From assembly GCF_003416765.1 (NCBI RefSeq), contig NZ_QSNG01000001.1, positions 894,742 to 958,741 of the forward strand: DNA of 64,000 bases. The letters run 5' to 3'. This document shows, in pieces, positions 1-64,000 of this stretch. A model generated the notes under the pieces. The model was not told where the DNA came from. It made no database searches and saw nothing but the letters and a program-made list of their open reading frames with translations. This stretch comes from Paratractidigestivibacter faecalis (lineage in GTDB: Bacteria > Actinomycetota > Coriobacteriia > Coriobacteriales > Atopobiaceae). The first letter of the stretch is position 1. Every line of letters begins with the position of its first letter. The position numbers and the translations under genes are program-made.

Positions 1-53
1 TTACGGAAACCGTAGGAACGGCCCCCGTGCCGCCACAACATCTGCAAATAAAC

Positions 54-84
54 AAAAGGGACGCGCCGCCAGGCGGTGCGTCCC
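54..84 (-). terminator. Rho-independent terminator of tRNA-Arg
   Basis: On the minus strand a GC-rich hairpin (stem GGGACGC/GCGTCCC with an inner GCCGCC/GGCGG-type extension, 58-84) is followed by TTTT and an AT-rich tail. It lies about ten bases past the tRNA 3' end, as expected for the tRNA transcript terminator. Confidence 0.8.
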
Positions 85-94
85 AAGACTGCGA

Positions 95-171
95 TGGTGC
101 GCCCAGGGGGATTCGAACCCACGACCTTCTGCTCCGGAGGCAGACGCTCTAATCCACTGAGCTATGGGCGC
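95..171 (-). tRNA. tRNA-Arg (anticodon CCG)
   Basis: Read on the minus strand, the sequence folds as a complete tRNA. The 7-bp acceptor stem is GCGCCCA/TGGGCGC, the T arm contains GGTTCGAATCC, and the anticodon stem TCTGC/GCAGA encloses the loop CTCCGGA, giving anticodon CCG for the codon CGG. The discriminator A is followed by a genomically encoded CCA (95-97). Body without CCA is 98-171. Confidence 0.95.
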
Positions 172-183
172 ATGTGTTTAACT

Positions 184-189
184 ACTATA
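184..189 (-). promoter_or_regulatory. -10 box of the tRNA-Arg promoter
   Basis: TATAGT on the minus strand lies 12 bases upstream of the mature tRNA 5' end. No good -35 hexamer is seen at 16-18 bp, so only the -10 is supported. Confidence 0.5.
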
Positions 190-353
190 CCCCAGATTGG
201 CGAGAAATGCGCGGGCTTCTCGCCGTGCGGGCGTCATCCGGGGCAAGAGAGGTTATACAGGGATGTTTCCAGACGGCGGGACCGCAGTTTGTAGAAGTTG
301 GCCTGTGATAACATCGCAAGGCTAATTCTTGACCATAGGAGCAGGAGGCTCAC

Positions 354-1382
354 GTGATAGCAATTGTCAAGGGCTCGGCCTCGGAGGAGCAGCTCGGGCA
401 TTTCGTTCAGTGGATCGAGAACCGCGGGCTCAAGACCGACGTCTCGCGCGGTGAGGACGAGACCATCGTCGGCATCATCGGCGACACCACGCAGATCGAT
501 CCGTTCCTCCTTGAGAGCATGGACATCATCGAGCGCGTCCAGCGCGTGACCGAGCCCTTCAAGAAGGCAAACCGCAAGTTCCACCCCGAGGACACCGTCA
601 TCGACTGCGGCTACGGCGTCAAGGTGGGCGGCGGCAACTTCCAGGTCATGGCCGGCCCCTGCTCCGTCGAGGGCAGGAACCTCATCGAGATCGCCCGCGC
701 GGTCAAGGCCGCCGGCGCCACCATCCTGCGCGGCGGCGCCTACAAGCCCCGCACCTCCCCCTACGCCTACCAGGGCATGGGCGAGAAGGGCCTCGACCTC
801 CTGATGGAGGCCAGCGCCGAGCTCGAGATGCCCGTCGTAACCGAGATCATGGACCCGCGCGACGTCCAGACCTTCCTCGACCACGGCGTCCAGGTCATGC
901 AGATCGGCGCGCGCAACGCCCAGAACTTCACCCTGCTCAAGGAGGTCGGAAAGACCCAGGTGCCGGTCCTTCTCAAGCGCGGCATGTCCGAGACCATCGA
1001 CGAGCTACTGATGGGCGCCGAGTACATCATGAGCGAGGGCAACCCCAACGTCATGCTCTGCGAGCGCGGCATCCGCACCTTCGAGACGCGCACCCGCAAC
1101 ACCTTTGACGTCAACGCCATCCCCGTCCTCCACCACCTGACGCACCTGCCGGTCATCGCCGACCCGAGCCACTCCACCGGCTACACCCGCTACGTGCGCC
1201 CCGCCGCCTACGCCGCCGTGGCCGCAGGCGCCGACGGCCTGGAGGTCGAGGTCCACGACAACCCGTCCCAGGCGTGGTCCGACGGCGCCCAGGCCCTCAC
1301 GCCCGAGCAGTTCGACGACGCCATGCGCCGCATCGCCCTCATCCGCGAGGCCGTCTGCGCAGACCTCCCAGAGGAGGAGTAG
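354..1382 (+). CDS. aroF: 3-deoxy-7-phosphoheptulonate synthase (DAHP synthase, type I-beta)
   Basis: Catalyses the first shikimate-pathway step, condensing PEP with erythrose-4-phosphate. The 342-residue protein has an N-terminal ferredoxin-like/ACT-type regulatory domain (about 1-70) and a TIM barrel starting at VMAGPCSVEG (about 98-107), then RGGAYKPRTSPYAYQG, LLKRGMSE and PVIADPSHSTG. The N-domain resembles the Thermotoga-type regulatory module that mediates feedback inhibition by aromatic amino acids; inhibition here is inferred. The GTG start is chosen because a GGAGG lies 5 bases upstream. It is the first gene of the aro cluster, and tyrA follows with a two-base gap. Confidence 0.95.
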   Translation: MIAIVKGSASEEQLGHFVQWIENRGLKTDVSRGEDETIVGIIGDTTQIDPFLLESMDIIERVQRVTEPFKKANRKFHPEDTVIDCGYGVKVGGGNFQVMAGPCSVEGRNLIEIARAVKAAGATILRGGAYKPRTSPYAYQGMGEKGLDLLMEASAELEMPVVTEIMDPRDVQTFLDHGVQVMQIGARNAQNFTLLKEVGKTQVPVLLKRGMSETIDELLMGAEYIMSEGNPNVMLCERGIRTFETRTRNTFDVNAIPVLHHLTHLPVIADPSHSTGYTRYVRPAAYAAVAAGADGLEVEVHDNPSQAWSDGAQALTPEQFDDAMRRIALIREAVCADLPEEE

Positions 1383-1384
1383 CC

Positions 1385-2260
1385 GTGCCCGAGCAGAGCA
1401 GCACCACCTCCTTCGTGCCCGGCCGCTGCGGCGTCGTGGGCCTGGGCCTCATGGGAGGCTCCTTCGCCCGCGCCTTCCGCGCCGCCGGCCGCGAGGTCTT
1501 TGCCTGGAACCGCACCCGCAGCACGCTCGAGCTGGCCGAGATCGAGACCGTGACCGGCGAGCTCACCGACGACGTCATCGGGACCTGCGAGCTCATCGTC
1601 CTGGCGGGCTACCCGCAGTCCGCCATCGACTGGCTGCGCGAGAAGGCCGACCTCATCGCCGACGGGGCCATCGTCATAGACACGGTGGGCGTCAAGCGCG
1701 TCATCTGCGAGACCTGCGACAAGATCTCGGAGGGCCACGGCTGGACCTTCGTGGGATGTCACCCCATGGCGGGAACCCAGTACTCGGGCTTCGCGCACTC
1801 CCGCGCCACCATGTTCAAGGGCGCCCCCATGGTGGTCGTCCCTCCCAAAATGGGCGACCTCGAGCGCGCCGACCTTCTCGAGCGCCTGAAGGAGCTCCTG
1901 GCGCCCTGCCAGTTCGGCAGCTTCACGCTGGCCACCGCCGGCGTCCACGACCACGTCATCGCTTTCACGTCCCAGCTGGCCCACGTGGTCTCCAACGCCT
2001 ACGTCAAGAGCCCGACCGCCCGCGAGCACCACGGCTTCTCGGCGGGCAGCTACCGCGACCTCACCCGCGTCGCGCAGCTGAACGCCACCATGTGGACCGA
2101 GCTCTTCCTCGACAACGCCGACAACCTCTCAAATGAGCTGGGCTGCATCATAGACAACCTGCAGCAGTACAAGGACGCCATCGACGAGAAGGACGCTCCG
2201 AGGCTCAAGGAGCTTCTCGCCGAGGGCGACCGCATCAAGAGGGAGGTCGAGGGCAGGTGA
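1385..2260 (+). CDS. tyrA: Prephenate dehydrogenase
   Basis: Oxidatively decarboxylates prephenate to 4-hydroxyphenylpyruvate on the tyrosine branch. The 291-residue protein carries the NAD(P)-binding GLGLMG fingerprint at 19-24, a Rossmann half to about residue 160 with the conserved HPMAG (126-130), and a helical dimerisation domain. No ACT domain is present, unlike Bacillus TyrA. The open frame extends upstream to 1274, but the GTG at 1385 just after the aroF stop has the RBS GAGGAGG inside the aroF end and is the likely start. Its stop overlaps the aroB start by four bases. Confidence 0.93.
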   Translation: MPEQSSTTSFVPGRCGVVGLGLMGGSFARAFRAAGREVFAWNRTRSTLELAEIETVTGELTDDVIGTCELIVLAGYPQSAIDWLREKADLIADGAIVIDTVGVKRVICETCDKISEGHGWTFVGCHPMAGTQYSGFAHSRATMFKGAPMVVVPPKMGDLERADLLERLKELLAPCQFGSFTLATAGVHDHVIAFTSQLAHVVSNAYVKSPTAREHHGFSAGSYRDLTRVAQLNATMWTELFLDNADNLSNELGCIIDNLQQYKDAIDEKDAPRLKELLAEGDRIKREVEGR

Positions 2261-3366
2261 GCGCACCCAAGACGCAGGTCGTCCACGTGAGCTGCCCCTC
2301 GATGGACTACGACGTGCACGTTGGCGCGGGAATCCTCTCCGAGGTGGGCGCCATCGCCCGCGAGTCCTGCGGGGGCGGGCGCTGCTGCGTCATCTCCGAG
2401 ACCAACGTGGCGCCCCTCTACCTGGAGCGCGTCTCCCAGAGCCTGGCCAAGGCCGGCTACAAGGTCTCGAGTCTGGTCTTCGAGGCCGGCGAGAAGAGCA
2501 AGAACATCCGGACCCTGTCGTGGCTCCTCGAGGGCCTGGCCGAGCGCGGCCTCACCCGCGACGACTGCGTGGTGGCACTCGGCGGCGGCGTGACGGGCGA
2601 CATAGCGGGCCTCTCGGCTGCCATGTACCTGCGCGGCATCAAGGTCGTCCAGGTGCCCACCTCGCTTCTGGCCATGGTCGACTCCTCCGTGGGCGGCAAG
2701 GTGGCCATAGACCTTGAGGCTGGCAAGAACCTCGCGGGCGCCTTCTGGCAGCCGCGCGCCGTGTTGGCCGATGTCACGTGCCTCCACAGCCTCAGCCACG
2801 AACTTCTGACCGACAGCTGCGGCGAGGTAATCAAGCACGCGGTGCTTGCAGACGACGCCCTGCTGGAGGAGCTCTGCGCGCGTCCGCTCAACGGCGGCGA
2901 CGCGGCCGAGCTCGACGACGCCCACCTGGTGGACGTCGTCGCGAGAAACGTCTCCATCAAGCGCGACGTGGTCGACGCCGACGAGCAGGAGCACGGCGTG
3001 CGCCAGACGCTCAACCTCGGCCACACCATCGGCCACGGCATCGAGGCCGCGAGCGACTTTGCGCTGGGCCACGGCTCCTGCGTCGCGGCGGGTCTGTGCT
3101 GCATGCTGCGCGCCTGCGTGGCCCTCGGCTGGACCGACCCCGCCCTCGCCCAGAGGGTCGAGAGGTGCGTGGAGGCCCACGGCCTTCCCACCGACACCCA
3201 GGAGGACCACCAGACCCTCATGTCCTACATGACGCACGACAAGAAGCGCCACGGCGACTCCATGAACGTGGTCGTCGCGCGCGGCGCCGAGGACGTCGTC
3301 GTGCGAAGGGTCTCCCTTGACGAGCTCGCGCGCATCGTGGAGCTCGGCTGCGGCACTAAGGAGTAG
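2257..3366 (+). CDS. aroB: 3-dehydroquinate synthase
   Basis: Cyclises DAHP to 3-dehydroquinate, step two of the pathway, using NAD+ and a divalent metal. The 369-residue protein shows the NAD-binding GGGVTGDIAGLSAAMYLRG stretch, PTSLLAMVDSSVGGK and the metal-ligand region NLGHTIGHGIE, and is the usual family length. The GTG start overlaps the tyrA stop in a GTGA junction, typical of translational coupling within one operon. Confidence 0.95.
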   Translation: MSAPKTQVVHVSCPSMDYDVHVGAGILSEVGAIARESCGGGRCCVISETNVAPLYLERVSQSLAKAGYKVSSLVFEAGEKSKNIRTLSWLLEGLAERGLTRDDCVVALGGGVTGDIAGLSAAMYLRGIKVVQVPTSLLAMVDSSVGGKVAIDLEAGKNLAGAFWQPRAVLADVTCLHSLSHELLTDSCGEVIKHAVLADDALLEELCARPLNGGDAAELDDAHLVDVVARNVSIKRDVVDADEQEHGVRQTLNLGHTIGHGIEAASDFALGHGSCVAAGLCCMLRACVALGWTDPALAQRVERCVEAHGLPTDTQEDHQTLMSYMTHDKKRHGDSMNVVVARGAEDVVVRRVSLDELARIVELGCGTKE

Positions 3367-3369
3367 CGC

Positions 3370-4677
3370 TTGAACGTCACCATCACGCCGGCCCGCCTCG
3401 AGGGCACCGTCAAGGCGCCGGCCTCCAAGTCCGAGGCGCACCGCCTCCTCATCTGCGCCGCGCTCTCGCCCGAGACCTGCGACATAGACTGCGACACCAC
3501 CTCCCAGGACATCGACGCCACCGCAGAGTGCCTGCGCGCCCTTGGCGCCCAGGTCACGCGCACGCGGCTGGGCTTTCGCGTCGTCCCCATCCCGCGAGAC
3601 GAGACGGGCAGGCCCAGGGCCAGGCGCGGTGCGCTTCTGGACTGCGGCGAGTCTGGCTCGACGCTGAGGTTCCTCCTGCCCGTGGCGGCGGCGCTCGCCT
3701 GCGACGCGAGGCTGACCGGCCACGGACGCCTTCCCGAACGACCCCTCTCCCCCCTCTACGAGGAGCTCGTTACCCACGGCTCAGAGCTGGGCCCCAAGGG
3801 CGTCATGCCCCTTTCCGTGGGAGGCGGCCTCTCCGCGGGCCGCTTCACCATCGCCGGAAACGTCTCTTCCCAGTACGTGAGCGGCCTCCTGATGGCGGCA
3901 CCCCTGCTCGACCAGCCCACCGAGGTCCTGGTCACGGAGCCCGTCGAGTCGCTTCCCTACATCGACCTCACCATCGCCGCCCTGAGGGAGTTCGGCGTCG
4001 AGGTGGCCCGCAAGAAGGTGGCCACGCCCGACGGAGGCGCGCTCTCGCTCACGGTGGGTCCCAGGCCGGAACTCGTCTCGCCGGGAGGCGTCACAGTGGG
4101 CGGTGACTGGAGCAACGCGGCGTTCTGGCTCTGCGCGGCCGCGCTCGGAAACCCCGTGCGCGTCACGGGGGTCAACCCCGACAGCGTGCAGGGAGACCGC
4201 GCCGTCCTGGGCGCCCTTGCCCTGCTGGGCGCCCGAGTCTCTCGCCAGCCGGGAGCCGTCGACGTCACCCCAGACGAGCTACGGGGGACGCGCCTTGACG
4301 TCCGCAGCTGCCCCGACCTCGTGCCGCCCCTGGCCGCCGTGGCCGCCTGCTCGGCGGGCACCACCACCGTCACCGGCGCGGCGCGGCTTCGCATCAAGGA
4401 GTCCGACCGCCTCGAGACGGTCTGCGCCTGCGTGAACGCCTTGGGAGGCAACTGCAGCACCACTGAGGACGGCCTGGTCATCCAAGGCGTGGAGAGCCTC
4501 GCCGGAGGCACCGTCGACGCGGCCAACGACCACCGCATCGCCATGATGGCCGCCATCATGGCCACCCGCTGCGAGGGACCCGTCACCATCCTGGGCGCGC
4601 AGTGCGTGGCCAAGTCCTACCCCGCCTTCTTCGAGGACTACGCGTCCCTGGGCGGAAACGTCGCCAAGGAGGCGTGA
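3370..4677 (+). CDS. aroA: 3-phosphoshikimate 1-carboxyvinyltransferase (EPSP synthase)
   Basis: Transfers the enolpyruvyl group of PEP to shikimate-3-phosphate. The 435-residue protein has the N-terminal APASKSEAHRLL motif with the catalytic Lys, DCGESGSTLRF, the RIKESDRL loop and the C-terminal DHRIAMM. Length is normal for the family. The start is a TTG three bases after the aroB stop with AAGGAG (3358-3363) upstream. The next gene, aroC, begins three bases after the stop. Confidence 0.95.
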   Translation: MNVTITPARLEGTVKAPASKSEAHRLLICAALSPETCDIDCDTTSQDIDATAECLRALGAQVTRTRLGFRVVPIPRDETGRPRARRGALLDCGESGSTLRFLLPVAAALACDARLTGHGRLPERPLSPLYEELVTHGSELGPKGVMPLSVGGGLSAGRFTIAGNVSSQYVSGLLMAAPLLDQPTEVLVTEPVESLPYIDLTIAALREFGVEVARKKVATPDGGALSLTVGPRPELVSPGGVTVGGDWSNAAFWLCAAALGNPVRVTGVNPDSVQGDRAVLGALALLGARVSRQPGAVDVTPDELRGTRLDVRSCPDLVPPLAAVAACSAGTTTVTGAARLRIKESDRLETVCACVNALGGNCSTTEDGLVIQGVESLAGGTVDAANDHRIAMMAAIMATRCEGPVTILGAQCVAKSYPAFFEDYASLGGNVAKEA

Positions 4678-4680
4678 GAG

Positions 4681-5805
4681 ATGCCCTCGACCATTGGAAC
4701 CGCCCTCAAGGTCACCGTCTTCGGCCAGTCCCACTCCGCCGGGGTGGGCTGCGTCATGGAGGGCCTGCCCTCGGGCTTCAAGGTTGACCTGGACGCGCTG
4801 GACGTCTTCATGGCCCGGCGCGCCCCGGGAAACGCCCCCTGGACCACCCCACGCAAGGAGGCCGACTCCACGCGCATCCTCTCGGGACTCAACCCCGACG
4901 GCCGCACCTGCGGGGCACCGCTTGCCGCAGTCATCGAGAACACCAACACACGCTCCCAGGACTACGGCAACATCATGGGCGTGCCGCGTCCCGGCCACGC
5001 CGACTTCACCGCCTGGGCAAAGTGGCACGGCAACCAGGACATTCCCGGCGGCGGCCACTTCTCCGGCCGCCTGACGGGGCCCCTGTGCGTCGCCGGCGGC
5101 ATCTGCCTGCAGTGGCTTGCCGCCCAGGGCATCCGCGTGAGCGCCCACGTGGCCGAGTGCGCAGGCGTGGCCGACGAGCCCTTCTGCGTGTCCGACAACT
5201 CCCCCGAGGCAAACGCGCTTCTCGCCAGGCAGATGGACGCACTGGCAGACGGACGCGACTTCCCCGCCATCAGCGGCGACGCCGCAGCCCGCATGACCGA
5301 GGCCATCATGGCCGCCAAGGCAGACAAGGACTCCGTCGGCGGCGTCATCGAGTGCGTGGCCACGGGCCTTCCGGCAGGCGTCGGCTCTCCCATGTTCGAC
5401 GGCCTCGAGAACGTCATCGCGCGCGCCGTCTTTGGCATCCCCTCGGTCAAGGGGATCGAGTTCGGCCTGGGCTTTGAGAGCGCCCGCGTTCGCGGCAGCC
5501 AGGACAACGACCCCTACGAGGTTCGCGAGGGCGCGTGCGTCCCCCGCACCAACAACGCCGGGGGCATCCTGGGCGGTATCTCCACCGGGGCGCCGCTCCA
5601 CTTCCGCTGCGCGCTCAAGCCCATCTCGAGCATAGGCATCGAGCAGGACTCCGTGGACCTCGAGCGCATGGAGCCGGCAAGGCTCGCCGTGCGCGGCCGT
5701 CACGACGCCACCGCCGTGACGCGCGCCGTGCCCGTCGTGGAGGCCGTGTGCGCGCTCGCCGTGGCGGACTCCCTGCTCGCATGGCCCGCAGAGCCCCTGA
5801 GGTAG
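4681..5805 (+). CDS. aroC: Chorismate synthase
   Basis: Converts EPSP to chorismate in an FMN-dependent 1,4-elimination, the final common step. The 374-residue protein carries the chorismate synthase signatures: QSHSAGVGCVMEGLPSG near the N-terminus, RPGHADFTAW, GGHFSGRLTGPL, NNAGGILGGISTG and the C-terminal RHDATAV. The ATG is preceded by AAGGAGG within the aroA end. A 67-bp gap separates it from pheA. Confidence 0.95.
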   Translation: MPSTIGTALKVTVFGQSHSAGVGCVMEGLPSGFKVDLDALDVFMARRAPGNAPWTTPRKEADSTRILSGLNPDGRTCGAPLAAVIENTNTRSQDYGNIMGVPRPGHADFTAWAKWHGNQDIPGGGHFSGRLTGPLCVAGGICLQWLAAQGIRVSAHVAECAGVADEPFCVSDNSPEANALLARQMDALADGRDFPAISGDAAARMTEAIMAAKADKDSVGGVIECVATGLPAGVGSPMFDGLENVIARAVFGIPSVKGIEFGLGFESARVRGSQDNDPYEVREGACVPRTNNAGGILGGISTGAPLHFRCALKPISSIGIEQDSVDLERMEPARLAVRGRHDATAVTRAVPVVEAVCALAVADSLLAWPAEPLR

Positions 5806-5872
5806 GGCGATCCCGCCGCGCGACCCCGCGACACCGCACACCCAAGGCAAACGTAAGGAACTAACAGGCAAG

Positions 5873-7018
5873 ATGGCAGACCTCTCCCAGCTGCGGTCCG
5901 AGATTGACCGCATTGACACCCAGCTCTTCGAGCTCTTCTCCCAGCGCGTCGACGTGGCCAGAAGGATTGGCGATTACAAGCGCGAGCGCGGGCTTGCGGT
6001 GTTTGACCCAACCCGCGAGCGCCAGAAGGTGGCCGACGCGGGCGGCCGCGTGCCCCCCGAGCTCTCAACCTACGCGCAGGTCCTCATGGAGCTTCTCATG
6101 GAGGCTGCCCGCAGCCAGGAGGTAGACCCCACGGCCCCCGCAGACGCCGACTTCGCGCCCATCGAGCGCGCCGTGGAGCAGGCGCCCGCGGTCTTTCCCT
6201 CGACGGCGCAGGTGGCCTGCCAGGGCGTCGAGGGCGCCTACTCCCAGATTGCCGCCGACCGGTTCTTCCGTCACCCCTCCATCAGCTACCTCGACAGCTT
6301 CGAGGGAGTCTTCCGCGCCGTCGAGCAGGGCCTCTGCCAGTACGGCGTCCTGCCCATCGAAAACTCCACGGCCGGCTCGGTCAACAAGGTCTACGACCTC
6401 ATGATGGAGCACGACTTCCACGTGACGCGCACCTCTCGCGTGCGCATAGACCACAACCTCCTGGCCAAGCCGGGGACGCGCCTGGAGGACGTGCGGGACG
6501 TCTACTCGCACGAGCAGGCCATCAACCAGAGCCAGGCCTTCCTCTCCACGCTGCCCAACGCGCGCGTCCACGTGGTTGAGAACACCGCGATGGCGGCCAA
6601 GCGCGTCTCGGAGTCCGACCGCGCCGACGTGGCCGCCCTCTCCTCCCGCCCCTGCGCGAGCCTCTATGGGCTTGACGTGCTGGCAGAGTGCGTGCAGGAC
6701 CGCGACAACAACTACACGCGCTTCGCGTGCATCTCCAGGGACCTCCAGATCTTCCCCGGCGCGGACCGCACGAGCCTCATGGTGGTCCTCAATCACGAGC
6801 CGGGCTCGCTCTACAAGATGCTCGCCAAGTTCTACGCGCTCGACCTCAACCTCCTCAAGCTGGAGAGCCGCCCCATCCCCGAGCGCGAGTTCGAGTTCAT
6901 GTTCTACTTCGAGGTGGCGGCCCCCGTCGCCTCCCCCGAGTTCAAGACCCTGATGACCACCATCGGCCAGCACTGCCAGGAGTACCGCTACCTGGGCAGC
7001 TACACGGAGGTTCTCTAA
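5873..7018 (+). CDS. pheA: Bifunctional chorismate mutase / prephenate dehydratase (P-protein)
   Basis: Converts chorismate to prephenate and then phenylpyruvate. Three domains are visible in 381 residues: an AroQ-class chorismate mutase helix bundle (about 1-90, LRSEIDRIDTQLFELFSQR), the dehydratase domain (about 110-295, with GVEGAYSQIAADRFF and the catalytic TRF triad in DNNYTRF), and a C-terminal ACT domain (about 300-381) with the phenylalanine-binding ESRP motif. Feedback control by Phe is therefore expected. The ATG stop-start junction TAATG couples it to aroE-aroK. Confidence 0.95.
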   Translation: MADLSQLRSEIDRIDTQLFELFSQRVDVARRIGDYKRERGLAVFDPTRERQKVADAGGRVPPELSTYAQVLMELLMEAARSQEVDPTAPADADFAPIERAVEQAPAVFPSTAQVACQGVEGAYSQIAADRFFRHPSISYLDSFEGVFRAVEQGLCQYGVLPIENSTAGSVNKVYDLMMEHDFHVTRTSRVRIDHNLLAKPGTRLEDVRDVYSHEQAINQSQAFLSTLPNARVHVVENTAMAAKRVSESDRADVAALSSRPCASLYGLDVLAECVQDRDNNYTRFACISRDLQIFPGADRTSLMVVLNHEPGSLYKMLAKFYALDLNLLKLESRPIPEREFEFMFYFEVAAPVASPEFKTLMTTIGQHCQEYRYLGSYTEVL

Positions 7019-8304
7019 TGACGGAGCAGACAAGCCGGGACACGGCCCCGTTCGGCCTTCTGGGCCGCAAGCTCGGCCACAGCTGGTCGCCGCAGATCCA
7101 CGCCCGCCTTGGAAGCGTGCCCTACGAGCTCCACGAGCTGGAGCCCGAGGAGCTAGCCTGCTTTGTCCGCGGGGGGTCGTGGCGCGGCCTCAACGTGACC
7201 ATCCCCTACAAGCGCGAGGCCGCCCAGCTTGCCGACGAGGTGAGCGAGCGCGTGCTGCGCCTGGGGGTGGCAAACACGCTCGTCCGCCGTCCCGACGGAA
7301 CCATCTACGCCGACAACTCCGACGTCTTGGGCTTTGCCTGGATGCTCGAGCGCTTCTGCGAGCGCCACCTCGGCGGCTCCGCGCCCGAGGCGCTCGGGGC
7401 GAGGAAGTGCCTGGTCCTGGGCTCCGGAGGGGCCAGTCAGGCCATCCGCGCCGCCCTCGAGGACGCCGGCGCGCGCGTGGTCACCATCTCGCGCACCGGC
7501 GGCGAGACCTACGAGACCCTGGCCGAGCGCCACGCGGACGCCGCCCTCATGGTGAACACCACCCCCGTGGGGATGTACCCCAACTGCCCCGCCACGCCCG
7601 TCTCGCGCGAGGTCATGGCGCGGCTCGAGGGGCTTGCCGGCGTGCTGGACATCGTCTACAACCCCGAGCGCACCGAGCTCTGCCTCATCGCCGAGGAGCT
7701 GGGCATTCCCAGTGAGAGCGGCCTTGCCATGCTCGTCGGCCAGGCCCGCTTCTCCAGCGAGCTCTTCCAGGGACACGCGATTGAGGACGAGCTTTTGGAG
7801 AAGATCGAGGACGAGCTGCGCTCGCTCACCAGAAACGTCGTGCTCATCGGTATGCCGGGCGCGGGCAAGACCAGTTGCGGCAAGCGCCTTGCGCGCATGC
7901 TGGGACGCCCCTTCGTCGACATCGACGAGGCCATCCTGGCAGACACCGGCCGCAGCGCCGCCCAGATCATCCAGGAGGACGGCGAGGACGCCTTCCGACG
8001 CGTCGAGACCGAGGCGACCGCCTCCTACTGCAAGCGCTCCGGCATGGTCATCGCGTGCGGCGGCGGCGTGGTGACGCGCCCCCAGAACCGCGACCTGCTA
8101 CGCCAGAACGGCCGCGTCGTCCTTGTCGACAGGCCACTGGACGAGCTCTCCGACAGGGGCAGGCCCGTCTCTCAGGCAAAGGGCGTCGAGCGCCTGGCCG
8201 CCGAGAGGATGCACCTCTACCACGAGTGGGCTGACGTGATCCTCAGGTGCACCGGCTCGGCGCAAAGTGATGCAGAGCTCGTGAAGGAGCTGCTGCGTCT
8301 CTAG
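7018..8304 (+). CDS. aroE-aroK: Shikimate dehydrogenase-shikimate kinase fusion
   Basis: One 428-residue polypeptide covers steps four and five. Residues 1 to about 262 are AroE: HSWSPQIH (21-28), catalytic Lys65 in NVTIPYK, Asp102 in NSD, and the dinucleotide loop GSGGAS (135-140). Residues about 272-428 are shikimate kinase: P-loop GMPGAGKT (278-285), DIDE (301-304), GGG (348-350) and the lid RGR (380-382). Both active sites look intact. The ATG at 7018 overlaps the pheA stop by one base; upstream in-frame codons belong to a shadow of pheA. Separate aroE and aroK genes are the norm. Confidence 0.93.
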   Translation: MTEQTSRDTAPFGLLGRKLGHSWSPQIHARLGSVPYELHELEPEELACFVRGGSWRGLNVTIPYKREAAQLADEVSERVLRLGVANTLVRRPDGTIYADNSDVLGFAWMLERFCERHLGGSAPEALGARKCLVLGSGGASQAIRAALEDAGARVVTISRTGGETYETLAERHADAALMVNTTPVGMYPNCPATPVSREVMARLEGLAGVLDIVYNPERTELCLIAEELGIPSESGLAMLVGQARFSSELFQGHAIEDELLEKIEDELRSLTRNVVLIGMPGAGKTSCGKRLARMLGRPFVDIDEAILADTGRSAAQIIQEDGEDAFRRVETEATASYCKRSGMVIACGGGVVTRPQNRDLLRQNGRVVLVDRPLDELSDRGRPVSQAKGVERLAAERMHLYHEWADVILRCTGSAQSDAELVKELLRL

Positions 8305-8376
8305 CCGTCCACGGAAATGATGGGCGTGCCTGCGGACGTACCCGCCGCCGCAACAAGACGGCAACAAGGCGAAACG

Positions 8377-8382
8377 TATACT
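8377..8382 (+). promoter_or_regulatory. Possible -10 box upstream of the EIIB-aroQ gene
   Basis: TATACT stands about 50 bases before the GTG start in the only gap over 100 bp within the aro cluster. No convincing -35 is present (CAAGAC at 8354-8359 with a 17-bp spacer). It suggests, weakly, that the last gene can be transcribed separately. Confidence 0.3.
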
Positions 8383-8434
8383 CACGTCTCGACATTTACC
8401 GGCGTAAGCATGACGTACCAGAGAGGACCCTCCC

Positions 8435-9358
8435 GTGAACAAGACCATGCAGATAGCACGTAACGTCCTGGCCGCCGTCGGCGGGGCAAAAAACGTCACG
8501 GCCAACGACATCTGCATGACGCGCCTGAGGCTGCAGACCGAGGACCCCTCCCTCGTCGACACCGAGCAGCTGAGCGGCACGAGCGGAGTCCTGGGCATCG
8601 TCAAGCGCGGGACCAACGGCGTGGAGGTTGTCTTCGGGCCCGGCAAGGTGGATGGCGTGCACGACGCCATAGCCGGGCTCACGGGGCTCGACTCAGACGC
8701 CGCGGGCTTCTCACCCGATGTGCCCGCGGACGCCGACGCCCTGAGGGTCACCATCAGCGACAAGGCGCCGCAGGCCGCCAAGGACGACGATGAAGACGAG
8801 CGGGGCGCCATCGACCTCGAGGACATGCGCGAGCTCATGAGCATCCTGGACGCCGAGGAGCAGCAGGACGACGCGCCCGAGGCCGCATCGGAGGCGGACG
8901 AGGCCGAGGAGACGGAGGGTGCGCGCGTGCTCGTCATCAACGGCCCCAACATCAACATGCTGGGCATCCGCGAGCCCAAGATCTACGGCAGCCAGTCCTA
9001 CCAGGCACTTCTCCAGCTCTGCCAGGAGGCGGCGCGGGACGCTGGCTTCGAAGAGTGCTCGTGCTTCCAGTCCAACCACGAGGGGGACCTCGTCGACGCC
9101 ATTCAGGACGCCTACGGCAGCTACGACGGCATCGTGATCAACCCGGGCGCGTACACGCACACCTCCATAGCCATCCTGGACGCTGCCAAGGCCGTAGGCC
9201 TGCCCATGGTGGAGGTCCACATCTCCAAGGTCGACGAGCGCGAGGACTTCAGGCAGGTGTCCTACATCCGCGCTGCCTGCTTCGAGACCGTCTGCGGCCT
9301 GGGCATCGAGGGCTACCGCAAGGCCATCTACGACCTTGCCGAGAAGATTGGCCTGTAG
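8435..9358 (+). CDS. aroQ: PTS EIIB-like domain fused to type II 3-dehydroquinate dehydratase
   Basis: The C-terminal 145 residues (163-307) are a complete type II dehydroquinase, step three of the pathway: NGPNIN (169-174), Arg179 and Tyr184, SNHEG (213-217), His262 and Arg273, matching the known catalytic set of the family. Residues 1 to about 85 look like a glucose-family PTS EIIB domain, with the phosphorylatable-cysteine motif intact in DICMTRLR (Cys27) and a GTSGVLG loop. An acidic linker (about 105-160) joins them. No EIIC or EIIA gene is nearby. The frame is continuous with no stop or second RBS. A regulatory role for the EIIB part is inference. The GTG has GAGAGGA upstream. Confidence 0.9.
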   Translation: MNKTMQIARNVLAAVGGAKNVTANDICMTRLRLQTEDPSLVDTEQLSGTSGVLGIVKRGTNGVEVVFGPGKVDGVHDAIAGLTGLDSDAAGFSPDVPADADALRVTISDKAPQAAKDDDEDERGAIDLEDMRELMSILDAEEQQDDAPEAASEADEAEETEGARVLVINGPNINMLGIREPKIYGSQSYQALLQLCQEAARDAGFEECSCFQSNHEGDLVDAIQDAYGSYDGIVINPGAYTHTSIAILDAAKAVGLPMVEVHISKVDEREDFRQVSYIRAACFETVCGLGIEGYRKAIYDLAEKIGL

Positions 9359-9365
9359 CCAAACA

Positions 9366-9475
9366 CGTTTTGGGTTCAACGCTTTGGGCCCCACGACAAC
9401 CCTATTTTACAAAACCGCAGGTAGAGCGTTTGTTTGAGGAGAGACAGCGCTTCAGGTCCACCGGCGGCGAACCCA
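9366..9475 (+). repeat. Left arm of an inverted three-block repeat flanking the IS
   Basis: Contains block A (9366-9377), block B (9413-9427) and block C (9463-9475), separated by exactly 35 bases each. The same three blocks occur in reverse complement and with the same spacing at 10807-10916. The 35-base spacers do not match between arms. Blocks A and C both carry TGGGTTC, in opposite orientation, so each arm also has its own short terminal inverted repeats. Confidence 0.8.
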
Positions 9476-9489
9476 ACTCAGAAACGGAA

Positions 9490-10804
9490 TGGGGGTGCGG
9501 ACGAAAAGTTGGACCGCCGCGAGGCGGTCGGATTGGAGTCCGCATGCACAGCAAGGAGGAGGTCGCGGTGTTCCTGCGCTGCAGGGAGAGGGGCATGGGC
9601 ATCGCCGAGGCGGCCGAGTTCGCCGGGGTGCCCGCCCGGACCGCGGCGAAGTGGTCGGCCGGGGCGCTGCCGCACAGCGCCGCCGGCCGCGCCCTGCCCG
9701 CCGGCGGCGCTAGAATGGGCGCGAAGAGGCCGCGTGGGAAGGCGCCCGCCATGGACGAGAAGAGCTCCGGGCTCTACGAGCCCGCCGAGAGGGGGCCGCT
9801 GTCCGGCCTCACCCCCGACCAGGTCGAGAACCTGCTGCTCAGGGCGGTGTTGGCCGACCTAAAAGCGGGAGGGTGGGACCCGGCTTCGATCTCGAGCAGG
9901 AGCAAGTGCGAGCTCGGCGAGAGATTGAGGGCGGCGACAGGCCAGCCCCTCCGCTCGATCACCCGCTTCTTGGGGATGTCGAAGAGCTCCTACGAGTACC
10001 ACAGGGCCCGCCTCGGCCGCGACCGCGACGCGGACATGCGGGCTGAGGTGGTCAGGCTCTTCCGCGAGGGCCGCGGCGCCTGGGGCTACCGCACCATCTG
10101 GGCGAGGCTGCGGGCCGCCGGCACGCGGGCCAGCGAGAAGCGCGTGCGGCGCGTCATGCGCGAGGAGGGCCTGGAGGTCGTCTACAACAGGCGGCGCAGG
10201 CGCGGCTACAGCTCCTACGCCGGGGAGGTCTCCAGGGCGCCGGAGAACCTGGTGGCCAGGCGGTTCCGCGCGTCGGCCCCCGACGAGCTGTGGCTCACCG
10301 ACATCACCGAGTTCGCGCTGCCCGGCGGGCAGAAGGTGTACCTGAGCCCGGTCGTCGACTGCTTCGACGGCAGGCCGGCGGCGTGGTCGGTCGGGACCAG
10401 CCCGACGGCCGAGCTCGCCAACTCCTCCCTGCTCAAGGCCATCGCGCAGAGGCGTCCGGGGGCCCGCACGACCATCCACTCCGACCGCGGCGGGCACTAC
10501 CGCTGGCCGGGGTGGGTCGCCATCTGCGAGGAGCACGGCCTGGTCAGGAGCATGTCGGCCAAGGGGTGCAGCCCGGACAACTCGGCCTGCGAGGGGTTCT
10601 TCGGGCGCCTCAAGAACGAGTTCTTCTACCACCGCGACTGGAGGGGCGTCGGCGCAGAGGAGTTCATGCGGCGCCTGGAGGAGTACCTCGAGTACTATCG
10701 GGAGGGGCGCATCAAGCGCTCGCTGGGCTGGCTGAGCCCGAACGAGTACCGCAGGAGGCTTGGGTACGCCGTCTAGGCGGTCCAAGAAAATGTCCGCACC
10801 CCCA
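9490..10804. mobile_element. Complete IS3-family insertion sequence (1315 bp)
   Basis: Bounded by 29-bp terminal inverted repeats at 9490-9518 and 10776-10804. Both start TGGGGGTGCGGAC and end TTGGACCGCC when read inward; six central bases differ (GAAAAG versus ATTTTC). One transposase gene fills the element. The flanks GGAA and ATTG show no target-site duplication. The element sits at the centre of the inverted arms 9366-9475 and 10807-10916. Confidence 0.88.
9544..10776 (+). CDS. IS3-family transposase, OrfA and OrfB in one frame
   Basis: The 410-residue protein has an N-terminal helix-turn-helix part (IAEAAEFAGVPARTAAKW), an HTH_21-like linker (YGYR-type motif GAWGYRTIWARL), and an rve integrase core. 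The DDE residues are visible in LTDITEF, IHSDRGGHY and the NSACEGFFGRLKNE helix. In most IS3 elements OrfA and OrfB are joined by -1 frameshifting; here one uninterrupted frame covers both, so no recoding is required. ATG at 9544 follows an AGTCCGC leader without a strong RBS. The gene looks intact. Confidence 0.9.
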   Translation: MHSKEEVAVFLRCRERGMGIAEAAEFAGVPARTAAKWSAGALPHSAAGRALPAGGARMGAKRPRGKAPAMDEKSSGLYEPAERGPLSGLTPDQVENLLLRAVLADLKAGGWDPASISSRSKCELGERLRAATGQPLRSITRFLGMSKSSYEYHRARLGRDRDADMRAEVVRLFREGRGAWGYRTIWARLRAAGTRASEKRVRRVMREEGLEVVYNRRRRRGYSSYAGEVSRAPENLVARRFRASAPDELWLTDITEFALPGGQKVYLSPVVDCFDGRPAAWSVGTSPTAELANSSLLKAIAQRRPGARTTIHSDRGGHYRWPGWVAICEEHGLVRSMSAKGCSPDNSACEGFFGRLKNEFFYHRDWRGVGAEEFMRRLEEYLEYYREGRIKRSLGWLSPNEYRRRLGYAV

Positions 10805-10806
10805 AT

Positions 10807-10916
10807 TGGGTTCGCCGCCGGCCGTGTTTGCCGCAGCTCAGCCAGTCGACAAGAGCTCTACCTGCGGTTATACAAATCTCGATGAGAGAAGGTCCTCGGA
10901 CCTCGAACCCAAAACG
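10807..10916 (-). repeat. Right arm of the inverted three-block repeat
   Basis: Block C' (10807-10819), B' (10855-10869) and A' (10905-10916) are exact reverse complements of the left-arm blocks, again with 35-base spacers (10820-10854 and 10870-10904). Ends 25 bases before the stop codon of the cyclo-ligase gene. Confidence 0.8.
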
Positions 10917-10941
10917 TAATGGGGGGTCTCGAGGCGGTCCG

Positions 10942-11544
10942 CTAGGCCAACGAATTGGTGCGAAGGACGCCGGCCTCGGTCACCACGAAGTCGACGGAAA
11001 CGTCCATAGCGTCATGCGGGAGCTCGGCGCAGCTCAGCTGGAGGCTGCGGCAGAGACCGACCTTGTGACCGGGATAGAAGGCCAGGAAGCGGTCGTAGTA
11101 CCCGCCGCCATAGCCAATGCGTCGGCCAGCGGCGTCAAACGTGAGGCCGGGAACCAGGCACGCGGACCCCACCATCTCCGACGTGCCGAGAGGACAAGAG
11201 GCCCCAAGCGGCTCCAGGATTCCATGGGCGCCAGGCACGAGCTCGGAGAGTGCCCCGATCTCGTAGAAGGCCATGGAGTGGGCCGCCTCGTCGCAGCGCG
11301 GGACCGCGACGCGCCTGCCCGACGAAAGAAGAGAGCGGATGACCCCCAGGGTCTGCACCTCTGAGCCGAAGGAGACGTAGGAGAGGACGACCGGGGCGGC
11401 CGCCACCTCCGGCATGCCCATGACCCGACGGGCGATTCCCTCGTCCGCGGCATCGCGCACAGAAGAGGGGAGGCGCTTGCGAAAGGCGAGGTAATGGGAC
11501 CTGAGGGAGCCCTTGTCGGCATCCGTCCCGCACGAGCTTGCCAT
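10942..11544 (-). CDS. 5-formyltetrahydrofolate cyclo-ligase
   Basis: Converts 5-formyl-THF to 5,10-methenyl-THF using ATP. The 200-residue protein has the basic N-terminal helix RSHYLAFRKRL, the PVVLSYVSFGSEVQT strand and the family signature GRRIGYGGGYYDRFL near the C-terminus. The ATG at 11544 is chosen for the GGGGAGAAG upstream; the frame opens slightly further. It is divergent from trpS, with 140 bp between starts. Confidence 0.9.
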   Translation of the reverse strand: MASSCGTDADKGSLRSHYLAFRKRLPSSVRDAADEGIARRVMGMPEVAAAPVVLSYVSFGSEVQTLGVIRSLLSSGRRVAVPRCDEAAHSMAFYEIGALSELVPGAHGILEPLGASCPLGTSEMVGSACLVPGLTFDAAGRRIGYGGGYYDRFLAFYPGHKVGLCRSLQLSCAELPHDAMDVSVDFVVTEAGVLRTNSLA

Positions 11545-11684
11545 GGTCTTCTCCCCTCCCCCGCAAATTGGCGCCACAGCGTAGCTCAACCATTCTAGCA
11601 GCGAGCGAGCCGCCTGCGGGGACGGGGCTTTTGCCGTACCATGGAAGCCTGCGAAAACAAGCCGCTCCCAACAAAGGAGAGAAC

Positions 11685-12734
11685 ATGCCCAACGAGGGAA
11701 GCTACGACGCCGCGCTCGAGCGCAGCAACCGCGTCCACGAGGACCTGAAGGTCAACCCCGGCAAGTACACCATGCTCACCGGAGACCGTCCCACCGGCCG
11801 CCTGCACCTGGGCCACTACTTCGGCACGCTGGTTGACCGCGTGCGCCTGCAGGAGATGGGCGTCCACACCAACGTCATCATCGCCGACTACCAGGTGATC
11901 ACGGACCGCGACACCACCAAGGCCATCCAGGACAACGTCTTCAACATGGTCGTGGACTACCTTGCCTGCGGCATCGACCCCGAGAAGACCATGATCTTCA
12001 CCCACTCCGCCGTGCCTGAGGAGAACCAGCTCATGCTGCCCTTCCTCTCGCTGGTGTCCGAGGCCGAGCTCGAGCGCAACCCCACGGTTAAGGCCGAGCA
12101 GGAGGCCTCCGGCCACGAGCTGACGGGCCTGCTTCTGACCTACCCCGTGCACCAGGCCTGCGACATCCTCTTCTGCAAGGGCAACATCGTCCCCGTCGGC
12201 CGCGACCAGCTCCCGCACATCGAGGTCACCAACAAGATCGCCCGCCGCTTCAACAAGCGCTACGGGAAGGTCTTCCCCGAGGTGACGGGCCTTCTCACCT
12301 CCACGCCGCTGCTGCCCGGCCTTGACGGCCGCAAGATGAGCAAGTCCTACGGCAACGCCATCTCCATCTCCATGACCGCCGAGGAGACCGCCAAGCTCAT
12401 CAAGAAGGCAAAGACCGACTCCGAGCGCAACATCACCTTTGACCCCGAGAGCCGCCCCGAGGTCTCCGCGCTTCTGACCACCGCGGGCATCTGCTCCGGG
12501 CGCGACCCCAGGGAGCTCGCCGACGAGATTGGCATGGGTGGCGGCGGCCAGCTCAAGAAGGTCGTCACCGAGGCGGTCAACGGTCGCTTTGCCGAGATTC
12601 GTGAGCGCCGCGAGAAGATCGTCCAGGACCCCGACTACATCCACGACATCATCGCCGACGGCAACCGCCGGGCCAACGCCATCGCACACGAGACCCTCTG
12701 CGAGGTCCGCGAGGCCATGGGCATGGTGTACTAG
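11685..12734 (+). CDS. trpS: Tryptophanyl-tRNA synthetase
   Basis: Charges tRNA-Trp. The 349-residue class I synthetase shows the HIGH-type motif PTGRLHLGHYFG (about 36-47) and the KMSKS motif in GLDGRKMSKSYGNAI. The ATG at 11685 follows AAAGGAGAG; upstream in-frame codons overlap the cyclo-ligase leader and are not used. Length is normal. Confidence 0.95.
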   Translation: MPNEGSYDAALERSNRVHEDLKVNPGKYTMLTGDRPTGRLHLGHYFGTLVDRVRLQEMGVHTNVIIADYQVITDRDTTKAIQDNVFNMVVDYLACGIDPEKTMIFTHSAVPEENQLMLPFLSLVSEAELERNPTVKAEQEASGHELTGLLLTYPVHQACDILFCKGNIVPVGRDQLPHIEVTNKIARRFNKRYGKVFPEVTGLLTSTPLLPGLDGRKMSKSYGNAISISMTAEETAKLIKKAKTDSERNITFDPESRPEVSALLTTAGICSGRDPRELADEIGMGGGGQLKKVVTEAVNGRFAEIRERREKIVQDPDYIHDIIADGNRRANAIAHETLCEVREAMGMVY

Positions 12735-12779
12735 GACAGCGCAACCTCAACCCCGCCATAACAAGACGAGGAGAAGTTC

Positions 12780-13424
12780 ATGGATGACAGGCAGGCCCTC
12801 ATAGACGAGGAGAACGAGGAGCGCTTGGAGACGGGCGCCCCTCCCATTCCGGGAGGCTCGGTGGAGGCGAGGTCCCATGGCGGAGCCGTGGCCGCCGCCA
12901 TAGTGGCCGCCGTCGTTGCGGTGCTTCTCGTAGGCCTCGTGGCCTTTGCGATCTTTGCCGCGACCGAGGCCAGGAACACCCCCACCTGGGTGGGCTCGGG
13001 CATCGGCGACTCCAACATCACGTCTACCCCGAGCCTGAGCCCACAGAGCCAGGAAGACGCAGCCGGCCGCTACTACGCCTTCTGGAAGTACGAGGACGAC
13101 GAGATCTGGGGCTACGTCTTCGACCTCTACCCAGACGGCACCGGCGAGTTCCACCTCTTCCTGGCCGAGGACGACGAGTTCACGCGCGCCGAGGTTGACG
13201 GCGAGGACTACACCGAGGGGCTCCTCTGGGAGCAGGACGGCTCCGCGGTCACGCTCACCAACCCCAGAGGCGAGGAGACGCTGCCCGACGCACCCAACGA
13301 TTACGTGCTCACTGGCACCAATGGCCACCGGGTACTCTCGCCCAGCGACCCGAACAGCTACCACTACCCCGACGAGGTCCTCTACGAGAGCTACGACGAG
13401 GCCCTTGTCAACATGTCCGAGTAG
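12780..13424 (+). CDS. Single-pass membrane protein of unknown function
   Basis: 214 residues. A hydrophilic acidic N-terminus (about 1-35) is followed by one transmembrane segment rich in Ala and Val (about 36-62, AAAIVAAVVAVLLVGLVAFA) and an acidic exported domain with strands such as RYYAFWKYEDDEIWGYVFDL. No family is recognised. The ATG has GAGGAGAAG five bases upstream, and the gene may be cotranscribed with trpS, 45 bp away. Confidence 0.8.
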   Translation: MDDRQALIDEENEERLETGAPPIPGGSVEARSHGGAVAAAIVAAVVAVLLVGLVAFAIFAATEARNTPTWVGSGIGDSNITSTPSLSPQSQEDAAGRYYAFWKYEDDEIWGYVFDLYPDGTGEFHLFLAEDDEFTRAEVDGEDYTEGLLWEQDGSAVTLTNPRGEETLPDAPNDYVLTGTNGHRVLSPSDPNSYHYPDEVLYESYDEALVNMSE

Positions 13425-13454
13425 CCACAGGTCACGCAGCGGACCCAAGGAAAA

Positions 13455-13486
13455 GGAGCCCGGCACCAGCGACGGTGCCGGGCTCC
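13455..13486. terminator. Strong hairpin terminator at the old argF 3' end
   Basis: A perfect 13-bp stem GGAGCCCGGCACC/GGTGCCGGGCTCC with a six-base loop. On the minus strand it is followed by TTTT, so it fits as the original terminator of argF before prophage insertion. It can also stop the convergent membrane-protein transcript. Confidence 0.85.
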
Positions 13487-13516
13487 TCGCGTTTCTCGCT
13501 CGCCGCGCAGGCCCGC

Positions 13517-13563
13517 CTACTCGGAATCGGGATCCTTGAGCGTGGCGTACATGACGGCCTTGA
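13517..13563 (-). pseudogene. argF: Displaced native 3' end of argF
   Basis: On the minus strand this reads AVMYATLK followed by DPDSE and TAG. It matches the C-terminal AVMYATLK of the argF/arcB gene at 45832-46836, where the tail is NCR and TAG. The prophage therefore separated the original last codons from the gene and brought a replacement tail. Confidence 0.85.
13539..13563. other. attL core
   Basis: The 25-bp core AGCGT-G-GCGTACATGACGGCCTTGA repeats at 45848-45872 with a single G/C difference. Both copies lie in argF 3' coding sequence, marking the prophage ends. Confidence 0.88.
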
Positions 13564-13707
13564 AAATTGCTAACGTGCGCAAGTGCAGCAATTCGTCTAA
13601 GTGCGGTTTTATGAATCTGCAATCAATCAAAAGCCGCTAGATGCCGGTGTTTTCAGAACTTAGGGACAAAAAAGGGACACGGGTTTTGCATCATGTCTCT
13701 AACGAAA

Positions 13708-13746
13708 AAGAACCCCTCCCCGGCGCGATGCCGAGGAGGGGTTCTT
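13708..13746 (-). terminator. Terminator of the phage late operon
   Basis: A 12-bp stem AAGAACCCCTCC/GGAGGGGTTCTT with an inner CGGC/GCCG pair; on the minus strand it runs straight into a T run. It lies just past the endolysin gene, the last late gene. Confidence 0.85.
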
Positions 13747-13752
13747 GCGTCA

Positions 13753-13790
13753 GTACTAGTCCGGCGCCAGCGGTACTAGTCGGTACTAGT
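13753..13790. repeat. Three GTACTAGT repeats in helical phase
   Basis: GTACTAGT occurs at 13753-13760, 13773-13780 and 13783-13790, start-to-start distances of 20 and 10 bp, with an intervening CGG. The core ACTAGT is palindromic. It lies between the endolysin stop and the terminator. Confidence 0.7.
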
Positions 13791-13810
13791 ACGTCCGAGT
13801 AGGTTCGACC

Positions 13811-14752
13811 CTACCGCTCGGTCAACCCGATGGAGTGGGTCAGCATGGCGCCGGAGGAGTCGAAGCCGTAGAAGGTGCCGCCGATCATCCTGACCTCGTC
13901 GGCGGACATGGAGCCGTCTGCGTTGAGCCAGTACCACTTCCCGCCGTCCCTCTGCCAGCCCTGCCTCATGGAGCCGTTCTCGTCCAGGAAGTACCACTTG
14001 TCGCCGACCATCCTCCAGCCGGTTGCCATGGCGCCGGACTCGTCGAGGAAGTACCACTTCCCGTCCACCCGCTGCCAGCCCGTGAGCATCGCGCCGTCCG
14101 CGCCGAGCAGGTACCAGTGCCCGTCCTTCATCTGCCAGCCGGTGAGCATCCAGCCCTCGGCGTCGAAGAGGTACCACTTCCCGTCCACCAGCTCCCAGTC
14201 GCGCGCGGTGTAGGAGCCGTCCGCGTGGCGGTACCACCAGCGCCCGTCCTTCTGGACCCACTGGGCCTTAGAGGCCGGAGCCGTGGGGCCCTCCGTGATG
14301 CGGTCGTGCAGCGCCCGCCACTTGTCGGGGTCGAGGTAGGGCGCCGGGCACTCCTTGCCCGTCACGTCGTAGTGGCGGATGACGTTCTCCGCCGGGATGC
14401 CGTACTTGGCCATGAGCGCCTGGGTGAGGGCGGCCAGCGTGGCCACCTGCGCCTCGCTGAAGTCCTCGCCCGCGCTCACGCACTCGATGCCGACCGAGCG
14501 CTGGTTCATGGCGAACTTGCCGGCGTGCCAGGCGGTGTCGGCCTCGGGGACGGACTGCCGCAGCGTGCCGTCGCGGTCGACGAAGTAGTGGGCGCTGGCC
14601 CTGGCGGAGTTGCGGGAGAAGTAGACCAGGTTGTTGTGGGCGCTCGCGTCGGTGCCGGTGTAGTGGACCACGATGTAGTCGATGGCGCTGCCGCGCCTTC
14701 CCTTGGTGTAGTTGCGGCCGTCGCACCGGACGAACTCGGCGATTGTCGGCAT
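13811..14752 (-). CDS. Phage endolysin: N-acetylmuramoyl-L-alanine amidase with wall-binding repeats
   Basis: Hydrolyses the amide bond between muramic acid and the stem peptide during lysis. Residues about 20-150 form an Amidase_2 domain with the zinc ligands His30 (IVVHYTG), His127 (IRHYD) and Cys135 (KECP) and Glu90. Residues about 165-313 are seven ~20-residue repeats of the DGKWYFLDESGAM type, like choline/glucan-binding modules. The ATG at 14752 just after the holin stop is preferred to an upstream frame extension. Confidence 0.93.
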   Translation of the reverse strand: MPTIAEFVRCDGRNYTKGRRGSAIDYIVVHYTGTDASAHNNLVYFSRNSARASAHYFVDRDGTLRQSVPEADTAWHAGKFAMNQRSVGIECVSAGEDFSEAQVATLAALTQALMAKYGIPAENVIRHYDVTGKECPAPYLDPDKWRALHDRITEGPTAPASKAQWVQKDGRWWYRHADGSYTARDWELVDGKWYLFDAEGWMLTGWQMKDGHWYLLGADGAMLTGWQRVDGKWYFLDESGAMATGWRMVGDKWYFLDENGSMRQGWQRDGGKWYWLNADGSMSADEVRMIGGTFYGFDSSGAMLTHSIGLTER

Positions 14753-14759
14753 GGACAAG

Positions 14760-15134
14760 CTACTCGCCGCCCTTCGCGTTGTCGAAGATCTTGCCCAGCG
14801 GCGAGTTTGCAAGCTCGGGGGACGCGGAGACCACGTTCTCCCAGATGCTCGTGACCTCCATGAGGATGATGACGATGGAGATGCCCACCACGGTCACGCC
14901 GGAGAGGGCGTCCATGCCCTCCACGTGCTGGCAGACCACCTCGATGACGAAGGCCAGCAGCTCGATGCACAGCAGAAGCGCCTTGTGGCCAAGGCCCTCG
15001 CGCATCTTGGTGGACGAGACGGTGTGGTTGATGACCGCGCCCACGTAGCCCGTGAGCACGTCGAGCCCCATGCACGAGACGGCCCCGCCGAAGGCGTAGC
15101 ACATGGACTCGCTGATCTGGATGATTGGCGTCAC
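14760..15134 (-). CDS. Phage holin
   Basis: 124 residues with three hydrophobic segments (about 15-37, 58-74 and 84-104) and a charged C-terminal tail (SPLGKIFDNAKGGE), fitting a toxin-secretion/holin-4-type lysis protein that permeabilises the membrane. The GTG start has GGGAAGGGAAG upstream. The long open frame running upstream to 16598 is a shadow of the tail genes. The endolysin start lies seven bases past its stop. Confidence 0.85.
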   Translation of the reverse strand: MTPIIQISESMCYAFGGAVSCMGLDVLTGYVGAVINHTVSSTKMREGLGHKALLLCIELLAFVIEVVCQHVEGMDALSGVTVVGISIVIILMEVTSIWENVVSASPELANSPLGKIFDNAKGGE

Positions 15135-15148
15135 TTGTCTTCCCTTCC

Positions 15149-16588
15149 CTAGATTGAGTTCGCGACCCACGAGGCGCTGCCGTAGACGAGGTTGCCGCTG
15201 CCGTTGTCGTAGAGCCACACCTCGCCGGGCGTGTCGTCCTCGGCGCCGCCCACCCACAAGAGCGCCGTGTGGTCGTCGTGGTAGCTGCCCATGGGCAGGT
15301 AGAGCGCCTTCCTGGGCGCCATGGCCTTCGGTATCGCCCCCGCGTCCCAGCCGTCGGCGGTGACGCCGTTCACGCGGCAGGCCTCCATGAAGACCACGCC
15401 GAGGACGCACCTCCAGCGCAGGTAGCGCACGGAGCTTCCCGACCCCTTCCAGAGGTAGGCCCAGTCGGTCGTCAGCTCGGAGAGTCGCAGCAGCCGCGAG
15501 AGCGCCGAGACGGCGTGGCTCTCGGTGTCGCCCGAGGACATGCCCGTGAGCGTGAGCGGCCCCAGCGAGACGCCCTCGGATGGCGCCGCCGCGAGGATCC
15601 CCACGCCGCGCCCCGCGTTGGCCACGTCCAGCGGGATTGCGCAGGTGCCCACCCTCGCCGAGCGGGTCGTGGAGCCGCCCTTGGCGTCCGTGACGGTGAC
15701 CTCGACCTCGTGGGGGCTCGTGGCCGACGCCGCGAATGACGCCGTGCAGCCGCCCGACGTCCCCGAGGTGGCGCCCGATACGGCTGCGTCTGCCCACGCG
15801 CCGCCCACCGCGCGGTGGCGGCACGTCACGGCCCTGGCCTTGTTGGACGGGTCGGTCGTGGCGTCCAGCGACCACGTCCACGAGGCGAGGCAGAACTCGC
15901 CCGAGGGGTCCTCGTCGGTGGCCGTGGCGGACGCCACGCGCCGCGCCGAGAGCGAGAGCGCTGGCGCCGTGTAGAGCAGGCGCCACACGGCGCAGAGCGC
16001 GAGGGCCGCGTCGGTCGCGTAGGTGTCGCCCGGCTGGTAGGACGCCGCGCCGCCCGAGCTGGTCGCCCATCCGAGGAAGCCGTAGTTCGCCCTCGTGGGG
16101 ACGGTGTTGGACAGCGTCAGGGTGTCGCCGGCCCACTTGGTCTGGGGGGACGGCGCGCCGGAGCCGCCGTTGGCGTCGTAGGAGACCGCCCAGGACGGCT
16201 TGGCGGGGAGCGTGACCGTCGCCGTGGCCGAGCTGCTTCCGTTTCCGAAGCCGCCCGTGACGTTGAAGGTGGCGCCGAAGCTCACCTGCCTCGCCGAGGT
16301 GTCGCGCCCGTACCAGGTGTCCCACTGGTAGAAGGTGAACTCGGACCCCGCCGAGTTCGTGAAGGTCCCCTCCCACCAGCCGTCGCTGTCGTTGGTGGCG
16401 GTGACGTGGCCGTTCGCGTGCACGTCCATCGCGCCCGAGGACCACGCCACGCACTGGACGCGCAGGTAGCAGCGGGTGCTCGTGCGCCACGACGTCTCCT
16501 CGTAGACGCGCACGCCGACGCACCACCTCTGGCCCGTCCCGGTGCTGACGTAGTTGCCCCAGACGGTGGTCATCTCGGAGTAGGCCAT
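15149..16588 (-). CDS. Phage tail/host-recognition protein with InlB-type repeat
   Basis: 479 residues. The middle (about 155-215) contains a Listeria-Bacteroides/InlB B-repeat-like unit (SYDANGGSGAP, then YGFLGWATSSGGAASY), preceded by a beta-rich domain with SDGWWEGTF. Such modules are used in adhesive surface proteins. It sits between the collagen-like fibre and the holin, a usual place for distal tail or baseplate proteins. Its ATG shares a base with the stop of the preceding gene. Confidence 0.75.
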   Translation of the reverse strand: MAYSEMTTVWGNYVSTGTGQRWCVGVRVYEETSWRTSTRCYLRVQCVAWSSGAMDVHANGHVTATNDSDGWWEGTFTNSAGSEFTFYQWDTWYGRDTSARQVSFGATFNVTGGFGNGSSSATATVTLPAKPSWAVSYDANGGSGAPSPQTKWAGDTLTLSNTVPTRANYGFLGWATSSGGAASYQPGDTYATDAALALCAVWRLLYTAPALSLSARRVASATATDEDPSGEFCLASWTWSLDATTDPSNKARAVTCRHRAVGGAWADAAVSGATSGTSGGCTASFAASATSPHEVEVTVTDAKGGSTTRSARVGTCAIPLDVANAGRGVGILAAAPSEGVSLGPLTLTGMSSGDTESHAVSALSRLLRLSELTTDWAYLWKGSGSSVRYLRWRCVLGVVFMEACRVNGVTADGWDAGAIPKAMAPRKALYLPMGSYHDDHTALLWVGGAEDDTPGEVWLYDNGSGNLVYGSASWVANSI

Positions 16589-18093
16589 CAGTCACCACCT
16601 CCCACGTAGACGAGCGAGACGCGGCCGCCGTCCTCGCTGGCGCGCCACTGGTAGCCGCCCAGCGAGACGCGCTGCGCCTCGACGCTGCGGGTCTTGGCGT
16701 CCAGGCGCATGACCACGTCCTCGCCGCTCCTGAACTCCTGGGCGGCCGGCATGATGGCGACCGACATGCCGCCGTCAGACTCCCCGCCGGATATGACGAG
16801 GCCGTCGGCCGAGAAGTCCATGTGCCGCTCGACCGCAGCCGTGACCTCGCCCTGGGACGCCACGCGGCTGGCGGTCGCGGCCAGGCCGTCCGCCGTCTGC
16901 CTCAGCTCCGTGGAGGTGGCATAGGCGCTCATGCCGCTCTTGGTCTGGTAGTTGGACGCCACCGTGGCCCTGAAGCCGTCCAGGGTGGCGCTTGTGGAGG
17001 TCGCCTGGCTCATGGCGGCGTCCGCCGTCTCCCACGCCGCGTGGGCGTAGGCGAAGGACGCCACCTCGGTCGGCGTGGTCCAGGCGGCCGCGCCGTTGGA
17101 GAGGACGGTGCGGACGCAGCGCCACTCCTTGCCCGAGTAGCCGTCAGGGACGGTCGGCTCGGTGGTGAACCACCCCGAGGGGTCGCCCGTCCCGCTCGGC
17201 GTCGGCGGCCTGGACGCGTCGAGGCGCCAGAAGGTCGTGACGGACCTGACGGAGACGCCCTGCGGGCCGGCGTCCCCCTTCACGCCCTGAGGGCCTTGGG
17301 AACCCGTGTCTCCCTTCACTCCCTGCGGCCCCTGCGGGCCCTGGGAGCCGGTGTCGCCCTTGTCGCCCTTCGCGCCGTCGGCGCCCGCCTCTCCCGTGAC
17401 GCGCACCGGCTCGGACGTCTCGGAGCGGCCGTCCCCGTAGGTGACGGTCGTTCGCATCCACGTGTAGGCGCCGCCGGCTGCCGTGGGCGGCGTGGAGGAC
17501 CACCTGGCGCCCTCGCCGGGCGGCTCTGTGGCGCTCGCGGTCGACGCGTACTCGGCCCTGGTCGAGGTGACGGCCATCTGGCCGGTCTTGCGGGCCTCCT
17601 CGAGGGCCTTGCCGGCGTCGCCCGAGGCCTCCGCCACGAGGTCCCTGACGGCGAGCGCGAAGGCCTCGGTAGGCTCGGAGGCGTTGCCCGAGACGTCCAC
17701 GGCCACCGCCGTGCAGGACAGCTCGGTGCCGGCCTTCGCCCTCATGGAGCAGCTCCCGGCCCGCCTGAGCCTGCCGACCACCGAGCCGCCCGCGCGAAGC
17801 TCCACGTAGTCGAGGTCGGCGGGCACGCCGCCCTCGAGGGTGCCGTCCCAGCGGGCGGTCACGTCCCCGGCCGAGGAGGACCAGGAGACGCCCGTGGGGC
17901 GGCCCGGCGGCGTGGTGTCGCCGACGAACTGCCGGATTCCCCCGTCCCCGATGACGGTGCGGGTGCCGTCCGGGCTGCGGACGCTGATGGTGCCGGCCGG
18001 GGCGGTGGCCTGCCCTCGCGCGGCGGAGAGCGCCCTGGACGCCACGATGGCGGCGGCGCTCCTGAAGTCGGGCGAAAGGTCGCGGTGGATCAT
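16588..18093 (-). CDS. Tail fibre with collagen-like segment
   Basis: 501 residues. A fibronectin-III-like region (about 60-155, TPPGRPTGVSWSS) precedes a collagen-type Gly-X-Y run (about 233-280, with units such as GDKGDTGSQGPQGPQG), then a region containing helix-forming repeats (QTADGLAATASRVASQ) and a C-terminal beta part. The Gly-X-Y run should trimerise, as in other phage fibres. The role in receptor binding is inferred from position and architecture. Confidence 0.82.
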   Translation of the reverse strand: MIHRDLSPDFRSAAAIVASRALSAARGQATAPAGTISVRSPDGTRTVIGDGGIRQFVGDTTPPGRPTGVSWSSSAGDVTARWDGTLEGGVPADLDYVELRAGGSVVGRLRRAGSCSMRAKAGTELSCTAVAVDVSGNASEPTEAFALAVRDLVAEASGDAGKALEEARKTGQMAVTSTRAEYASTASATEPPGEGARWSSTPPTAAGGAYTWMRTTVTYGDGRSETSEPVRVTGEAGADGAKGDKGDTGSQGPQGPQGVKGDTGSQGPQGVKGDAGPQGVSVRSVTTFWRLDASRPPTPSGTGDPSGWFTTEPTVPDGYSGKEWRCVRTVLSNGAAAWTTPTEVASFAYAHAAWETADAAMSQATSTSATLDGFRATVASNYQTKSGMSAYATSTELRQTADGLAATASRVASQGEVTAAVERHMDFSADGLVISGGESDGGMSVAIMPAAQEFRSGEDVVMRLDAKTRSVEAQRVSLGGYQWRASEDGGRVSLVYVGGGD

Positions 18094-18103
18094 CTGCCCC
18101 TCC

Positions 18104-19279
18104 CTAGGTCTCCGCGGGGTCCCTCATCGGGTCGAACTTGAGCCTCACGAGGGTGCCCAGGTCCCCGCTCATCTCCATGAGCCGCACGGGGTACTCCCCG
18201 TCGGGGACGGTGGGGAACCCCTCGACGGCCAGCGTCATGGCGTCGCCGGGCCACACCTCGCCGATGCGCGGCACCTGCGGGTCGGCGAGGTCGACGGTGC
18301 AGGTCACCTGGCAGATGGGCCACCAGTCGGCCCTGAGCCGCCCCCTCGCGTGGCCCTCCAGCAGCGAGTGGTCGTCCGAGTCGGTGCAGCTCACGCACTC
18401 CTCGACGATGGGCCACGGGTCGCGCTGGCGGCAGTAGGTCAGGTCCTCCGCCAGGCACACGTCCGCCTCCTCCTCCGTGCCAGCGCCCGTCGCGTAGACG
18501 CGCTCGACGGGCCCGAGGTGCGCCACGATGAGCGAGTGGACGCTGCCCGCGCCGTGGAACCACTGCAGGCGGCGGACGCTGTCCTGCCCCACGTAGGGGT
18601 CGGCGTCGCTGCCCGCGACCATGCGCAGGCGCACGTGGTGGGCGTCGGCCATGTACGGGCGGAAGGTGATGTCGGGCCCGCCCTCCACGTTCGCGATCTT
18701 CTCGAGGACGTCCGCCGCCGAGAGGTTGGAGACGTTCCAGGGGAAGTAGGAGCGCTCGTGGCCGCCCCTCTCGTAGAAGTCGCACCAGTCGATCGGCAGC
18801 GACCCCGCCGGCTTGCCCTCGGTGGCGTACCAGCCCACGTTGGCCGCTATGGCCCGCAGGCTGAGGCTCCCGAGGTACAGGGGCGGCGCGCCCTTGTGGA
18901 AGCCGCCCTCGCGCACGACGTAGCGCTGGGAGAGCAGCGTCATGACGCTGTCCAGCGAGAAGCTGGTGTCCAGCGCGGTGTCGGTGCGCTGGCCTATCGC
19001 CCCGAAGACGAGCGGCACGGTCGCGCCGCCCTCCTCCCAGCAGAGCACTATCGCCCGCTTGCCGGCGGTCAGCTCCCGCGCCCTCTCGCGGGCGGTGCTG
19101 CCCCACACGGCGCCCCACGGCACGGTGATCGAGGACGCCTCGCCCTCGCCCGTGCCCTTGTCCCTCGTGGTTGCGAGGGAGGCGTCGGAGACCGACAGGC
19201 TCCACGAGCAGCTGGGCACGTCGATGGGGCGGCGCAGCTCCCCCGTGATGGTGTCGCAGGTGAAGAGTCTCCAGCTCAT
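18104..19279 (-). CDS. Tail endopeptidase/baseplate-type protein
   Basis: 391 residues beginning MSWRLFTCDTITGELR. Size, position after the Dit-like protein and a hub-like fold (DASLATTRDKGTGEG near the N-terminus, GEVWPGDAMTLAVEG near the C-terminus) fit the siphovirus minor tail (Tal/gp37-like) protein. No protease motif is certain. The ATG at 19279 overlaps the preceding gene by four bases; the frame continues upstream as a shadow. Confidence 0.7.
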   Translation of the reverse strand: MSWRLFTCDTITGELRRPIDVPSCSWSLSVSDASLATTRDKGTGEGEASSITVPWGAVWGSTARERARELTAGKRAIVLCWEEGGATVPLVFGAIGQRTDTALDTSFSLDSVMTLLSQRYVVREGGFHKGAPPLYLGSLSLRAIAANVGWYATEGKPAGSLPIDWCDFYERGGHERSYFPWNVSNLSAADVLEKIANVEGGPDITFRPYMADAHHVRLRMVAGSDADPYVGQDSVRRLQWFHGAGSVHSLIVAHLGPVERVYATGAGTEEEADVCLAEDLTYCRQRDPWPIVEECVSCTDSDDHSLLEGHARGRLRADWWPICQVTCTVDLADPQVPRIGEVWPGDAMTLAVEGFPTVPDGEYPVRLMEMSGDLGTLVRLKFDPMRDPAET

Positions 19280-20220
19280 CCGACGCCGCCGAGGTCGATG
19301 ACGCGCATGTACTGGCCCGGGATGGAGCCGGCCTCGTACTGGGTGACCACCGAGCTCACGAGGTCGGTGCCGCTTCCCCAGAGGCGCGCCGCGACGGTGT
19401 GGTCCCCCTTGGCGAGGTCGAGCGTCCAGAAGAAGGTCTTGGTCTCGGTCACGTAGGGCGTGCAGGAGAACTTGAAGCACTGCTGCACGACGCCGTCGAG
19501 CAGCAGCTCGACGTAGCCGGACCCCATCCAGTCCTTGGTCTCGCAGTCGTCGGCCCACACGGAGACGGCCATCATTACCAGCACGCAGCGGTACTTGGTC
19601 TCGACGGTGACGCTTGCGGTCGAGAAGGTCCAGGACTCACCCTTGCGGACCTTCCGGTAGTTGGTGGTGTTCAGCCACTCGTGGCTGCCGCGCGCGAGGC
19701 CGCTTGAGACGCCGCGCCGCGCCGCGTACTGCTGGCCGTCTGTGAAGTCGTCGTCAGTGGCCTGCGTCTGGCCCTCCCCAACGTAGACGATGCCGAGGCA
19801 CGTGGCGCCCGCAGGCATGTACTTGGAGATGTCGTCGATGGCTCCCGTGCCGTCGGGGCCGGTGGAGATGCCCACCTCCACGCGGTTGCTGGCGTCCCCC
19901 TGCGCGGCGTCGAGCTGCCTTATCCAGAGGAAGTCGGTGCGCGCCTCGCCGCCGCCCTCCTCGCCCGTGACGTCGCCCCCGGGCCAGTAGGTCACGGCCA
20001 TGCCGTCCGCGTCGCCGCGCCTGGTGACGGCAACGCCCTCGGCGACGTGCCAGCTCATGCCCTTGCCGGGGTTCGCCGTGGCCTCGAGCCCGCGGACGAT
20101 GCCTTCGCACTCCCAGTCGCCCTCGATGATGCGGCGGTGGGTGAGGGCGTCCATGCCCCTGCCGTCCTTGTCCTGGGCGATGCCGAGGCCGGTCACCTCG
20201 GCGGTTATCGTGGATGCCAT
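19276..20220 (-). CDS. Phage minor tail protein
   Basis: 314 residues, start MASTITAEVTGLG. Residues about 30-140 resemble receptor-binding/shoulder proteins found after Dit in Gram-positive siphoviruses (GMSWHVAEGVAVTRRGDADG); the C-terminal half is a beta-sandwich-like domain. Exact role unknown. The RBS AGGAGGG precedes the ATG by five bases. Confidence 0.7.
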   Translation of the reverse strand: MASTITAEVTGLGIAQDKDGRGMDALTHRRIIEGDWECEGIVRGLEATANPGKGMSWHVAEGVAVTRRGDADGMAVTYWPGGDVTGEEGGGEARTDFLWIRQLDAAQGDASNRVEVGISTGPDGTGAIDDISKYMPAGATCLGIVYVGEGQTQATDDDFTDGQQYAARRGVSSGLARGSHEWLNTTNYRKVRKGESWTFSTASVTVETKYRCVLVMMAVSVWADDCETKDWMGSGYVELLLDGVVQQCFKFSCTPYVTETKTFFWTLDLAKGDHTVAARLWGSGTDLVSSVVTQYEAGSIPGQYMRVIDLGGVG

Positions 20221-20231
20221 CCGGCTCCCTC

Positions 20232-21110
20232 CTAGATGTAGGTGTCCCGCAACTCCACTGAGACGGAGCCCGTGCCAGCAGACAGCAGCACGAGGCGCAT
20301 GGTCTCGCCCGCGGGCACGCCCAGCGCCCCCGCGCCCGTGAGGCGGCGGGTGACGTCCATGCGGGCGGTTGCCGCCGTCCTCGTGCGGCAGTCGATGGTG
20401 ACCTCGGTGGTGCAGGTGCCCGCCAGCGAGAGCGTGGAGGACCTCCCCGCGCACGCGGCCAGCAGCTCCACGTCGGCCATGCCGCGCGAGACGCGGATGG
20501 TCGGCCATGCGGTGCTCGTGCCGTGGTTGGTCACGGTGCAGACGTTTCGGGCGTCAAGCGCACCCTTGCCGTAGTCGAGCGGGTAGGCGAGGCCAAGCCC
20601 GCCCTCTCCGTAGGAGAGGCCCGCCGTCAGGCTCGCGGCTGCGGGCAGCAGCACGGACAGCTCCGCCGCCGTCGCCTGCCTGCGGGGGTCTGGGCAGACC
20701 ACGGTCAGGTCCATGGTCATGGCCCTCTCGTGCCACTCCGTCCCCACGGACGCGGAGAGCAGCCCCTCGCACCACGTGTCCTCGGAGCCGTCCACGACCC
20801 GCAGGCGCACGGTCTCGTGGGCCATGGACAGCACCGAGTCGAGCAGCGCCTTGGTGGCCTCGCGGTCGGCGCCGAGGGCGGCGGCGTGGACGGTGACGGT
20901 GCGCGCCGAGTAGAGCGCCATGCCCTCGGCCACGTCGTGGGCGCCGTCGGCGGACTGGCGCTCCGTGAGCGTCCACTTCGGGTCAGGCGTGTCCCACCAG
21001 CCCTCGATGCCGTCCGAGGTCACGTGCAGGCCGTCCGCACGGCCGATGCCGTCGAGCCTGACGGCCCTCCCGCCGCAGGACAGCTCGGCGTAGAGCGGTC
21101 GCCTACGCAT
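20232..21110 (-). CDS. Distal tail protein (Dit-like)
   Basis: 292 residues. Position directly after the tape measure, length, and the pattern of an N-terminal jelly-roll (WWDTPDPKWTLTER, GADREATKALLDSVLS) plus a C-terminal galectin-like part fit siphovirus tail component/Dit proteins, which form the hexameric hub at the tail tip. Starts within the tape-measure gene end (8-bp overlap). Confidence 0.8.
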   Translation of the reverse strand: MRRRPLYAELSCGGRAVRLDGIGRADGLHVTSDGIEGWWDTPDPKWTLTERQSADGAHDVAEGMALYSARTVTVHAAALGADREATKALLDSVLSMAHETVRLRVVDGSEDTWCEGLLSASVGTEWHERAMTMDLTVVCPDPRRQATAAELSVLLPAAASLTAGLSYGEGGLGLAYPLDYGKGALDARNVCTVTNHGTSTAWPTIRVSRGMADVELLAACAGRSSTLSLAGTCTTEVTIDCRTRTAATARMDVTRRLTGAGALGVPAGETMRLVLLSAGTGSVSVELRDTYI

Positions 21111-23091
21111 AGCTCATCGCCTCCCTCATGGCGTTGCGGTAGATGACCGGGGCGGCCGCGTAGAGGTCGCTGTCGGAGCGCACGACCTTCGTGCTGAAGC
21201 TCTGGTTGACCACCGTCTGGCGGGAGGCGGCGGCACCGGTGGCCGAACCCGCCACCGCGGCCCTGGCGAGGCGAGAGCCGACCGACAGCGTTGGGGAGCC
21301 GAACGTGCCGGCAAGCTCGCCCGCCATGCCGGAGACGGTCTCCTTGACGTCCGAGAACCCTCGGACGAATCCCGCGTCGAGCGACTGCATCACGGCGATG
21401 CCGTTCCTGACCAGGAGCTTGCGGTCGTAGGACAGCGGGCCCTTGTGCTCCGCGATCCAGCCGCCGATTCCGCCGACGAAGTCCTTGACGTCGTCGAACT
21501 TCTGCTTGAGGCCGCCCAGGAAGCCGCTGATGATCGACGTGCCGGCGTTCCACAGCGTCTGGCCGAGGTCTCCCAGGGCGGAGACGATGCGGTCGGGCAT
21601 GCCGCTCACCCATTCGACCACGCCGTCGATGCCGCCGGAGACGGCGGACTGGATGCCCTCCCAGGCGGAGGACAGGATGGAGCCGATGCCCTCCCAGGCG
21701 CCGCTCCAGATGCCGTCGATGAGCGAGAGCGCCCCCTGGATGACGGAGCTGACGCCGTTTATGGCGCCGTCCACGATGGAGCCCATGAGGTCCCAGGCGC
21801 CCTGCAGGACGGACTGGATGCCATTCCACACGCCCTGCCAGTCGCCCGAGATGAGGGCCGTCACCGTGTCGATGACCGACTGGATGAGCAGCAGGGCGTT
21901 CTCAACGATGGGGCCGACGGCGGACATGACGCCCTCCACCGTCGACTGGATGGCCGGCCACACGCTGTCCCACACGAGCTTTATCGCGTCGAGCGCCACG
22001 CCGATGACGGAGCCCATGAGCGCGAGCCCGGACGAGACCACGCCGCCTATCCCCGCGAGGATGGGGGCGAGCGTCTCCGAGACGGTGCCGACGAGCGCCA
22101 TCACGTCGTCGATCATGCCCTGCACCTGCGGAGGGGCGCTGTCGTAGAGGAGCGAGCCGACGCTCTCGACGATGCCGCCCACGATGTTGAGCAGGACGGG
22201 CAGGCCGTTCTGCAGGCAGGTGCCCGCCGACCCGATGAGGTCTGAGAGCGACGAGGAGATCATGTCCTGGTCGCCGCTGCCGAGAGCCGTGAGCCAGTTG
22301 TCCCACGCCGCCTGCATCGTGGCGGTGGAGCCCTGGACGGTCGTGGCGGCCTCCTCGGCGGTCGTGCCCGTGATGCCCATGCTCTCCTGCACCACGTGGA
22401 TGGCGTCCACCATGTCGGCGTAGGAGTCTATGGAGTAGCTGACGGTCTCGCCGTTCGCAGCCTTCAGGGCCTCGGCGTCAGAGAGCAGGCGCTCCATCTC
22501 GGACTTGGTTCCGCCGTAGCCGAGCTTCAGGTTGTCCAGCATCGTGTAGTTCTGCTTGCTGAAGCCCCTGTAGGCGTTCTCGATGTCCTCGATGGAGGTG
22601 CCCATCTTGTTGGCGTTGTCAGCCATGTCCGAGATTGCCATGTCGGCGTAGGTCGCGGCCGCCTCGGTGTCGCCGCCGAGCGAAGACACGAGCGAGGCCG
22701 CGAAGCCCGTGGCGAGGTCCATGTAGTCGTTCGCGCTCATCTGCGCCGTCTCGAAGGCCTTCGAGGCGTTCTCCTGCATCCTCTGGCTGGCCGAGCCGTA
22801 GAGCGTGTCCATGCCGCCGACCAGCTGCTCGTACTCGGCGTAGCCGTCGTATGCGCCCTGGACGATGGCCCTGATTCCGTCGCCGGCAGCCTCGGCGAGC
22901 TTGGTCGCCATGTTGCCGACGAAGACCCCGGCGGCGGTCTGGAACGCCCCTCCGAAGAGGCCGCCGGAGCTGCTGCCGCCGTCCTTGCCCGCCTGCCCCA
23001 GGGTCTCCTTGATGTCGTCGGTCGACTGCTTGAACGCCCCCTTGTCCACCTTGGGGATGATGGACATGTAGGCGCTTCCCATCTCGCTCAC
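21103..23091 (-). CDS. Tail tape measure protein
   Basis: 662 residues with a TP901-type N-terminal region (IPKVDKGAFKQSTDDIKETL), Gly/Ala-rich hydrophobic helices, and a long C-terminal half of repeated Trp-spaced units (DAIKLVWDSVWPAIQSTVEG, GDWQGVWNGIQSVLQG). Tape measures set tail length; this one predicts a short-to-medium tail. It starts overlapping the tail-chaperone extension by four bases, the standard order. Confidence 0.93.
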   Translation of the reverse strand: MSEMGSAYMSIIPKVDKGAFKQSTDDIKETLGQAGKDGGSSSGGLFGGAFQTAAGVFVGNMATKLAEAAGDGIRAIVQGAYDGYAEYEQLVGGMDTLYGSASQRMQENASKAFETAQMSANDYMDLATGFAASLVSSLGGDTEAAATYADMAISDMADNANKMGTSIEDIENAYRGFSKQNYTMLDNLKLGYGGTKSEMERLLSDAEALKAANGETVSYSIDSYADMVDAIHVVQESMGITGTTAEEAATTVQGSTATMQAAWDNWLTALGSGDQDMISSSLSDLIGSAGTCLQNGLPVLLNIVGGIVESVGSLLYDSAPPQVQGMIDDVMALVGTVSETLAPILAGIGGVVSSGLALMGSVIGVALDAIKLVWDSVWPAIQSTVEGVMSAVGPIVENALLLIQSVIDTVTALISGDWQGVWNGIQSVLQGAWDLMGSIVDGAINGVSSVIQGALSLIDGIWSGAWEGIGSILSSAWEGIQSAVSGGIDGVVEWVSGMPDRIVSALGDLGQTLWNAGTSIISGFLGGLKQKFDDVKDFVGGIGGWIAEHKGPLSYDRKLLVRNGIAVMQSLDAGFVRGFSDVKETVSGMAGELAGTFGSPTLSVGSRLARAAVAGSATGAAASRQTVVNQSFSTKVVRSDSDLYAAAPVIYRNAMREAMSYA

Positions 23092-23716
23092 GCGGCGTCA
23101 CCTCCGTCTGCGGGGACCTCGGAGCGCGGGCGCGCCAGGTACTCCGCGTACGCGTCGACGTCCATGGAGACGCCGGCCTTGTGCCTGAAGGGGTCGATTG
23201 GCTCGCTGCGCCACGAGTTCACGAGGGCAAGCGTGAGAATCTCCTCGCGCGTCCAGCCCGCCTCCTCGTCCTCCGCCGCGAGGCAGAGCGAGCCCAGGGG
23301 CAGGCACGCGGCGCACGCTGCGGCCTGCGGCACGGACACGGTGCCGTCAAGCACGCGGTCCATGTCCATGCCGTAGGTGCGCTGCATGTCGGCCCTGAGC
23401 TCGGTCGGGTGGTCGTGCCAAAGGCGCGCGAGGGTCAGGAGTTTTTTGCCTGCTCGCCCGCCTGGCGCATCGCCTTCGAGAGGAAGCGCGCCATGTCGGC
23501 GGCGCTGGTGTGGCCGGAGTCGCCGCGGAGGCTCCGCTTGATGGCCCCGTACTGCTCCTCGCCGAAGACGGCCCTCATGAGGCGAGGGAGCACCAGGACG
23601 TTGCCGCCCTGCATGTCTCCCAACATCTCCATGACCTCGATGTCTCCCGTCGCCTCACGGTCGATGGTCGCCGGGATGCCGTCGACCCCGACGCAGATCA
23701 CCTTGTCCTCCGCCAT
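23088..23716 (-). CDS. Tail assembly chaperone, -1 frameshift product (G-T type)
   Basis: Two overlapping frames form the lambda G/GT arrangement. The zero frame ends GCA AAA AAC TCC TGA; the heptamer A-AAA-AAC (23447 down to 23441) is a classic X-XXY-YYZ slippery site in correct phase. A -1 slip continues through LLTLARLWHDHPTEL into the frame that ends at 23088, giving about 209 residues. The extension frame has no obvious start with an RBS of its own; its first ATG is at 23387. The fusion sits just upstream of the tape measure, as in siphoviruses. Confidence 0.85.
23435..23716 (-). CDS. Tail assembly chaperone, unshifted product (G type)
   Basis: 93 residues, start MAEDKVICVGVDGIPATIDR, ending two codons past the slippery heptamer. 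It directly follows the major tail protein gene. It binds tape measure during tail assembly in related phages. Helical and acidic, with no enzymatic motifs. Confidence 0.85.
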   Translation of the reverse strand: MAEDKVICVGVDGIPATIDREATGDIEVMEMLGDMQGGNVLVLPRLMRAVFGEEQYGAIKRSLRGDSGHTSAADMARFLSKAMRQAGEQAKNS

Positions 23717-23718
23717 CG

Positions 23719-24279
23719 CTAGACCGCCTTGGCCTGGTACTTGTAGGCCTTGACGCCCGAGGCGTCCGGGTACGGCGTGACCGTGACCTCGGGACCGAGG
23801 GCGGCGCCGGAGCTGTAGGTGTTCGTGCCGATTGAGGTCACCTGGGCGCTCGGCAGCACGGTGCGCTCGATGCGGCCGTTGAACAGGATGTGCTCGAAGA
23901 CGAAGACGCGCTGCTCGTGCGCCTCGTCGGTGAGCTTGACGCTCTTGACGGAGCCGTCCGTGTCGGTCTCGACGTTGGAGCCGCCGTAGAGCTCCTTCTG
24001 CACGGTCGCGTTGCCGTACTCGATGGGCGTGAACACGTAGGTGATGTCGTTGCCGCCCTCGATGGTGATGACGGTGGCGCCGCCGTAGGCCTTGATGGTG
24101 GTTGAGTTGATGCTGCCGTTCTCGGCGATGCCGTCCTCGGAGACGTAGCCCCAGGCCTCGAAGGCCCCGTCGAGCGCGGTGGTCGCGTCGGTGGGCAGCG
24201 TCGAGCCGGCGGGCGCGCTCCAGACGGCGCCGCCGGCCTTGGGCTTGCTGTAGACGGCGTTCTTGGCTGTCTGTGCCAT
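23719..24279 (-). CDS. Major tail protein
   Basis: 186 residues with a beta-rich pattern (GYVSEDGIAENGSINSTTIK, ITIEGGNDITYVFTPIEYGN) typical of siphovirus tail-tube proteins that stack as hexamers. It stands between the head-tail joining genes and the tail chaperone. Confidence 0.88.
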   Translation of the reverse strand: MAQTAKNAVYSKPKAGGAVWSAPAGSTLPTDATTALDGAFEAWGYVSEDGIAENGSINSTTIKAYGGATVITIEGGNDITYVFTPIEYGNATVQKELYGGSNVETDTDGSVKSVKLTDEAHEQRVFVFEHILFNGRIERTVLPSAQVTSIGTNTYSSGAALGPEVTVTPYPDASGVKAYKYQAKAV

Positions 24280-24298
24280 TCTGCTTCCCTATCTCTCG

Positions 24299-24583
24299 CT
24301 AGGTGTCAAGCGCCCCGCCGTGGAGCGCCTTGTAGATGCTTCTCGGGTTTGCCGCGATGACGAGTCCGACGCAGTAGGTGCCGCCGTCCTTACCGTGCCT
24401 GACGGCGACCTGCGTGCCGAAGTTCGGGTTCCTGAGGGCCCTCGGTTGCGACGGGGTCCCGATGCGCGACTCGGCCCTCGCCGCAACCGACTCGGCTGCG
24501 GCCATCAGCTTCTCGGAGACCTCTTGGGAGGTCAGGTACTCGCTCCAGAACGAGCGGCTCACCTTGATATCGACGTCGCTCAT
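24299..24583 (-). CDS. Head-tail joining protein (HK97 gp10-like)
   Basis: 94 residues. SEKLMAAAESVAARAESRIG is the helical segment found in minor tail/HK97-gp10-like proteins, followed by GTQVAVRHGKDGGTYCVGLV. The ATG at 24583 overlaps the previous gene by four bases; the longer open frame is a shadow. Confidence 0.75.
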   Translation of the reverse strand: MSDVDIKVSRSFWSEYLTSQEVSEKLMAAAESVAARAESRIGTPSQPRALRNPNFGTQVAVRHGKDGGTYCVGLVIAANPRSIYKALHGGALDT

Positions 24584-24939
24584 GCGGAGAACCCCGCGCG
24601 CCCGCGCCCCACGCCGAGAAGCACCCTCTCGCCCTTGGTGAGGTAGAAGTCGCCGCCCACGCGCGCGGGCACGGACCACTGCGAGGTCTGGTCGGTGTAG
24701 GTGGTCCTCTGCGGGTCGCTCCCGGTGGGGTCGAGCTCGCCCACCATGCGCCGCACGAGGTTGACGGAGAGCATGCGAAGGACCTCCGTCTGGACGCCCG
24801 ATGGGTCGACCCCTGACGCCTCGCACTGGCCGTCAAGCCACAGCGCGGCGTCTTCCAGCGTCTGCTCGAAGCGCTCGCGCTCGAAGGCGGCGACCTCTCG
24901 CCAGGAGCACTCCACGTCCTCTATGGTCGCGTAGGCCAT
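24580..24939 (-). CDS. Head-tail connector/adaptor protein
   Basis: 119 residues, start MAYATIEDVECSWREV. The helical bundle (LEDAALWLDGQCEASG, TEVLRMLSVNLVRRMV) and the position just downstream of the capsid gene fit gp15/gp19-like connector-completion proteins. Confidence 0.78.
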   Translation of the reverse strand: MAYATIEDVECSWREVAAFERERFEQTLEDAALWLDGQCEASGVDPSGVQTEVLRMLSVNLVRRMVGELDPTGSDPQRTTYTDQTSQWSVPARVGGDFYLTKGERVLLGVGRGRAGFSA

Positions 24940-24941
24940 GG

Positions 24942-25085
24942 CTACTCCTTCTTGGGCGCGGGGCTACGGCGCGTTTTGGCCTTGGCCTTTGGCTTGGGCT
25001 CCTCGACGCGCCGCCAGAGCGGGGCGCCCAGCTCGGAGGAGCTGGACACCCTCGCGCCCGTGGGGACGAAGACGTACTCGGCCAT
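24942..25085 (-). CDS. Small phage protein with basic C-terminus
   Basis: 47 residues between capsid and connector genes: MAEYVFVPTGARV, then a Lys/Ala/Pro-rich tail (EEPKPKAKAKTRRSPAPKKE). Its stop lies three bases before the next start and its start three bases after the capsid stop side. Comparable short proteins (Rho-N-like or head decoration fillers) occur at this locus; function unknown. Confidence 0.7.
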   Translation of the reverse strand: MAEYVFVPTGARVSSSSELGAPLWRRVEEPKPKAKAKTRRSPAPKKE

Positions 25086-25088
25086 GGC

Positions 25089-25982
25089 TTAGGCGGCCGC
25101 CTTGGTGACCTTGGCGAAGGCGGCGAGGTCCATGATGCCGATGCCGTAGACGATCTCGGCGCGGATGGCGACCTGGTTCGTGCGCTGGAGGTCGCCGAGG
25201 CCGTCGGGGTCGCCGTACTCGATGACGTGCGCGGCAATCTCGCGCTGGACGCCCCAGCGGAAGGCGTCGAACTGGCCGACGATGCCGATGATGTCGGACG
25301 CCTTCGCCAGCTCCTTGCCGGAGACGGTGTCGCCGACGGCGGCGGCCATGCCCTCGAAGCCGTCGAGGCCGGTGCCGTAGCCGAGCTCGGGGTAGATTCG
25401 GCGGCCGGTGTTGTCGCGCATGGTGGCGAGGCCGAAGGAGAGCGTCGGGTCGAGAGCGATGCCGGTGGGGGCGTAGCCCGCGGCGATCACGAGGCCCGCG
25501 GCGGCCTCGACCGCCTCGTCGTACTTGGTGCCGGAGAGCTGCGCGGCGGACGCGGTGTCGGCGAGGCCCTCGGTGACGGAGGCCGCGGCGGCGCCGGTGA
25601 GGGGGTTGGCCTTGTGGATTCCGACGATGTCGAGGGCGCGGCCGAGGGCGACGGCGCAGTTCTCCTGCACGTCGGCCATTACGCCGAGCTGGTAGTCCTC
25701 GTCTGCCCACATGACCTCGTTGGAGGTGCGCACGGTCACCTGGAGCTTGACGGGGGTGACTGCCTTGGAGGAGTAGGCGGTCGGGGTCGGGGACTTCTGG
25801 ACGCCCTCGGCGACGATCTCGGCCTTGGGGGCGAAGGTGAGGACCATGACGTTGCCCTTGCCGAACTTCTGCGGCTTTGCGCCGGAGAGCCGGGCGAGGA
25901 CGGAGCTGGTCTGGGCCTTCTTGAAGACGCCCGCGACGTACTCCTCGGGCATGTTGAAGTTGCTGGTGATGAGGGCTGCCAT
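25089..25982 (-). CDS. Major capsid protein (HK97 fold)
   Basis: 297 residues, start MAALITSNFNMPEEYV. It shows the N-arm and E-loop pattern of HK97-type capsids (GKGNVMVLTFAPKAEIVAEG) and a P-domain/A-domain C-terminus (RAEIVYGIGIMDLAAFAKVT). AAAGGAG precedes the ATG. Scaffold gene is directly upstream; upstream in-frame codons are a shadow of it. Confidence 0.9.
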   Translation of the reverse strand: MAALITSNFNMPEEYVAGVFKKAQTSSVLARLSGAKPQKFGKGNVMVLTFAPKAEIVAEGVQKSPTPTAYSSKAVTPVKLQVTVRTSNEVMWADEDYQLGVMADVQENCAVALGRALDIVGIHKANPLTGAAAASVTEGLADTASAAQLSGTKYDEAVEAAAGLVIAAGYAPTGIALDPTLSFGLATMRDNTGRRIYPELGYGTGLDGFEGMAAAVGDTVSGKELAKASDIIGIVGQFDAFRWGVQREIAAHVIEYGDPDGLGDLQRTNQVAIRAEIVYGIGIMDLAAFAKVTKAAA

Positions 25983-26019
25983 TCGGCGGCTCCTTTCTGT
26001 CTTGGGGCTGTCTTTCCCG

Positions 26020-26475
26020 TTACTTGCGGCCGAACGCCATGCGGGCTGCCTCGAGGCACGGGTCCTGCTTCCCCGCCGGGCGGCTGTCGCCCTTGTCGCG
26101 GGTCTGGGGGTAGGCCTTGCCTCTGCCACCCATCGAGGCGAGGAACTTGGCGTTTTCGGCCACGTCCCCCGACATGCGGGCCAGCAGGCCGGCGTCCACG
26201 CCGTTCTCCTCGGCGGCCTTGGCCACGGCGGCGGCGCGCTCGCGCTCGTCCTTCATGGCCTTGAGCGCGGCCTCCGCCTTCGCGGCCTTGTCCTGGGCCT
26301 TCTGTAGCTCGGTCTTGGACGCCTCCTGGGCGCGGTCGTACTCGTCGGCCTTGGCCTTCAGCTCGTCGTAGTCGGCGAACCTCTCGGCGGCCTTTGCCTG
26401 GGCGCGCTCGATGCGGCCCTTGATGGCCTGGTCGAACTGCTCCTGCGTGGTGATCGGCTTGAACTCGTCTGACAT
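26020..26475 (-). CDS. Capsid scaffolding protein (DUF4355-like)
   Basis: 151 residues. A long charged coiled coil (about 15-90, KAKADEYDRAQEASKTELQK) precedes a short GLLARMSGD helix and a C-terminal basic segment with RMAFGRK. This matches phage scaffolds that direct procapsid assembly. Start MSDEFKPITT has GAAAGGCAG upstream. Confidence 0.85.
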   Translation of the reverse strand: MSDEFKPITTQEQFDQAIKGRIERAQAKAAERFADYDELKAKADEYDRAQEASKTELQKAQDKAAKAEAALKAMKDERERAAAVAKAAEENGVDAGLLARMSGDVAENAKFLASMGGRGKAYPQTRDKGDSRPAGKQDPCLEAARMAFGRK

Positions 26476-26581
26476 TCGTCTGCCTTTCTCTTTGGTCCCC
26501 TCCCGCTCGGGAGTGTGCGAGCAGGCTTGCCCGGCCTGCGCGGTGGTCGCGGCGGTTGTCCGCCCGCCGCGGGCGTGTATG

Positions 26582-26604
26582 AAAAAGCCGCCCATGCGGA
26601 CGGC
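26582..26604 (-). terminator. Terminator upstream of the scaffold gene
   Basis: The minus-strand stem GCCGTCC/GGGCGGC with a GCAT loop runs into TTTTT. It would end transcripts from the small membrane-protein gene, so the scaffold-capsid genes may depend on read-through or a promoter at 26480-26580. Confidence 0.75.
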
Positions 26605-26688
26605 TGATCTCCCTGTGGCGCCGGCGTTGCGTGCCTGCGCGGCTATGGCGCTCAGGATGTCGGCGCCGCCACAGCAGCACCGGATGCG

Positions 26689-26883
26689 CTAATCGTCTGC
26701 GGCAAGGGCCGCGACAAGGAGCACGAAGAACAACAGGACGGCGAAGGCGAGCTGGCCCCAGATGGGGGCTAGCACGACCCACCACGCCCAGTCGACGAGG
26801 CCCGCGAGCTTGAGGCCGATGAAGAGCAGGCCGAGCAGGGTGAAGAACCCGACTCCCCCGCGCGGCGCGTTGTTTTCTGCCAT
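26689..26883 (-). CDS. Small two-TM phage protein (Fragile-X-F type)
   Basis: 64 residues with two hydrophobic helices (about 12-30 and 34-60) and the aromatic motif VDWAWWVVLAPIW, as in the short proteins called transmembrane Fragile-X-F. It stands between the tRNA-Leu and the scaffold gene. It is in the place where an immunity gene for the MuF toxin could be, but nothing shows that it is one. Confidence 0.75.
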   Translation of the reverse strand: MAENNAPRGGVGFFTLLGLLFIGLKLAGLVDWAWWVVLAPIWGQLAFAVLLFFVLLVAALAADD

Positions 26884-26934
26884 GAGGCACCTCCGGTGTC
26901 AAAAAGCCCCTGATGGAGCTTGATTCCCGAGCGG

Positions 26935-27017
26935 TCGGGGCGGCGGGACTCGAACCCGCACGGGCGAAGCCCACGTGCTCCTGGGGCACGCGCGTCTGCC
27001 TGTTCCGCCACGCCCCG
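26935..27017 (-). tRNA. Phage-encoded tRNA-Leu (anticodon CAG)
   Basis: On the minus strand a 7-bp acceptor CGGGGCG/CGCCCCG, a D arm, anticodon stem CGTGC/GCACG around loop CCCAGGA (anticodon CAG), a long variable arm with TGGGC-TTCG-CCCG, and a T arm with GGTTCGAGTCC are all present. The long variable arm supports tRNA-Leu. The 3' end reads A-CC-G, so CCA is not fully encoded. It lies 57 bases past the stop of the MuF-toxin gene. Confidence 0.88.
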
Positions 27018-27074
27018 GTTTGGGGTAGAATACGAGACGAGGCCCCCCCGGTTGATGATTCCCGGGCTTGGGCC

Positions 27075-28250
27075 TCACTTCTTTACCAAGGCAATCGTTC
27101 CGTCTTTCCCCATCAGGATTGCCGCGTCGAACCCCTTGTCTGCGTGTTGGGCCATCTTCGCGACGATTACCCTCAAGACGGCCTCGTCATCAGCCTTGCC
27201 ATTCGTATTGTCGACGATGATCTTTGGAGTGCTGTCGAGTGACAGGCCGAGCTCGTGAAGCCTGTCCCATTTGGTGACCGCCTCGTCAAGCCGCTGCCCG
27301 ACGCGGCGCTCGTCTCCAGTGACAGACTTGAGCTCCCAGAACTCCCCGTTCATCCAAAGGTCGATGTTTGCGGGAGCCGAGCGGTCGGTTGGGATGGGAA
27401 ACGCCCTGAGACCGCTTTTGGCGAGCAGACTGTGCTCGCGCTTCTCATGGTCGGCAAGCTTGCGCTTCTCCCTTGCCGACCAGCCCTCATAAGAGGCCTC
27501 TATCTCGTCCCCGAACAGCCAGTCCGGGTCGCGCATCTCCACCTCGCGGGAGAACTCGGGAGTTCCGGGCTTGGCACCCGTCAGACGCTCGACCTCCTTC
27601 AGGCGCGACTCGATTTTCTTCGGGTCATGCCCATCGACCAGCACCTCGTACTGGTCGCCCGAGTAGCCGGGAACCACCTTGCAGGTGCAGTGGTCGTGCC
27701 AGCGGTTGAGTGCGCCCGCGCTCTCGCGGGTCCAGTAGACCGCGCCTCGCCCCGCGAGCATGAGGCAGAAGGCGCACGTCTTGCGCCCGCTCGTGACTCG
27801 GGCGTATCGCACGCCCTTCTTACGGTCTCGGCGCACGTTCCTGAGGATCGTGTCGTTCAGGCTCCGCATGGCCGAGTCGGCGGCGAAGGAGCCGCACCCC
27901 GCGGCGAAGCTGGAGGGGTCGCCCTCCACGAGCCTTGACGCCTTGTAGCGGGCCACCCTGTCCACCTGCGCGTCAGAGAACGCGGGCGCGGTGACGGCGC
28001 GGTCGAGCCTGGCCCCGTTGGCCCTGCCCTGCGCGTCGTACCACTCGGCGGCGAGGGCCGCGGCGGAGCGGTCGTAGTCCTGGACGGCCCCGCGCATGAT
28101 GCGCTTGGCCTCCTCGCGGGCCTCGGCCACGGTCGCGTCGGGGTTGGCCGCGAGCCACGCCGCGACCTCGCCCTCGACCGAGGACCTGGCGCCCTCGCGG
28201 ATGGACTCGACGGCGGCGTTGTAGGCGTCCCACTGGCTGGCGCTTATCAC
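27075..28250 (-). CDS. MuF-type minor head protein with C-terminal CdiA-like nuclease toxin domain
   Basis: 391 residues. Residues about 1-235 are a phage head-morphogenesis (Mu gpF/SPP1 gp7-like) domain with the conserved CAFC (159-162) and HDHCTC (185-190) metal-like motif. Residues about 265-391 are a different module: IDLWMNGEFWELKSV has Asp297 and Glu306-x-Lys308, the PD-(D/E)XK pattern of CdiA-CT (EC869-like) nucleases, followed by KIIVDNTNG. Codon use over 27075-27500 is less GC-rich than the rest. MuF-linked polymorphic toxins of temperate phages are known; the target (possibly tRNA) is inference. GTG start. Confidence 0.85.
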   Translation of the reverse strand: MISASQWDAYNAAVESIREGARSSVEGEVAAWLAANPDATVAEAREEAKRIMRGAVQDYDRSAAALAAEWYDAQGRANGARLDRAVTAPAFSDAQVDRVARYKASRLVEGDPSSFAAGCGSFAADSAMRSLNDTILRNVRRDRKKGVRYARVTSGRKTCAFCLMLAGRGAVYWTRESAGALNRWHDHCTCKVVPGYSGDQYEVLVDGHDPKKIESRLKEVERLTGAKPGTPEFSREVEMRDPDWLFGDEIEASYEGWSAREKRKLADHEKREHSLLAKSGLRAFPIPTDRSAPANIDLWMNGEFWELKSVTGDERRVGQRLDEAVTKWDRLHELGLSLDSTPKIIVDNTNGKADDEAVLRVIVAKMAQHADKGFDAAILMGKDGTIALVKK

Positions 28251-29748
28251 GCCGCCTCACCGCCGGACGGGATGCGGCGGACGTCCCGGAGAGGTCGAGG
28301 CCGGACGCCTGCGCGGCCTGCGCCACGCGCTGCGATGACTCCCAGCGGTCGCGCTCGGACTTCAGGCGCTCCTGCTGCTCCTCGGTGAAGCCTGCCTCCT
28401 CGATGGCGACGTCGGAGGTCGCGAGGAACGGGAAGACCGAGGACTTCTTCAGGATGGCGTCGGACTCCGCCGCCGCGCTCATGGTCTCCGGCCTGCGCAT
28501 GTGGACCATCACCGACCTCTGCGCGTCCGTCAGGCCGTCGATGCCGCAGTCGGACTCCACGGCCATGAGCATGAGGGCGATCTTGCGCAGCGTGCGCGAG
28601 TTGCGGGCGTTGACCGACTCGACGAGCGCGATGAGCTTGTCCTTGGCGGCGGTGAGCGCCTCGGCGCTCGTCGGGTTGCTGTCCTGCGTGAGCAGCTCGG
28701 AGATGGGGATGGACGCGGCCGCGGCGAAGTCGGTCGCGAGTGACCTCTTCACCGACAGGATCGGCTCCATCGACTGCTGCGTGAAGTTGCCGAACTGAGG
28801 CGCCGCGTTGGTGTTCGGGTTCTCGGTGGCGAGTACCGCCGCGTCCGCGCTGAACTTCCACTTCGCGGACGCGAGCGCGTCGTACTGCTCGTCGGAGAGC
28901 CCTGTGGCCCACTTCTGGCCGAGGGCGGCGAACTCCGAGGCCACGTGGAGGTTGAGCGCGTTGGCCATGTACTCCTGCACGCAGGCGCGCATGGGCTCCG
29001 AGAACCGGGAGCGGCCGAGCGGGTGCTCGCCGTCTGGTCGGAAGACGAGCGCGACGATGCGCGGCTCCCCCATGACGTCGGGGAGCCAGCTGGCCGACCA
29101 GGCGCGCGTGGAGCCGCCCCTCGTTATCTCCCAGCACCCGCGCGGGGTGTAGAAGTCGACCTTCGAGGGGACGGTGTCGGAGGCCTCGTTGCCGGTGACC
29201 GCCCTGCGGCGGGCGCGGTCGACGATGGCGAACCCGCACGCGAGCCTGTTGTTCGCGTAGTCCCAGACGCCGGCGGCGGAGCGCGAGGTGTGCCAGCGCA
29301 CGCACGCGCCGAGCTCGTCGCGGCCCACGATGGCGAAGGAGACGCCGGAGATGAGGGAGTCGGTGAGCGCGGCCTGGTAGCCGAGCGCGAGGTCGCACCT
29401 CTCGGAGATCTCGCGCATCGCCTCATCCTCGCCGTCGGCGTCGGGACCGAAGACGAATCCGGAGACACGCGAGCGCTCCACCACGGACTGCACCGCGACC
29501 TCCGGCCACGGGCACCCGATGCGCAGGTCCTTGTAGCGGTCCGGCACGATGGTCGGCACCTTCGCGAGGGGCACGGTGCCCTCGTATATCTCGTAGAGGC
29601 GCTCGTTGCGCGCCTCGTTGGCCGACATGACCATGACGCACTGCCGGAGGTCCTGCGCGTCGGCCGCAGCCATCTCGCCGATGTCGGGGTCGCCGGCCCA
29701 TTCGAGCAGGGCCGTGTGCACGTTCATAAGCTCGGAGGCGTCGCTCAT
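27973..29748 (-). CDS. Portal protein (SPP1 gp6-like), 3' end probably frame-shifted
   Basis: Forms the dodecameric DNA-entry channel. Residues 1 to about 495 read as a normal SPP1-type portal (IVPDRYKDLRIGCPWPEVAV, WEITRGG, SEFAALGQKWATGL, SIPISELL). After SGLDLSGTSAASRPAV the frame gives an Arg-rich tail inside the MuF gene, typical of out-of-frame reading. In the next frame the expected end IPSGGEAA-TGA lies at 28247, overlapping the MuF GTG start. So either a one-base indel near 28270-28290 or a natural extension of about 92 residues exists. ATG at 29748. Confidence 0.85.
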   Translation of the reverse strand: MSDASELMNVHTALLEWAGDPDIGEMAAADAQDLRQCVMVMSANEARNERLYEIYEGTVPLAKVPTIVPDRYKDLRIGCPWPEVAVQSVVERSRVSGFVFGPDADGEDEAMREISERCDLALGYQAALTDSLISGVSFAIVGRDELGACVRWHTSRSAAGVWDYANNRLACGFAIVDRARRRAVTGNEASDTVPSKVDFYTPRGCWEITRGGSTRAWSASWLPDVMGEPRIVALVFRPDGEHPLGRSRFSEPMRACVQEYMANALNLHVASEFAALGQKWATGLSDEQYDALASAKWKFSADAAVLATENPNTNAAPQFGNFTQQSMEPILSVKRSLATDFAAAASIPISELLTQDSNPTSAEALTAAKDKLIALVESVNARNSRTLRKIALMLMAVESDCGIDGLTDAQRSVMVHMRRPETMSAAAESDAILKKSSVFPFLATSDVAIEEAGFTEEQQERLKSERDRWESSQRVAQAAQASGLDLSGTSAASRPAVRRRDKRQPVGRLQRRRRVHPRGRQVLGRGRGRGVARGQPRRDRGRGPRGGQAHHARGRPGLRPLRRGPRRRVVRRAGQGQRGQARPRRHRARVL

Positions 29749-31229
29749 CCTGCGCGTCCCTTCCGTGACGGGTTCCTTCTGCTGTTCGAGAGCGCCCAAA
29801 GCGCGAGGCCGGCCGCCTCTATCGCCTCGGGGTCGTCGCCGCCCCAGCCCCAGCCTCCGGAGCGTCCTATGCGGCGCCGGACGGATGTCGTCGCCGACCT
29901 CCCAAGCGCCTCGTCGGCGACGTGCGTGACGGAGCGGGTCTGGATTCCCTCGTATATGGCGGTAGCAGCGCTAACCGCCTGGTCCGCGGTCGGGCGCACG
30001 ACGTAACCCCTCGGCATGCGGAGCTGCTCGAGGCGCTCGCAGAGCGCGCCTGCGCCCGAGCGGCCGTCGATGGCGGCGCAGCACGCCCCTGCCGCTCGCT
30101 GGGATATCCACTCGGCGAGCCAGCCGACGCCGCGCGAAGTCGGCTCGAGGAACCTGAGCTCGATGTGGTCCCCGCCCTCGGGCGGGCGCACCGCGCAGCA
30201 CAGCGCGACGGTCGAGCCGTCCGCGCTGAACTTGACGCCGTAGGCGACCTTCTCGCCCTCAGACGGCGGCGGGGCCGCCGGAACCTCGCAGGCGTCCCAC
30301 TGCTCGGCGGTCACGAGCGGCGGGTCGCCGCCGGTGGCCTCGGGCAGCCAGTAGCCCAGGTACTCCTGGGCGGCGCCGAGCTCGTCCATGTCCTTCATGC
30401 CGGCGCGGATGGCACGGGCGTCGGCGTGGTGGCCGAGGGACGGCATGACCGCCCACCACCTGGACTCGTCCCAGATGTCGCCGATCTCCGCGACGCCGTA
30501 CTCCAGCCACATGAGGCCGGCGGCCTCGTCGCCGCCGCGCCACGCCTGCGAGCGCACGTTCCGGAAGACCTCGGCGGGGACCCCGGCGCGAGTGGGGGTG
30601 CCGGCATATATGAGCTGGAGGTTGTGCTTCGAGCCGGACGTCGTGGTCGGGTTGATGACCTGCACGTGCACGCCGGCGAGCTCCTGCGCCTCGTCGTACA
30701 CGACGACGTCGAAGGAGAAGCCGAGGCGCGAGGACTTCGTCCTCGTCGAGAACTGGATGACCCCGCCGGAGCGGAAGCACATCCACTCCTGGCTGGTCTG
30801 CGAGCAGACGTCGGCGAGCTGCTCGCGCCACCCCGGCCGGCCGAGCGCCCGGTCGCCCGGGTACTTGCCGAAGATCTCGCGGAAGCGCTTGAGCATCTCC
30901 ATCGTCGTCGAGTAGTTGTGCTCGGTCCAGAGGACCTTGTAGCCCATCACGGCCGCGAGGAACGACACCCAGACGATAAGGTCGACGCTCTTGCCCTGCT
31001 GCCTCGGGACCGACTCGCCGACGCGCGGGTGTACCCACTTGCCGGCGGCGTCGACGGCGCCCATGTCGCAGAGGAATTCGCGTTGCCAGTCGATGAGCTC
31101 GTAGCCCATCGACGGGGCGGCGGCCGCGGCGACGTCGCCGAGGGTCCTCTCCCAGGGCTGCGCGAGGTATAGCCTCGGCTCAGCCGAGCTTCGCGGCGAT
31201 GGCGTCGGCGAACTGCCCGATGAGGTCAT
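29745..31229 (-). CDS. Terminase large subunit
   Basis: ATP-driven DNA packaging motor with nuclease. The Walker A-like PRQQGKS, Walker B VVVYDEAQE and a coupling motif are in the N-terminal ATPase; the C-terminal RNase H-like part has KFSADGSTVALCC with an Asp, and AAIDGRSG. ATG at 31229 is chosen for the GGAGG eight bases upstream; the frame opens further into terS. It overlaps portal by four bases. Confidence 0.93.
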   Translation of the reverse strand: MTSSGSSPTPSPRSSAEPRLYLAQPWERTLGDVAAAAAPSMGYELIDWQREFLCDMGAVDAAGKWVHPRVGESVPRQQGKSVDLIVWVSFLAAVMGYKVLWTEHNYSTTMEMLKRFREIFGKYPGDRALGRPGWREQLADVCSQTSQEWMCFRSGGVIQFSTRTKSSRLGFSFDVVVYDEAQELAGVHVQVINPTTTSGSKHNLQLIYAGTPTRAGVPAEVFRNVRSQAWRGGDEAAGLMWLEYGVAEIGDIWDESRWWAVMPSLGHHADARAIRAGMKDMDELGAAQEYLGYWLPEATGGDPPLVTAEQWDACEVPAAPPPSEGEKVAYGVKFSADGSTVALCCAVRPPEGGDHIELRFLEPTSRGVGWLAEWISQRAAGACCAAIDGRSGAGALCERLEQLRMPRGYVVRPTADQAVSAATAIYEGIQTRSVTHVADEALGRSATTSVRRRIGRSGGWGWGGDDPEAIEAAGLALWALSNSRRNPSRKGRAG

Positions 31230-31629
31230 TGCCGCCGCCTCCGTCCTGCTCGAGCCTGTCGATTGCCTCAAGGGTGTCCCTGTATTCCTTGGCGAGCCTC
31301 GCCGCCGTCGTCGGCTCCGCGTCGTAGAGCTGCCGCTCGAGGATTGACCTGACCCACCGGAGCCGGCCGAGCGTGTCCTGCCTGCCGTCCTCGAAGTCCC
31401 GGGGAGGCGCCTGGCTGAGGTCCACGCGGCCGCTAGCGTGTGCCGCCTCCGTGGACTTGATGGCGCCGCACTCCTTGAGCTCCTTGATGAGCTTGCAGAC
31501 GCCGGAGCGGGAGCGGCCGAGCTTCTTCGCTATCGCCGCAGGCCCGAGCGCCGGGTAGGCGTTCCTGACGAACTCCCGCTCCTTGGCGGTCCACGCCGTT
31601 CCGCGCCTTCCTGTGGACTTCGTGGACAC
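31180..31629 (-). CDS. Terminase small subunit
   Basis: 149 residues. An N-terminal helix-turn-helix (TAKEREFVRNAYPALGPAAI, then GRSRSGVCKLIKEL) binds the packaging site; a helical oligomerisation part follows (LRWVRSILERQLYDAEPTTA). GTG start after AAGGGGGTCC. Three TGTGGAC copies cluster around the start (31610-31655). Confidence 0.88.
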   Translation of the reverse strand: MSTKSTGRRGTAWTAKEREFVRNAYPALGPAAIAKKLGRSRSGVCKLIKELKECGAIKSTEAAHASGRVDLSQAPPRDFEDGRQDTLGRLRWVRSILERQLYDAEPTTAARLAKEYRDTLEAIDRLEQDGGGGNDLIGQFADAIAAKLG

Positions 31630-31740
31630 TCCATGGACCCCCTTCTGTGGACTCGGTTTCGGGCCCTCCGCAAAATGGGCGCTACGCCTGGGGGGACGCC
31701 GCGCGGGCCGGGGAGGGGTACGTCCCCACCCGAAGCCCGC

Positions 31741-32067
31741 TTACCATTGCCGTGAAGTGACGCATCCCCCACCCCCGAGGCGGCGGGTTGCCTTCACCGT
31801 CGTCGGTGCCGCCACCTTCCGCAGCGGCCTGTTGCCGCGCCGCTCGTTGCAGATGCGGTGCGCGGGCGCAACGTTGCCGCGGTCGATGGGCGAGCCGCCC
31901 TTGGAGACCGGAACGATCTCGTCGACCTCGAAGCTCCACGGGTCGCCCGCCGGCAGCGAGTAGTCGATGGGCCTGCCGCAGATGTGGCACGGCAGGCACT
32001 GGGCCTTGAGCCACGCCCTCACCTCGCGGCGGGCGTGCCCGTTGGAGTAGCGGCTGGGCGTGCTCAT
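31741..32067 (-). CDS. HNH endonuclease next to terminase
   Basis: 108 residues with CHICGRPIDY, then the HNH core VDEIVPVSKGG and NVAPAHRICNERRGN. HNH proteins beside terminase are used by many cos-type phages for packaging-linked cleavage. The ATG at 32067 overlaps the upstream small gene by four bases (ATGA); upstream frame is a shadow. The C-terminus is basic. Confidence 0.9.
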   Translation of the reverse strand: MSTPSRYSNGHARREVRAWLKAQCLPCHICGRPIDYSLPAGDPWSFEVDEIVPVSKGGSPIDRGNVAPAHRICNERRGNRPLRKVAAPTTVKATRRLGGGGCVTSRQW

Positions 32068-32261
32068 CGGCAGGGCGAGCCGTGGTTCTCGAAGCACCAG
32101 CGCATGCCCTCGTACCTGGCATCGCACACCCGCTTGGCACAAGGCTTTGGCACAGTCCCGACCTCGGGCCTGACAACCACGCCCAGGGCGCGCAGCATCG
32201 CGCGGCTCATCACGGTGTCGTGGCGCAGGGCGATGGACTCGATGACGCGGAGCGGGAGCAT
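32064..32261 (-). CDS. Small phage protein with C-terminal cysteines
   Basis: 65 residues, MLPLRVIESIALRHD at the start and three cysteines near the end (KRVCDARYEG, RWCFENHG, SPCR). GAGGAGGCGCG lies before the ATG and its stop overlaps the HNH start, so it is very likely translated. Function unknown; it is the first gene after the regulated terminator. Confidence 0.75.
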   Translation of the reverse strand: MLPLRVIESIALRHDTVMSRAMLRALGVVVRPEVGTVPKPCAKRVCDARYEGMRWCFENHGSPCR

Positions 32262-32280
32262 CGCGCCTCCTCAAAGAGAA

Positions 32281-32304
32281 AGGCCCCGGGACTCCCCAGG
32301 GCCT
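32281..32304 (-). terminator. Hairpin terminator ahead of the late operon
   Basis: Minus-strand stem AGGCCC/GGGCCT with inner GGG/CCC pairs, followed by TTTCTCTTT. It lies between the repeat array (32357-32406) and the first late gene (32261), so late transcription must pass it. This resembles an antitermination checkpoint. Confidence 0.65.
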
Positions 32305-32356
32305 TGCTTGGATTCTCTCGTGCGTGTCGCACAGACTACGTTGTATCACGCCAATG

Positions 32357-32406
32357 CCCGGCATGTCCCGGCACAACCCGGCACGACACGGCATGACCCG
32401 GCACGG
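32357..32406. repeat. Five tandem 10-bp repeats (iteron-like)
   Basis: CCCGGCATGT, CCCGGCACAA, CCCGGCACGA, CACGGCATGA and CCCGGCACGG follow each other without gaps. The exact 10-bp period places every copy on the same DNA face. They sit between a ribbon-helix-helix-type gene and the late-operon terminator. Confidence 0.88.
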
Positions 32407-32409
32407 TTT

Positions 32410-32598
32410 TCACGCGCCGGCCCGCTCGCGCTCCATGTCGGCGCGGACGAGCTCCTTGATATAGCCGGCCTTGTTCTCCTTGCCCGAGAGCCATTCCCAT
32501 ATGTCGGCCTCGGCAGGGTAGAACCTCACCGCGACCTGCTTGACCGACCTCTTGCGGTAGGCCTCCTGCGCCCTCCTCTGCGCATCGGTGAGAGCCAT
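32410..32598 (-). CDS. Small DNA-binding-type phage protein
   Basis: 62 residues, start MALTDAQRRAQEAYRKRSVK. The KQVAVRFYPAEADIWEWLS strand-helix pattern looks like a ribbon-helix-helix fold used by small repressors. Very strong RBS (GGAGGGAGGAGG). It ends three bases before the 10-bp repeat array, which makes it a candidate binder of that array. Homology not proven. Confidence 0.75.
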   Translation of the reverse strand: MALTDAQRRAQEAYRKRSVKQVAVRFYPAEADIWEWLSGKENKAGYIKELVRADMERERAGA

Positions 32599-32687
32599 TA
32601 CCTCCTCCCTCCCCTGTTGTGCAGCCACGCGCCGAACGCGCCCGCGGCGAAGCAGACGATGCAGATGGCGATTCTTCTTGCAACCAT
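32598..32687 (-). CDS. 29-residue membrane peptide
   Basis: MVARRIAICIVCFAAGAFGA followed by WLHNRGGRR: one hydrophobic helix between basic ends. AGGAGCG precedes the ATG; its TAA overlaps the next ATG (TAATG), indicating coupling. Function unknown. Confidence 0.6.
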   Translation of the reverse strand: MVARRIAICIVCFAAGAFGAWLHNRGGRR

Positions 32688-32746
32688 GGTTTCCGCTCCT
32701 TATGATTCGAGAAGAGGGACCCGCCCGCCCGGCGGGTCCCCATGAG

Positions 32747-32875
32747 CTAGGGCTTGAAGTGCTTGCCGCGCTTCCTTGCCCTCTTGTCCTCCTCGCGGGT
32801 AGCGAACTTAGCGCCGAGCCAGGCGCTGAAGACCGCGAGGAGGACGTCCCACAGTTTGTCTTGCAATTTGACCAC
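32747..32875 (-). CDS. Small amphipathic/holin-like peptide
   Basis: About 42 residues: KLQDKLWDVLLAVFSAWLGA is a hydrophobic helix, followed by a highly basic tail (REEDKRARKRGKHFKP). It resembles small phage holin-like or type I toxin-like peptides. GTG at 32875 or TTG at 32866 are the likely starts after GGGAAGGGAGG; starts further upstream lie inside the promoter. Confidence 0.6.
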   Translation of the reverse strand: MVKLQDKLWDVLLAVFSAWLGAKFATREEDKRARKRGKHFKP

Positions 32876-32900
32876 CTCCCTTCCCCTCGTGACATTTATT

Positions 32901-32938
32901 ATTATAGGGCAATCCATATCTATATGCAAGGGCAATCC
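32901..32938 (-). promoter_or_regulatory. Promoter with two direct-repeat operator-like boxes
   Basis: On the minus strand TTGCAT (32929-32924), a 17-bp spacer and TATAAT (32906-32901) make a near-consensus sigma-70 promoter. GGATTGCCCT occurs twice, at 32929-32938 and 32906-32915, 23 bp apart, one at each promoter element, as expected for a regulator binding site. Confidence 0.75.
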
Positions 32939-32961
32939 CTATATTTCTTATCAAGAAAATA

Positions 32962-32985
32962 CCCCGCCGACCTGCGTCGGCGGGG
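32962..32985. terminator. Terminator after the DUF2335 gene
   Basis: Perfect 10-bp stem CCCCGCCGAC/GTCGGCGGGG with a CTGC loop, followed on the minus strand by TATTTTCTT and on the plus strand by TCAGTTTT. It ends the DUF2335 transcript just before the next promoter. Confidence 0.85.
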
Positions 32986-32991
32986 TCAGTT

Positions 32992-33648
32992 TTACTCTTC
33001 CGACAATTCCTGTTCTGACTTGTCTGGAACCAGCTCGGAGTCCCCTTTTCGGGTCTTTCTTGATCTACCAACCGTCAAAGTTGCAACGTTAACGGCTGCG
33101 AGGCCGCCAATCATGGCGGCGGCTGCCGCTTGCTGTCCGCGAGCGGCAGCAAAAGACGCGCCAACGACTAGCGCCAAATTGACAGCAATTGTGCCAAGCT
33201 GAGCAATCGTCATTTGGCTTCGCTCGATTTCAACGAGCTTATCGAGTCGATTGCTCTGATCAGAGTCGAGCCGAATTGAACTCTCGATAATGGCGCTGGT
33301 GTTGTCCGCACCCTGCTTTGCCAGCTCCACAATCTCCCTTTGAACCCAATCAGGATACTTATTGAAGGACTCGGGCGGCGGGAGGAGGCCTTTCCAGCGC
33401 ATCTCCCTTATCTCGGCAATGATCTCAGCTCGCTTTTCAGGAGAAGCATCCGCGAGTACAGCGTCTATCGCATCGCTAGCTTCCGCTCCTCCTTGAGGGC
33501 AAATTCCTCCCTGATCATCCTCGATGCCATGACGGTGACCATCGAATCCGTGCTCTTCCTCGTGAGGTCCGCGGCTCGCTGAACTCTCTTGCTCATGTCG
33601 AGGCCCGGCCAAATCGGGAGCTTCTTTAGCGTCGAATCCATTTTCCAT
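32992..33648 (-). CDS. DUF2335-family membrane protein
   Basis: 218 residues. GLLPPPESFNKYPDWVQREI, a helix (NTSAIIESSIRLDSDQSNRL) and two closely spaced hydrophobic segments (about 145-165 and 170-190) fit DUF2335, predicted membrane proteins common on phages and islands. AAAGGAGAGGT precedes the ATG. Residues about 18-55 look unlike a normal protein, while the overlapping next frame (33465-33596) encodes a plausible helical stretch, so compensating frameshifts are possible. Base composition is less GC-rich than neighbours. Confidence 0.72.
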   Translation of the reverse strand: MENGFDAKEAPDLAGPRHEQESSASRGPHEEEHGFDGHRHGIEDDQGGICPQGGAEASDAIDAVLADASPEKRAEIIAEIREMRWKGLLPPPESFNKYPDWVQREIVELAKQGADNTSAIIESSIRLDSDQSNRLDKLVEIERSQMTIAQLGTIAVNLALVVGASFAAARGQQAAAAAMIGGLAAVNVATLTVGRSRKTRKGDSELVPDKSEQELSEE

Positions 33649-33734
33649 ACCTCTCCTTTCGGGTCCCGGACGATGTCAGTATATTACGTGCCGGATAAGC
33701 GCGCACCACAGCCCACTAACTAGCACTTAGGTAT

Positions 33735-34232
33735 TTACCCCACCTCCGCCACGCCAAGCCCGTGGACCATCCCCCACATGCCGTAGGCGTCGCACATGTC
33801 CATGGCCTGCTCGGCCTTCTGGCGCGCCCACCTGTCGGTGACGCCGGCCTCGCGGCAAACCTCGGGCCACGTCGCGGCCGCGCAGAAGCGCCACCACATG
33901 ACGTCGGCCGCGGCCCCGCCCATGAGGGCGTCGATGCCGCCCATGCCGGTCTGGCCGTCCCCGTAGATGACCGACGTCGCGCAGTCGATGAGGTCGTAGT
34001 CGGCCTCGCGCCGCGCCTCCACCCGGCGCTCGAAGTCGATGCGTGCCTCGGTGCGCCTCATCCCGTTGACGTCCCTGCTGGAGCCGCGGCCCTGGGCGTC
34101 GTAGCCCTGGGCGCGGACGCCCTCGGACGCCTCCATCTCCGCGAGCCTGCGCGAGATCCTGTCCGCGTCGATGCTCGCCTCGCGCGCCGCCTCGAAGAAC
34201 TCCCTCGCGTTGGCGTAGCCGCTCTCTGACAT
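33735..34232 (-). CDS. Phage late-type transcriptional regulator candidate (ArpU/RinA-like)
   Basis: 165 residues, start MSESGYANAREFFEAAREAS. The C-terminal half has WWRFCAAATWPEVCREAGVT followed by DRWARQKAEQAMDMCD, a helix-turn-helix like that in ArpU/RinA-type sigma-region-4 regulators that switch on late or packaging genes. Its position upstream of terminase supports this. The start at 34232 is chosen over in-frame upstream codons of biased composition; no strong RBS. Confidence 0.65.
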   Translation of the reverse strand: MSESGYANAREFFEAAREASIDADRISRRLAEMEASEGVRAQGYDAQGRGSSRDVNGMRRTEARIDFERRVEARREADYDLIDCATSVIYGDGQTGMGGIDALMGGAAADVMWWRFCAAATWPEVCREAGVTDRWARQKAEQAMDMCDAYGMWGMVHGLGVAEVG

Positions 34233-34535
34233 CAAGAAGACCCCAATCAGCCGTCGTCTCACCCGCCTGTACATTCTACCTGCGCGTATATGCATCAGGG
34301 CGCAGGCGTCGCCGGTCCATCCAAGCAACGCGGCGAGAAGGGCGGCCGTACACCTAACTTGCATAACTCTCTTAACCAATACCCCTTAAATCGGACAATT
34401 AGGCGTTGTCCGCACCGGGAACGGGCGCAAAGAATGGCGGCGTGCCGCGCGACCAGCGGGAAGGCTCCCCCGTCGGCGCCGCGCCGGGAAGCCTGCCGTG
34501 GTCCTGCCGTGGTCCTCGCCGCCCGCGCGCCAACG
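34233..34535. other. Gene-free region between regulator and inner integrase
   Basis: No gene is supported. 34350-34400 is AT-rich with CCTAA...TTAGG inverted ends and could hold the promoter of the ArpU-like gene or an attachment-type site for the adjacent integrase. CCGTGGTCCT is repeated in tandem near 34495-34518. Confidence 0.4.
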
Positions 34536-35642
34536 TTACCCGCCGAAGGACTCCGCGATGCCCCTGTCCCGCGCCGCCGTCGTGCGCCCGTAGATGCCGA
34601 GCGTGGTCTTCACGTCCGCGTGGCCGAGCCGGGCCCGAACGTCGGCGATGGTGAAGCCGCGCTGGAGGGCGAGCGTGGCGTGCGTGTGCCTGAGCGCGTG
34701 GGGCGTGATGTGGCGCACGCCGGCCTCCGCGCAGGCCGTGCCCAGGGCATCCCGCACGGAGGCGGGCCGCATGATGGCCCCGTCCGGCGAGAGGAGGGCG
34801 TCGTCCGGCAGCTTGCCGGCGGCCATGATGCGCAGGGCCGGGACGATGCGGGAGGGGACGGCCAGGCGCCTGTCCTCCCCTCTCTTGGCCGTGGGCTGTC
34901 GGAAGACGCCGCCGCGCTCGCAGACGGTGCCGCAGACGTAGACGTCGGGCACCTGGGGGCGGAAGTCCCGCACGCGCAGGGCCAGGGCCTCGCCAAGGCG
35001 CATTCCCGTGCAGGCGATGAGGTCGAGCGCCGTCATGGCGCACTGCCACTCGCCGTATTCGCCGGCCTCCGGCTCGTCGGCCCTCAGTCGCGCGGTGAGC
35101 GCGTGCAGCTCCTCCTCGTCGAGGGCCTTGCCGGAGGCGTCCGGGTTGCCGGCGCTCGGGTGGATCGCGTCCGCGGCCGGGTTGGAGCGCACCCACCCCT
35201 GGCGGGCCATCCACGAGAAGGCGCCGCTCATGAACTGGTGGTAGCCGTTGACGGTCGTGGCCGAGAGCCCCCGCGAGAGGAGCCGCGACTCGACCGACGA
35301 GACCATGGCGGGCGTCACCTCGCAGGCGGGCACGGCCGGGAAGACCTCGCCCAGGCGCCGCGCGTACCCGAGGTAGTCGTGCGCCGTGTTGGCCTTGGGG
35401 GCGCGGCCCGCGGCGCCCTTCTCGGCGACCTCCTCGGCGTAGCGCGCGAGCGCGCCCTGGATGGACGCGCCGGACGCGCCGGCGGCGTAGGCATCCGCCA
35501 TGGCACGCGCCTCCTCGGCGTCCCTCGCCCCGGGGAAGGCCTTGACCTTGCGTGCGCGGCGGCCGGTGGCGGGGTCGACCGGGAAGATGACCCTGGCACG
35601 CCAGACGCCGTCCCTGCCTTGGTAGACGCTAGCGCCCGCCAT
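34536..35642 (-). CDS. Second tyrosine recombinase (phage integrase family)
   Basis: 368 residues: N-terminal AP2-type arm-binding domain (SVYQGRDGVWRARVIF), SAM-like core-binding domain, and catalytic domain with Arg in CTGMRLGEALALR, HALRHTHATL, LGHADVKTTLGIY (catalytic Tyr). All key residues are present. It lies inside the early operon, its ATG overlapping the upstream gene by 14 bases, more than 10 kb from either prophage end. Confidence 0.9.
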   Translation of the reverse strand: MAGASVYQGRDGVWRARVIFPVDPATGRRARKVKAFPGARDAEEARAMADAYAAGASGASIQGALARYAEEVAEKGAAGRAPKANTAHDYLGYARRLGEVFPAVPACEVTPAMVSSVESRLLSRGLSATTVNGYHQFMSGAFSWMARQGWVRSNPAADAIHPSAGNPDASGKALDEEELHALTARLRADEPEAGEYGEWQCAMTALDLIACTGMRLGEALALRVRDFRPQVPDVYVCGTVCERGGVFRQPTAKRGEDRRLAVPSRIVPALRIMAAGKLPDDALLSPDGAIMRPASVRDALGTACAEAGVRHITPHALRHTHATLALQRGFTIADVRARLGHADVKTTLGIYGRTTAARDRGIAESFGG

Positions 35643-35874
35643 CGCACCTCCAATCGCCCGTGATCAATCTGTGCGCATAGTTGTTCGCCTTGCCCAGGTC
35701 GATGGCCGGGTCGTCCTTCTCCCCGGCCCGGTCGGCGTACCTGAGAATCTGCCCGAGCAGGAAGGCCTCGCGCGCTGGCAGCCCGTCGATGACGGCCTCG
35801 ATCTTGGCGATGGTCTCCACGGCGCCCGACGTGTACCAGCCAGGGTCATGGACGGTCTCCTTGGCGTCGGTCAT
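35629..35874 (-). CDS. DUF3310-like phage protein
   Basis: 81 residues. HDPGWYTSGAVETIAKIEAV, ILRYADRAGEKDD and DLGKANNYAHRLI match the DUF3310 pattern (H-x2-Y-x-SG, Y-x-x-R-x-G, D-L-x-KA) of small phage proteins sometimes labelled nucleotide kinase. Start at 35874 overlaps the previous gene by four bases. Confidence 0.8.
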   Translation of the reverse strand: MTDAKETVHDPGWYTSGAVETIAKIEAVIDGLPAREAFLLGQILRYADRAGEKDDPAIDLGKANNYAHRLITGDWRCDGGR

Positions 35875-36485
35875 TTGACCACCTCCGCCCCGCAGTTCCG
35901 AGAGCACGACGGCATGAGCGGCATGTTGAACGGCTCGCCATACTCGCCGCACTCGAAGGTGTCCCGGTATCTGCTCGCGTTCCTGCACGTCGGGCGGTCG
36001 GTTTTACAATCAACCAGCTTGCCGATTCGCTCAATGGCTTGGTCTGGCGTGTGCCCGTCCCACTCTGGCGCACGGTCAACCTCCTTGCATCGGAACAGAT
36101 TCCAGTAAGGCTCTACGTCGTAGTGGTACGTCGCTTGCCCGTCTGGAGTCTCGATGCCGACAATGAACATCCCGTCGTACATGGTGCCATCTGCGTGCAG
36201 TTTGGATTTCCACGCTCGGGCTGCGAAATTCTCGACGATGACGGAGAACAACACGGCTCGGTGATGGTAAAGCTCATTGAATGTGTGGTATCCGTCTGAG
36301 GTGTTTCCGTCGATAGGTTGCGGCTCGACGAGGTCGGCCAGGCGCCTCAACACGCCACGCCAGCTCGTGTCCTTGGCGCTGGTGACCCTCGCCAGCGCCT
36401 TTTGAAGGGTCTCGCTGCCCAGGCTGTCCGCGGCGGTTAGCCGCAGATCATCGGCGATTCTCTTCCGCTCGTACCTACTCGCCAT
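35871..36485 (-). CDS. WDGH-motif phage protein
   Basis: 204 residues. The core FNELYHHRAVLFSVI, KSKLHADGTMYDGMFIVGI and RAPEWDGHTPDQAIERI is a conserved phage domain named for WDGH. The C-terminus has six cysteines (VDCKTDRPTC, ECGEYG, PSCSRNCG) that could bind zinc. The biochemical role is unknown. Less GC-rich than its neighbours. Confidence 0.8.
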   Translation of the reverse strand: MASRYERKRIADDLRLTAADSLGSETLQKALARVTSAKDTSWRGVLRRLADLVEPQPIDGNTSDGYHTFNELYHHRAVLFSVIVENFAARAWKSKLHADGTMYDGMFIVGIETPDGQATYHYDVEPYWNLFRCKEVDRAPEWDGHTPDQAIERIGKLVDCKTDRPTCRNASRYRDTFECGEYGEPFNMPLMPSCSRNCGAEVVK

Positions 36486-36954
36486 AGCACGCGCCCTCTT
36501 CCCCGCCGTCTCTGAGCAGGAGCCCGACCTTCGCCAGCCTCCTGCGCATCTCGTCCGCCTCCGCCTCGGCGCGCTCGGCCCGCCCGCGCAGCTCCGCCGC
36601 CTCGGCCACCGCCTCGTCGCGCTCCCGCGTGAGCCTTCCGACCTTGTCGGCGACCTCCGCGGCCAGGGCGCCCCTGCCGCGCGGCGCGATGAGGTCGGCG
36701 AGCACCTCGGGGAGCGTCGAGTCCTGGTTCCTCTTCCACCACGGCCCGAGCGCTGTCACGACCTGCGCGAGGGGCGTCTCGCAGCCCTTGCGCCCAGGCG
36801 CCGAGCACGCCTGGAGCATCGCCACGACCTCGCGCCTCACCTCGTCGCCCGGCTCGCGCAGCTCGCCCTTGGCCCTCGGCCTGCAGATCCCGCCGTCCGG
36901 CACCGCCCGGCCCAGGTCGATGGCCGGCGGCAGCTTGTCCTGGCCTATCCTCAT
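36475..36954 (-). CDS. Coiled-coil phage protein
   Basis: 159 residues, start MRIGQDKLPPAIDLGRAV. Residues about 105-150 form a charged coiled coil (RERDEAVAEAAELRGRAERA). Not recognised. Overlaps both neighbours by a few bases, as in a tightly packed early operon. Confidence 0.7.
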   Translation of the reverse strand: MRIGQDKLPPAIDLGRAVPDGGICRPRAKGELREPGDEVRREVVAMLQACSAPGRKGCETPLAQVVTALGPWWKRNQDSTLPEVLADLIAPRGRGALAAEVADKVGRLTRERDEAVAEAAELRGRAERAEAEADEMRRRLAKVGLLLRDGGEEGACYGE

Positions 36955-37802
36955 CGCAGTCTCCCCTCCGACGCCGCCTGCGCCTCCGCGCCCCACTTGG
37001 GCAGCCGCGAGATGCACTCCCGGCACCGGCGCTGCCCGGCGCGCTCGGCCTCGAACTCGCGGCCGCACACGGCGCAGCGCGCGGTGAACTTCACGGTCTT
37101 CCTGCCCTTCGACTTCCTCCCAGCCGCCAGGCAGTCGGGGCAGGTCTGCGCCCTGCGGCAGCACGAGGCGTTGTCCTCCCTCGCCGGCGGGACGAAGAGC
37201 CGCCCGCAGACCCCGCACCGGCGCGACGCCGCCGCCTCGGCGGCGACGATGGCCCGGTCCAGGCTCACGGCGGCGACGGCCGCCGACAGCGTCTCGGCGT
37301 CGCGCCACTCCGGAGCCCCCGGCCCGTTGAGCAGGCCGAGGAGCGACCTCGGCACGGCCACGAGGTTTTCCGGCGAGAAGTTCGAGTGGTCCCGGTCGGC
37401 GAAGACCACGACGCAGCCCTCCGGCACCGGCCCGTGGGCCCTCTCGTAGGCCAGCACGTGCTTCATCCGCCAGTTGTCCTTGCTCTGGGGCACCCTGGGG
37501 TGCTCGGCGACCTTGACGAGGACGTAGCCCTTGCCCGTGTCGCGCTCAGAGCCGACCGGCGAGGGCGGCTTGCCGCCCCCGTGGGACCTGCGTGCCTGCC
37601 GCCCGTTCGTCGAGCGCCACAGGCTCACCTGGGAGCCGGCGAGCGGGAAGCCGAAGGCCCACTCGAACTCCATGGAGAGGAGGGCGGCCTCCTGCCCGCG
37701 GTCGTGGGCCTCCATCCACGCCTGCTTCTCTGGCTCGCGGGACCAGCGGACCGCGCGCACCGCCCTCTCGGGCAGCGCAGCGCCCATCTCCGGGCCCGTC
37801 AC
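36951..37802 (-). CDS. HNH homing-type endonuclease with zinc ribbons
   Basis: 283 residues. The middle (about 110-160) is an HNH_3 core: MKHVLAYERAHGPVPEG, FADRDHSNFSPENLVAV. Two C-terminal zinc knuckles follow (CGVCGRLF...CPDC and CAVCGREF...CREC). Free-standing HNH genes of this type are often selfish; it overlaps both neighbours, so it may instead be a stable part of the phage. Confidence 0.82.
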   Translation of the reverse strand: MTGPEMGAALPERAVRAVRWSREPEKQAWMEAHDRGQEAALLSMEFEWAFGFPLAGSQVSLWRSTNGRQARRSHGGGKPPSPVGSERDTGKGYVLVKVAEHPRVPQSKDNWRMKHVLAYERAHGPVPEGCVVVFADRDHSNFSPENLVAVPRSLLGLLNGPGAPEWRDAETLSAAVAAVSLDRAIVAAEAAASRRCGVCGRLFVPPAREDNASCCRRAQTCPDCLAAGRKSKGRKTVKFTARCAVCGREFEAERAGQRRCRECISRLPKWGAEAQAASEGRLR

Positions 37803-38029
37803 GCGTCCAGCATCCCCTTCGGTATCCTGACGGCCTCGCCGCAGGCGGTCCCGGCCTTCGCGGCCTCGAGGATGAGGCGGTTGTTGTCGATGACGGCGCC
37901 CGCGAGCTCGCGTATCGACTTGGCGCGCGATATCTCCAGCTCCATGGCGTCCGGGTTGCCCTGGTCGACGCCCTCCAGGCGCGCTATCTGCTCGAAGAGC
38001 GTCTCGTTGACCCTCGTGAAAACGTTCAT
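37799..38029 (-). CDS. Small helical phage protein
   Basis: 76 residues: FTRVNETLFEQIARLEGVDQ, ELEISRAKSIRELAGAVIDN. This pattern is frequent in phage replication regions but no function is established. Overlaps the HNH gene by four bases. Confidence 0.7.
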   Translation of the reverse strand: MNVFTRVNETLFEQIARLEGVDQGNPDAMELEISRAKSIRELAGAVIDNNRLILEAAKAGTACGEAVRIPKGMLDA

Positions 38030-38135
38030 GGTTCTCCCAAAATGTTGAAAACCTGTCGAAGGATTGTTGAAAGGTCGGTTTCCCTACTCACAAGTAAGGG
38101 GGAGGGTTTTTTATTTCATATCTCTTATCTAATAT

Positions 38136-38540
38136 CTACGGCTTGATATCAGGCTTGATATTAGAAGCGTCCCTGGCGGCCCTAGCCTTCTCGGCCCTGT
38201 CGCATTTCCGCAGGTACTGGTCGTAGAACTCCGCGACGCGCTCGTTCGCCGCCCTTCCCTCGGCCCACATCTCGTGGTCGAAAAGGCCCGCTTTCTCGCA
38301 CGTTTTCAGGAGCTTTTTTGCCCGGATTTTGCCTAAATTCAGGTCGCAGGCGACCCTGCGGGTGAGCGAGTCGACGCCGATGAAGACCTGACCGTCGTTT
38401 ATCGCCGTGTACATCTCGATGATGGCGGCGATCCAGACGGCGACGCCCTCGGCGCCGGCCTCGTCCAGCACGAGCTGCACCTTGGGGTCGCGCAGCATGT
38501 CGAGGTCGAGCTTGCACCACCTGATTCCGCGGCGAGACAC
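38136..38540 (-). CDS. Replication-initiation N-domain protein (DUF4373-like)
   Basis: 134 residues. KLDLDMLRDPKVQLVLDEAG, VAVWIAAIIEMYTAIND and DLNLGKIRAKKLLKTCEKAG form the winged-helix N-terminal domain of phage replisome organisers. The C-terminal DnaD-like part is missing, so it is shorter than family members. A 106-bp AT-rich gap (38030-38135) follows. Confidence 0.7.
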   Translation of the reverse strand: MSRRGIRWCKLDLDMLRDPKVQLVLDEAGAEGVAVWIAAIIEMYTAINDGQVFIGVDSLTRRVACDLNLGKIRAKKLLKTCEKAGLFDHEMWAEGRAANERVAEFYDQYLRKCDRAEKARAARDASNIKPDIKP

Positions 38541-38711
38541 CTATGCCCTCCTCTCCAGCTTCTCCCGCTCCTCGTAGTACAGGCACCCGGACCGCTTCTC
38601 GCCGGGCGCCCTCGGCAAGAGCCGCCTCGTGCACACCATCGCCGCGGCCCAGCAATGGCGGCACCTCGAGCACTCGCAGGGCCTCAGCGGCGGCTTCTCC
38701 GGCGGCGTCAA
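38541..38711 (-). CDS. Small cysteine-rich phage protein
   Basis: 56 residues with a C-x-C-x2-C-x2-C cluster (PCECSRCRHC) and two more cysteines, then a basic/acidic helix (YYEEREKLERRA). TTG start overlaps the ssb stop (TTTTGA) and its TAG sits directly at the next gene start. Probably a zinc-binding protein. Confidence 0.72.
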   Translation of the reverse strand: MTPPEKPPLRPCECSRCRHCWAAAMVCTRRLLPRAPGEKRSGCLYYEEREKLERRA

Positions 38712-39148
38712 AACGGGATGTCCTCGTCGTAGACGTCAGCCGGCGCGACGGGTGCCGCCGCCACTGGCGCCGCGGCCACGGGAGGCTGGGAGGGCGCCGC
38801 GCCCGCCGCCTTCGCCCGCTCCCCGCACACGACGACGTCGTCCGCGACGATCTCGACGCGGTAGTGCCGGGTCCCCGCCTCGTCCTCCCACGTCCGCTGC
38901 CTGACCCTGCCGCCGAACACCGCGCGCGAGCCCTTCGAGAGCTGCCGCGCCGCGGCCGCGGCCACCCCGCCGAACGAGACCACGTCGAGGTAGCTCGCGT
39001 CGTCCACCCACGCGCCGTCGGCGCCCCTCTTCCTGTCCTCGGTGGCCAGGCGCACGGTCATCACGTCCAGGCCGGAGCGGGTCGCCCTCAGCTCCGGGTC
39101 CTTGCAGAGCCGCCCGCTCACGACGACGCGGTTGATTCCAAAGCCCAT
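38708..39148 (-). CDS. ssb: Single-stranded DNA-binding protein
   Basis: 146 residues: OB-fold with INRVVVSGRLCKDPELRAT, RAVFGGRVRQRTWED and YRVEIVADDVVV; an Ala/Pro-rich linker; and the acidic tip DEDIPF that recruits replication proteins. It indicates that the phage brings part of its own replication apparatus. Confidence 0.93.
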   Translation of the reverse strand: MGFGINRVVVSGRLCKDPELRATRSGLDVMTVRLATEDRKRGADGAWVDDASYLDVVSFGGVAAAAARQLSKGSRAVFGGRVRQRTWEDEAGTRHYRVEIVADDVVVCGERAKAAGAAPSQPPVAAAPVAAAPVAPADVYDEDIPF

Positions 39149-39149
39149 G

Positions 39150-39515
39150 TCAATCCCCCTTCCGCGCGGGCGCGTCCCTGAGGACGCAGCCCTCCACGAT
39201 CATCCGCGAGGTCCACCCGAGCCGCCTGAGCATCCAGGCGACGCCCCGGGCGGCGTCCTCGACCCTGCCCCTCTCGCCCTCGACCGCGATGGAGCGCGGC
39301 GGGACGTAGCGGTGCCCGTCCTTGGGGCTCTCGGCCCCCTCGTCCTGGTCGAGCACGTAGGTGTAGCGGACGCCGGGCACCGTCCGGCGGGCCAGCGGGT
39401 CGCCCGTCTCCTCGGCGTAGGCCATAAGCTCGTCGAGCGTCATCACGCCGCGCGGCCTCTCGCGGGCCGCCCCCTCGCCGCCCGCCTCTTCCGCCTGTGC
39501 AGGCACGCTTCCCAT
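39150..39515 (-). CDS. Phage protein of unknown function
   Basis: 121 residues. MTLDELMAYAEETGDPLARR and WMLRRLGWTSRMIVEGCV are the recognisable helices; no family assigned. ATG at 39515 follows GGAGTGGAGGAAGAG. Frame open further upstream overlaps a broken excisionase-like sequence. Confidence 0.65.
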   Translation of the reverse strand: MGSVPAQAEEAGGEGAARERPRGVMTLDELMAYAEETGDPLARRTVPGVRYTYVLDQDEGAESPKDGHRYVPPRSIAVEGERGRVEDAARGVAWMLRRLGWTSRMIVEGCVLRDAPARKGD

Positions 39516-39529
39516 CTCTTCCTCCACTC

Positions 39530-39629
39530 CTATCTCTCGTTCGAATCCAGCCAGTCGTCGACGGCCTCGACCGTGACGCGCCTGCCGCGCTCGCAGCCCG
39601 CAGGCCTCCGCCATCTCCCGCGCGGTCAC
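39530..39629 (-). pseudogene. Broken excisionase/HTH_17-like fragment
   Basis: Beginning at a GTG, one frame reads MTAREMAEACG; after a one-base shift the next frame continues CERGRRVTVEAVDDWLDSNER-TAG, the typical end of an HTH_17 DNA-binding domain. The middle of the domain is missing. Too short to be functional; a relic of a second excisionase is likely. Confidence 0.45.
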
Positions 39630-39630
39630 T

Positions 39631-39774
39631 TCACATCACGTCCCAGTGGCCGATGACGGCCAGCGAGAGGACGAACCACGCGACGGCGAACCACATGGGC
39701 GGCTTCCACTCGAAGATCAGCCAGCACAGTGCGCGGTCCAGCGCGCCGGCGATTCTCCAGATAGCGGCGCTCAC
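39631..39774 (-). CDS. 47-residue membrane protein
   Basis: Starts at a GTG overlapping the previous stop (GTGA) and ends VIGHWDVM. Two hydrophobic stretches (LDRALCWLIFEW and PPMWFAVAWFVLSLAV). Function unknown; the coupling supports translation. Confidence 0.65.
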   Translation of the reverse strand: MSAAIWRIAGALDRALCWLIFEWKPPMWFAVAWFVLSLAVIGHWDVM

Positions 39775-40034
39775 TTCTCCTCCCCGTCGGCGACAGGGGT
39801 GCACGAGCGCCAGTACTCCTTGATCCAGGCGTCGGCCTCCGAGGCCAGGACGCGCCTGCCCCGGGTGTTGCCGGCAGGCATGTAGGTCCTGAGCCTGCCG
39901 GCGCCGATGTCCTTGTAGAGCCCGTGCACGTCCACGCCGGTGAGCGTCGACAGCTCACGGACGGTGTAGCTCGCGCGCATAGTCTCGCCGGCGGCCTCGC
40001 AGAAGGCGTCCAGCGCGTCGTTGTCGGTCAGCAT
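39771..40034 (-). CDS. Excisionase-like DNA-binding protein
   Basis: 87 residues. YTVRELSTLTGVDVHGLYKD, GRLRTYMPAGNTRGRRVLAS and EADAWIKEYW make a winged-helix MerR/AlpA-type domain (HTH_17) as in excisionases and phage regulators. AAGGAGG precedes the ATG. Confidence 0.75.
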   Translation of the reverse strand: MLTDNDALDAFCEAAGETMRASYTVRELSTLTGVDVHGLYKDIGAGRLRTYMPAGNTRGRRVLASEADAWIKEYWRSCTPVADGEEK

Positions 40035-40053
40035 GCGGTCCTCCTTAGGTCGA

Positions 40054-40092
40054 GCCCCTCCTCGTCTGGCTGGACGGGAAGGGGCCTTTTTT
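40054..40092 (+). terminator. Plus-strand rho-independent terminator without an upstream plus-strand gene
   Basis: A 13-pair stem (GCCCCTCCTCGTC with GACGGGAAGGGGC, one mismatch, loop TGGCTG) runs into T6. All genes for about 8 kb to the left are on the minus strand, so any transcript it stops is antisense or an unannotated small RNA. Confidence 0.7.
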
Positions 40093-40468
40093 GTTGCGGT
40101 TGTCCGGGACGCATCCCGGCAGTTCCATGAGCGCACCGCGCCGCCGGCCGCGACGGTGGACAAAAGCACCTGCGGGCAGGGGAAACGCCCCGGCTGGCGG
40201 CGTGGTGCGCTCACGTTTTCCGAGAGCCCCCTGCGGGAGGCGCGGGCACGGGCGAGGGGTCTATGAACCCTCCGGCTCCCGTTTCGTCCCTAGCCGTGGT
40301 GCGGGTGGTGCTGTGGGGTGCATGGTCTGAGTCGCAGGAGAAAGGAACTTCGGCGGCGGTGAGGCCGCCCGGGGCACACCCGCGCTCCCCCGCAGGGGGC
40401 TCTCGGTCAAAGACGTGGATGACGGCCGGTGCGGCGGCCTAATATCTCCCCGGAGGGGAGGTGATCCA
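40093..40468. other. 375-bp gene-free region with 18-bp perfect inverted repeat
   Basis: CCGAGAGCCCCCTGCGGG at 40220-40237 recurs in reverse complement at 40389-40406; the similarity extends inward through GCGCGGG. The ~150 bp between holds no supported gene. It lies between the excisionase-like gene and a plus-strand gene with a perfect anti-SD match, so it could be an origin, a structured leader or a binding site. Confidence 0.6.
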
Positions 40469-40630
40469 ATGGACGAAAAGAAGAACTGGGCAATCGAGAA
40501 GGCGATCGAGCTGACCCGCTCCGCGCTCGAAAGCCCCACCGGAAACAACGACGACATGCTCCACCCCGGGCAGGCCGCTAAGTTCCTGGACGCAATGTAC
40601 GAGAAGATCGTTGAGCTGCAGGGAAGGTAA
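40469..40630 (+). CDS. Small phage protein on the opposite strand
   Basis: 53 residues, MDEKKNWAIEKAIELTRSAL, helical. Preceded by GGAGGTGATCC, an 11-base perfect complement to the usual 16S rRNA 3' end, implying very efficient initiation. It is convergent with the next gene (9 bp apart). A possible -10 (TAATAT, 40440-40445) lies just upstream. Function unknown. Confidence 0.7.
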   Translation: MDEKKNWAIEKAIELTRSALESPTGNNDDMLHPGQAAKFLDAMYEKIVELQGR

Positions 40631-40639
40631 ACCCTTGCC

Positions 40640-40795
40640 CTAGATGCTCCTGAGGAGGGTCGAGGCGAGCTCGGCGAGAAGCGCCATCTCGTCGTACTCC
40701 GCCTTGCCCTCCTTGACAAGTGATGCGAGGTGCTCGACGCACCCCGTGAGGCTGTCGACGACCGCGCGCCGGTTGGCGGAGAAATCTTCACCCAT
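40640..40795 (-). CDS. Small helical phage protein
   Basis: 51 residues, MGEDFSANRRAVVDSLTGCV, helical and acidic. GGGAAGGAG precedes the ATG at 40795. Unknown function; same region as other early regulatory proteins. Confidence 0.65.
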   Translation of the reverse strand: MGEDFSANRRAVVDSLTGCVEHLASLVKEGKAEYDEMALLAELASTLLRSI

Positions 40796-40960
40796 ACGCG
40801 GCTCCTTCCCGGCCGCCGCATCGCCCGTCATCCGCGTTTGTTCCCGTCCTTTTCGGCGAGGGCGGCGCGCCATTCAGTTGTCAAGGTGCTCGAAGCGCAA
40901 GGCTTCGCCCGGCCCCCTCGAAAGAGGGCATTGCAGTGCTTGGTTGTGCAAAGGGTTGTG

Positions 40961-41701
40961 CTAAGCGCCGTAGCGCTTAGCGAAATAGACCTGGCCCTTG
41001 CCCGTGACCTTCGGGGTCCGGTTGATAGTCACGTGGCCGTCGGAGTGGGTGACCGCGGTCTCCTTGATGCGGAACAGGCCGAGGTCCATCGCGCGCTGGG
41101 TGGGCACGTTGCGGTTCTGCCCTACGTTGCCCAGGTAGCCGTCCTCGCGCAACATTGCGAAGAGGCGGTTTTGCCCGACGTCGACCCCGTTCTGGCGCAT
41201 CATCTTCGCGAGCTCGCCCACGAGGCAAGTGCCGTCGCTCGCGGCCACCGCGTCCGCGAACAGGGCCTTCGGCTCCAGCTCCGCGATGCGGTCGCGCTGG
41301 CGGTCGATGGTCTGCCGTGCGAGGAGCACCGCGCGCGCCATGGTCTCCTCGGGCGTCTCGTCGTCGCGGGCGACCATGTAGCCGCCGTCGCGCCTGAGCG
41401 CGGGCAGCACCTCGTGGGTAACCCAGCGCTTGAAGGCCTTGGCCTCGGGGACGCGGGAGCCGAGAATCGCGGAGTACAGGCCCGGCTCGGTGATGACGGC
41501 CATCTGCTGCTCTCCTCCTGGGGTACGCACTGAGCGCGTACCCTTCTCGTCCTCCTCGAGGCGGCGGGTCATGTCGCTCGCCATGCGGTAGCCGAGAATC
41601 TTGGCCACGTCACCAGCCACGAACATCGGCTCGCCGTCCTCGCCGCGCACGGCGCGGACGGTGCCGAACTGGTCGTTGGTGAAGCTCTGAATCTCATTCA
41701 T
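40961..41701 (-). CDS. Phage antirepressor (BRO-N plus KilA-C/ANT domain)
   Basis: 246 residues. BRO-N domain about 1-110 (FVAGDVAKILGYRMASDMTR, VITEPGLYSAILGSRVPEAK, FKRWVTHEVLPALRRDGGYM) and ANT domain about 140-246 (MRQNGVDVGQNRLFAMLRED, GLFRIKETAV, TGKGQVYFAKRY). Antirepressors inactivate CI-like repressors to trigger the lytic cycle. Second gene leftward from the switch. Confidence 0.9.
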   Translation of the reverse strand: MNEIQSFTNDQFGTVRAVRGEDGEPMFVAGDVAKILGYRMASDMTRRLEEDEKGTRSVRTPGGEQQMAVITEPGLYSAILGSRVPEAKAFKRWVTHEVLPALRRDGGYMVARDDETPEETMARAVLLARQTIDRQRDRIAELEPKALFADAVAASDGTCLVGELAKMMRQNGVDVGQNRLFAMLREDGYLGNVGQNRNVPTQRAMDLGLFRIKETAVTHSDGHVTINRTPKVTGKGQVYFAKRYGA

Positions 41702-41716
41702 GTCGGTACCTCCCCT

Positions 41717-41881
41717 CTAGTCGGATTCCAGGAACAGCCACAGCGCCCAGCCGAGGCCCACGAAGAAGAACGCGCCGAGAAGCGCCGTCCCCCTGTACGG
41801 CTCGGCCAGAAGCGCGGCCGCCACGTTCAGCGTGATGGCGAGCGCGAATGACGCCCACACCGCTAGGGCGCCGGCGCTCAT
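41717..41881 (-). CDS. 54-residue membrane protein
   Basis: MSAGALAVWASFALAITLNV, then a second hydrophobic helix with AFFFVGLGWALWLF. ATG overlaps the upstream HTH gene by four bases, so it is co-translated with the Cro-like protein. Function unknown. Confidence 0.72.
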   Translation of the reverse strand: MSAGALAVWASFALAITLNVAAALLAEPYRGTALLGAFFFVGLGWALWLFLESD

Positions 41882-42090
41882 CGTCCCCACCCACACAGGT
41901 CGTTGGGCGTGCAGCCAAGGGCTGCTGCCAAAGCGACGATCTTGTCGGCACCCGGGGTCATGTCTCCGGATTCGTAGCGGACAAGAGTCCCGATATTCAC
42001 GCCGATTCGCTCAGCGACCTCGTTCTGAGAGAGATCAGCCCTGGCGCGCGCGGCGCGGATGTTGCTCGCAAACTCGCTAACGTTCGTCAT
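41878..42090 (-). CDS. Cro-like XRE-family regulator
   Basis: 70 residues with one HTH: NIRAARARADLSQNEVAERI, GVNIGTLVRYESGDMTPGAD. First gene of the leftward early operon; lies opposite the plus-strand repressor with shared operators, so it fits a Cro role. Start at 42090 is preferred for spacing from GGAGG. Confidence 0.85.
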   Translation of the reverse strand: MTNVSEFASNIRAARARADLSQNEVAERIGVNIGTLVRYESGDMTPGADKIVALAAALGCTPNDLCGWGR

Positions 42091-42106
42091 CGCCATCACC
42101 TCCAAA

Positions 42107-42207
42107 AGACGTTTTTCTGTCTGTCGCAAACGACTATAGACGGTTTTCCGTCTGTGTCAACGGATAAGCAACATTTTTTTGCGTAAAGACGTTTTTTTGT
42201 TTACTAT
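42107..42207. promoter_or_regulatory. Lysis-lysogeny switch: divergent promoters with three operators
   Basis: AGACGGTTTTCCGTCT (42138-42153, perfect dyad) and two variants, AGACGTTTTTCTGTCT (42107-42122) and AGACGTTTTTTTGTTT (42187-42202), are 16-bp operators. Leftward promoter: TTGACA (42160-42155), 16 bp, TATAGT (42138-42133), with the perfect operator in its spacer. Rightward promoter: TTGCGT (42179-42184), 17 bp, TACTAT (42202-42207), with the third operator in its spacer. Confidence 0.82.
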
Positions 42208-42244
42208 TCGCATTAAGCAACAGCCCAAAGAGAAAGGACTAGCA

Positions 42245-42619
42245 ATGAACCTTCGCCTGAAAGAGCGCAGGGAGTCCCTAGGGCTTACTCAACAAGAGTT
42301 GGCAAAAAAGGTTGGAAAGTCCTTCAGGACTATTCAATCTTGGGAACGCGGCGAGAGCTATCCAAACGCAGAGTTCGTCGTTGTCCTCTGCAAGATATTT
42401 GATATTGATCCAAACGAACTTCTCGGCTGGTACATAGATCACCCCGAGGATAGGCCTGTACCTCTAAAGCCTGATCCTTTGGCATCGGAGCTAGTCAGTT
42501 GCTACTCGCAGTGCACGGTTGATCGTCAGGCCGCGCTCATCCAGTACGCGCGGGATGCCGCGCTTGCATCGGGAGAGACGGTCGAATGTTCTCAGCTTCG
42601 AGCTGGCAAGGCTAGCTAA
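42245..42619 (+). CDS. CI-like XRE-family repressor
   Basis: 124 residues. N-terminal HTH: RRESLGLTQQELAKKVGKSF, RTIQSWERGESYPNAEFVVV; a short C-terminal helical part. There is no peptidase S24 domain, so release is more likely by the antirepressor than by RecA-stimulated cleavage. Less GC-rich than the late genes. AGAAAGGA precedes the ATG at 42245. Confidence 0.85.
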   Translation: MNLRLKERRESLGLTQQELAKKVGKSFRTIQSWERGESYPNAEFVVVLCKIFDIDPNELLGWYIDHPEDRPVPLKPDPLASELVSCYSQCTVDRQAALIQYARDAALASGETVECSQLRAGKAS

Positions 42620-42652
42620 GCACCCTCAAAAATCACTTTGATTGGCGGACTC

Positions 42653-43516
42653 ATGGGAAAGTTGCTCGACCATCTAATCAAACTGTGCGATTCGTCCAAA
42701 CGGGAAAGCACCAAGAAGGTAATCTCCGTTGACGGAGACGAGGAATGCACCGTCTACGTCTATGACGAGAAGCCGTTAGCAGCAATACGTAAAGGACAAG
42801 AGTTTTATGTAGATGTCCTTCCACGAGATACGGCGCTGCGCAGTCGCTCAACAGGCGCCGTGACAAATACGAGAGAGATGAAATGCGCTGCCCTCTCATA
42901 CAACGGTACAGTTTTTGGCTCGACTTCCTTTTCTCTCAATGTGTTAAAGGATATGAGGAATAGCGGGTTCGAGTTCAAACTTAAGGTCAAAAAGACAGGG
43001 ATGTACTCTCGTTCGGTACCCGAGCTCGTTTCAATGACAGTAGAGCCTCGGCTCATTAACCTTTGGTGGTCAATGAGGAATGAGTCTCATGAAGATATCC
43101 CATTAGATATTGAACTTATAGAGAAAGAGCGCGAGTCGCGCAACGCAAGCATCAAGTCAGAGCGCATTGCGAAGAGGCTTGGCGTAAGAAGAGGTTCCTT
43201 CGACAAAGAGCTTCGGTTCTACGTAGACAAGTCTTGGCCTACGAACGTGACGTTCCCCAGAACCAAAAGGTCGTTTGTCCCCAGTTTTGAAATCGTTCCA
43301 CCGAAAAGGGGGTCAAAGGCGAAACCTCACATCGATGTGTATGAGGGCAATACCGTTCTGTTTAGCGTATCCGCAAGACACGGCGACAAGTACCGAGAAA
43401 TGCTCGAACTTCTCGATAAGCCATGCACCGCAGTCCTAATTGCTGATTTCTACCAGGACGGAGATCTGGATAACAAAATGCTGTTCTTGCTCTTCAAAGT
43501 CGAAGGCGAACAATGA
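42653..43516 (+). CDS. Unknown protein in the lysogenic operon
   Basis: 287 residues, not recognised. A conserved-looking N-terminus KLLDHLIKLCDSSKRESTKK, a beta-rich middle and a C-terminal HIDVYEGNTVLFSVSARHGD segment. Codon use is much more AT-rich than the rest of the window. Transcribed after the repressor, so it is likely expressed from the prophage; a lysogenic-conversion or defence function is possible. Confidence 0.6.
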   Translation: MGKLLDHLIKLCDSSKRESTKKVISVDGDEECTVYVYDEKPLAAIRKGQEFYVDVLPRDTALRSRSTGAVTNTREMKCAALSYNGTVFGSTSFSLNVLKDMRNSGFEFKLKVKKTGMYSRSVPELVSMTVEPRLINLWWSMRNESHEDIPLDIELIEKERESRNASIKSERIAKRLGVRRGSFDKELRFYVDKSWPTNVTFPRTKRSFVPSFEIVPPKRGSKAKPHIDVYEGNTVLFSVSARHGDKYREMLELLDKPCTAVLIADFYQDGDLDNKMLFLLFKVEGEQ

Positions 43517-43594
43517 ATGCGCTGCTCTCGGGACCGGTTGCCGAACGTGGTGCGGTTTCGGAGGCGGTGTAGGTGATGGGATTCTGGTGACGGC

Positions 43595-43623
43595 TCGACA
43601 CCGTGACGGGATTCGGGTATATT
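43595..43623 (+). promoter_or_regulatory. Promoter upstream of the Abi locus
   Basis: TCGACA (43595-43600), 17-bp spacer, TATATT (43618-43623). A transcript starting near 43630 would contain the two hairpins at 43638-43694 before the Abi_2 gene. Confidence 0.55.
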
Positions 43624-43629
43624 TGGCGG

Positions 43630-43694
43630 CGTGATGAGGCCCGGCGACGGTACGTCCGGCCGGGTCCGAGAAGGCCGCCCTACGGGCGGCTTTT
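43630..43694 (+). ncRNA. Candidate small structured RNA upstream of Abi_2
   Basis: Two hairpins: 43638-43666 (outer stem GGCCCGGC/GCCGGGTC, inner GACG/CGTC, two-base bulge) and 43674-43690 (GCCGCCC/GGGCGGC, loop TAC) followed by TTTT. The second is a good terminator, so a ~65-nt RNA would be released 22 bases before the Abi_2 start. AbiF-type genes are known to be linked to a small structured RNA; identity with that RNA is inferred. Confidence 0.5.
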
Positions 43695-43716
43695 CTCGTA
43701 TTAAGGGGGCAATCCC

Positions 43717-44637
43717 ATGGACAAGCCATTCAAGACGATAGACGAGCAGGTTGCGATTCTGGAGTCGCGCGGCATGCGGACGGATGCAAAGACCCCGTCC
43801 ATCCTGCGGCGCGAGGGCTACTACTCCGTCGTGAACGGTTACAAGGCCCTGTTCCTCGACGGCTCCGGCGCAGACCGCTATCTCGACGGTACGACCTTCG
43901 ATGACGTCTACCGGCTCTTCACGTTCGACCGAGACCTCCGCATGACGATGATCAGATACTTCGCCCAGGCGGAGGCCGCCCTGAAGACTGCCTGCGCGTA
44001 CCAGTTCTCCGAGAGGCACGCAGGAGAGACGGAGGCCTACCTGAACCCCCTCAACTACAGGCGAGACAACGGCTACCGGCGCAAAGTGCGCGACCTGATA
44101 GAGGACTTCAGGAAGGTGCTCCACAAGGGCGACTACGACAGGGGGCCGTTCAAGCGCGAGTACATCGAGCACTACGTGAGGAACCATGACGAGACGCCTC
44201 TTTGGGTTCTCACGAACTTCCTCATGCTCGGTCAGATATTCAAGTTCTACGAGTACCAGACCGACAGCATGCGGAACTCGATTGCCAAGTCCTTCTCCGA
44301 GCTCTACGAGGAGTCCTACGGGACGCGGATTCACATAAGCCCGAGGCAGCTGAGACTGGCCTACGACCACATCAAGGACTTCCGCAACATCTGCGCCCAC
44401 GACGAGAGGCTGTATTGCGCGAGGGTGTCCCCAAGCCGGGACGTCACCTTCGCCAACCTCCTGGACGACCTCTCCCTAGTGCTCACCAAAGAGGAGAACA
44501 CGAGGATGCAGGCCGAGGTGATTCACCTCATCCACGCGGTCTTGAACGACCTTGGCCCAGACGTCGCGCTGCCGGTCCTTGACGCGATGGGCGTAAAGAG
44601 CCTCGAAGACACGTTCTTCTCGATTACCGGCAAGTAG
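43717..44637 (+). CDS. Abi_2-family abortive-infection protein (AbiD/AbiF-like, HEPN)
   Basis: 306 residues. KTIDEQVAILESRGMRTDAK, LRREGYYSVVNGYKALF and YRLFTFDRDLRMTMIRYFAQ are Abi_2 signatures. The C-terminal DFRNICAHDERLY has the HEPN ribonuclease R-x4-H motif. Such proteins cleave RNA to block superinfecting phages. AAGGGGGC precedes the ATG. It stands between repressor operon and integrase, a usual moron position. Confidence 0.9.
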   Translation: MDKPFKTIDEQVAILESRGMRTDAKTPSILRREGYYSVVNGYKALFLDGSGADRYLDGTTFDDVYRLFTFDRDLRMTMIRYFAQAEAALKTACAYQFSERHAGETEAYLNPLNYRRDNGYRRKVRDLIEDFRKVLHKGDYDRGPFKREYIEHYVRNHDETPLWVLTNFLMLGQIFKFYEYQTDSMRNSIAKSFSELYEESYGTRIHISPRQLRLAYDHIKDFRNICAHDERLYCARVSPSRDVTFANLLDDLSLVLTKEENTRMQAEVIHLIHAVLNDLGPDVALPVLDAMGVKSLEDTFFSITGK

Positions 44638-44722
44638 GCACCGACATCAACTAATCGACAGACCAGCGCGCGGCGCCCGCATCGGCGGGGCCGCGAGGAC
44701 AACCATACCGATTGGAGGCACC

Positions 44723-45796
44723 ATGGCACGGCAGAGGTCGAGCTTCGGCAGCGTCACGAGGATGGGCCGCGACCACTACCGGCTGCGGTGGTGGGCGGAC
44801 ACCCCCGAGGGCCGCAAGCGCCTCACGGAGATGTTCGACGGCACCCGCCGCGAGGCGGAGCGGCGCATGGCCGAGATTCGCGTGGGGACGAAGGAGCGCC
44901 GGTGCCCCACCCTGGGCGAGATCTGGGAAGAGCACGAGCTGCCCCACCTGGTCAAGATGCGCGGGGAGGACCGCATAAGCGAGCGCACGCTCCAGGCGTA
45001 CACGCGCAGGTGGGAGGCCGACGTGGCCCCGAGGTGGGCCGACGTGCCCGCCGACATGGCCCGGCCGGCGGACATCCAGGAATGGCTGCTCACCATGACG
45101 CGGAGCATGGGAGAGCTGTCGAAGGCGGTGCTGTCGCTCACCTACGAGCGCGCGGTCATGCTCGGCATCCTGGACGCGAACCCCTGCGCGCGCAGGTACG
45201 ACCTGGGGCCCGCCACCAGGCGGCCCAAGGTGGCGTACACGCCCGAGCAGCTCGACGAGGCGTGGGAGGCGGTGCGCGGCACGGTGGCCGAGGCGCCCTT
45301 CCTGCTCATGGCCCACGCGGGGCTGCGGGTCGGCGAGGCGTGCGGAATGCGCACGGCCGACGTCGAGCCACGGGAGGGCTGCGCCGTCCTGCACGTCAGC
45401 GCGCAGCTGAGGCAGGACGGCGAGGTGAGCGAGCGCATGAAGACCGCGGGCAGCCGCCGCACCGCGGTCATCGAGGAGCCGTGGGCCTCGCGCGTGCTTG
45501 AGCTCGCGGGCGGGACCTACGTGAACGAGCGGCAGGACGGCACGCCGGTGCCCTCGCGCACCGTCACCGACCGCTGGAAGAGGTGCGTCGAGGCGGCGGG
45601 CCTGCCCGTGGCGCCGATGCAGTGCCTTCGCCCGAGCTACCAGACGAACCTGCACTGGCAGGGCGTGCCCATCGAGCAGACGAGCCGGCTTTTGGGCCAC
45701 ACCGCCACGAAGATGACGCTGGAGAACTACGACCGCCCCAGCGACGACCAATTGGTTAACGTGGTGCTATCGCACGGCGTGGTCGCGAGCACTTAG
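44723..45796 (+). CDS. int: Prophage integrase (tyrosine recombinase)
   Basis: 357 residues: AP2-like arm-binding domain (SFGSVTRMGRDHYRLRWWAD), core-binding SAM-like domain, catalytic domain with Arg in HAGLRVGEACGMR, box II MQCLRPSYQTNLHWQG, LGHTATKMTLENYDRP with the catalytic Tyr. Box II has Gln where the usual HxLR histidine is expected. Lies 51 bases from attR, so it is the cognate integrase. GGAGG precedes the ATG. Confidence 0.92.
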   Translation: MARQRSSFGSVTRMGRDHYRLRWWADTPEGRKRLTEMFDGTRREAERRMAEIRVGTKERRCPTLGEIWEEHELPHLVKMRGEDRISERTLQAYTRRWEADVAPRWADVPADMARPADIQEWLLTMTRSMGELSKAVLSLTYERAVMLGILDANPCARRYDLGPATRRPKVAYTPEQLDEAWEAVRGTVAEAPFLLMAHAGLRVGEACGMRTADVEPREGCAVLHVSAQLRQDGEVSERMKTAGSRRTAVIEEPWASRVLELAGGTYVNERQDGTPVPSRTVTDRWKRCVEAAGLPVAPMQCLRPSYQTNLHWQGVPIEQTSRLLGHTATKMTLENYDRPSDDQLVNVVLSHGVVAST

Positions 45797-45831
45797 GACA
45801 TTTAGGGACATAAGCCCTCGCGACAAGCCTT

Positions 45832-46836
45832 CTACCTGCAGTTTTTCAGCGTCGCGTACATGACGGCCTTGATGGAGTGCATGCGGTTCTCGGCCTCGTC
45901 GAAGACGCGGGAGCGCTCGGACTCAAAGACCTCGTCGGTGACCTCGAGCTCCGGAAGGCCGAACTTCTCGTAGACGTCCTCGCCGATGGTGGTGTTGCGG
46001 TCGTGGAAGCTGGGCAGGCAGTGCATGAAGATGGCGTCGTCGGCCGCCTTGGCCATGAGCTCGGCGTTGACCTGGTACTTGGAGAGAAGCTCGATGCGCT
46101 TGGCCCACAGGTCGCTGGACTCGCCCATGGAGACCCAGATGTCCGTGTAGATGACGGAGGCACCGGCTGCGCCCTCGTCGACGTCCTCGGTTAGCGTGAT
46201 GGTGGCGCCGGACTCCTTGGCCACCTCGCGGCACTGGGCCACGAGCTCGTCGGAGGGCATCTGCTCCTTGGGACCGCAGGCGCAGAAGTCCATGCCCAGC
46301 TTGGCGCAGACCACCATGAGGGAGTTACCGACGTTGTTGCCGGCGTCGCCCATGAAGGTGAGCTTGCGGCCATGCAGGTCGCGGCCGAACTCCTCCTGGA
46401 CGGTCAGCATGTCGGCGATCATCTGCGTGGGGTGGAACTCGGTGGTGAGGCCGTTCCACACGGGGACGCCGGCGTTCTCGGCCAGGGTCTCCACGATGCT
46501 CTGGGCAAAGCCACGGTACTCGATGCCGTCGTACATGCGGCCGAGGACGCGGGCGGTGTCCTCGATGGACTCCTTCTTGCCCATCTGGGAGCTCTTGGGG
46601 TCAAGGTAGGTGACGCCCATGCCCAGGTCCATGGCGCCCACCTCGAAGGAGCAGCGGGTGCGCGTGGACGTCTTCTCAAAGAGAAGGACGATGTTCTTGC
46701 CCTCCAGGTAGCGGTGCGGCTCGTGGTTGTGCTTCTTGGCCTTGAGGTCGGCGGAGAGGTCAATGAGGTACTGGATCTCCTCGGGGGTGAAGTCCAGGAG
46801 CTTGAGGAAGTTCCTGCCGGAAAGGTTGGGTGCCAT
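45832..46836 (-). CDS. arcB: Ornithine carbamoyltransferase (catabolic, prophage-completed)
   Basis: Converts citrulline and phosphate to ornithine and carbamoyl phosphate in the arginine deiminase pathway. 334 residues with [51 protein letters not shown]. Lies 3' of arcA on the same strand, which supports catabolic use (argF is the alternative name). The last three residues NCR and stop come from the prophage; the original tail DPDSE is at 13517-13563. AAGGAGTC precedes the ATG at 46836. Confidence 0.93.
45848..45872. other. attR core
   Basis: Twin of the attL core at 13539-13563 with one base difference, located in the last codons of argF. Two more CTTAGGACA/TTTAGGGACA arm-like copies lie at 45792-45810, the first covering the integrase stop. 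Confidence 0.88.
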
Positions 46837-46950
46837 GGGTGACTCCTTGGGTCGACTTGCGTGCAATGGGTCTGATTGTAGACCCGTCCGCGGGCGCAAC
46901 GCACCTGCGGCCGGGTCCGTTAAACGCGCAGAAGCGCTTTGCCCCGAGGG

Positions 46951-48201
46951 CTAGAGGTCCTCTCGCCAGAAGGCCATGCTCATGCAGTGGGGGCCGCCGC
47001 GGCCACGGGAGAGCTCGGCCGAGGGGACCTCGAGGAGGTTCAGGCCCTCGCGGCAGAGAATGTCGTTGGTGACGGCGTTTCTCTGGTAGACCATGACCGT
47101 GCCGGGGCGGACGGCCAGGGTGTTGGAGCCGTCGTTCCACTGCTCGCGGGCGGCCGCGATGGCGTCGTCTCCCCCGCACTTGATGAGGCGCACGCCGTCC
47201 AGGCCCAGGGCGCGGGCGAGAATAGCGTCGAGGGTCTGGTCCAGCTGGCGGATGGAGACCTCGCCGACACGGGCGCCGCGCGTGAGCTCGAAGACCGTAA
47301 GCGTGCCCAGGATGGCCGGATGGACCGTGAAGATGTCCACGTCGGCCTGGGTGAAGACCGTGTCCAGGTGCATGAAGGAGCGCTTGTGCGGCAGCGAGAA
47401 GGCCAGCACGCGCCTCACGCCGGAGTCGGGCTCGGCCCAGAGCAGACGCTTGGCCAGGGCGTCGATGCCTGCGGCCTGGGTGCGCTCGGAGATGCCTATG
47501 CCCACGCACTCGGCGGAGAGCACGAGGATGTCACCGCCCTCGATGTGGTAGGGCTGGTCCGAGGAGTACCAGGACGGCGTGCCCGCGTAGTCCGGGTGGT
47601 AGGCAAAGAGGAAGTCCCCGAAGATGGACTCGCGACGGCGCGTGGCGCTCCACATGCGGTTGTGCGAGACGCCCTGGCCGATGACCGAGAACGTGTCGCG
47701 CGTGAAGTAGACGTTGGGGATGGGGTCGATGACGAGCTCGCCCATGCGCCCGGCGGAGAGCGCCATGAGGTCTGCCAGCGAGGCGTGGGTGGACGGCGTG
47801 AGGTCCAGCTCGTCGGCGCGAACGCCCTCGACGCACTTGTCCACGAGGGCGCGGGACGTGGGAAGGGAGTCCAGCAGCTCTGAGACGGCCGAGCGAACGC
47901 CCGCACCGTCGACGCCGGACTCGTCCAGCCAGCGCTCGCAGAAGGCGCGGCGCGCCTCCGGGTGGGCGTCCAGGGCCTCGGCCACAAGGTCCTCCAGGTA
48001 GACCACCTCGACGCCCTCCTGGCGGAGCATGCCCGCAAAGGCGTCGTGCTCCTCCTGCGCCACCCGCAGGAAGGGGATGTCGTCGAAGAGCAGCGGCCCC
48101 AGGGTGTCGGGCGAGAGGTTGAGCAGCTCCCCCGCCGGCCTGTGCAGCATGACGCGCCTGAGCTCGCCGATCTCGGAATGGACGTGAAGGCCGCCGGCCA
48201 T
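46951..48201 (-). CDS. arcA: Arginine deiminase
   Basis: Hydrolyses arginine to citrulline and ammonia. 416 residues with the guanidino-modifying fold: NVYFTRDTFSVIG (Asp), HIEGGDILVLS, FMHLDTVFTQ (His), and the nucleophile Cys in RGRGGPHCMSMAFWRED at the C-terminus. First gene of a two-gene minus-strand operon with arcB (114 bp apart). arcC and arcD are not in the window. GCAGGAGG precedes the ATG. Confidence 0.95.
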   Translation of the reverse strand: MAGGLHVHSEIGELRRVMLHRPAGELLNLSPDTLGPLLFDDIPFLRVAQEEHDAFAGMLRQEGVEVVYLEDLVAEALDAHPEARRAFCERWLDESGVDGAGVRSAVSELLDSLPTSRALVDKCVEGVRADELDLTPSTHASLADLMALSAGRMGELVIDPIPNVYFTRDTFSVIGQGVSHNRMWSATRRRESIFGDFLFAYHPDYAGTPSWYSSDQPYHIEGGDILVLSAECVGIGISERTQAAGIDALAKRLLWAEPDSGVRRVLAFSLPHKRSFMHLDTVFTQADVDIFTVHPAILGTLTVFELTRGARVGEVSIRQLDQTLDAILARALGLDGVRLIKCGGDDAIAAAREQWNDGSNTLAVRPGTVMVYQRNAVTNDILCREGLNLLEVPSAELSRGRGGPHCMSMAFWREDL

Positions 48202-48325
48202 CAGGTACCTCCTGCCTCTGGTAAATGTCTTATTGACACAACCTTAACGCGACAAGCCCCAAGCCCGTCTCGCCGCGCGCGTATTATCACAGAGAATAGC
48301 GACAAATGGGTCGAAAGGGGCTCTC

Positions 48326-50710
48326 ATGAGCAGCGGGAAGAAGGCGGGGGCCGCAAGGTCCTCCAAGAAGAGCAAGGCTCTGGAGCGCGCGGCCGCCGAG
48401 TTTGCGGACGTCGCCACCGAGACCGACGAGAGCGGCCACGTCCGCAAGCGCGACTACTCCTACACGCAGAACCGCGAGCTCTCCTGGCTAATGTTCGACA
48501 ACCGCGTGATGGACGAGGCCTTTGACCCCGAGGTGCCCCTCTTCGAGCGCCTGAAGTTCTGCGAGATCTTTGACTCCAACCTCGAGGAGTGGTTCATGAT
48601 CCGCGTGGGCGGCCTCTCCGACCTCGCCACCCTCAAGAACCAGCCCAAGGACAACAAGTCCCACAAGACGCCCGCCGGTCAGCTCGACGCCATCTTCGAG
48701 GCGCTGCCGCCCCTGGTGGAGCGGCATGCCGCGGGCTTTGCCCAGGTGGAGGCGGAGCTCCGCGAGAAGGGCCTCGTCCGCCTGGGGGCCTCGGAGCTGG
48801 CCGAGGAGGACGTGGCGCAGCTCTCAAAGTACTTCGAGGCGCACCTGGCACCCATCATCTCGCCCATGGTGGTGGACCCGCGCCACCCCTTCCCCAACCT
48901 GAGGAGCGGGCGGCTCTACGTGGCCTGCGCGCTCGACGGCCTGCCCGAGCCCGACGCCCTTGGCATCATCGAGGTGCCCGCCAGCGAGCAGCGCGTGGTG
49001 GCCCTGGGCTCCGGCACCCGAGCCTTCCGCTACGTGCTCCTAGAGGACGTGCTCCGGCTCTTCCTGGACCGGTGCTTCGGCGACTACGCGCCCAGCCGCT
49101 CCTGCGTGCTGCGCGTGACCCGCAACGCCGACATCGACCCGGACGACGAGGGCGTGGAGGAGGAAGAGGACTACCGCCAGCACATGAAGAAGGTCCTCAA
49201 GATGCGTCAGCGCCTCCAGCCGGTGCGCCTGGAGGTCCAGGGCGGCCTTGACGAGAAGCTCGAGGAGGTCGTGCTGGACGAGCTGGGCCTGGAGACCCGC
49301 CGCGCCTTCCACGTGGACCGCCCGCTCGACCTGGGCTACGTCTACGGACTTGAGGCCAAGATCCCCGACTGGGCGCACGCCGAGTGCGTCTTTGCCCCCT
49401 TCGAGCCGCAGCCCTCCCCCATGGTCGACCTCAGCCGCCCCATGCGCCCGCAGGTGGAGGACCACGACGTGCTCCTCACCTACCCGTACGAGTCCATGAG
49501 GCCGCTGCTGCGCCTGCTGCGCGAGGCCTCCGCGGACGACAGCTGCATCCAGATCAAGATCACGCTCTACCGCGTGGCCAAGAGCAGCCACCTCTGCGAG
49601 AGCCTCATCGCCGCCGCCGAGGCCGGCAAGGACGTGACCGTCCTCATGGAGCTGCGCGCCCGCTTTGACGAGGCTAACAACATCGCCTGGGCCGAGCGCC
49701 TTGAGGACGCCGGCTGCACCGTCATCTACGGCTCCGAGGGCTTCAAGTGCCACTCAAAGATCTGTCAGGTCACCTACCACGACCAGGCCGGCGTCCACCG
49801 CATCACGTGCCTGGGCACGGGCAACTTCAACGAGAAGACCGCCCGCCTCTACTCCGACTTCATGCTCATGACGGCCGACACCGGCATCGCGGAGGACGGC
49901 AACACCTTCTTCCGCAACCTCTCGCTGGGCAACCTCCGCGGCACCTACCACCACCTGGGCGTGGCCCCCGCGAGCCTGAAGCCTTTGGTCATGCGCGGGA
50001 TAGACCGGGAGATCGGCCGCGCCCGCGCCGGCGCCCCGGCGCGCATCTTCCTCAAGATGAACTCCCTCACCGACCGAGACGTCATCGACAAGATCTCGGA
50101 GGCGTGCGAGGCGGGCGTCAAGGTCCGCCTGGTGGTGCGCGGCATCTGCTGCATCAAGGCGGACGTCCCCGGCAAGACCGACGGCCTCGTCGTCCGGCAG
50201 ATCGTGGGCCGCTTCCTCGAGCACGCGCGCATCTACGCCTTTGGCGAGGAGGCCGACACCATCTACCTCTCCAGCGCCGACATGATGACAAGGAACACCG
50301 AGCGCCGCGTGGAGATAGCCTACCCGGTGACCGACCCGGCGTGCCGACGCATCGTGCGCCACTTCATGGAGCTGCAGCTGGCCGACAACGTCAAGGCCCG
50401 CCAGCTCACGAGCGAGGGCACCTGGGGGCGCGTCGAGCGGGCCGAGGGGGACCCGGAGGTCAACTGCCAGGAGGTGCTTCTGGCCGAGGCGTACGAGGCC
50501 GCTCGCGAGGCGGCGCGCCCCGCGAGGCCCCGCCAGGACGCGCCCGCCGAGCCCGAGGCGAGCGTACCCGCGCTCGCAAGCGTGGAGAAGTCCGAGGTCC
50601 CGGACGCCCAGACCGCGCCCGTCAGCCATAATGGGGAGGGCGCGGGACGGGTCTCTCGCGCGCTCTCGCTCTTCGGCGAGGGGATCAGGACGCTATTCGG
50701 CAGGAGCTAG
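48326..50710 (+). CDS. ppk: Polyphosphate kinase 1
   Basis: Polymerises ATP gamma-phosphate into polyphosphate. 794 residues: NRELSWLMFDNRVMDEAFDP N-domain, head domain, and two phospholipase D-like catalytic halves with FKCHSKICQV (the autophosphorylated His), LGTGNFNEKTARLYSDF and SADMMTRNTERRVEI. The N-terminal 40 residues (Ser/Lys-rich) and about 80 C-terminal residues (Ala/Pro/Glu-rich, ending LFGEGIRTLFGRS) exceed the usual core and look disordered. Confidence 0.95.
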   Translation: MSSGKKAGAARSSKKSKALERAAAEFADVATETDESGHVRKRDYSYTQNRELSWLMFDNRVMDEAFDPEVPLFERLKFCEIFDSNLEEWFMIRVGGLSDLATLKNQPKDNKSHKTPAGQLDAIFEALPPLVERHAAGFAQVEAELREKGLVRLGASELAEEDVAQLSKYFEAHLAPIISPMVVDPRHPFPNLRSGRLYVACALDGLPEPDALGIIEVPASEQRVVALGSGTRAFRYVLLEDVLRLFLDRCFGDYAPSRSCVLRVTRNADIDPDDEGVEEEEDYRQHMKKVLKMRQRLQPVRLEVQGGLDEKLEEVVLDELGLETRRAFHVDRPLDLGYVYGLEAKIPDWAHAECVFAPFEPQPSPMVDLSRPMRPQVEDHDVLLTYPYESMRPLLRLLREASADDSCIQIKITLYRVAKSSHLCESLIAAAEAGKDVTVLMELRARFDEANNIAWAERLEDAGCTVIYGSEGFKCHSKICQVTYHDQAGVHRITCLGTGNFNEKTARLYSDFMLMTADTGIAEDGNTFFRNLSLGNLRGTYHHLGVAPASLKPLVMRGIDREIGRARAGAPARIFLKMNSLTDRDVIDKISEACEAGVKVRLVVRGICCIKADVPGKTDGLVVRQIVGRFLEHARIYAFGEEADTIYLSSADMMTRNTERRVEIAYPVTDPACRRIVRHFMELQLADNVKARQLTSEGTWGRVERAEGDPEVNCQEVLLAEAYEAAREAARPARPRQDAPAEPEASVPALASVEKSEVPDAQTAPVSHNGEGAGRVSRALSLFGEGIRTLFGRS

Positions 50711-50713
50711 AAC

Positions 50714-52054
50714 GTGGCAGAGGCAACGGCGCAGCAGGTGAGGATCGAGCGGATGGCCTACGGCCCCGAGGCGGTGGGCAGGCTCGAGAGCGGCAAGACC
50801 GTCTTCGTAGCGGGAGCCGTGCCCGGAGACCTCGTGGAGGTGGCCGTGGACCGCGAGGCCGAGCGCTACTGCAACGGGCACGTCTCCAAGGTCCTGGAGG
50901 CCTCCCCCGACCGCGTCGTGCCCGAGTGCCCCTACGCCGCCGTCTGCGGCGGCTGCCCCTGGGCGCAGATCTCCTACGATGCCCAGGCGCGCCACAAGAG
51001 GGACGGCGTGGTCTCCGCGCTGGCCCGCATCGGCCGCATGGGAGAGGAGCGCGCCGAGGCCCTGGTGGCGCCCCTGGTGAGCCCATCCGCCCCCTGGGGC
51101 TACCGCAACAAGGTGGAGCTCGCCGTCGTGGAGCGCGGAGGGCGCCTCTCGCTTGGCATGCACGCGGCCGACGGCTCGGGCGTGGTGGCCGTCAAGGCCT
51201 GCAAGCTCCTGGACAAGGGGCACCAGGGCGTGGTCAAGTCCGTGGCGGGCGCCCTCTCCTACATGGCCAACTCCCACCACCTGGAGCTCGAGCGCGTGGG
51301 CGTGCGCGTCTCAACCCGCACCCGCGAGGTCGAGGTCGCCCTGTGGGACCGCCCCGGCGGCTTCCCGCGGGCCGCGGTGGCAAAGGTGCTCGCGGACGCC
51401 TGCAAGCCCACCTCGGTCACGCGCGTGATGCAGAAGGGGCCCGCCAAGGCCCGAAAGATCGCCGGGCAGGAGCGCCTTGCCGGCCGCGGCTCCTGGGGCG
51501 AGGTCGTGGGCGCGGAGAGGATGCGCGTCTCCGCTCCCTCGTTCTTCCAGGTAAACACCAAGGGCGCCGAGAGGCTCGTGGAGCTCGTCATGGAAGGGCT
51601 CGACCCGCAGCCGGACGAGGAGGCCATGGACCTCTACTGCGGCGCGGGAACCTTCACGCTGCCCCTGGCTCGCCGCGCGGGCTTCGTCTCCGCCGTGGAG
51701 TCCTACGGCCCGGCCGTGCGCGACCTCAGGCGCAACCTCGACGAGACGCGGCTTGACAACGTGGACCCCATCGGCGGCGACGCGGGCCTGGAGTTCCCGG
51801 ACACCGACGCCGACGTCATCGTGGTCGACCCGCCGCGCGCGGGCCTGGCAGAGCAGGTGGTGAGCCAGCTCTCCGAGCAGGCCGCCCGCGCCATAGCCTA
51901 CGTGAGCTGCGACCCGGCGACCCTCGCCCGAGACCTCGCCCGCTTTGAGGAGAGGGGCACCTTCGAACCGGTGAGCGTCACCCCCGTGGATCTCTTCCCG
52001 CAGACCTTCCACGTGGAGACCGTGACCATCCTCAAGAGGCGCGCAGGGCGCTAA
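50714..52054 (+). CDS. 23S rRNA (uracil-C5) methyltransferase, RlmD/TrmA family
   Basis: 446 residues: TRAM domain about 5-60, 4Fe-4S cysteines in CPYAAVCGGCPW plus a later Cys (VKACKLL), SAM-binding DLYCGAGTFTLPLA, and the catalytic motifs DPPRAGL and AYVSCDPATLARD. RlmCD/RlmD substrates cannot be told from sequence alone. GTG start three bases after the ppk stop, so cotranscribed. Confidence 0.92.
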   Translation: MAEATAQQVRIERMAYGPEAVGRLESGKTVFVAGAVPGDLVEVAVDREAERYCNGHVSKVLEASPDRVVPECPYAAVCGGCPWAQISYDAQARHKRDGVVSALARIGRMGEERAEALVAPLVSPSAPWGYRNKVELAVVERGGRLSLGMHAADGSGVVAVKACKLLDKGHQGVVKSVAGALSYMANSHHLELERVGVRVSTRTREVEVALWDRPGGFPRAAVAKVLADACKPTSVTRVMQKGPAKARKIAGQERLAGRGSWGEVVGAERMRVSAPSFFQVNTKGAERLVELVMEGLDPQPDEEAMDLYCGAGTFTLPLARRAGFVSAVESYGPAVRDLRRNLDETRLDNVDPIGGDAGLEFPDTDADVIVVDPPRAGLAEQVVSQLSEQAARAIAYVSCDPATLARDLARFEERGTFEPVSVTPVDLFPQTFHVETVTILKRRAGR

Positions 52055-52206
52055 TTCCCACTCTGCAGGTGGGAATAAACCCCAGCTCACGGCCGGCGGC
52101 GCGTTTTTGGGGACAAATGCAAAAGCTGTTGCGCCCGCGCCACCAAACGTGTACAAACAGATAAGGATCTTGGGTAGAGGGCCCAAGCATTGAGAGAGGA
52201 TTCACC

Positions 52207-52392
52207 ATGAAGGCTACTGTCAACGAGGATTGCATCGGCTGCGGCATGTGCGAGGGCACCTGCCCCGACGTCTTCGCCATCAACGACGACGGCGTTGCCG
52301 AGGCCACCGTCGAGGAGGTTCCCGCCGACGCCGAGGACGCCGCGCAGGAGGCTGCCGACAACTGCCCCGTCTCCGCCATCGAGGTCGAGTAA
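52207..52392 (+). CDS. Ferredoxin (single 4Fe-4S type)
   Basis: 61 residues. C-x2-C-x2-C-x3-C-P (DCIGCGMCEGTCPDVF) plus a late Cys-Pro (NCPVSAI) is the mono-cluster ferredoxin pattern; acidic as usual for electron carriers. GAGAGGA precedes the ATG; its own 3' terminator follows. Confidence 0.9.
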   Translation: MKATVNEDCIGCGMCEGTCPDVFAINDDGVAEATVEEVPADAEDAAQEAADNCPVSAIEVE

Positions 52393-52426
52393 CTCGCACC
52401 TGGCGTGATCTAAGCAGTCAATGCCG

Positions 52427-52456
52427 AGCGGGGGTCGCCAAGCGGCCCCCGCTTTC
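52427..52456 (+). terminator. Terminator after the ferredoxin gene
   Basis: Perfect 8-bp stem AGCGGGGG/CCCCCGCT followed by TTCTT, ending shortly before the maf start. Confidence 0.8.
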
Positions 52457-52473
52457 TTGTGAGGAAGCACACC

Positions 52474-53115
52474 ATGATTCTTGCATCGCAGTCCCCCAGG
52501 CGCCGCCAGCTCCTCGAGGAGGCCGGCTTTGCCCTTAAGATCCGCCCCGCAGACATCGACGAGGCCGCAGAGACCGGCGAGAAGCCCACAGAGCTCGTGC
52601 GGCGGCTGGCATCCCAGAAGGCCGAGGCCTGCCGCCAGACGCTCTCACAGGGCCCCGCAGACGGTCTTCTGGTCGCTGCCGACACCATCGTCTGGAGCCC
52701 GGAGCTCGGCGTGCTGGGCAAGCCCTCTGGCGCCGATGACGCCCGCCGCACCCTGGCTGCCCTCTCAGGCCGAACCCACCACGTCTCCACCGGCGTGAGC
52801 GCGCTTCTTCTCTCCCCCACCTGCGAGGTGCTCGACGCGAGTACCTTCGTGGAGACCACCGACGTCACCTTCTACGACCTCACCGAGGCCGAGATAGACG
52901 CCTACGTGGCCACCGGCGACCCCATGGACAAGGCCGGCTCCTACGGCATCCAAACCCCCGCCGGCCGCCTTCTGGTCAAATCGATTTCCGGCGACTACGA
53001 CAACGTGGTGGGCCTCCCCATCCCCAGGCTCATGCGCGAGCTCTCCCTTCTTACCCACCACGACACCGGCATCCTCTGGCCCCTGCAAAACATCACAACC
53101 GCAATTAAGGCCTAA
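52474..53115 (+). CDS. maf: Maf-family nucleoside triphosphate pyrophosphatase
   Basis: 213 residues: LASQSPRRRQLLEEAGF substrate loop, AADTIVWSPELGVLGKP, GRTHHVSTGV, and DKAGSYGIQTPAG. Maf proteins hydrolyse modified or canonical NTPs to prevent incorporation. ATG at 52474 preferred to an in-frame GTG at 52459, which overlaps the terminator tail. Confidence 0.92.
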   Translation: MILASQSPRRRQLLEEAGFALKIRPADIDEAAETGEKPTELVRRLASQKAEACRQTLSQGPADGLLVAADTIVWSPELGVLGKPSGADDARRTLAALSGRTHHVSTGVSALLLSPTCEVLDASTFVETTDVTFYDLTEAEIDAYVATGDPMDKAGSYGIQTPAGRLLVKSISGDYDNVVGLPIPRLMRELSLLTHHDTGILWPLQNITTAIKA

Positions 53116-53178
53116 GGCGGACCCCCTACCGCCTGGACCAGCCGCTCGCCAAGTCCAACTAGCGACCACGTTAACGAA

Positions 53179-53259
53179 GGAGGCCCGGAACCCGTCCTTC
53201 TCGGCAAAGCTCTTTGCGCAGCGTAGCTTTGCGAGAAGCGATGGGTTCCGGGGGCCTCC
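53179..53259. repeat. Long intergenic hairpin between convergent genes
   Basis: GGAGGCCCGGAACCC (53179-53193) pairs with GGGTTCCGGGGGCCTCC (53243-53259), and the inner CTTCTC...CAAAGCT pairs with AGCTTTGCGAGAAG. About 32 of 35 positions per arm can pair around a 13-base loop. Probably a bidirectional terminator for maf and the glycosyltransferase, though no T run follows on either strand. Confidence 0.65.
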
Positions 53260-53278
53260 GGTCAGTCGGCGATGACCT

Positions 53279-54313
53279 CTAGTTGAACTTGACGACCTTC
53301 TGGGCCAGGCGGTAGCCGCCAATCGTGATTTTCTTGCCTAGGCCGCTCGGCAGGTTGGTGGCCGTGCCGACGACGCCGTGCTTGGCCCTGCGGTACATGC
53401 GCTCGTCGTACTCGCGCAGCTCGGTCCAGAGGGCCTCGAGCTGGTCCATGGCGTCCTCGCGGTCCGACAGCTTGGAGAAGACCGAGCAGATGGCCATGAT
53501 GATGGTGAAGTAGTTCATCATGTAGCTGCGCAACTGCGGGCTGTCGATGTCATCGTAGACGTGGTAGGCCTGCATCATGATGCGGGCGACGCGCCAGTAG
53601 TGGTCCACGCGGCTGGTAAGGACCTTCTCGTTGACGGACTGGTCCTCGCGGCCGATGAAGTAGCGGTAGAGGTCCACGTCAAGGTAGTAGAGCGAGTGGC
53701 ACAGCGGGAAGGGCACGTAGGCGTAGATGTTGTCCACATAGAAGGTGTGGGGCGGCATCTGGAGGTTGGCCTTGCGCAGGGTCTCGGTGCGGTAGGTCAG
53801 GGCGTGCATGAGCAGGTACTTCCACATCTTGAAGTGCCCAATCTCGTTCCAGCCAAAGACGCGGCCCACCGGCAACTGGCGGCGGTAGTTGACGGCGTTC
53901 CTGGTGTTGTCCTCAACGTGCTCGTAGACGTAGTTGGTGAGCACAAGGTCAACCTGCTCGTCGGCGGCGATGAACTCCCTCAGCTTGGCGAGAAGAGCCT
54001 TCAGGGCGTCGGCGTCGGCCCAGTCGTCGGAGTCGATGTTCTTGAAGTAGACGCCGTCGGCGTTGGCGACGGCCTTCATGACGGCGACGCCGTGGCCGCC
54101 GTTCTCCTGGTGGACGGCCTTCACGATGTTGGGGTAGCGCTGCTGCCACTCGTCGGCCTTGGCCGGGGTGTCGTCCTTGGCGCTGCCGTCGTCGACGATG
54201 ACGATCTGCACGTCATCGGCATAGTCGGAGCCCTCGAGGATGGACTCGACGCACTTGTCCATGTAGGCGGCTGAGTTGTAGCAGGGAATGCCGAAGGTGA
54301 TGGTCTTCTTCAT
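53279..54313 (-). CDS. Family 2 glycosyltransferase
   Basis: 344 residues. GT-A fold N-terminus with FGIPCYNSAAYMDKCVESIL, VIVDDGSAKDDT, GHGVAVMKAV and the nucleotide-sugar DxD-type NIDSDDW. The C-terminal half has amphipathic helices without clear TM segments. Next to glf it may add galactofuranose or another sugar to a surface polysaccharide; the acceptor is unknown. Confidence 0.88.
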   Translation of the reverse strand: MKKTITFGIPCYNSAAYMDKCVESILEGSDYADDVQIVIVDDGSAKDDTPAKADEWQQRYPNIVKAVHQENGGHGVAVMKAVANADGVYFKNIDSDDWADADALKALLAKLREFIAADEQVDLVLTNYVYEHVEDNTRNAVNYRRQLPVGRVFGWNEIGHFKMWKYLLMHALTYRTETLRKANLQMPPHTFYVDNIYAYVPFPLCHSLYYLDVDLYRYFIGREDQSVNEKVLTSRVDHYWRVARIMMQAYHVYDDIDSPQLRSYMMNYFTIIMAICSVFSKLSDREDAMDQLEALWTELREYDERMYRRAKHGVVGTATNLPSGLGKKITIGGYRLAQKVVKFN

Positions 54314-54343
54314 CGTCGCGAGATCTTCTCCTTGTGTGGAAAG

Positions 54344-54367
54344 GGGCGGGCCCGACAGGACCCGCCC
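54344..54367 (-). terminator. Hairpin between glf and the glycosyltransferase
   Basis: Stem GGGCGGG/CCCGCCC with CCTTTCC after it on the minus strand. It may attenuate read-through from glf into the glycosyltransferase gene. Confidence 0.6.
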
Positions 54368-54377
54368 AAGAGGCGCT

Positions 54378-55580
54378 TTAGTTGTGCTGGGCGATGAGCT
54401 CGTCGGAGAGGTCGAGCGCCGACGCCACGACACCGTCCATGTCGTAGTAGCGGTACTCGGCGAGGCGGCCGACGGCGTGGAAGTTGAGGCAGCCAGCCAC
54501 GCGGTCGCGGTACCTGCGGTAGAGCTCGAGGTTCTGGTCCTCGAGGATGGCGTAGTAGGGCGTCTCGTCGGAGCCGGGCGTGAAGGCCTTGGAGTACTCC
54601 TTCATGATGGTGGTCTTGCCGGGCACCACCTGGCCGGTCATGTTCTTGAACTCCGTGATGCGGGTGAAGTCCTCGGACGTGGTGTAGTTGACCGTGCCGA
54701 CGGGCTGGAACTGGTCCTCGTCCAGGGTCTCGAAGACCATGTCGAGGGTGCGGTACGGAAGCGCGCCCAGGTCGGAGCCAAAGAGCTCATCGAGCGGGCC
54801 GGTGTAGATGACCTCGCCGCCGTAGGGCTTGCCGCAGACGGTGACCGCGGAGTCGCCCACGGAGAGGATGTCGCGCGCGTCGACGCCGGTAAAGACGGAG
54901 ATGAGGTCGTGCTCGAGCATGTTCTCGAAGAGCTTGGTGTAGCCCTCGGCCGGCATGCCCTGGAAGGGGGCGCCGGGGAAGTAGCGGTCGTCGTCACCCA
55001 CGAAGACGGGCACGCGGCCGGTGATGGACGGGTCGATCTGGTCGGGGGTCTTGCCCCACTGCTTCATGGTGTAGTGGAGGAAGACGTTCTCGAAGACGTA
55101 ATCAGCCACCTCGGAGAGCTCCGGGTCGTTCTTCTCGCGGAGCTCCATGATGGGGACCTTCTTGTTCTCACCGAAGGTGGCCACGAGCTTCTGGTAGAGG
55201 CGCTCGCCCTTCTCGTCGCCAAAGGCGAGCTTCAGGGACTTGTGGTTGAAGGGGACGGGCATGAGGGTGCCATGGATGTTGGCAAGCACCTTGTGCTGGT
55301 AGTTGGTCCACTCGGTGAAGCGGGAGAGGAACTGGTTCACGCGCTCGTTGGTGGTGTGGTAGATGTGCGGGCCATACTTGTGGACCAGGATGCCGGCCTC
55401 GTCCTCGTAGTCGTAGGCGTTGCCGGCGATGTGGTCGCGGCGCTCGAGGATGGCGACCTTCATGCCGCAGGCCTCGGCAAGGCGACGGGCGCAGACGGAG
55501 CCGGCGTAGCCCGCGCCGACGACGATGGCGTCGAAGGACTCGGGGGTAAAGTCAGCCGGCAGACCGCTCTGGATGCTCAT
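54378..55580 (-). CDS. glf: UDP-galactopyranose mutase
   Basis: Interconverts UDP-galactopyranose and UDP-galactofuranose with reduced FAD. 400 residues: FAD-binding VVGAGYAGSVCARRLAE, ERRDHIAGNAYDY, KYGPHIYHTT, and C-terminal AVGRLAEYRYYDMDGVV. Supplies galactofuranose for cell-wall glycans. Start MSIQSGLP at 55580 follows AGAGGAA; the frame opens further upstream without an RBS. Confidence 0.94.
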   Translation of the reverse strand: MSIQSGLPADFTPESFDAIVVGAGYAGSVCARRLAEACGMKVAILERRDHIAGNAYDYEDEAGILVHKYGPHIYHTTNERVNQFLSRFTEWTNYQHKVLANIHGTLMPVPFNHKSLKLAFGDEKGERLYQKLVATFGENKKVPIMELREKNDPELSEVADYVFENVFLHYTMKQWGKTPDQIDPSITGRVPVFVGDDDRYFPGAPFQGMPAEGYTKLFENMLEHDLISVFTGVDARDILSVGDSAVTVCGKPYGGEVIYTGPLDELFGSDLGALPYRTLDMVFETLDEDQFQPVGTVNYTTSEDFTRITEFKNMTGQVVPGKTTIMKEYSKAFTPGSDETPYYAILEDQNLELYRRYRDRVAGCLNFHAVGRLAEYRYYDMDGVVASALDLSDELIAQHN

Positions 55581-55695
55581 GTGGTTCCTCTCAGAGAGAC
55601 GATGGGACTGCGGGCCCCAGGGGCCCGGGCACGCGCAGATGAGGTGAATCCCGCGCCTGTGCCCTGATTTTCGGGTTGATTCTAGCACTGCCACC

Positions 55696-55701
55696 TATAA
55701 T
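55696..55701 (+). promoter_or_regulatory. -10 box of the pta promoter
   Basis: A perfect TATAAT stands 83 bases before the pta start. The nearest -35-like TTGATT (55676-55681) gives only 14 bp spacing, so the -35 is uncertain. Confidence 0.55.
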
Positions 55702-55783
55702 GGGGGCGCACCGTGCCGCTTGCCGTGGATTCCCCATCAACGGCGGGCGGAATGCAAAGAGGTCAAAGTTTGAAGGGAATGCA

Positions 55784-56764
55784 ATGAGCGATTTTCTCGC
55801 ACGCATGAAGTCCGCCGCCAAGGCCGACAAGAAGACCATCGTCCTGCCCGAGGGCGAGGACCCGCGCACCATCGAGGCTGCCAAGAAGATCGTCGAGGAG
55901 GGCCTGGCCAACCTCGTCGTCCTGGGCAACCCGGATGAGATCAAGATCGACGGCGTCACCGTCATCGACCCCCGCACCGCCGAGAGGAAGCAGGCCTACG
56001 CCGAGAAGTTCGCCGAGCTGCGCGCCAAGAAGGGCGTCACCCTGCCCGAGGCCCTCGAGCAGATGAACGACGCCACCTACTTCGGCACCATGATGGTCAA
56101 GATGGGCGACGCCGACGGCCTGGTCTCCGGCGCCTGTCACTCCACCGCCAACACCCTGCGTCCCGCCCTGCAGATCCTGAAGACCGCCCCGGGCACCAAG
56201 CTCGTCTCCGCGTTCTTCATCATGTGCACCAAGTCCCCGGAGTTCGGCGCCGACGGCACCCTGCTCTTTGCCGACTGCGGCCTGAACATCAACCCCAACG
56301 CCGACGAGCTCTCCGAGATCGCCCTGGCCTCCGCCGAGTCCTGGAAGGCCTTCATGCCCGGCGTCGACCCCAAGGTCGCCATGCTGTCCTTCTCCACGAT
56401 GGGCTCCGCCAAGGGCGACGTGCCGACCAAGGTCCAGGAGGCCGTGAAGCTGGCCAACGAGAAGAACCCCGAGCTCGCCCTCGACGGCGACCTGCAGCTT
56501 GACGCCGCCCTGGTCCAGTCCGTCGCCGACCTCAAGGCCCCCAACTCCTCCGTCGCCGGCAACGCCAACATCCTGGTCTTCCCCGACCTCGAGGCCGGCA
56601 ACATCGGCTACAAGCTGGTCCAGCGCTTCGGCGGCGCCGAGGCCTACGGCCCCGTCCTTCAGGGCATCGCCAAGCCGGTCAACGACCTGTCCCGCGGCTG
56701 CTCCGCCGACGACATCGTGGGCGTCGTGGCCATCACCGCGGTCCAGGCCCAGATGGCCGAGTAG
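55784..56764 (+). CDS. pta: Phosphate acetyltransferase
   Basis: Interconverts acetyl-CoA and acetyl phosphate, giving ATP with acetate kinase (not in the window). 326 residues of the short Pta type: IVLPEGEDPRTIEAAKKIVE, DGLVSGACHSTANTLRPALQ, LLFADCGLNINP, GNANILVFPDLEAGNIGYKL. GAAGGGAATGCA precedes the ATG. Codon use strongly biased to C-ending codons, suggesting high expression. Confidence 0.95.
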   Translation: MSDFLARMKSAAKADKKTIVLPEGEDPRTIEAAKKIVEEGLANLVVLGNPDEIKIDGVTVIDPRTAERKQAYAEKFAELRAKKGVTLPEALEQMNDATYFGTMMVKMGDADGLVSGACHSTANTLRPALQILKTAPGTKLVSAFFIMCTKSPEFGADGTLLFADCGLNINPNADELSEIALASAESWKAFMPGVDPKVAMLSFSTMGSAKGDVPTKVQEAVKLANEKNPELALDGDLQLDAALVQSVADLKAPNSSVAGNANILVFPDLEAGNIGYKLVQRFGGAEAYGPVLQGIAKPVNDLSRGCSADDIVGVVAITAVQAQMAE

Positions 56765-56807
56765 CGAAGTAGCGCTTGGCGAGAAGAGCCTGCGCGCCCA
56801 GACATTC

Positions 56808-56838
56808 GGCCCGGCAGCCTCGCGGCTGTCGGGCCTTT
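56808..56838 (+). terminator. Terminator after pta
   Basis: 12-bp stem GGCCCGGCAGCC/GGCTGTCGGGCC (one wobble pair) with a four-base loop and TTT, 43 bases past the pta stop. Confidence 0.88.
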
Positions 56839-56887
56839 CTCGTGGCCATCGTCCCCAAGACGTCGCTTCGCGCCTCCTGAGCCCCAC

Positions 56888-57730
56888 CTACCCCAGTGCG
56901 TCGGCGAGCAGCCGCGCGCAGTTCTCCAGATACAGCTCCTTGGCGGCTTCGTCCGTGGCGGCAAGGTCGTACTGGCACGCCTCGGCAAAGGGGATGCGCT
57001 GCCACTCGCCATCCGCCGGGAGCTCAAAGACCCCCACGCGCTCGGGATGCTCGGCGAGGTCGAGGGAGATGCGCGCGTAGGGGTGCTCGATCAGGCAGTA
57101 GGTCTGCTCGTACGTCGCGGGGTCCTTCTCGCTCGGATAGCGCTTGGGCTCAAGGAAGAACAGGTACTCCTGCCCCGCGCGCAGCGGCATGAGGCCGAAC
57201 CGGCTTGGGCCCTCGCTGCCCCTCCACACCTCGCGCACGTCGCTGAACTGACCCGTCCCCAGGCCGTTTCGAGGCTCCGTGATCTTGTACGCATCGTAGA
57301 CGACGAGGTCATCGCCTTCGGAGACGCCCTCGCCCCTCAGGACCGACGTCACCTCGATATGGCACTGGAATGCCTGGTAGACGTAGGTCCTCTCACCCGT
57401 GAAGGTGCCCGTGAGCACGATGGGGGCCTCGTCGAGCACCTCCTCGGACGCCATCCCAAGGGTATACGCCGCATCGACCCCGGCGGGAAGCGCGGCCTCG
57501 TCCGCCGCCGCCGCGATCTCCTCCCGCGTGTGCAGGCTAAGCGCGTCCGTCGATGCACGCGAGCCCACCACGAAGGGAAGCTGCTCCACGGCAGCCCCGT
57601 CGTGCGCATAGTCCGTGAGGCTTGCCCGCATGGCAAGGCCCACTCCCACGCAGACGGCCACGAGCGCGCCACACACGAGCAGGAGGGTCCTGACGGTCAG
57701 CACGGGGAGGCGGAGCTTGCTTCGCCTCAT
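56888..57730 (-). CDS. Membrane-anchored exported protein of the ABC locus
   Basis: 280 residues. RSKLRLPVLTVRTLLLVCGA begins a single N-terminal TM (about 12-34); the remainder is exported and soluble, with VLTGTFTGERTYVYQAFQCH, GLMPLRAGQEYLFFLEPKRY. Not recognised. Its start overlaps the ATPase gene by four bases, so it works with that transporter; a substrate-binding or periplasmic adaptor role is inferred. Confidence 0.75.
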   Translation of the reverse strand: MRRSKLRLPVLTVRTLLLVCGALVAVCVGVGLAMRASLTDYAHDGAAVEQLPFVVGSRASTDALSLHTREEIAAAADEAALPAGVDAAYTLGMASEEVLDEAPIVLTGTFTGERTYVYQAFQCHIEVTSVLRGEGVSEGDDLVVYDAYKITEPRNGLGTGQFSDVREVWRGSEGPSRFGLMPLRAGQEYLFFLEPKRYPSEKDPATYEQTYCLIEHPYARISLDLAEHPERVGVFELPADGEWQRIPFAEACQYDLAATDEAAKELYLENCARLLADALG

Positions 57731-58377
57731 GAGCGATCGACCTCCTTGGCCACGTGCCCGTCGACCATGCGCCAGCTGCGCTCGAACAGCGCCTCGAGCG
57801 CGGGCTCGTTGTGACAGGCGACGAGCACGGTGCAGCCGCGCTCACGCTCCTCACGCACGATCTTTGCAACCGTCTCGATGCCGTCCACGTCGAGAGCGTT
57901 GGTGGGCTCGTCCAGAATGAGCAGCTCGGGCGCCTCCATGATTGCCTGCGCGATGGTGAGGCGCTGCCTCATGCCCATGCTGTACGCCGAGAACGGGCGG
58001 TCGTCGTCGGGGGCAAGACCCACACGCGCAAGCGCCGCCCTCGCCTCGGCCTCGCCCGCCACACCCCTGATGGACGCGAGCATCGTGAGGTTTCTCAGGC
58101 CCGTGCTCTCGTCCCAGAAGCCTGCCGACTCAAGGACCAGGCCGAGACTACGCGGAAAGTCGACGTCCACGCCAATCCTTTGCCCAAAGACGTCAACCTG
58201 GCCCGAGGTGAGGTGAATGAGTCCCGAGATGGCCCTGAAGAGCATCGTCTTGCCCGAGCCGTTGATGCCGCTGAATCCGTAGATTCCGCCACGCGGCAGC
58301 GTGAGTGTCACGTCGTCGAGCACGACGCGTCCGTGAATCACCTTGGTCGCATGGGTTACCACAATCTCATCAGACAT
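57727..58377 (-). CDS. ABC transporter ATP-binding protein
   Basis: 216 residues: Walker A FSGINGSGKTML, Q-loop region VLESAGFWDEST, signature YSMGMRQRLTIAQA, Walker B LLILDEPTNALD, H-loop VACHNE. The signature deviates from LSGGQ, as in ABC-2-type exporters and bacteriocin-immunity transporters. Short (single NBD); pairs with the three permeases upstream. Confidence 0.92.
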   Translation of the reverse strand: MSDEIVVTHATKVIHGRVVLDDVTLTLPRGGIYGFSGINGSGKTMLFRAISGLIHLTSGQVDVFGQRIGVDVDFPRSLGLVLESAGFWDESTGLRNLTMLASIRGVAGEAEARAALARVGLAPDDDRPFSAYSMGMRQRLTIAQAIMEAPELLILDEPTNALDVDGIETVAKIVREERERGCTVLVACHNEPALEALFERSWRMVDGHVAKEVDRS

Positions 58378-58389
58378 GAAAGCCTCCCG

Positions 58390-59166
58390 TCAGAAGATGT
58401 CGCGGGCGCGCACGAGGCGAAGCGCCACCACCGCCGCAAGCGCGACGCACGCGCCGAGGTACGCAAGAGACGCGACGACCGAAAAGCCAGGGACGCCCAG
58501 CGAGAAGGCCGAGGTCCATCCCGAGCAGTCGTGCCAGGCAAGAACCCCCTGCGCAAAAGGCAGCCACGGAGCCACGGCCATGGCCGCCTCGCGCGGAAGG
58601 TAGGCGAGCCCGACCAGGCCCGCAACGTAGATCCCCTCAACGACCGCAAAGGCCACGACGGGTTCCAGCTTGATCGCAAGGCAGTTGACCGCAAGCACAA
58701 GGCATAGCGTGAGCGGAAAGCCCAATGCAGCGCAGCGCGCGACGACGCCGATGAGCTCCGGCACGCTTGCCGTACAGCCGCAGACGAACAGGACCGCGCC
58801 GTTCGCAAGCTGGCTGAGCAGCGAGAACGCAGCCGAGAGAAGCGCAAGGTGAACCAGCTTGCTCGCCAGCCATACCCCCCGCGATCCCACGCGCGGGAGC
58901 ACGGCCGCGGCATCCGACCCAAGACCGCCTGCCAGAACGTCCGAGAAGAGGAAGCAGAAGGCAGCCTGGGGAGCGAACCACGCAATGAGGACCATGATGT
59001 TCGGCCTGCTCCCAAAGAGGCTTGGAACGAGGAGTCCCCCGCCCACAAACTCATAAAGGGCCGCCTGCGCCCCATAGCCCCTCATGCACAGCGTCGCGAC
59101 CAGGCTCGCCAGCACGCAGAGCGCCACCCGCACGAACTGGGCACGCCGCATCGGCAGAAGGGTCAC
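58390..59166 (-). CDS. ABC-2-like permease 3
   Basis: 258 residues with about six hydrophobic segments, for example FVRVALCVLASLVATLCM, AAFCFLFSDVLAGGLGSDAA, and VVASLAYLGACVALAAVV, ending RLVRARDIF. GTG at 59166 is favoured by spacing from CGGAA; ATG at 59151 is an alternative. Confidence 0.78.
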   Translation of the reverse strand: MTLLPMRRAQFVRVALCVLASLVATLCMRGYGAQAALYEFVGGGLLVPSLFGSRPNIMVLIAWFAPQAAFCFLFSDVLAGGLGSDAAAVLPRVGSRGVWLASKLVHLALLSAAFSLLSQLANGAVLFVCGCTASVPELIGVVARCAALGFPLTLCLVLAVNCLAIKLEPVVAFAVVEGIYVAGLVGLAYLPREAAMAVAPWLPFAQGVLAWHDCSGWTSAFSLGVPGFSVVASLAYLGACVALAAVVALRLVRARDIF

Positions 59167-59182
59167 GGAATTGTTCCGACTT

Positions 59183-59923
59183 CTACAGCTCACGAGGCTC
59201 GCCCTCCTCCGGCAGATAATCCTTCTTGCGCACAAGCCAAACGGCGAGCAGGCCAAGGAACGCGCAGAGCGCAGCAAGGCGAAGCGAACCTGCCACCTCC
59301 GCCACAAGGCCATCCTCGGGCATCCCTGTCGCAAGGAGCCATCCCGTCCAAAGCGCAGAATTATTGAGTGCCGGGGTCATGCACAATAGATAGTCGAGCG
59401 CACCGTATCCCAAGGCTGCCAGCATCGCATAGGCACCCGAGCCGGTGAGCAGACGAACCGCCAGGACAATAAGGCACACCACCAGGAAGAAGAGGGTCTG
59501 GAGGACGGTTGCCAGAAGGCCAAACGCCACATAGGCCCCAACCGCATGACCCGTCGGCGAGAGGAGTCGGACGCTCACGAGACCGCACAGCGTGAGAAGG
59601 GCCGAGAGCGCCAGGGCACGCACCACCAGTCGTCCCATGACGGCAAGCAGGGTCCTTCCACGGTTTGAGCGAATCACCCACACGGCCGAGGCCACGGGAC
59701 GCATCGCGCCGGCCGCGCTGAAGGCGCAGATGGGAACGTAGACAAAGGTCGCAAGGCTATAGTTGACGACCTGTCCATAGGCACCCGATAGCGTGCCGTC
59801 GCCCATCGCGGCGACGTTGTGCCCCCACAGCAGGGCAACCACCACGCAGACCCCCGCAAGGACGGCAAGGCCGGCGACGAACCTTCGGTCGAAGAGGCGC
59901 GCGAGGCGCGTTGCGGCGCTCAT
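59183..59923 (-). CDS. ABC-2-like permease 2
   Basis: 246 residues, six hydrophobic segments (about 17-35, 55-75, 95-115, 125-150, 160-185, 215-235), last basic motif WLVRKKDYLPEEGEP. ATG overlaps permease 1 by four bases. The long upstream open frame is a shadow of permease 1. Confidence 0.8.
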   Translation of the reverse strand: MSAATRLARLFDRRFVAGLAVLAGVCVVVALLWGHNVAAMGDGTLSGAYGQVVNYSLATFVYVPICAFSAAGAMRPVASAVWVIRSNRGRTLLAVMGRLVVRALALSALLTLCGLVSVRLLSPTGHAVGAYVAFGLLATVLQTLFFLVVCLIVLAVRLLTGSGAYAMLAALGYGALDYLLCMTPALNNSALWTGWLLATGMPEDGLVAEVAGSLRLAALCAFLGLLAVWLVRKKDYLPEEGEPREL

Positions 59924-60768
59924 AGCAGCACGTCCTTCCTCCGGACAAGGGGAAGCCACATCGCCCCCACGAGCACCAGAAGCACCACGAGGGGTGCAGC
60001 AAGAAACACGGTGGGGCTTCGAGGAATCACGAGGGAGAAGATCAGGCACTGGGCTATGTTCAGGTCCGGGGGAAGCAGGTACGAGGACACAATCAACACA
60101 AGGGCGGGAAGCCCCACCACAAGCAGGCGACTCGTGCGCACGTAGAGCGAGAGGGCAAACGCCGCCAAGGCCAGAAGGCCTCCCCAAAGGGCGTCGTAGA
60201 CGATGAAGATCAGGTTGAGAAGGTAGCGGGCGTTGAGGAAAAGGCCCAGGAAAAGCGTCTTGTCGTACCAACCGGTCGAGTCGACCTCGGCGGCCGAGGT
60301 GTTCAGGAGGAGCTGGTAGGCATCCTGCCCGGACGTTGCGGGAAAGGCAACGAACGCGAGCAGCTGGGACACCAGCAGCGGAACGAACACCACGAGAAAG
60401 CCGCCCACAAAGGCCGCAAGCGCCCCCGAGAAGAGATAGGAACGCAAGGAAGCGCGCACGGCAACGCAACCCGCATACCTTCGCCTCACGTCCAGAAAGA
60501 GGCTGTCCCCAAAGACGGCCGCAGCCAAAAACGGCATCAGGAAGTAGAGGTAGAAGCAGAAGAGCGGCGTCTGCATGGACTCATAGTCGCCCACCCAGGC
60601 CACATCTGCCGCAGGCACCTCGCCCGCATCATGGCCCCAGAACACCAGGCACGTCTGGACGAAGCAGACCGACATGGCAACAAGCCCCACCACGACGGCA
60701 TAGCGCCACGTCTTTGATGCAAGCATGCGTCGAAACTGGAACTGAAGAACGCCCGCTCTTCCTGCCAT
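59920..60768 (-). CDS. ABC-2-like permease 1
   Basis: 282 residues with six or seven hydrophobic segments and the ending LPLVRRKDVLL. First permease of the operon. ATG at 60768 is preferred to the GTG at 60780. The three permeases share a VRxKD C-terminal motif and similar size, suggesting old duplication. Confidence 0.8.
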   Translation of the reverse strand: MAGRAGVLQFQFRRMLASKTWRYAVVVGLVAMSVCFVQTCLVFWGHDAGEVPAADVAWVGDYESMQTPLFCFYLYFLMPFLAAAVFGDSLFLDVRRRYAGCVAVRASLRSYLFSGALAAFVGGFLVVFVPLLVSQLLAFVAFPATSGQDAYQLLLNTSAAEVDSTGWYDKTLFLGLFLNARYLLNLIFIVYDALWGGLLALAAFALSLYVRTSRLLVVGLPALVLIVSSYLLPPDLNIAQCLIFSLVIPRSPTVFLAAPLVVLLVLVGAMWLPLVRRKDVLL

Positions 60769-60795
60769 GTCACTTACCACCCGTCAACACTTGAG

Positions 60796-60824
60796 GGGAC
60801 GGGAGCGCGAAGGCGCCCCGTCCC
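60796..60824 (-). promoter_or_regulatory. Attenuator-like hairpin between the peptide and permease genes
   Basis: Stem GGGACGGG-GCGC / GCGC-CCCGTCCC with a GAAG-type loop and one bulge, no T run. It lies between the small peptide gene and the permease genes and could lower or stabilise downstream transcript, giving more peptide than transporter. Confidence 0.5.
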
Positions 60825-60860
60825 ACATGGTCAGAGGCACGTATCTCGATGCCGAAAAAA

Positions 60861-61016
60861 TTATAATTGAACTAGGATTGGCTCAACGCCGCCACCAATG
60901 AGCTCGCTCGCCAGCGCAGGACGAGGAGCAAGGCAAAGTCCCAGAGCAATGACAGCCGCTCCAGCAAGCACCAGCAGCCTCGACTTGAGCGCCCTCTGAT
61001 AATAGGTTGCATCCAC
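60861..61016 (-). CDS. Small secreted-type peptide
   Basis: 51 residues. Basic start (RALKSRLLVLAGAAVIALGL), hydrophobic h-region, and a signal peptidase-like site ALA-S before SELIGGGVEPILVQL, leaving about 15 residues outside. GTG at 61016 has GGGGGT nine bases upstream. It lies between the double LuxR regulator and an ABC operon. It could be a signal, a bacteriocin-like precursor, or only a membrane-anchored peptide; no modification enzymes are near. Confidence 0.6.
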   Translation of the reverse strand: MDATYYQRALKSRLLVLAGAAVIALGLCLAPRPALASELIGGGVEPILVQL

Positions 61017-61088
61017 GATTGAGCACCCCCGCAATTGAAATGCGCTGACGTTGGGTGAGAGCATGCGCCATGTGGCGACTTCTGTCTG

Positions 61089-63086
61089 TCACTTTTGGGG
61101 ATGCAATCGCTCCATGTTTGTAAACCCTACCTCTTCGACGAGGAGTTTTCGCAGGTCGTCAATGCAATGAACCTTGCAGTCATCATAGGTGCGCTGACGA
61201 TACGACCTTACCGTCGCCGGCGTGGTATGCCGTCGCCGGCACACCTCCGGCACGCTGTAGCCACACGCAAGGTCTATCACGACCTCGGCCCTCAAACCAT
61301 CTATGCCACGGCCCTTGAAGTAATGCAGCGCCCGGTCACGCTCCTTTTCCGTTGGCTCGGAGACGGGAACCGCCGCAATCCGCGTCTGATAGACGAATAT
61401 CACAACACCCAGGGAGATGAGTGCCGGAAAGAGGACGTAGATCCAGTCGGTCACGAACCCCGCAAAATACAGTTCCCAGTAATACGTCACCGCAATCCCA
61501 GCAGAGGCCAAAAGGGGCAGCAGCGGAGAGGAGAAGAGGATGTCAAAGCCGCTGAGCATGGTACGCCAGAACGAGGCATATCCCTCCCTTGGCAGCGATG
61601 CCCTCCCTACCACAAGAGACGCAACCAGCAAAAGGGAGGGTCCCCAGATCTTGTAGAGCCACATTCCCCTCCACCCGCAAAACGAACCCGCAGAGATCAG
61701 GCACACAACGACGAGGGAAAGGACCGTCGTGGCCGCAAGCTCCAAGGGCCCCTGCCCACCGCGTGGGCTCTCCGTCGTTTGGTGAAAAGACAGCATCCTC
61801 GCAAAAGAGACAACGGCAAGCACGCATGACACGGCCCACGTGAGGTAGAACGTACCCCTGTGGTACCAGTGCTCGCCAATCTGAACGTTATTTACCGTAT
61901 CAAGGAGCAGCACCAGCACGATAAGCGCACATGCAATGGCTTTCGGCACAAAGGAGCCGCGCTTTTGAGCTGCACCCGACTCGCAAGAAGAGGGCTTGGC
62001 CTCCTTGGTCGCAGACGGCTCCTCGCTCATATCAAGCGCCGCGGCATATTCTCTGAGCTCCCTCGCACCGCCCACACCCAGCTTCTCGTAGCCACGATGC
62101 CGATAGGTTGCGACAGTTGCCTGGGCAACTCCCAATTCGGTCGCAATGGAAACCACGGTGGCACCCATAGCGGTCCGAGCGAGCACGGCGGCCTCGCGTT
62201 CGGTCAAGGGTATCTTTGCCGCTTTGGCAAGACGCTGCTCCATGCGCCGCTCAGCGGAATCGCCAGGGATATCCCGTTCCTCTTCCGCATACTCCCCGTG
62301 CGCCAGAGGACCAGTCTCCCCCTCCCGCCGTTCTCCAGCCCCCCGCACCCGCACCAGCTGGACAAGCGTGAGCACGATCACAAGCACCAGAAAGAAGCCA
62401 TAGAAGGCGGTGTTCGGAAGGCCGGCGTCCAAGAGGTCCGAACGATACTCGCCCACGAAGCTCCGGAATGCCAGAAACGCCATATGACCCGCGAGCAACG
62501 CGGGGACATCCAAAGCCGAGCGACCCCTCGCCTGCCACCGCCGAGCACCAAGCAAGGCGAGCGCAAACACCGCAGCACACAGAGTGCATGCGGCAAAAGT
62601 CGAATCAAAGCCCGGTGCGATCGCAACAAGGACGCATGCCGTCGGCCAGACTCCCCCAACGCCGAACAAGCCAATCAGCCGAGCGCGTGAGGGACTTTCC
62701 CGCACGAGGCCCAGTCCCGCGGACGAAAGCGCCCAACAGGACACCGCCGCAATCACACACACGAACTCAACAAGCGACATGACGTCGTTAAAAGCAATCT
62801 GCTCAACCGTGTCAAGTCCGACATTGCCCCGCACGAGTGCATAGACCTCGGCCGCAGCCAAACCGGCCGTGGCAACCCAGCCCACGCGCACCACAATGAG
62901 GCGAGCCCGAGCAACAATCCCTTGCCACCCCTGTCCCAGGCAGGACGCGAGCAGAGCAATCACCACAAAGAGCATGACGGCAAGCCCGAAGGCCGCTATG
63001 CTCACTTGCCCGGGAATCAGCGGCCCAAAGCTATACACCCCATACGGCATCGCTGCCAGAACCGCCGTCCAGACGCACCAGACCAT
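61089..63086 (-). CDS. Tandem membrane-LuxR regulator with two HTH domains
   Basis: 665 residues. The first half has about seven TM segments (about 5-245) and a LuxR HTH (about 292-350: IPLTEREAAVLARTAMGATV, ATVATYRHRGYEKLG). The second half repeats the plan: five or six TM segments (about 380-570) and a C-terminal LuxR HTH (about 576-650: ATVRSYRQRTYDDCKV). Coriobacteria carry many single TM-LuxR proteins; a fused double copy is unusual. ATG at 63086 after GGGGGAC; upstream codons lie over the pckA terminator. Confidence 0.85.
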   Translation of the reverse strand: MVWCVWTAVLAAMPYGVYSFGPLIPGQVSIAAFGLAVMLFVVIALLASCLGQGWQGIVARARLIVVRVGWVATAGLAAAEVYALVRGNVGLDTVEQIAFNDVMSLVEFVCVIAAVSCWALSSAGLGLVRESPSRARLIGLFGVGGVWPTACVLVAIAPGFDSTFAACTLCAAVFALALLGARRWQARGRSALDVPALLAGHMAFLAFRSFVGEYRSDLLDAGLPNTAFYGFFLVLVIVLTLVQLVRVRGAGERREGETGPLAHGEYAEEERDIPGDSAERRMEQRLAKAAKIPLTEREAAVLARTAMGATVVSIATELGVAQATVATYRHRGYEKLGVGGARELREYAAALDMSEEPSATKEAKPSSCESGAAQKRGSFVPKAIACALIVLVLLLDTVNNVQIGEHWYHRGTFYLTWAVSCVLAVVSFARMLSFHQTTESPRGGQGPLELAATTVLSLVVVCLISAGSFCGWRGMWLYKIWGPSLLLVASLVVGRASLPREGYASFWRTMLSGFDILFSSPLLPLLASAGIAVTYYWELYFAGFVTDWIYVLFPALISLGVVIFVYQTRIAAVPVSEPTEKERDRALHYFKGRGIDGLRAEVVIDLACGYSVPEVCRRRHTTPATVRSYRQRTYDDCKVHCIDDLRKLLVEEVGFTNMERLHPQK

Positions 63087-63173
63087 ACGTCCCCCAAACG
63101 ACTGCCTTTCCCCTAAAACATAGCGCGCGGCCCACGCTCCCCCGCCGCACGAATCGGTGGGCGGGCCCACGCA

Positions 63174-63202
63174 CAAAGAGGGCCCCGGACGATCCGGGGC
63201 CC
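63174..63202 (-). terminator. Terminator of pckA
   Basis: Perfect 10-bp stem GGGCCCCGGA/TCCGGGGCCC with a CGA loop (63180-63202), followed on the minus strand by TCTTTG. It separates pckA from the LuxR gene. Confidence 0.85.
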
Positions 63203-63232
63203 CACAGCTCAGGCTTCTTGGAGGCTCGAGCC

Positions 63233-64000
63233 CTACGCCACCCCAAGCGGGTGCGGGCCGGCGTTTCTCACCTCGTCGGACATGGAGGTCAGGCGGGCGG
63301 CGGCGTTGTCGACGAACATCTGGGCCAGGGACTCGGCCACGCGGTCATACTCGGCGGGGTCGGCCCAGGTGCTGCGGGCGTCCAGGAGCTCGGAGGGGAC
63401 GTCCGGGCAGCTCGTGGGAACGTCGAGGTTGAAGCGCTCGTCGTGGACGAAGTCGTAGTCGTCGATGACGCCTGACTGGGCGGCCTCGACCATTTTGCGG
63501 GTGTACCTAAGCTTGATGCGGCTGCCCACACCGTAGGAGCCACCAGTCCAGCCGGTGTTGATGAGGTAGACGCGGGTGCCGCCGTGCTCGATCTTCTCGC
63601 CGAGCATCTCTCCGTAGACCATGGGGTCAAGCGGCATGAAGGGCTCGCCGAAGAGGGACGAGAAGGTGGGCTGGGGCTCCTTGATGCCGCGCTCGGTGCC
63701 GGCGACCTTTGAGGTGAAGCCGGTCATGAAGTGGTACATGGCGGCGTTCTTGTCGAGCTTTGAGATGGGCGGCAGCACGCCGAAGGCGTCTGCGGTGAGG
63801 AAGATGACCACGTCCGGGATGCGCTTGGCCTTGCCCTTGAGCACGGCGTTGTCGATGAACTCCACCGGATAGGCCACGCGGCCGTTCTCGGTGAGCGAGG
63901 TGTCAAAGTAGTCCGCAACGCGGCTCTTGGGGTCAAAGACCACGTTCTCGCAGATGGAGCCAAAGCGGATGGCGTTCCAGATCTGGGGCTCGGTCTCCGC
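63233..64000 (-). CDS. pckA: Phosphoenolpyruvate carboxykinase (ATP), C-terminal part
   Basis: 256 codons of the C-terminal half; the 5' part lies beyond the window. Motifs include EPQIWNAIRFGS, VIFLTADAFGVLPPISKL, MYHFMTGFTSKVAGTE and TGWTGGSYGVGSRIKLRYTR, all of the ATP-dependent type. The frame is open to the last base. Interconverts oxaloacetate and PEP; the PEP is also a substrate of DAHP synthase in region 1. Confidence 0.94.
   Translation of the reverse strand, partial: AETEPQIWNAIRFGSICENVVFDPKSRVADYFDTSLTENGRVAYPVEFIDNAVLKGKAKRIPDVVIFLTADAFGVLPPISKLDKNAAMYHFMTGFTSKVAGTERGIKEPQPTFSSLFGEPFMPLDPMVYGEMLGEKIEHGGTRVYLINTGWTGGSYGVGSRIKLRYTRKMVEAAQSGVIDDYDFVHDERFNLDVPTSCPDVPSELLDARSTWADPAEYDRVAESLAQMFVDNAAARLTSMSDEVRNAGPHPLGVA

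Follow-up and report, generated by a model that had tools for sequence, protein, structure and literature searches.

Toxin-antitoxin systems of type III, ToxIN among them, are laid out as an RNA antitoxin gene, a terminator and a toxin gene, in that order. The ToxIN antitoxins are tandem repeats, and its toxin is not a HEPN protein. Units of AbiF and a small RNA have been described as ancestors of Cas13. A report on C. difficile describes RCd22, an RNA that acts in trans, binds AbiF directly and neutralises it; it mostly terminates before the AbiF gene, with some read-through past the terminator (PMC12373285). Another report shows PbAbiF as an RNA-bound dimer (PMC12737573). For the RNA side of AbiF units, what is known here comes from a single Rfam motif and a small number of characterised systems.

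We analyzed a 64,000-nucleotide stretch (the window) of the 2.1 Mb genome of Paratractidigestivibacter faecalis, in which a first-pass annotation had proposed an AbiF-like HEPN gene with a terminator-ended RNA upstream. Pfam and PHROGs matches place the AbiF gene within a prophage, flanked by its regulator region on one side and its integrase on the other. On the 5' side are an HTH regulator of the prophage lysogeny region (42245..42619, + strand; HTH_3, 60 bits) and a gene for a 287-aa protein (42653-43516) with no match in Pfam, PADLOC, PHROGs or NCBIfam. Directly 3' of AbiF, at the prophage end, is a tyrosine integrase (44723..45796, + strand; PF00589, 49.8 bits; PHROG 1). The same prophage end was present in two IMG/VR contigs, whose AbiF proteins are 100% and 99% identical to that of the window. 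The nearest named AbiF relatives are from Coriobacteriia (Atopobium, Collinsella, Adlercreutzia, Slackia and Senegalimassilia). Among relatives from Streptococcus phages, the slot repressor - AbiF - integrase is also occupied in Javan119 and, but for one small gene in between, in IPP16. Both loci have hairpins upstream of AbiF, and the Rfam search of these two gave no abiF match.

The AbiF gene (43717..44637, + strand) encodes 306 amino acids and is preceded by a ribosome-binding site, AAGGGGG (43703..43709, + strand), read from the sequence. Its product matched PF07751 (Abi_2) with 133.2 bits over residues 29-233 (gathering score 25.6) and PHROG 2158 (abortive infection resistance) with 209.7 bits. 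PADLOC labeled it AbiD (142.3 bits), and the NCBIfam search with this protein gave no match. Alignment of the class A proteins, the clade of the window protein, located the HEPN RNase motif at R223-N-I-C-A-H228 (44383..44400, + strand); this RNICAH has the R-polar-xxx-H form and is unchanged in all ten aligned class A proteins. The predicted structure (pLDDT 82, pTM 0.79) aligned with the PbAbiF-ncRNA complex 8vz6 over 265 residues (Z 21.4, rmsd 2.6, 23% identity), and 8vz6 was the sole Foldseek match below E 0.001 (E 1.2e-8). The rows after 8vz6 in the structure comparison were Cas13d chains at Z 7.0-7.8, a likeness that may reflect only a common arrangement of helical proteins. The window protein is an AbiF HEPN protein, a member of the Abi_2 / AbiF-AbiD HEPN family; Pfam, PADLOC (as AbiD), motif and fold agree on the earlier naming of the gene. 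The gene is predicted to be an RNA-cutting suicide gene of the AbiF kind.

A scan of positions 43400-44800 revealed a sole promoter-like site, the sigma-70-type promoter TCGACA-17-TATATT (43595..43623, + strand; one found against 0.4 expected from shuffles), with a predicted transcription start at 43630 or 43631. The small RNA that follows, here called class A AbiF RNA, spans about 65 nt (43630..43695, + strand). Near its start is a conserved 5' strand, GUGAUGAG in the window and GUGAAGAG in relatives (43631..43638, + strand; alignment A3, below), the last G of which is paired within hairpin 1. Hairpin 1 (43638..43666, + strand) comprises an 8-bp outer helix, a 2-nt 5' bulge, a 3-bp helix CGG/CCG and the loop UACGU, and is the presumed AbiF-binding element. 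Hairpin 2 (43667..43698, + strand) is terminator-like and holds TTTT (43691-43694) inside its 3' arm. A structured RNA with its own promoter lies directly 5' of the toxin gene, with a terminator, the conserved hairpin 2 with its T4, between the two. From the RNA end to the AbiF start codon at 43717 there are 22 bases. The promoter, two hairpins and T4 that the first-pass annotation placed between the gene of unknown function and Abi_2 are all present, and an RNA of about 65 nt ending 22 bases before the start codon, as it proposed, fits the hairpin coordinates. The T-tract is short, which counts against the toxin-antitoxin reading preferred below; a simple, strict terminator scan did not list hairpin 2, whose few Ts are in part base-paired. 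A search for the core pattern GTGANGAG-N9-CGGTACGTCCG gave a single hit in the 64 kb of the window and no hit in 100 shuffles.

Folding was compared with that of shuffled sequences. The 66 nt at 43630-43695 gave z -3.0 (one of 200 shuffles as good), and the terminator hairpin by itself gave z -3.9. For hairpin 1 by itself the value was only z -1.7, and a wider stretch of 117 nt had just a small advantage over its shuffles (z -1.1), as might be seen if these were chance hairpins in GC-rich DNA. Folding energy alone would therefore not settle the RNA.

Conservation did. Comparison of the upstream DNA of 12 AbiF relatives revealed a block common to 11; the exception, from Solobacterium (L013), has a different RNA upstream. 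Alignment A1 holds these 11 relatives and the window (12 rows), chosen by protein before any RNA model was made, and RNAalifold returned two hairpins from it. Pairing is kept in 96.6% of 262 cells, with double-sided changes in 13 of 24 pairs, and the covariation score is 0.522 against 0.275 when shuffled (0 of 500 as high) and at most 0.177 for slid versions. In the larger alignment A3, which leans towards structure because 11 of its 22 rows were picked by covariance model, 95.0% of 525 cells pair, 14 of 24 pairs are changed on both sides (7 of 11 in helix 1, 7 of 13 in helix 2) and the score is 0.503 against 0.253 shuffled. A covariance model built from A1, named R1, matched the window at 43626-43702 with 86.9 bits, a value that follows by construction, as the window is among the rows of A1. 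In 19 of 22 class A rows, the spacing between the end of a -10-like hexamer and the first aligned base is exactly 6 nt; therefore, the RNA begins at or beside GUGAUGAG. Covariation beyond 500 of 500 shuffles and every slid version, together with bimodal R1 scores, refutes chance hairpins, whose probability we consider virtually nil. The class A RNA-AbiF unit was found in differing surroundings across loci, so the RNA is not merely conserved flank. By this comparative evidence, the two-hairpin RNA is real. The first-pass annotation had named missing covariation in relatives as grounds for giving up the RNA, and pairs in both alignments do covary; its upstream, terminator-ended RNA is also borne out by the fixed promoter spacing and by a search of IMG/VR with a protein-independent class A DNA pattern, which returned two contigs with AbiF next in both.

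The same block could be read as a leader peptide (GUG AUG AGG ...) in place of a structured RNA, as most rows show no interruption of this frame, which reads GTS at the loop. Against this, third positions are not where variation is concentrated (mean entropy 0.64, 0.86, 0.71), a stop occurs in one row and a frame-breaking deletion in another, and covariation explains the sequence changes. We rejected the peptide as extremely improbable on the codon-position entropy, the stop and the frame break.

The covariance search with the Rfam abiF model that the first-pass annotation suggested was negative, and a separate model, R1, had to be built. RF03085 gave no match in the window at the gathering score (37 bits) nor up to E 10, and none in eight class A loci (L003, L004, L005, L007-L011). 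Over the 396 Coriobacteriia genomes that we searched, it scored above the cut-off in 7 and at E<=0.1 in 55. Reading the two lists against each other, 15 of the E<=0.1 matches lie closely upstream of AbiF places, where the proteins are all at most 32% identical to that of the window. Sub-threshold matches, such as those to DicF (23 bits against a cut-off of 48) and RNAI (22.8 bits against 47), were rejected, the shared GGCGG...CCGCC stem being taken as chance. Judged by the covariance search and by fold, the window RNA is not RF03085 but a separate family that Rfam does not recognise; thus, Rfam-based annotation misses the RNA of the window's AbiF clade. The arrangement of an RNA before AbiF is already known, and it is the RNA family that is new to Rfam. 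None of the papers listed by our literature searches was seen to name the class A type; Zilberzwige-Tal et al. (AbiF/Cas13), cited in that literature, may describe such RNAs. Separately, an RF03085-like RNA of 34.5 bits (below cut-off) lies on the reverse strand of L017 (1501-1535); no AbiF was present among the open frames of this 3-kb locus, and the RNA is perhaps an orphan of the RF03085 type.

We took 124 AbiF loci from class Coriobacteriia, three of them without a usable hit, and assigned RNA types by search expression and by eye: 14 are class A, 32 are RF03085-like (class C) and the other 75 are B1, B2 or without RNA. Class B RNAs likewise form a hairpin plus a terminator, with an AGUGA or AGCGG start, an outer helix, a 5' bulge and a short helix capped by UACG(U); the likeness of this layout to class A is partly by reading, because RNAalifold did not recover the outer helix on B1. 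In a tree of 110 AbiF proteins, the window's class A forms one clade (11 rows, SH-aLRT 98) and so does B2 (11 rows, support 92), and the RNA-type labels require 11 changes compared with 61.4 when shuffled. Coriobacteriia AbiF genes carry several RNA types, each tracking a protein clade. A further clade of 20 proteins (L100, L101, L104, L105, L109, L114-L116, L119-L123, L125-L131) has no RNA visible upstream, with the HEPN-like motif intact in 20 of 20; therefore, the RNA is not always needed.

Within class B (L030-L046, L086-L118), the 5' end (e.g., GGCAGUGA) is complementary to the 5' arm of the terminator, with apparent double-sided changes by eye in some rows (e.g., L088, L113, L117 and L118), and may form an antiterminator or a closing stem. 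We do not claim an antiterminator shared with class A, where the complementarity is unconserved and, in the window, the GGCGGC available for pairing precedes the predicted transcription start. Two IMG/VR contigs (L196, L197) carry the class B pattern with AbiF directly after it, 64% identical to L033.

Over the 396 Coriobacteriia genomes, R1 gave 23 matches of at least 55 bits, one of 37.8 and the rest at or below 30.7; matches below 31 bits there, and those of 12-19 bits elsewhere in the window, were taken as noise. Over 396 genomes of the phylum, for which the share outside the class is unlisted, five matches had E<=1e-5, all in the window's order. Twelve of the 24 RNAs precede an uninterrupted AbiF (G172, G365, G000, G269, G231, G280, G256, G224, G059, G312, G140, G272), seven a broken AbiF or a stub (G187, G032, G368, G183, G035, G178, G014), and five have no AbiF directly after them (G299, G268, G260, G328, G352). 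In G299, the DNA after the RNA is 72% identical to a stretch of a Collinsella locus with AbiF, about 3 kb beyond the RNA of that locus; such an arrangement is consistent with AbiF having been lost and the RNA retained. Further Abi_2 genes or fragments are present at other sites in G299, G260, G268 and G328, and Pfam detected no Abi_2 in the genomes of G014 and G352. In G328, a RhuM gene (PF13310, 335.8 bits) lies immediately 3' of the RNA, and beyond it is an integrase-like frame whose 20.9 bits fall short of the cut-off (22.6). In G178, the order is RNA, a 20-codon AbiF stub, RhuM. RhuM is described as a proposed toxin domain (PMC3710099).

Several of these loci have further features. The loci in which the RNA precedes RhuM are L063 (1501-2581) and L064, which lies on the reverse strand and keeps 20 AbiF codons between RNA and RhuM. 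In two loci from different genera (L047 in G187, L065 in G368), the AbiF reading frame shifts near residue 155-160, and in L069 the AbiF match ends near residue 135 and a transposase-like frame then follows. RNA copies without AbiF directly after them occur in genomes of one genus, g40 (L057/L182, L060/L107, L061/L181); 3' of these copies are a HigA-like protein (46.7 bits, cut-off 47.7), an MqsA-family antitoxin (91.9 bits) and an unnamed frame.

The 5 of 24 RNAs without AbiF directly after them, one of which leads RhuM, and the 20-protein clade without a visible RNA count against strict pairing of RNA and AbiF. Such copies without AbiF, and a weak resemblance to DicF, would suit a phage regulatory sRNA that acts on other transcripts and merely adjoins AbiF. 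We regard this as very improbable, as the unit also occurs in surroundings without an adjoining integrase frame and every uninterrupted class A AbiF that we met had the RNA, although the AbiF gene (920 bp) is also a larger target than the 65-nt RNA. A purely cis-acting attenuator, in which the hairpins would only set the level of AbiF mRNA and the RNA would have no role in trans, agrees with the terminator hairpin and single promoter, with the clade that does without RNA and with the same RNA standing before RhuM in G328 and G178, as if it were an exchangeable leader. The RNAs without AbiF and the two of 24 before RhuM, one with the AbiF stub between, would suit a plain attenuator equally. We consider it unlikely, because hairpin 1, with its fixed loop UACGU and its 5' strand GUGAUGAG, shows more conservation than termination requires, RNA type tracks protein clade, and the C. 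difficile RNA works in trans (PMC12373285). Because RhuM replaces AbiF in two genomes and takes the position ahead of an integrase-like frame that AbiF would occupy, the class A RNA might be a module re-usable with other effectors, one that may attenuate or even neutralise unrelated toxins, with RNA-only copies giving immunity against incoming AbiF elements; we offer this as a doubtful idea.

Our preferred reading is that the locus is probably a type III-like RNA-protein toxin-antitoxin unit beside the prophage integrase, in which the RNA would bind AbiF and the terminator would limit read-through. The single promoter would yield a short RNA that stops at the terminator hairpin, 22 nt upstream of the AbiF start codon. 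Between RNA and AbiF we saw no further promoter; therefore, AbiF should arise only by read-through. Free RNA would bind the AbiF dimer via hairpin 1, with its 8-bp helix, 5' bulge and UACGU loop, and block the HEPN RNase site, while termination at hairpin 2 would keep toxin mRNA scarce. On phage infection, loss of the RNA supply or increased read-through would release AbiF, which would then cleave RNA and halt growth and so protect the population or the prophage. We infer RNA binding and AbiF toxicity at this locus from RCd22 and AbiF of C. difficile. Restraint of AbiF by the RNA is most likely, going by the C. difficile and Prevotellaceae AbiF (PMC12373285, PMC12737573). The analogy rests on position and partner rather than RNA homology, because RF03085 fails to match.

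One AbiF clade is thus linked to a sister RNA family with a different fold, whereas its neighbors have further types or none. It can now be tested how antitoxin RNAs and AbiF toxins swap partners in step, and how one AbiF clade lives without an RNA.

Compared with ToxIN, with its tandem-repeat antitoxin and non-HEPN toxin, the window locus has a single RNA unit and a HEPN toxin. It shares with RF03085 RNAs a short hairpin RNA upstream of AbiF, followed by a terminator, but those have a 3-bp helix, an 11-nt loop and six unpaired nucleotides on the 3' side, whereas the window RNA has a 5' bulge and the loop UACGU. Its AbiF has the same fold as PbAbiF (PDB 8vz6) at 23% identity, a comparison that covers the proteins. 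With RCd22-AbiF of the C. difficile phi027 prophage (PMC12373285), it shares an Abi_2/AbiF protein, the HEPN motif, a place on a prophage and a layout of own promoter, terminator-ended upstream RNA and read-through into the gene, the last as predicted for the window. RCd22 has two RF03085 motifs and lies in the lysis module, whereas the window RNA, of about 65 nt, has one hairpin of another shape and lies beside the integrase.

What the first reader, a model, noticed from the sequence alone, without database searches (positions are those of the whole stretch)
56888..61016. Secreted-type peptide with a three-permease ABC system under the double regulator
Same-strand order: regulator, 51-residue peptide with signal-like segment and a 15-residue C-terminus, three related permeases, ATPase, membrane-anchored protein. 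It resembles peptide export, sensing or immunity systems, but no modification or protease gene is present. Regulator plus peptide could form a cell-density or self-sensing loop.
Basis: inference. Interest (0 to 1): 0.65.

Follow-up and report, generated by a model that had tools for sequence, protein, structure and literature searches.

The report
Deletion remnant beside retained ABC operon
The supposed 51-residue signalling peptide is most likely the stump of a larger secreted protein, left when a deletion removed two secreted-protein genes that relatives keep between an unusual double membrane regulator and a transporter operon that probably protects the cell from those proteins.

Summary
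Gene order and coordinates are as reported, but the 51-aa peptide is not a conserved peptide. It was not found as a free peptide in 140 family genomes or in genome contigs. It matches the N-terminus (signal peptide plus first mature segment) of a ~155-aa secreted protein, 'A', that follows the same kind of double LuxR-type membrane regulator in 14 loci. Close relatives carry A and a second secreted protein, 'B', before the same five genes (three permeases, ATPase, anchored protein). The window lacks ~850 bp: most of A and all of B. Similarity resumes at B's stop codon (85% to an Olsenella locus) and includes the hairpin before the ABC genes. A and B match no Pfam or NCBIfam family and are predicted beta-sandwiches. 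All 13 strong B hits sit beside this ABC cassette, while ten cassettes, including the window's, lack B; three B genes carry nonsense codons. That asymmetry suggests a Sec-secreted, bacteriocin-like factor with its immunity transporter; here the factor is lost and the immunity arm kept (inference). The regulator-A module also precedes other secreted proteins. Remnant ~0.9, immunity ~0.55.

The parts
61089..63176 (-). Double membrane LuxR-type regulator, 695 aa; HTH domains at about 62055-62210 and 61191-61292
   Evidence: PF00196 at residues 323-374 and HTH_23 at 629-662; family HTH profile finds two HTHs, here and in 18 of 19 other homologues; about 14 TM segments by hydropathy
60861..61016 (-). 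51-aa ORF: truncated N-terminus of secreted protein A (signal peptide 60909-61016, 15 mature residues 60864-60908, stop 60861-60863)
   Evidence: Score 58 to the A N-terminus of L052, 0 of 5000 shuffles reach it, other secreted N-termini at most 41; same place after the regulator as A in 14 loci; no free-standing homologue
60842..60862 (.). Deletion junction: sequence like A ends and sequence like the 3' end of B begins; about 850 bp missing relative to L052/L136
   Evidence: Gap between regulator and perm1 318 bp against 1163 bp in L052; similarity to L052 resumes at B's stop codon, 85% over 142 nt
60796..60824 (-). G+C-rich hairpin between the secreted-gene position and perm1, possible attenuator
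   Evidence: Fold; one compensated pair relative to L052 (sequences); similar hairpins at this place in L051, L053/L054, L057, L134
59920..60768 (-). perm1, membrane protein of the ABC set
   Evidence: Homologues in 18 of 140 family genomes
59183..59923 (-). perm2, membrane protein
   Evidence: Conserved order after perm1
58390..59166 (-). perm3, membrane protein
   Evidence: Conserved order after perm2
57727..58377 (-). ABC ATPase
   Evidence: PF00005 E 1.7e-27; best NCBIfam TIGR03740 (lantibiotic protection), 123.7 bits, below its cut-off of 309.75
56888..57730 (-). Membrane-anchored protein, last gene of the cassette
   Evidence: No Pfam or NCBIfam match; conserved as the last gene in most cassettes

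Best explanation
The locus is a decayed copy of a Coriobacteriia cassette. In intact copies a double membrane LuxR-type regulator is followed by secreted protein A, secreted protein B, often a hairpin, and then three membrane subunits, an ABC ATPase and a membrane-anchored protein. A and B carry signal peptides and need no dedicated exporter, so the ABC genes more likely protect the producer (immunity) than export the product. In the window a deletion of about 850 bp removed most of A and all of B, leaving the start, signal peptide and first 15 mature residues of A as a 51-aa ORF before the retained hairpin and ABC genes. The cell keeps regulator and protection genes without the secreted factor. 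Shown here: the missing stretch, the identity of the stump, the conserved cassette. Inferred: direction of the change (loss, not gain), antibacterial activity of A/B, immunity function of the ABC genes, control of A/B by the regulator.
For: Stump: alignment score and shuffles, position after the regulator and the V-P-I-V-Y-like mature segment, junction at B's stop codon with 85% identity beyond. Cassette: conserved order in many genomes, three more copies in the same genome, one with A and B (L049), one with B only (L051), one with a broken B (L050). Immunity: all 13 strong B hits are next to perm1, while ten perm1 cassettes (window, L055, L056, L059-L064, L065) lack B; three B genes have a nonsense codon; L055 shows regulator and ABC genes with neither A nor B; the ABC genes of the window show no sign of decay (110 synonymous, 89 nonsynonymous changes against 115 and 131 on the L052 branch).
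Against: No activity of A or B has been tested and neither has a characterised relative. The ATPase does not reach the lantibiotic-protection cut-off. DNA similarity within the signal-peptide stretch is not above shuffles. Changes before and after the deletion cannot be separated. Only one genome with this deletion is at hand. perm1 was searched only in the family, so the B/ABC asymmetry rests on a limited sample.
Confidence: 0.58

Rival explanations
1. The 51-aa product is a functional secreted peptide (a 15-residue mature signal or small bacteriocin) that is sensed or exported with the help of the regulator and ABC system; possibly a new use of the stump.
For: Intact ORF with a plausible ribosome-binding site, a signal peptide and an AxA-type cleavage site; neighbouring genes intact.
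Against: No homologue as a free peptide; the tail is the first mature segment of A, ending where A continues; the deletion junction lies just behind it.
Confidence: 0.07
2. The ABC set with the anchored protein exports, matures or places A and B on the cell surface (for example as a surface structure), rather than giving immunity.
For: B is always linked to the ABC cassette; the predicted fold of B resembles many surface and binding domains, among them Bacillus Ena fibre subunits.
Against: A and B have signal peptides; the cassette persists without A and B in ten loci; the fold matches are unspecific.
Confidence: 0.2
3. In intact loci A is the ligand or co-sensor of the double membrane regulator, a sensing module placed in front of interchangeable secreted genes; the window has lost its sensor partner.
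For: A follows the regulator on the same strand in 14 loci while the next gene varies (B, or unrelated secreted proteins in L122, L123, L124, L127, L129). Single-unit 12-TM LuxR proteins of Eggerthella lenta are ligand-responsive activators (PMC9734109).
Against: No binding or regulation was tested; L051 has the double regulator and B but no A, and L055 has the regulator without A.
Confidence: 0.25

Closest known systems
LanFEG-type lantibiotic self-protection ABC transporters (ATPase model TIGR03740)
   Same: Small separate ABC ATPase with separate small membrane subunits, next to genes for secreted proteins; TIGR03740 is the best NCBIfam match of the ATPase.
   Different: Three membrane subunits, not two; score far below the curated cut-off; no lantibiotic modification genes; the secreted partners are ~100-125 residue beta proteins with ordinary signal peptides.
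10-12-TM LuxR regulators of Coriobacteriia (DadR, HcdR, CadR; PMC9734109)
   Same: Membrane-embedded N-terminal part and LuxR-type HTH at the C-terminus; expanded in Coriobacteriia.
   Different: Here two membrane-HTH units are joined in one chain (HTH near residues 320-384 and 621-685) and the neighbour is a secreted protein, not a metabolic enzyme.
Lactococcin 972 family bacteriocins
   Same: Recalled from own knowledge: Sec-secreted beta-sandwich bacteriocin linked to ABC-type genes.
   Different: A and B match no Pfam or NCBIfam model of that family; mature parts are longer; different membrane genes.

Membership tests
LanFEG-type lantibiotic self-protection transporters | ATPase reaches the TIGR03740 cut-off | tested here: not met
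   123.7 bits against a cut-off of 309.75
LanFEG-type lantibiotic self-protection transporters | Linked lantibiotic precursor and modification genes | tested here: not met
   None between 56888 and 63176 in the window, nor in the relatives' cassettes as read
Lactococcin 972 family | Sequence match of the secreted protein to the family models | tested here: not met
   No such match for A or B in Pfam or NCBIfam at E up to 1
Coriobacteriia 10-12-TM LuxR regulators | Membrane-embedded N-terminal domain with C-terminal LuxR HTH | tested here: met
   PF00196 match, second HTH at the C-terminus, about 14 TM segments by hydropathy; but as a two-unit fusion
Coriobacteriia 10-12-TM LuxR regulators | Ligand-dependent activation of neighbouring genes | not testable with these tools
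   Needs deletion and transcription data
Peptide-pheromone (self-sensing) system | Short secreted peptide conserved in its C-terminal part among relatives with the same regulator | tested here: not met
   No free-standing homologue; relatives carry full-length A at this place
Bacteriocin cassette with immunity (as a working analogy) | Secreted factor never without the protection genes, protection genes also alone | tested here: met
   13 of 13 strong B hits beside perm1; ten perm1 cassettes without B
Bacteriocin cassette with immunity (as a working analogy) | Antibacterial activity and specific protection | not testable with these tools
   Needs killing and sensitivity assays

The most novel reading that the evidence does not exclude
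Double membrane LuxR proteins and the secreted beta-sandwich protein A form a general sensing module of Coriobacteriia, in which an exported protein (or what it binds) is read directly by a membrane-embedded transcription factor that controls interchangeable secreted antibacterial proteins and their ABC protection genes; the window is a copy that lost the secreted part.
Probability: 0.2. Interest if true: 0.7.

Novelty: new variant of a known kind. Interest (0 to 1): 0.42.

Why it matters
It removes a false lead (a 15-residue signal peptide) and replaces it with a testable one: a recurring Coriobacteriia cassette of a double membrane regulator, two secreted protein families without known relatives, and a three-permease ABC set that is kept when the secreted proteins are lost. 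I found no description of it in the held literature. If the immunity reading holds, it gives candidate antibacterial proteins and orphan protection genes in gut and rumen Olsenella-like bacteria.

Tried and rejected
Peptide homologue searches: nothing beyond hydrophobic-segment matches, mostly inside long frames. DNA alignment of the signal-peptide region with L052 or L054: not better than shuffles, so not used as evidence. Pfam, NCBIfam and PDB-sequence searches with A and B: no relative. Structure searches: many jelly-roll and related folds at similar scores (for A and B the top VIA-align row is PirA, Z 11.3 and 9.3), too common to assign a function. Lactococcin 972 structures were not among the listed rows, which proves nothing. 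Common origin of A and B: profile comparison weak (probability 17%). Permease relatedness: not supported. Families of the secreted proteins that follow A in other loci: only Tat-signal matches. Literature on bacteriocins of Coriobacteriia or Olsenella: nothing on this system.

Full report
What is in the window. The gene order in the finding is correct: regulator 61089-63176, 51-aa ORF 60861-61016, three membrane proteins, ATPase and anchored protein down to 56888, all on the minus strand. The ATPase matches PF00005; its best NCBIfam model is the lantibiotic-protection ATPase TIGR03740, far below that model's cut-off. The membrane proteins, the anchored protein and the peptide match nothing useful. 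The regulator carries a LuxR-type HTH in the middle and a second HTH at the C-terminus. The three permeases are not detectably related to each other by profile comparison.

The peptide is not conserved as a peptide. Searches of its own genus, of 140 family genomes and of genome contigs gave only matches of hydrophobic segments, mostly in longer frames.

The rest of the operon is conserved and shows what is missing. perm1 has homologues in 18 of 140 family genomes, with three further copies of the cassette in the window's own genome. After the surroundings were fetched the order perm1-perm2-perm3-ATPase-anchored protein recurs. In close relatives two genes lie between regulator and perm1: secreted protein A (~155 aa, ending in YSW) and secreted protein B (~130 aa), each with a signal peptide. 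Named loci include an uncultured Olsenella (L136, the contig of L052) and Olsenella sp. KH3B4 (L138, the contig of L054).

The 51-aa ORF is the stump of A. It scores 58 against the N-terminus of L052's A; 5000 shuffles average 22.6 and none reaches 58; twelve other secreted N-termini score at most 41. It starts 72 bp after the regulator stop, as A does (44-111 bp in 14 relatives). Its mature tail VEPILVQL lies where A has VPPIVVHLY in L052 or IEPIVTY in L131, and ends at the conserved tyrosine position. The gap between regulator and perm1 is about 845 bp shorter than in L052, and similarity resumes at B's stop codon, 85% over 142 nt through a G+C-rich hairpin into perm1. The hairpin has one compensated base pair relative to L052, and similar hairpins stand at this place in L051, L053/L054, L057 and L134. 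DNA similarity within the signal-peptide stretch itself is not significant. That the window lost these genes, rather than relatives having gained them, is inferred from the stump of A and from the wide occurrence of regulator-A pairs.

Loss of the secreted genes is recurrent. B has a single in-frame stop in L057, L066 and L134, and only its C-terminal part is left in L050. In L055 the double regulator is followed after about 90 bp by perm1, with neither A nor B. The cassette without B also occurs in L056, L059-L064 and L065. Conversely all 13 strong B hits in 396 class genomes lie next to a perm1 cassette. This asymmetry, together with signal peptides that make a dedicated exporter unnecessary, favours protection over export. 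On the window's branch the five cassette genes show 110 synonymous and 89 nonsynonymous changes, against 115 and 131 on the branch of L052, which still has A and B: no sign of decay, though changes before and after the deletion are mixed.

A and B. Neither matches Pfam, NCBIfam or PDB sequences. AlphaFold2 on shallow alignments gives beta-sandwiches (mean pLDDT 77.7 for B, 75.1 for A). Structure searches return many jelly-roll and related proteins at similar scores; this tells the fold class, not the function.

A wider pattern. A follows a double membrane LuxR regulator on the same strand in 14 loci. In L122, L123, L124, L127 and L129 (and in L130, with the regulator on the other strand) the next gene encodes a different secreted protein, followed in some by small membrane, CxxC-bearing or ABC genes. 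Regulator-A and B-ABC therefore look like two modules that are sometimes joined; in L052 the ABC genes are closer to the window's than L054's are, while the regulator is more distant (37% against 49%), as expected if the modules recombine. The single-unit relatives of the regulator, 10-12-TM LuxR proteins of Eggerthella lenta, are ligand-responsive activators (PMC9734109); a two-unit form with a secreted partner was not found in the held literature.

Verdict. Stump of A by deletion: about 0.9. Retained ABC genes as an orphan immunity arm: about 0.55. Free signalling peptide: about 0.07.

Noticed in passing
L057 6057-6443, L066 5874-6266, L134 6234-6638 (loci turned so that perm1 is on the + strand): Three B genes from different genera each carry one in-frame stop (TAG, TAG, TAA) at residues 39, 43 and 49, with the rest of the frame intact; the clustering at the start of the mature part is unexplained.
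   Followed up: partly
L055 (Atopobium sp. UBA2090, also L139): Double regulator followed after about 90 bp by perm1, with neither A nor B: a second case like the window.
   Followed up: partly
L122, L123, L124, L127, L129, L130 downstream of A: Regulator-A pairs are followed by other secreted proteins without known family; in L123 the next gene encodes a membrane protein with a CxxC-type motif, in L127 a lipoprotein and ABC-type genes.
   Followed up: partly
L052 (G108) against the window: ABC genes 68-89% identical although the genomes are of different genera, while the regulators are only 37% identical and other genomes of G108's genus have 40% perm1: likely transfer and module exchange.
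   Followed up: no
L049, L050, L051 (own genome, contig 1 near 1109 kb, 968 kb, 1664 kb): Three more cassettes in the same genome: one with regulator, A and B; one with a broken B and no regulator; one with regulator and B but no A.
   Followed up: partly
L065: Different gene order: perm3-ATPase-anchored protein come before perm1, with no A or B.
   Followed up: no
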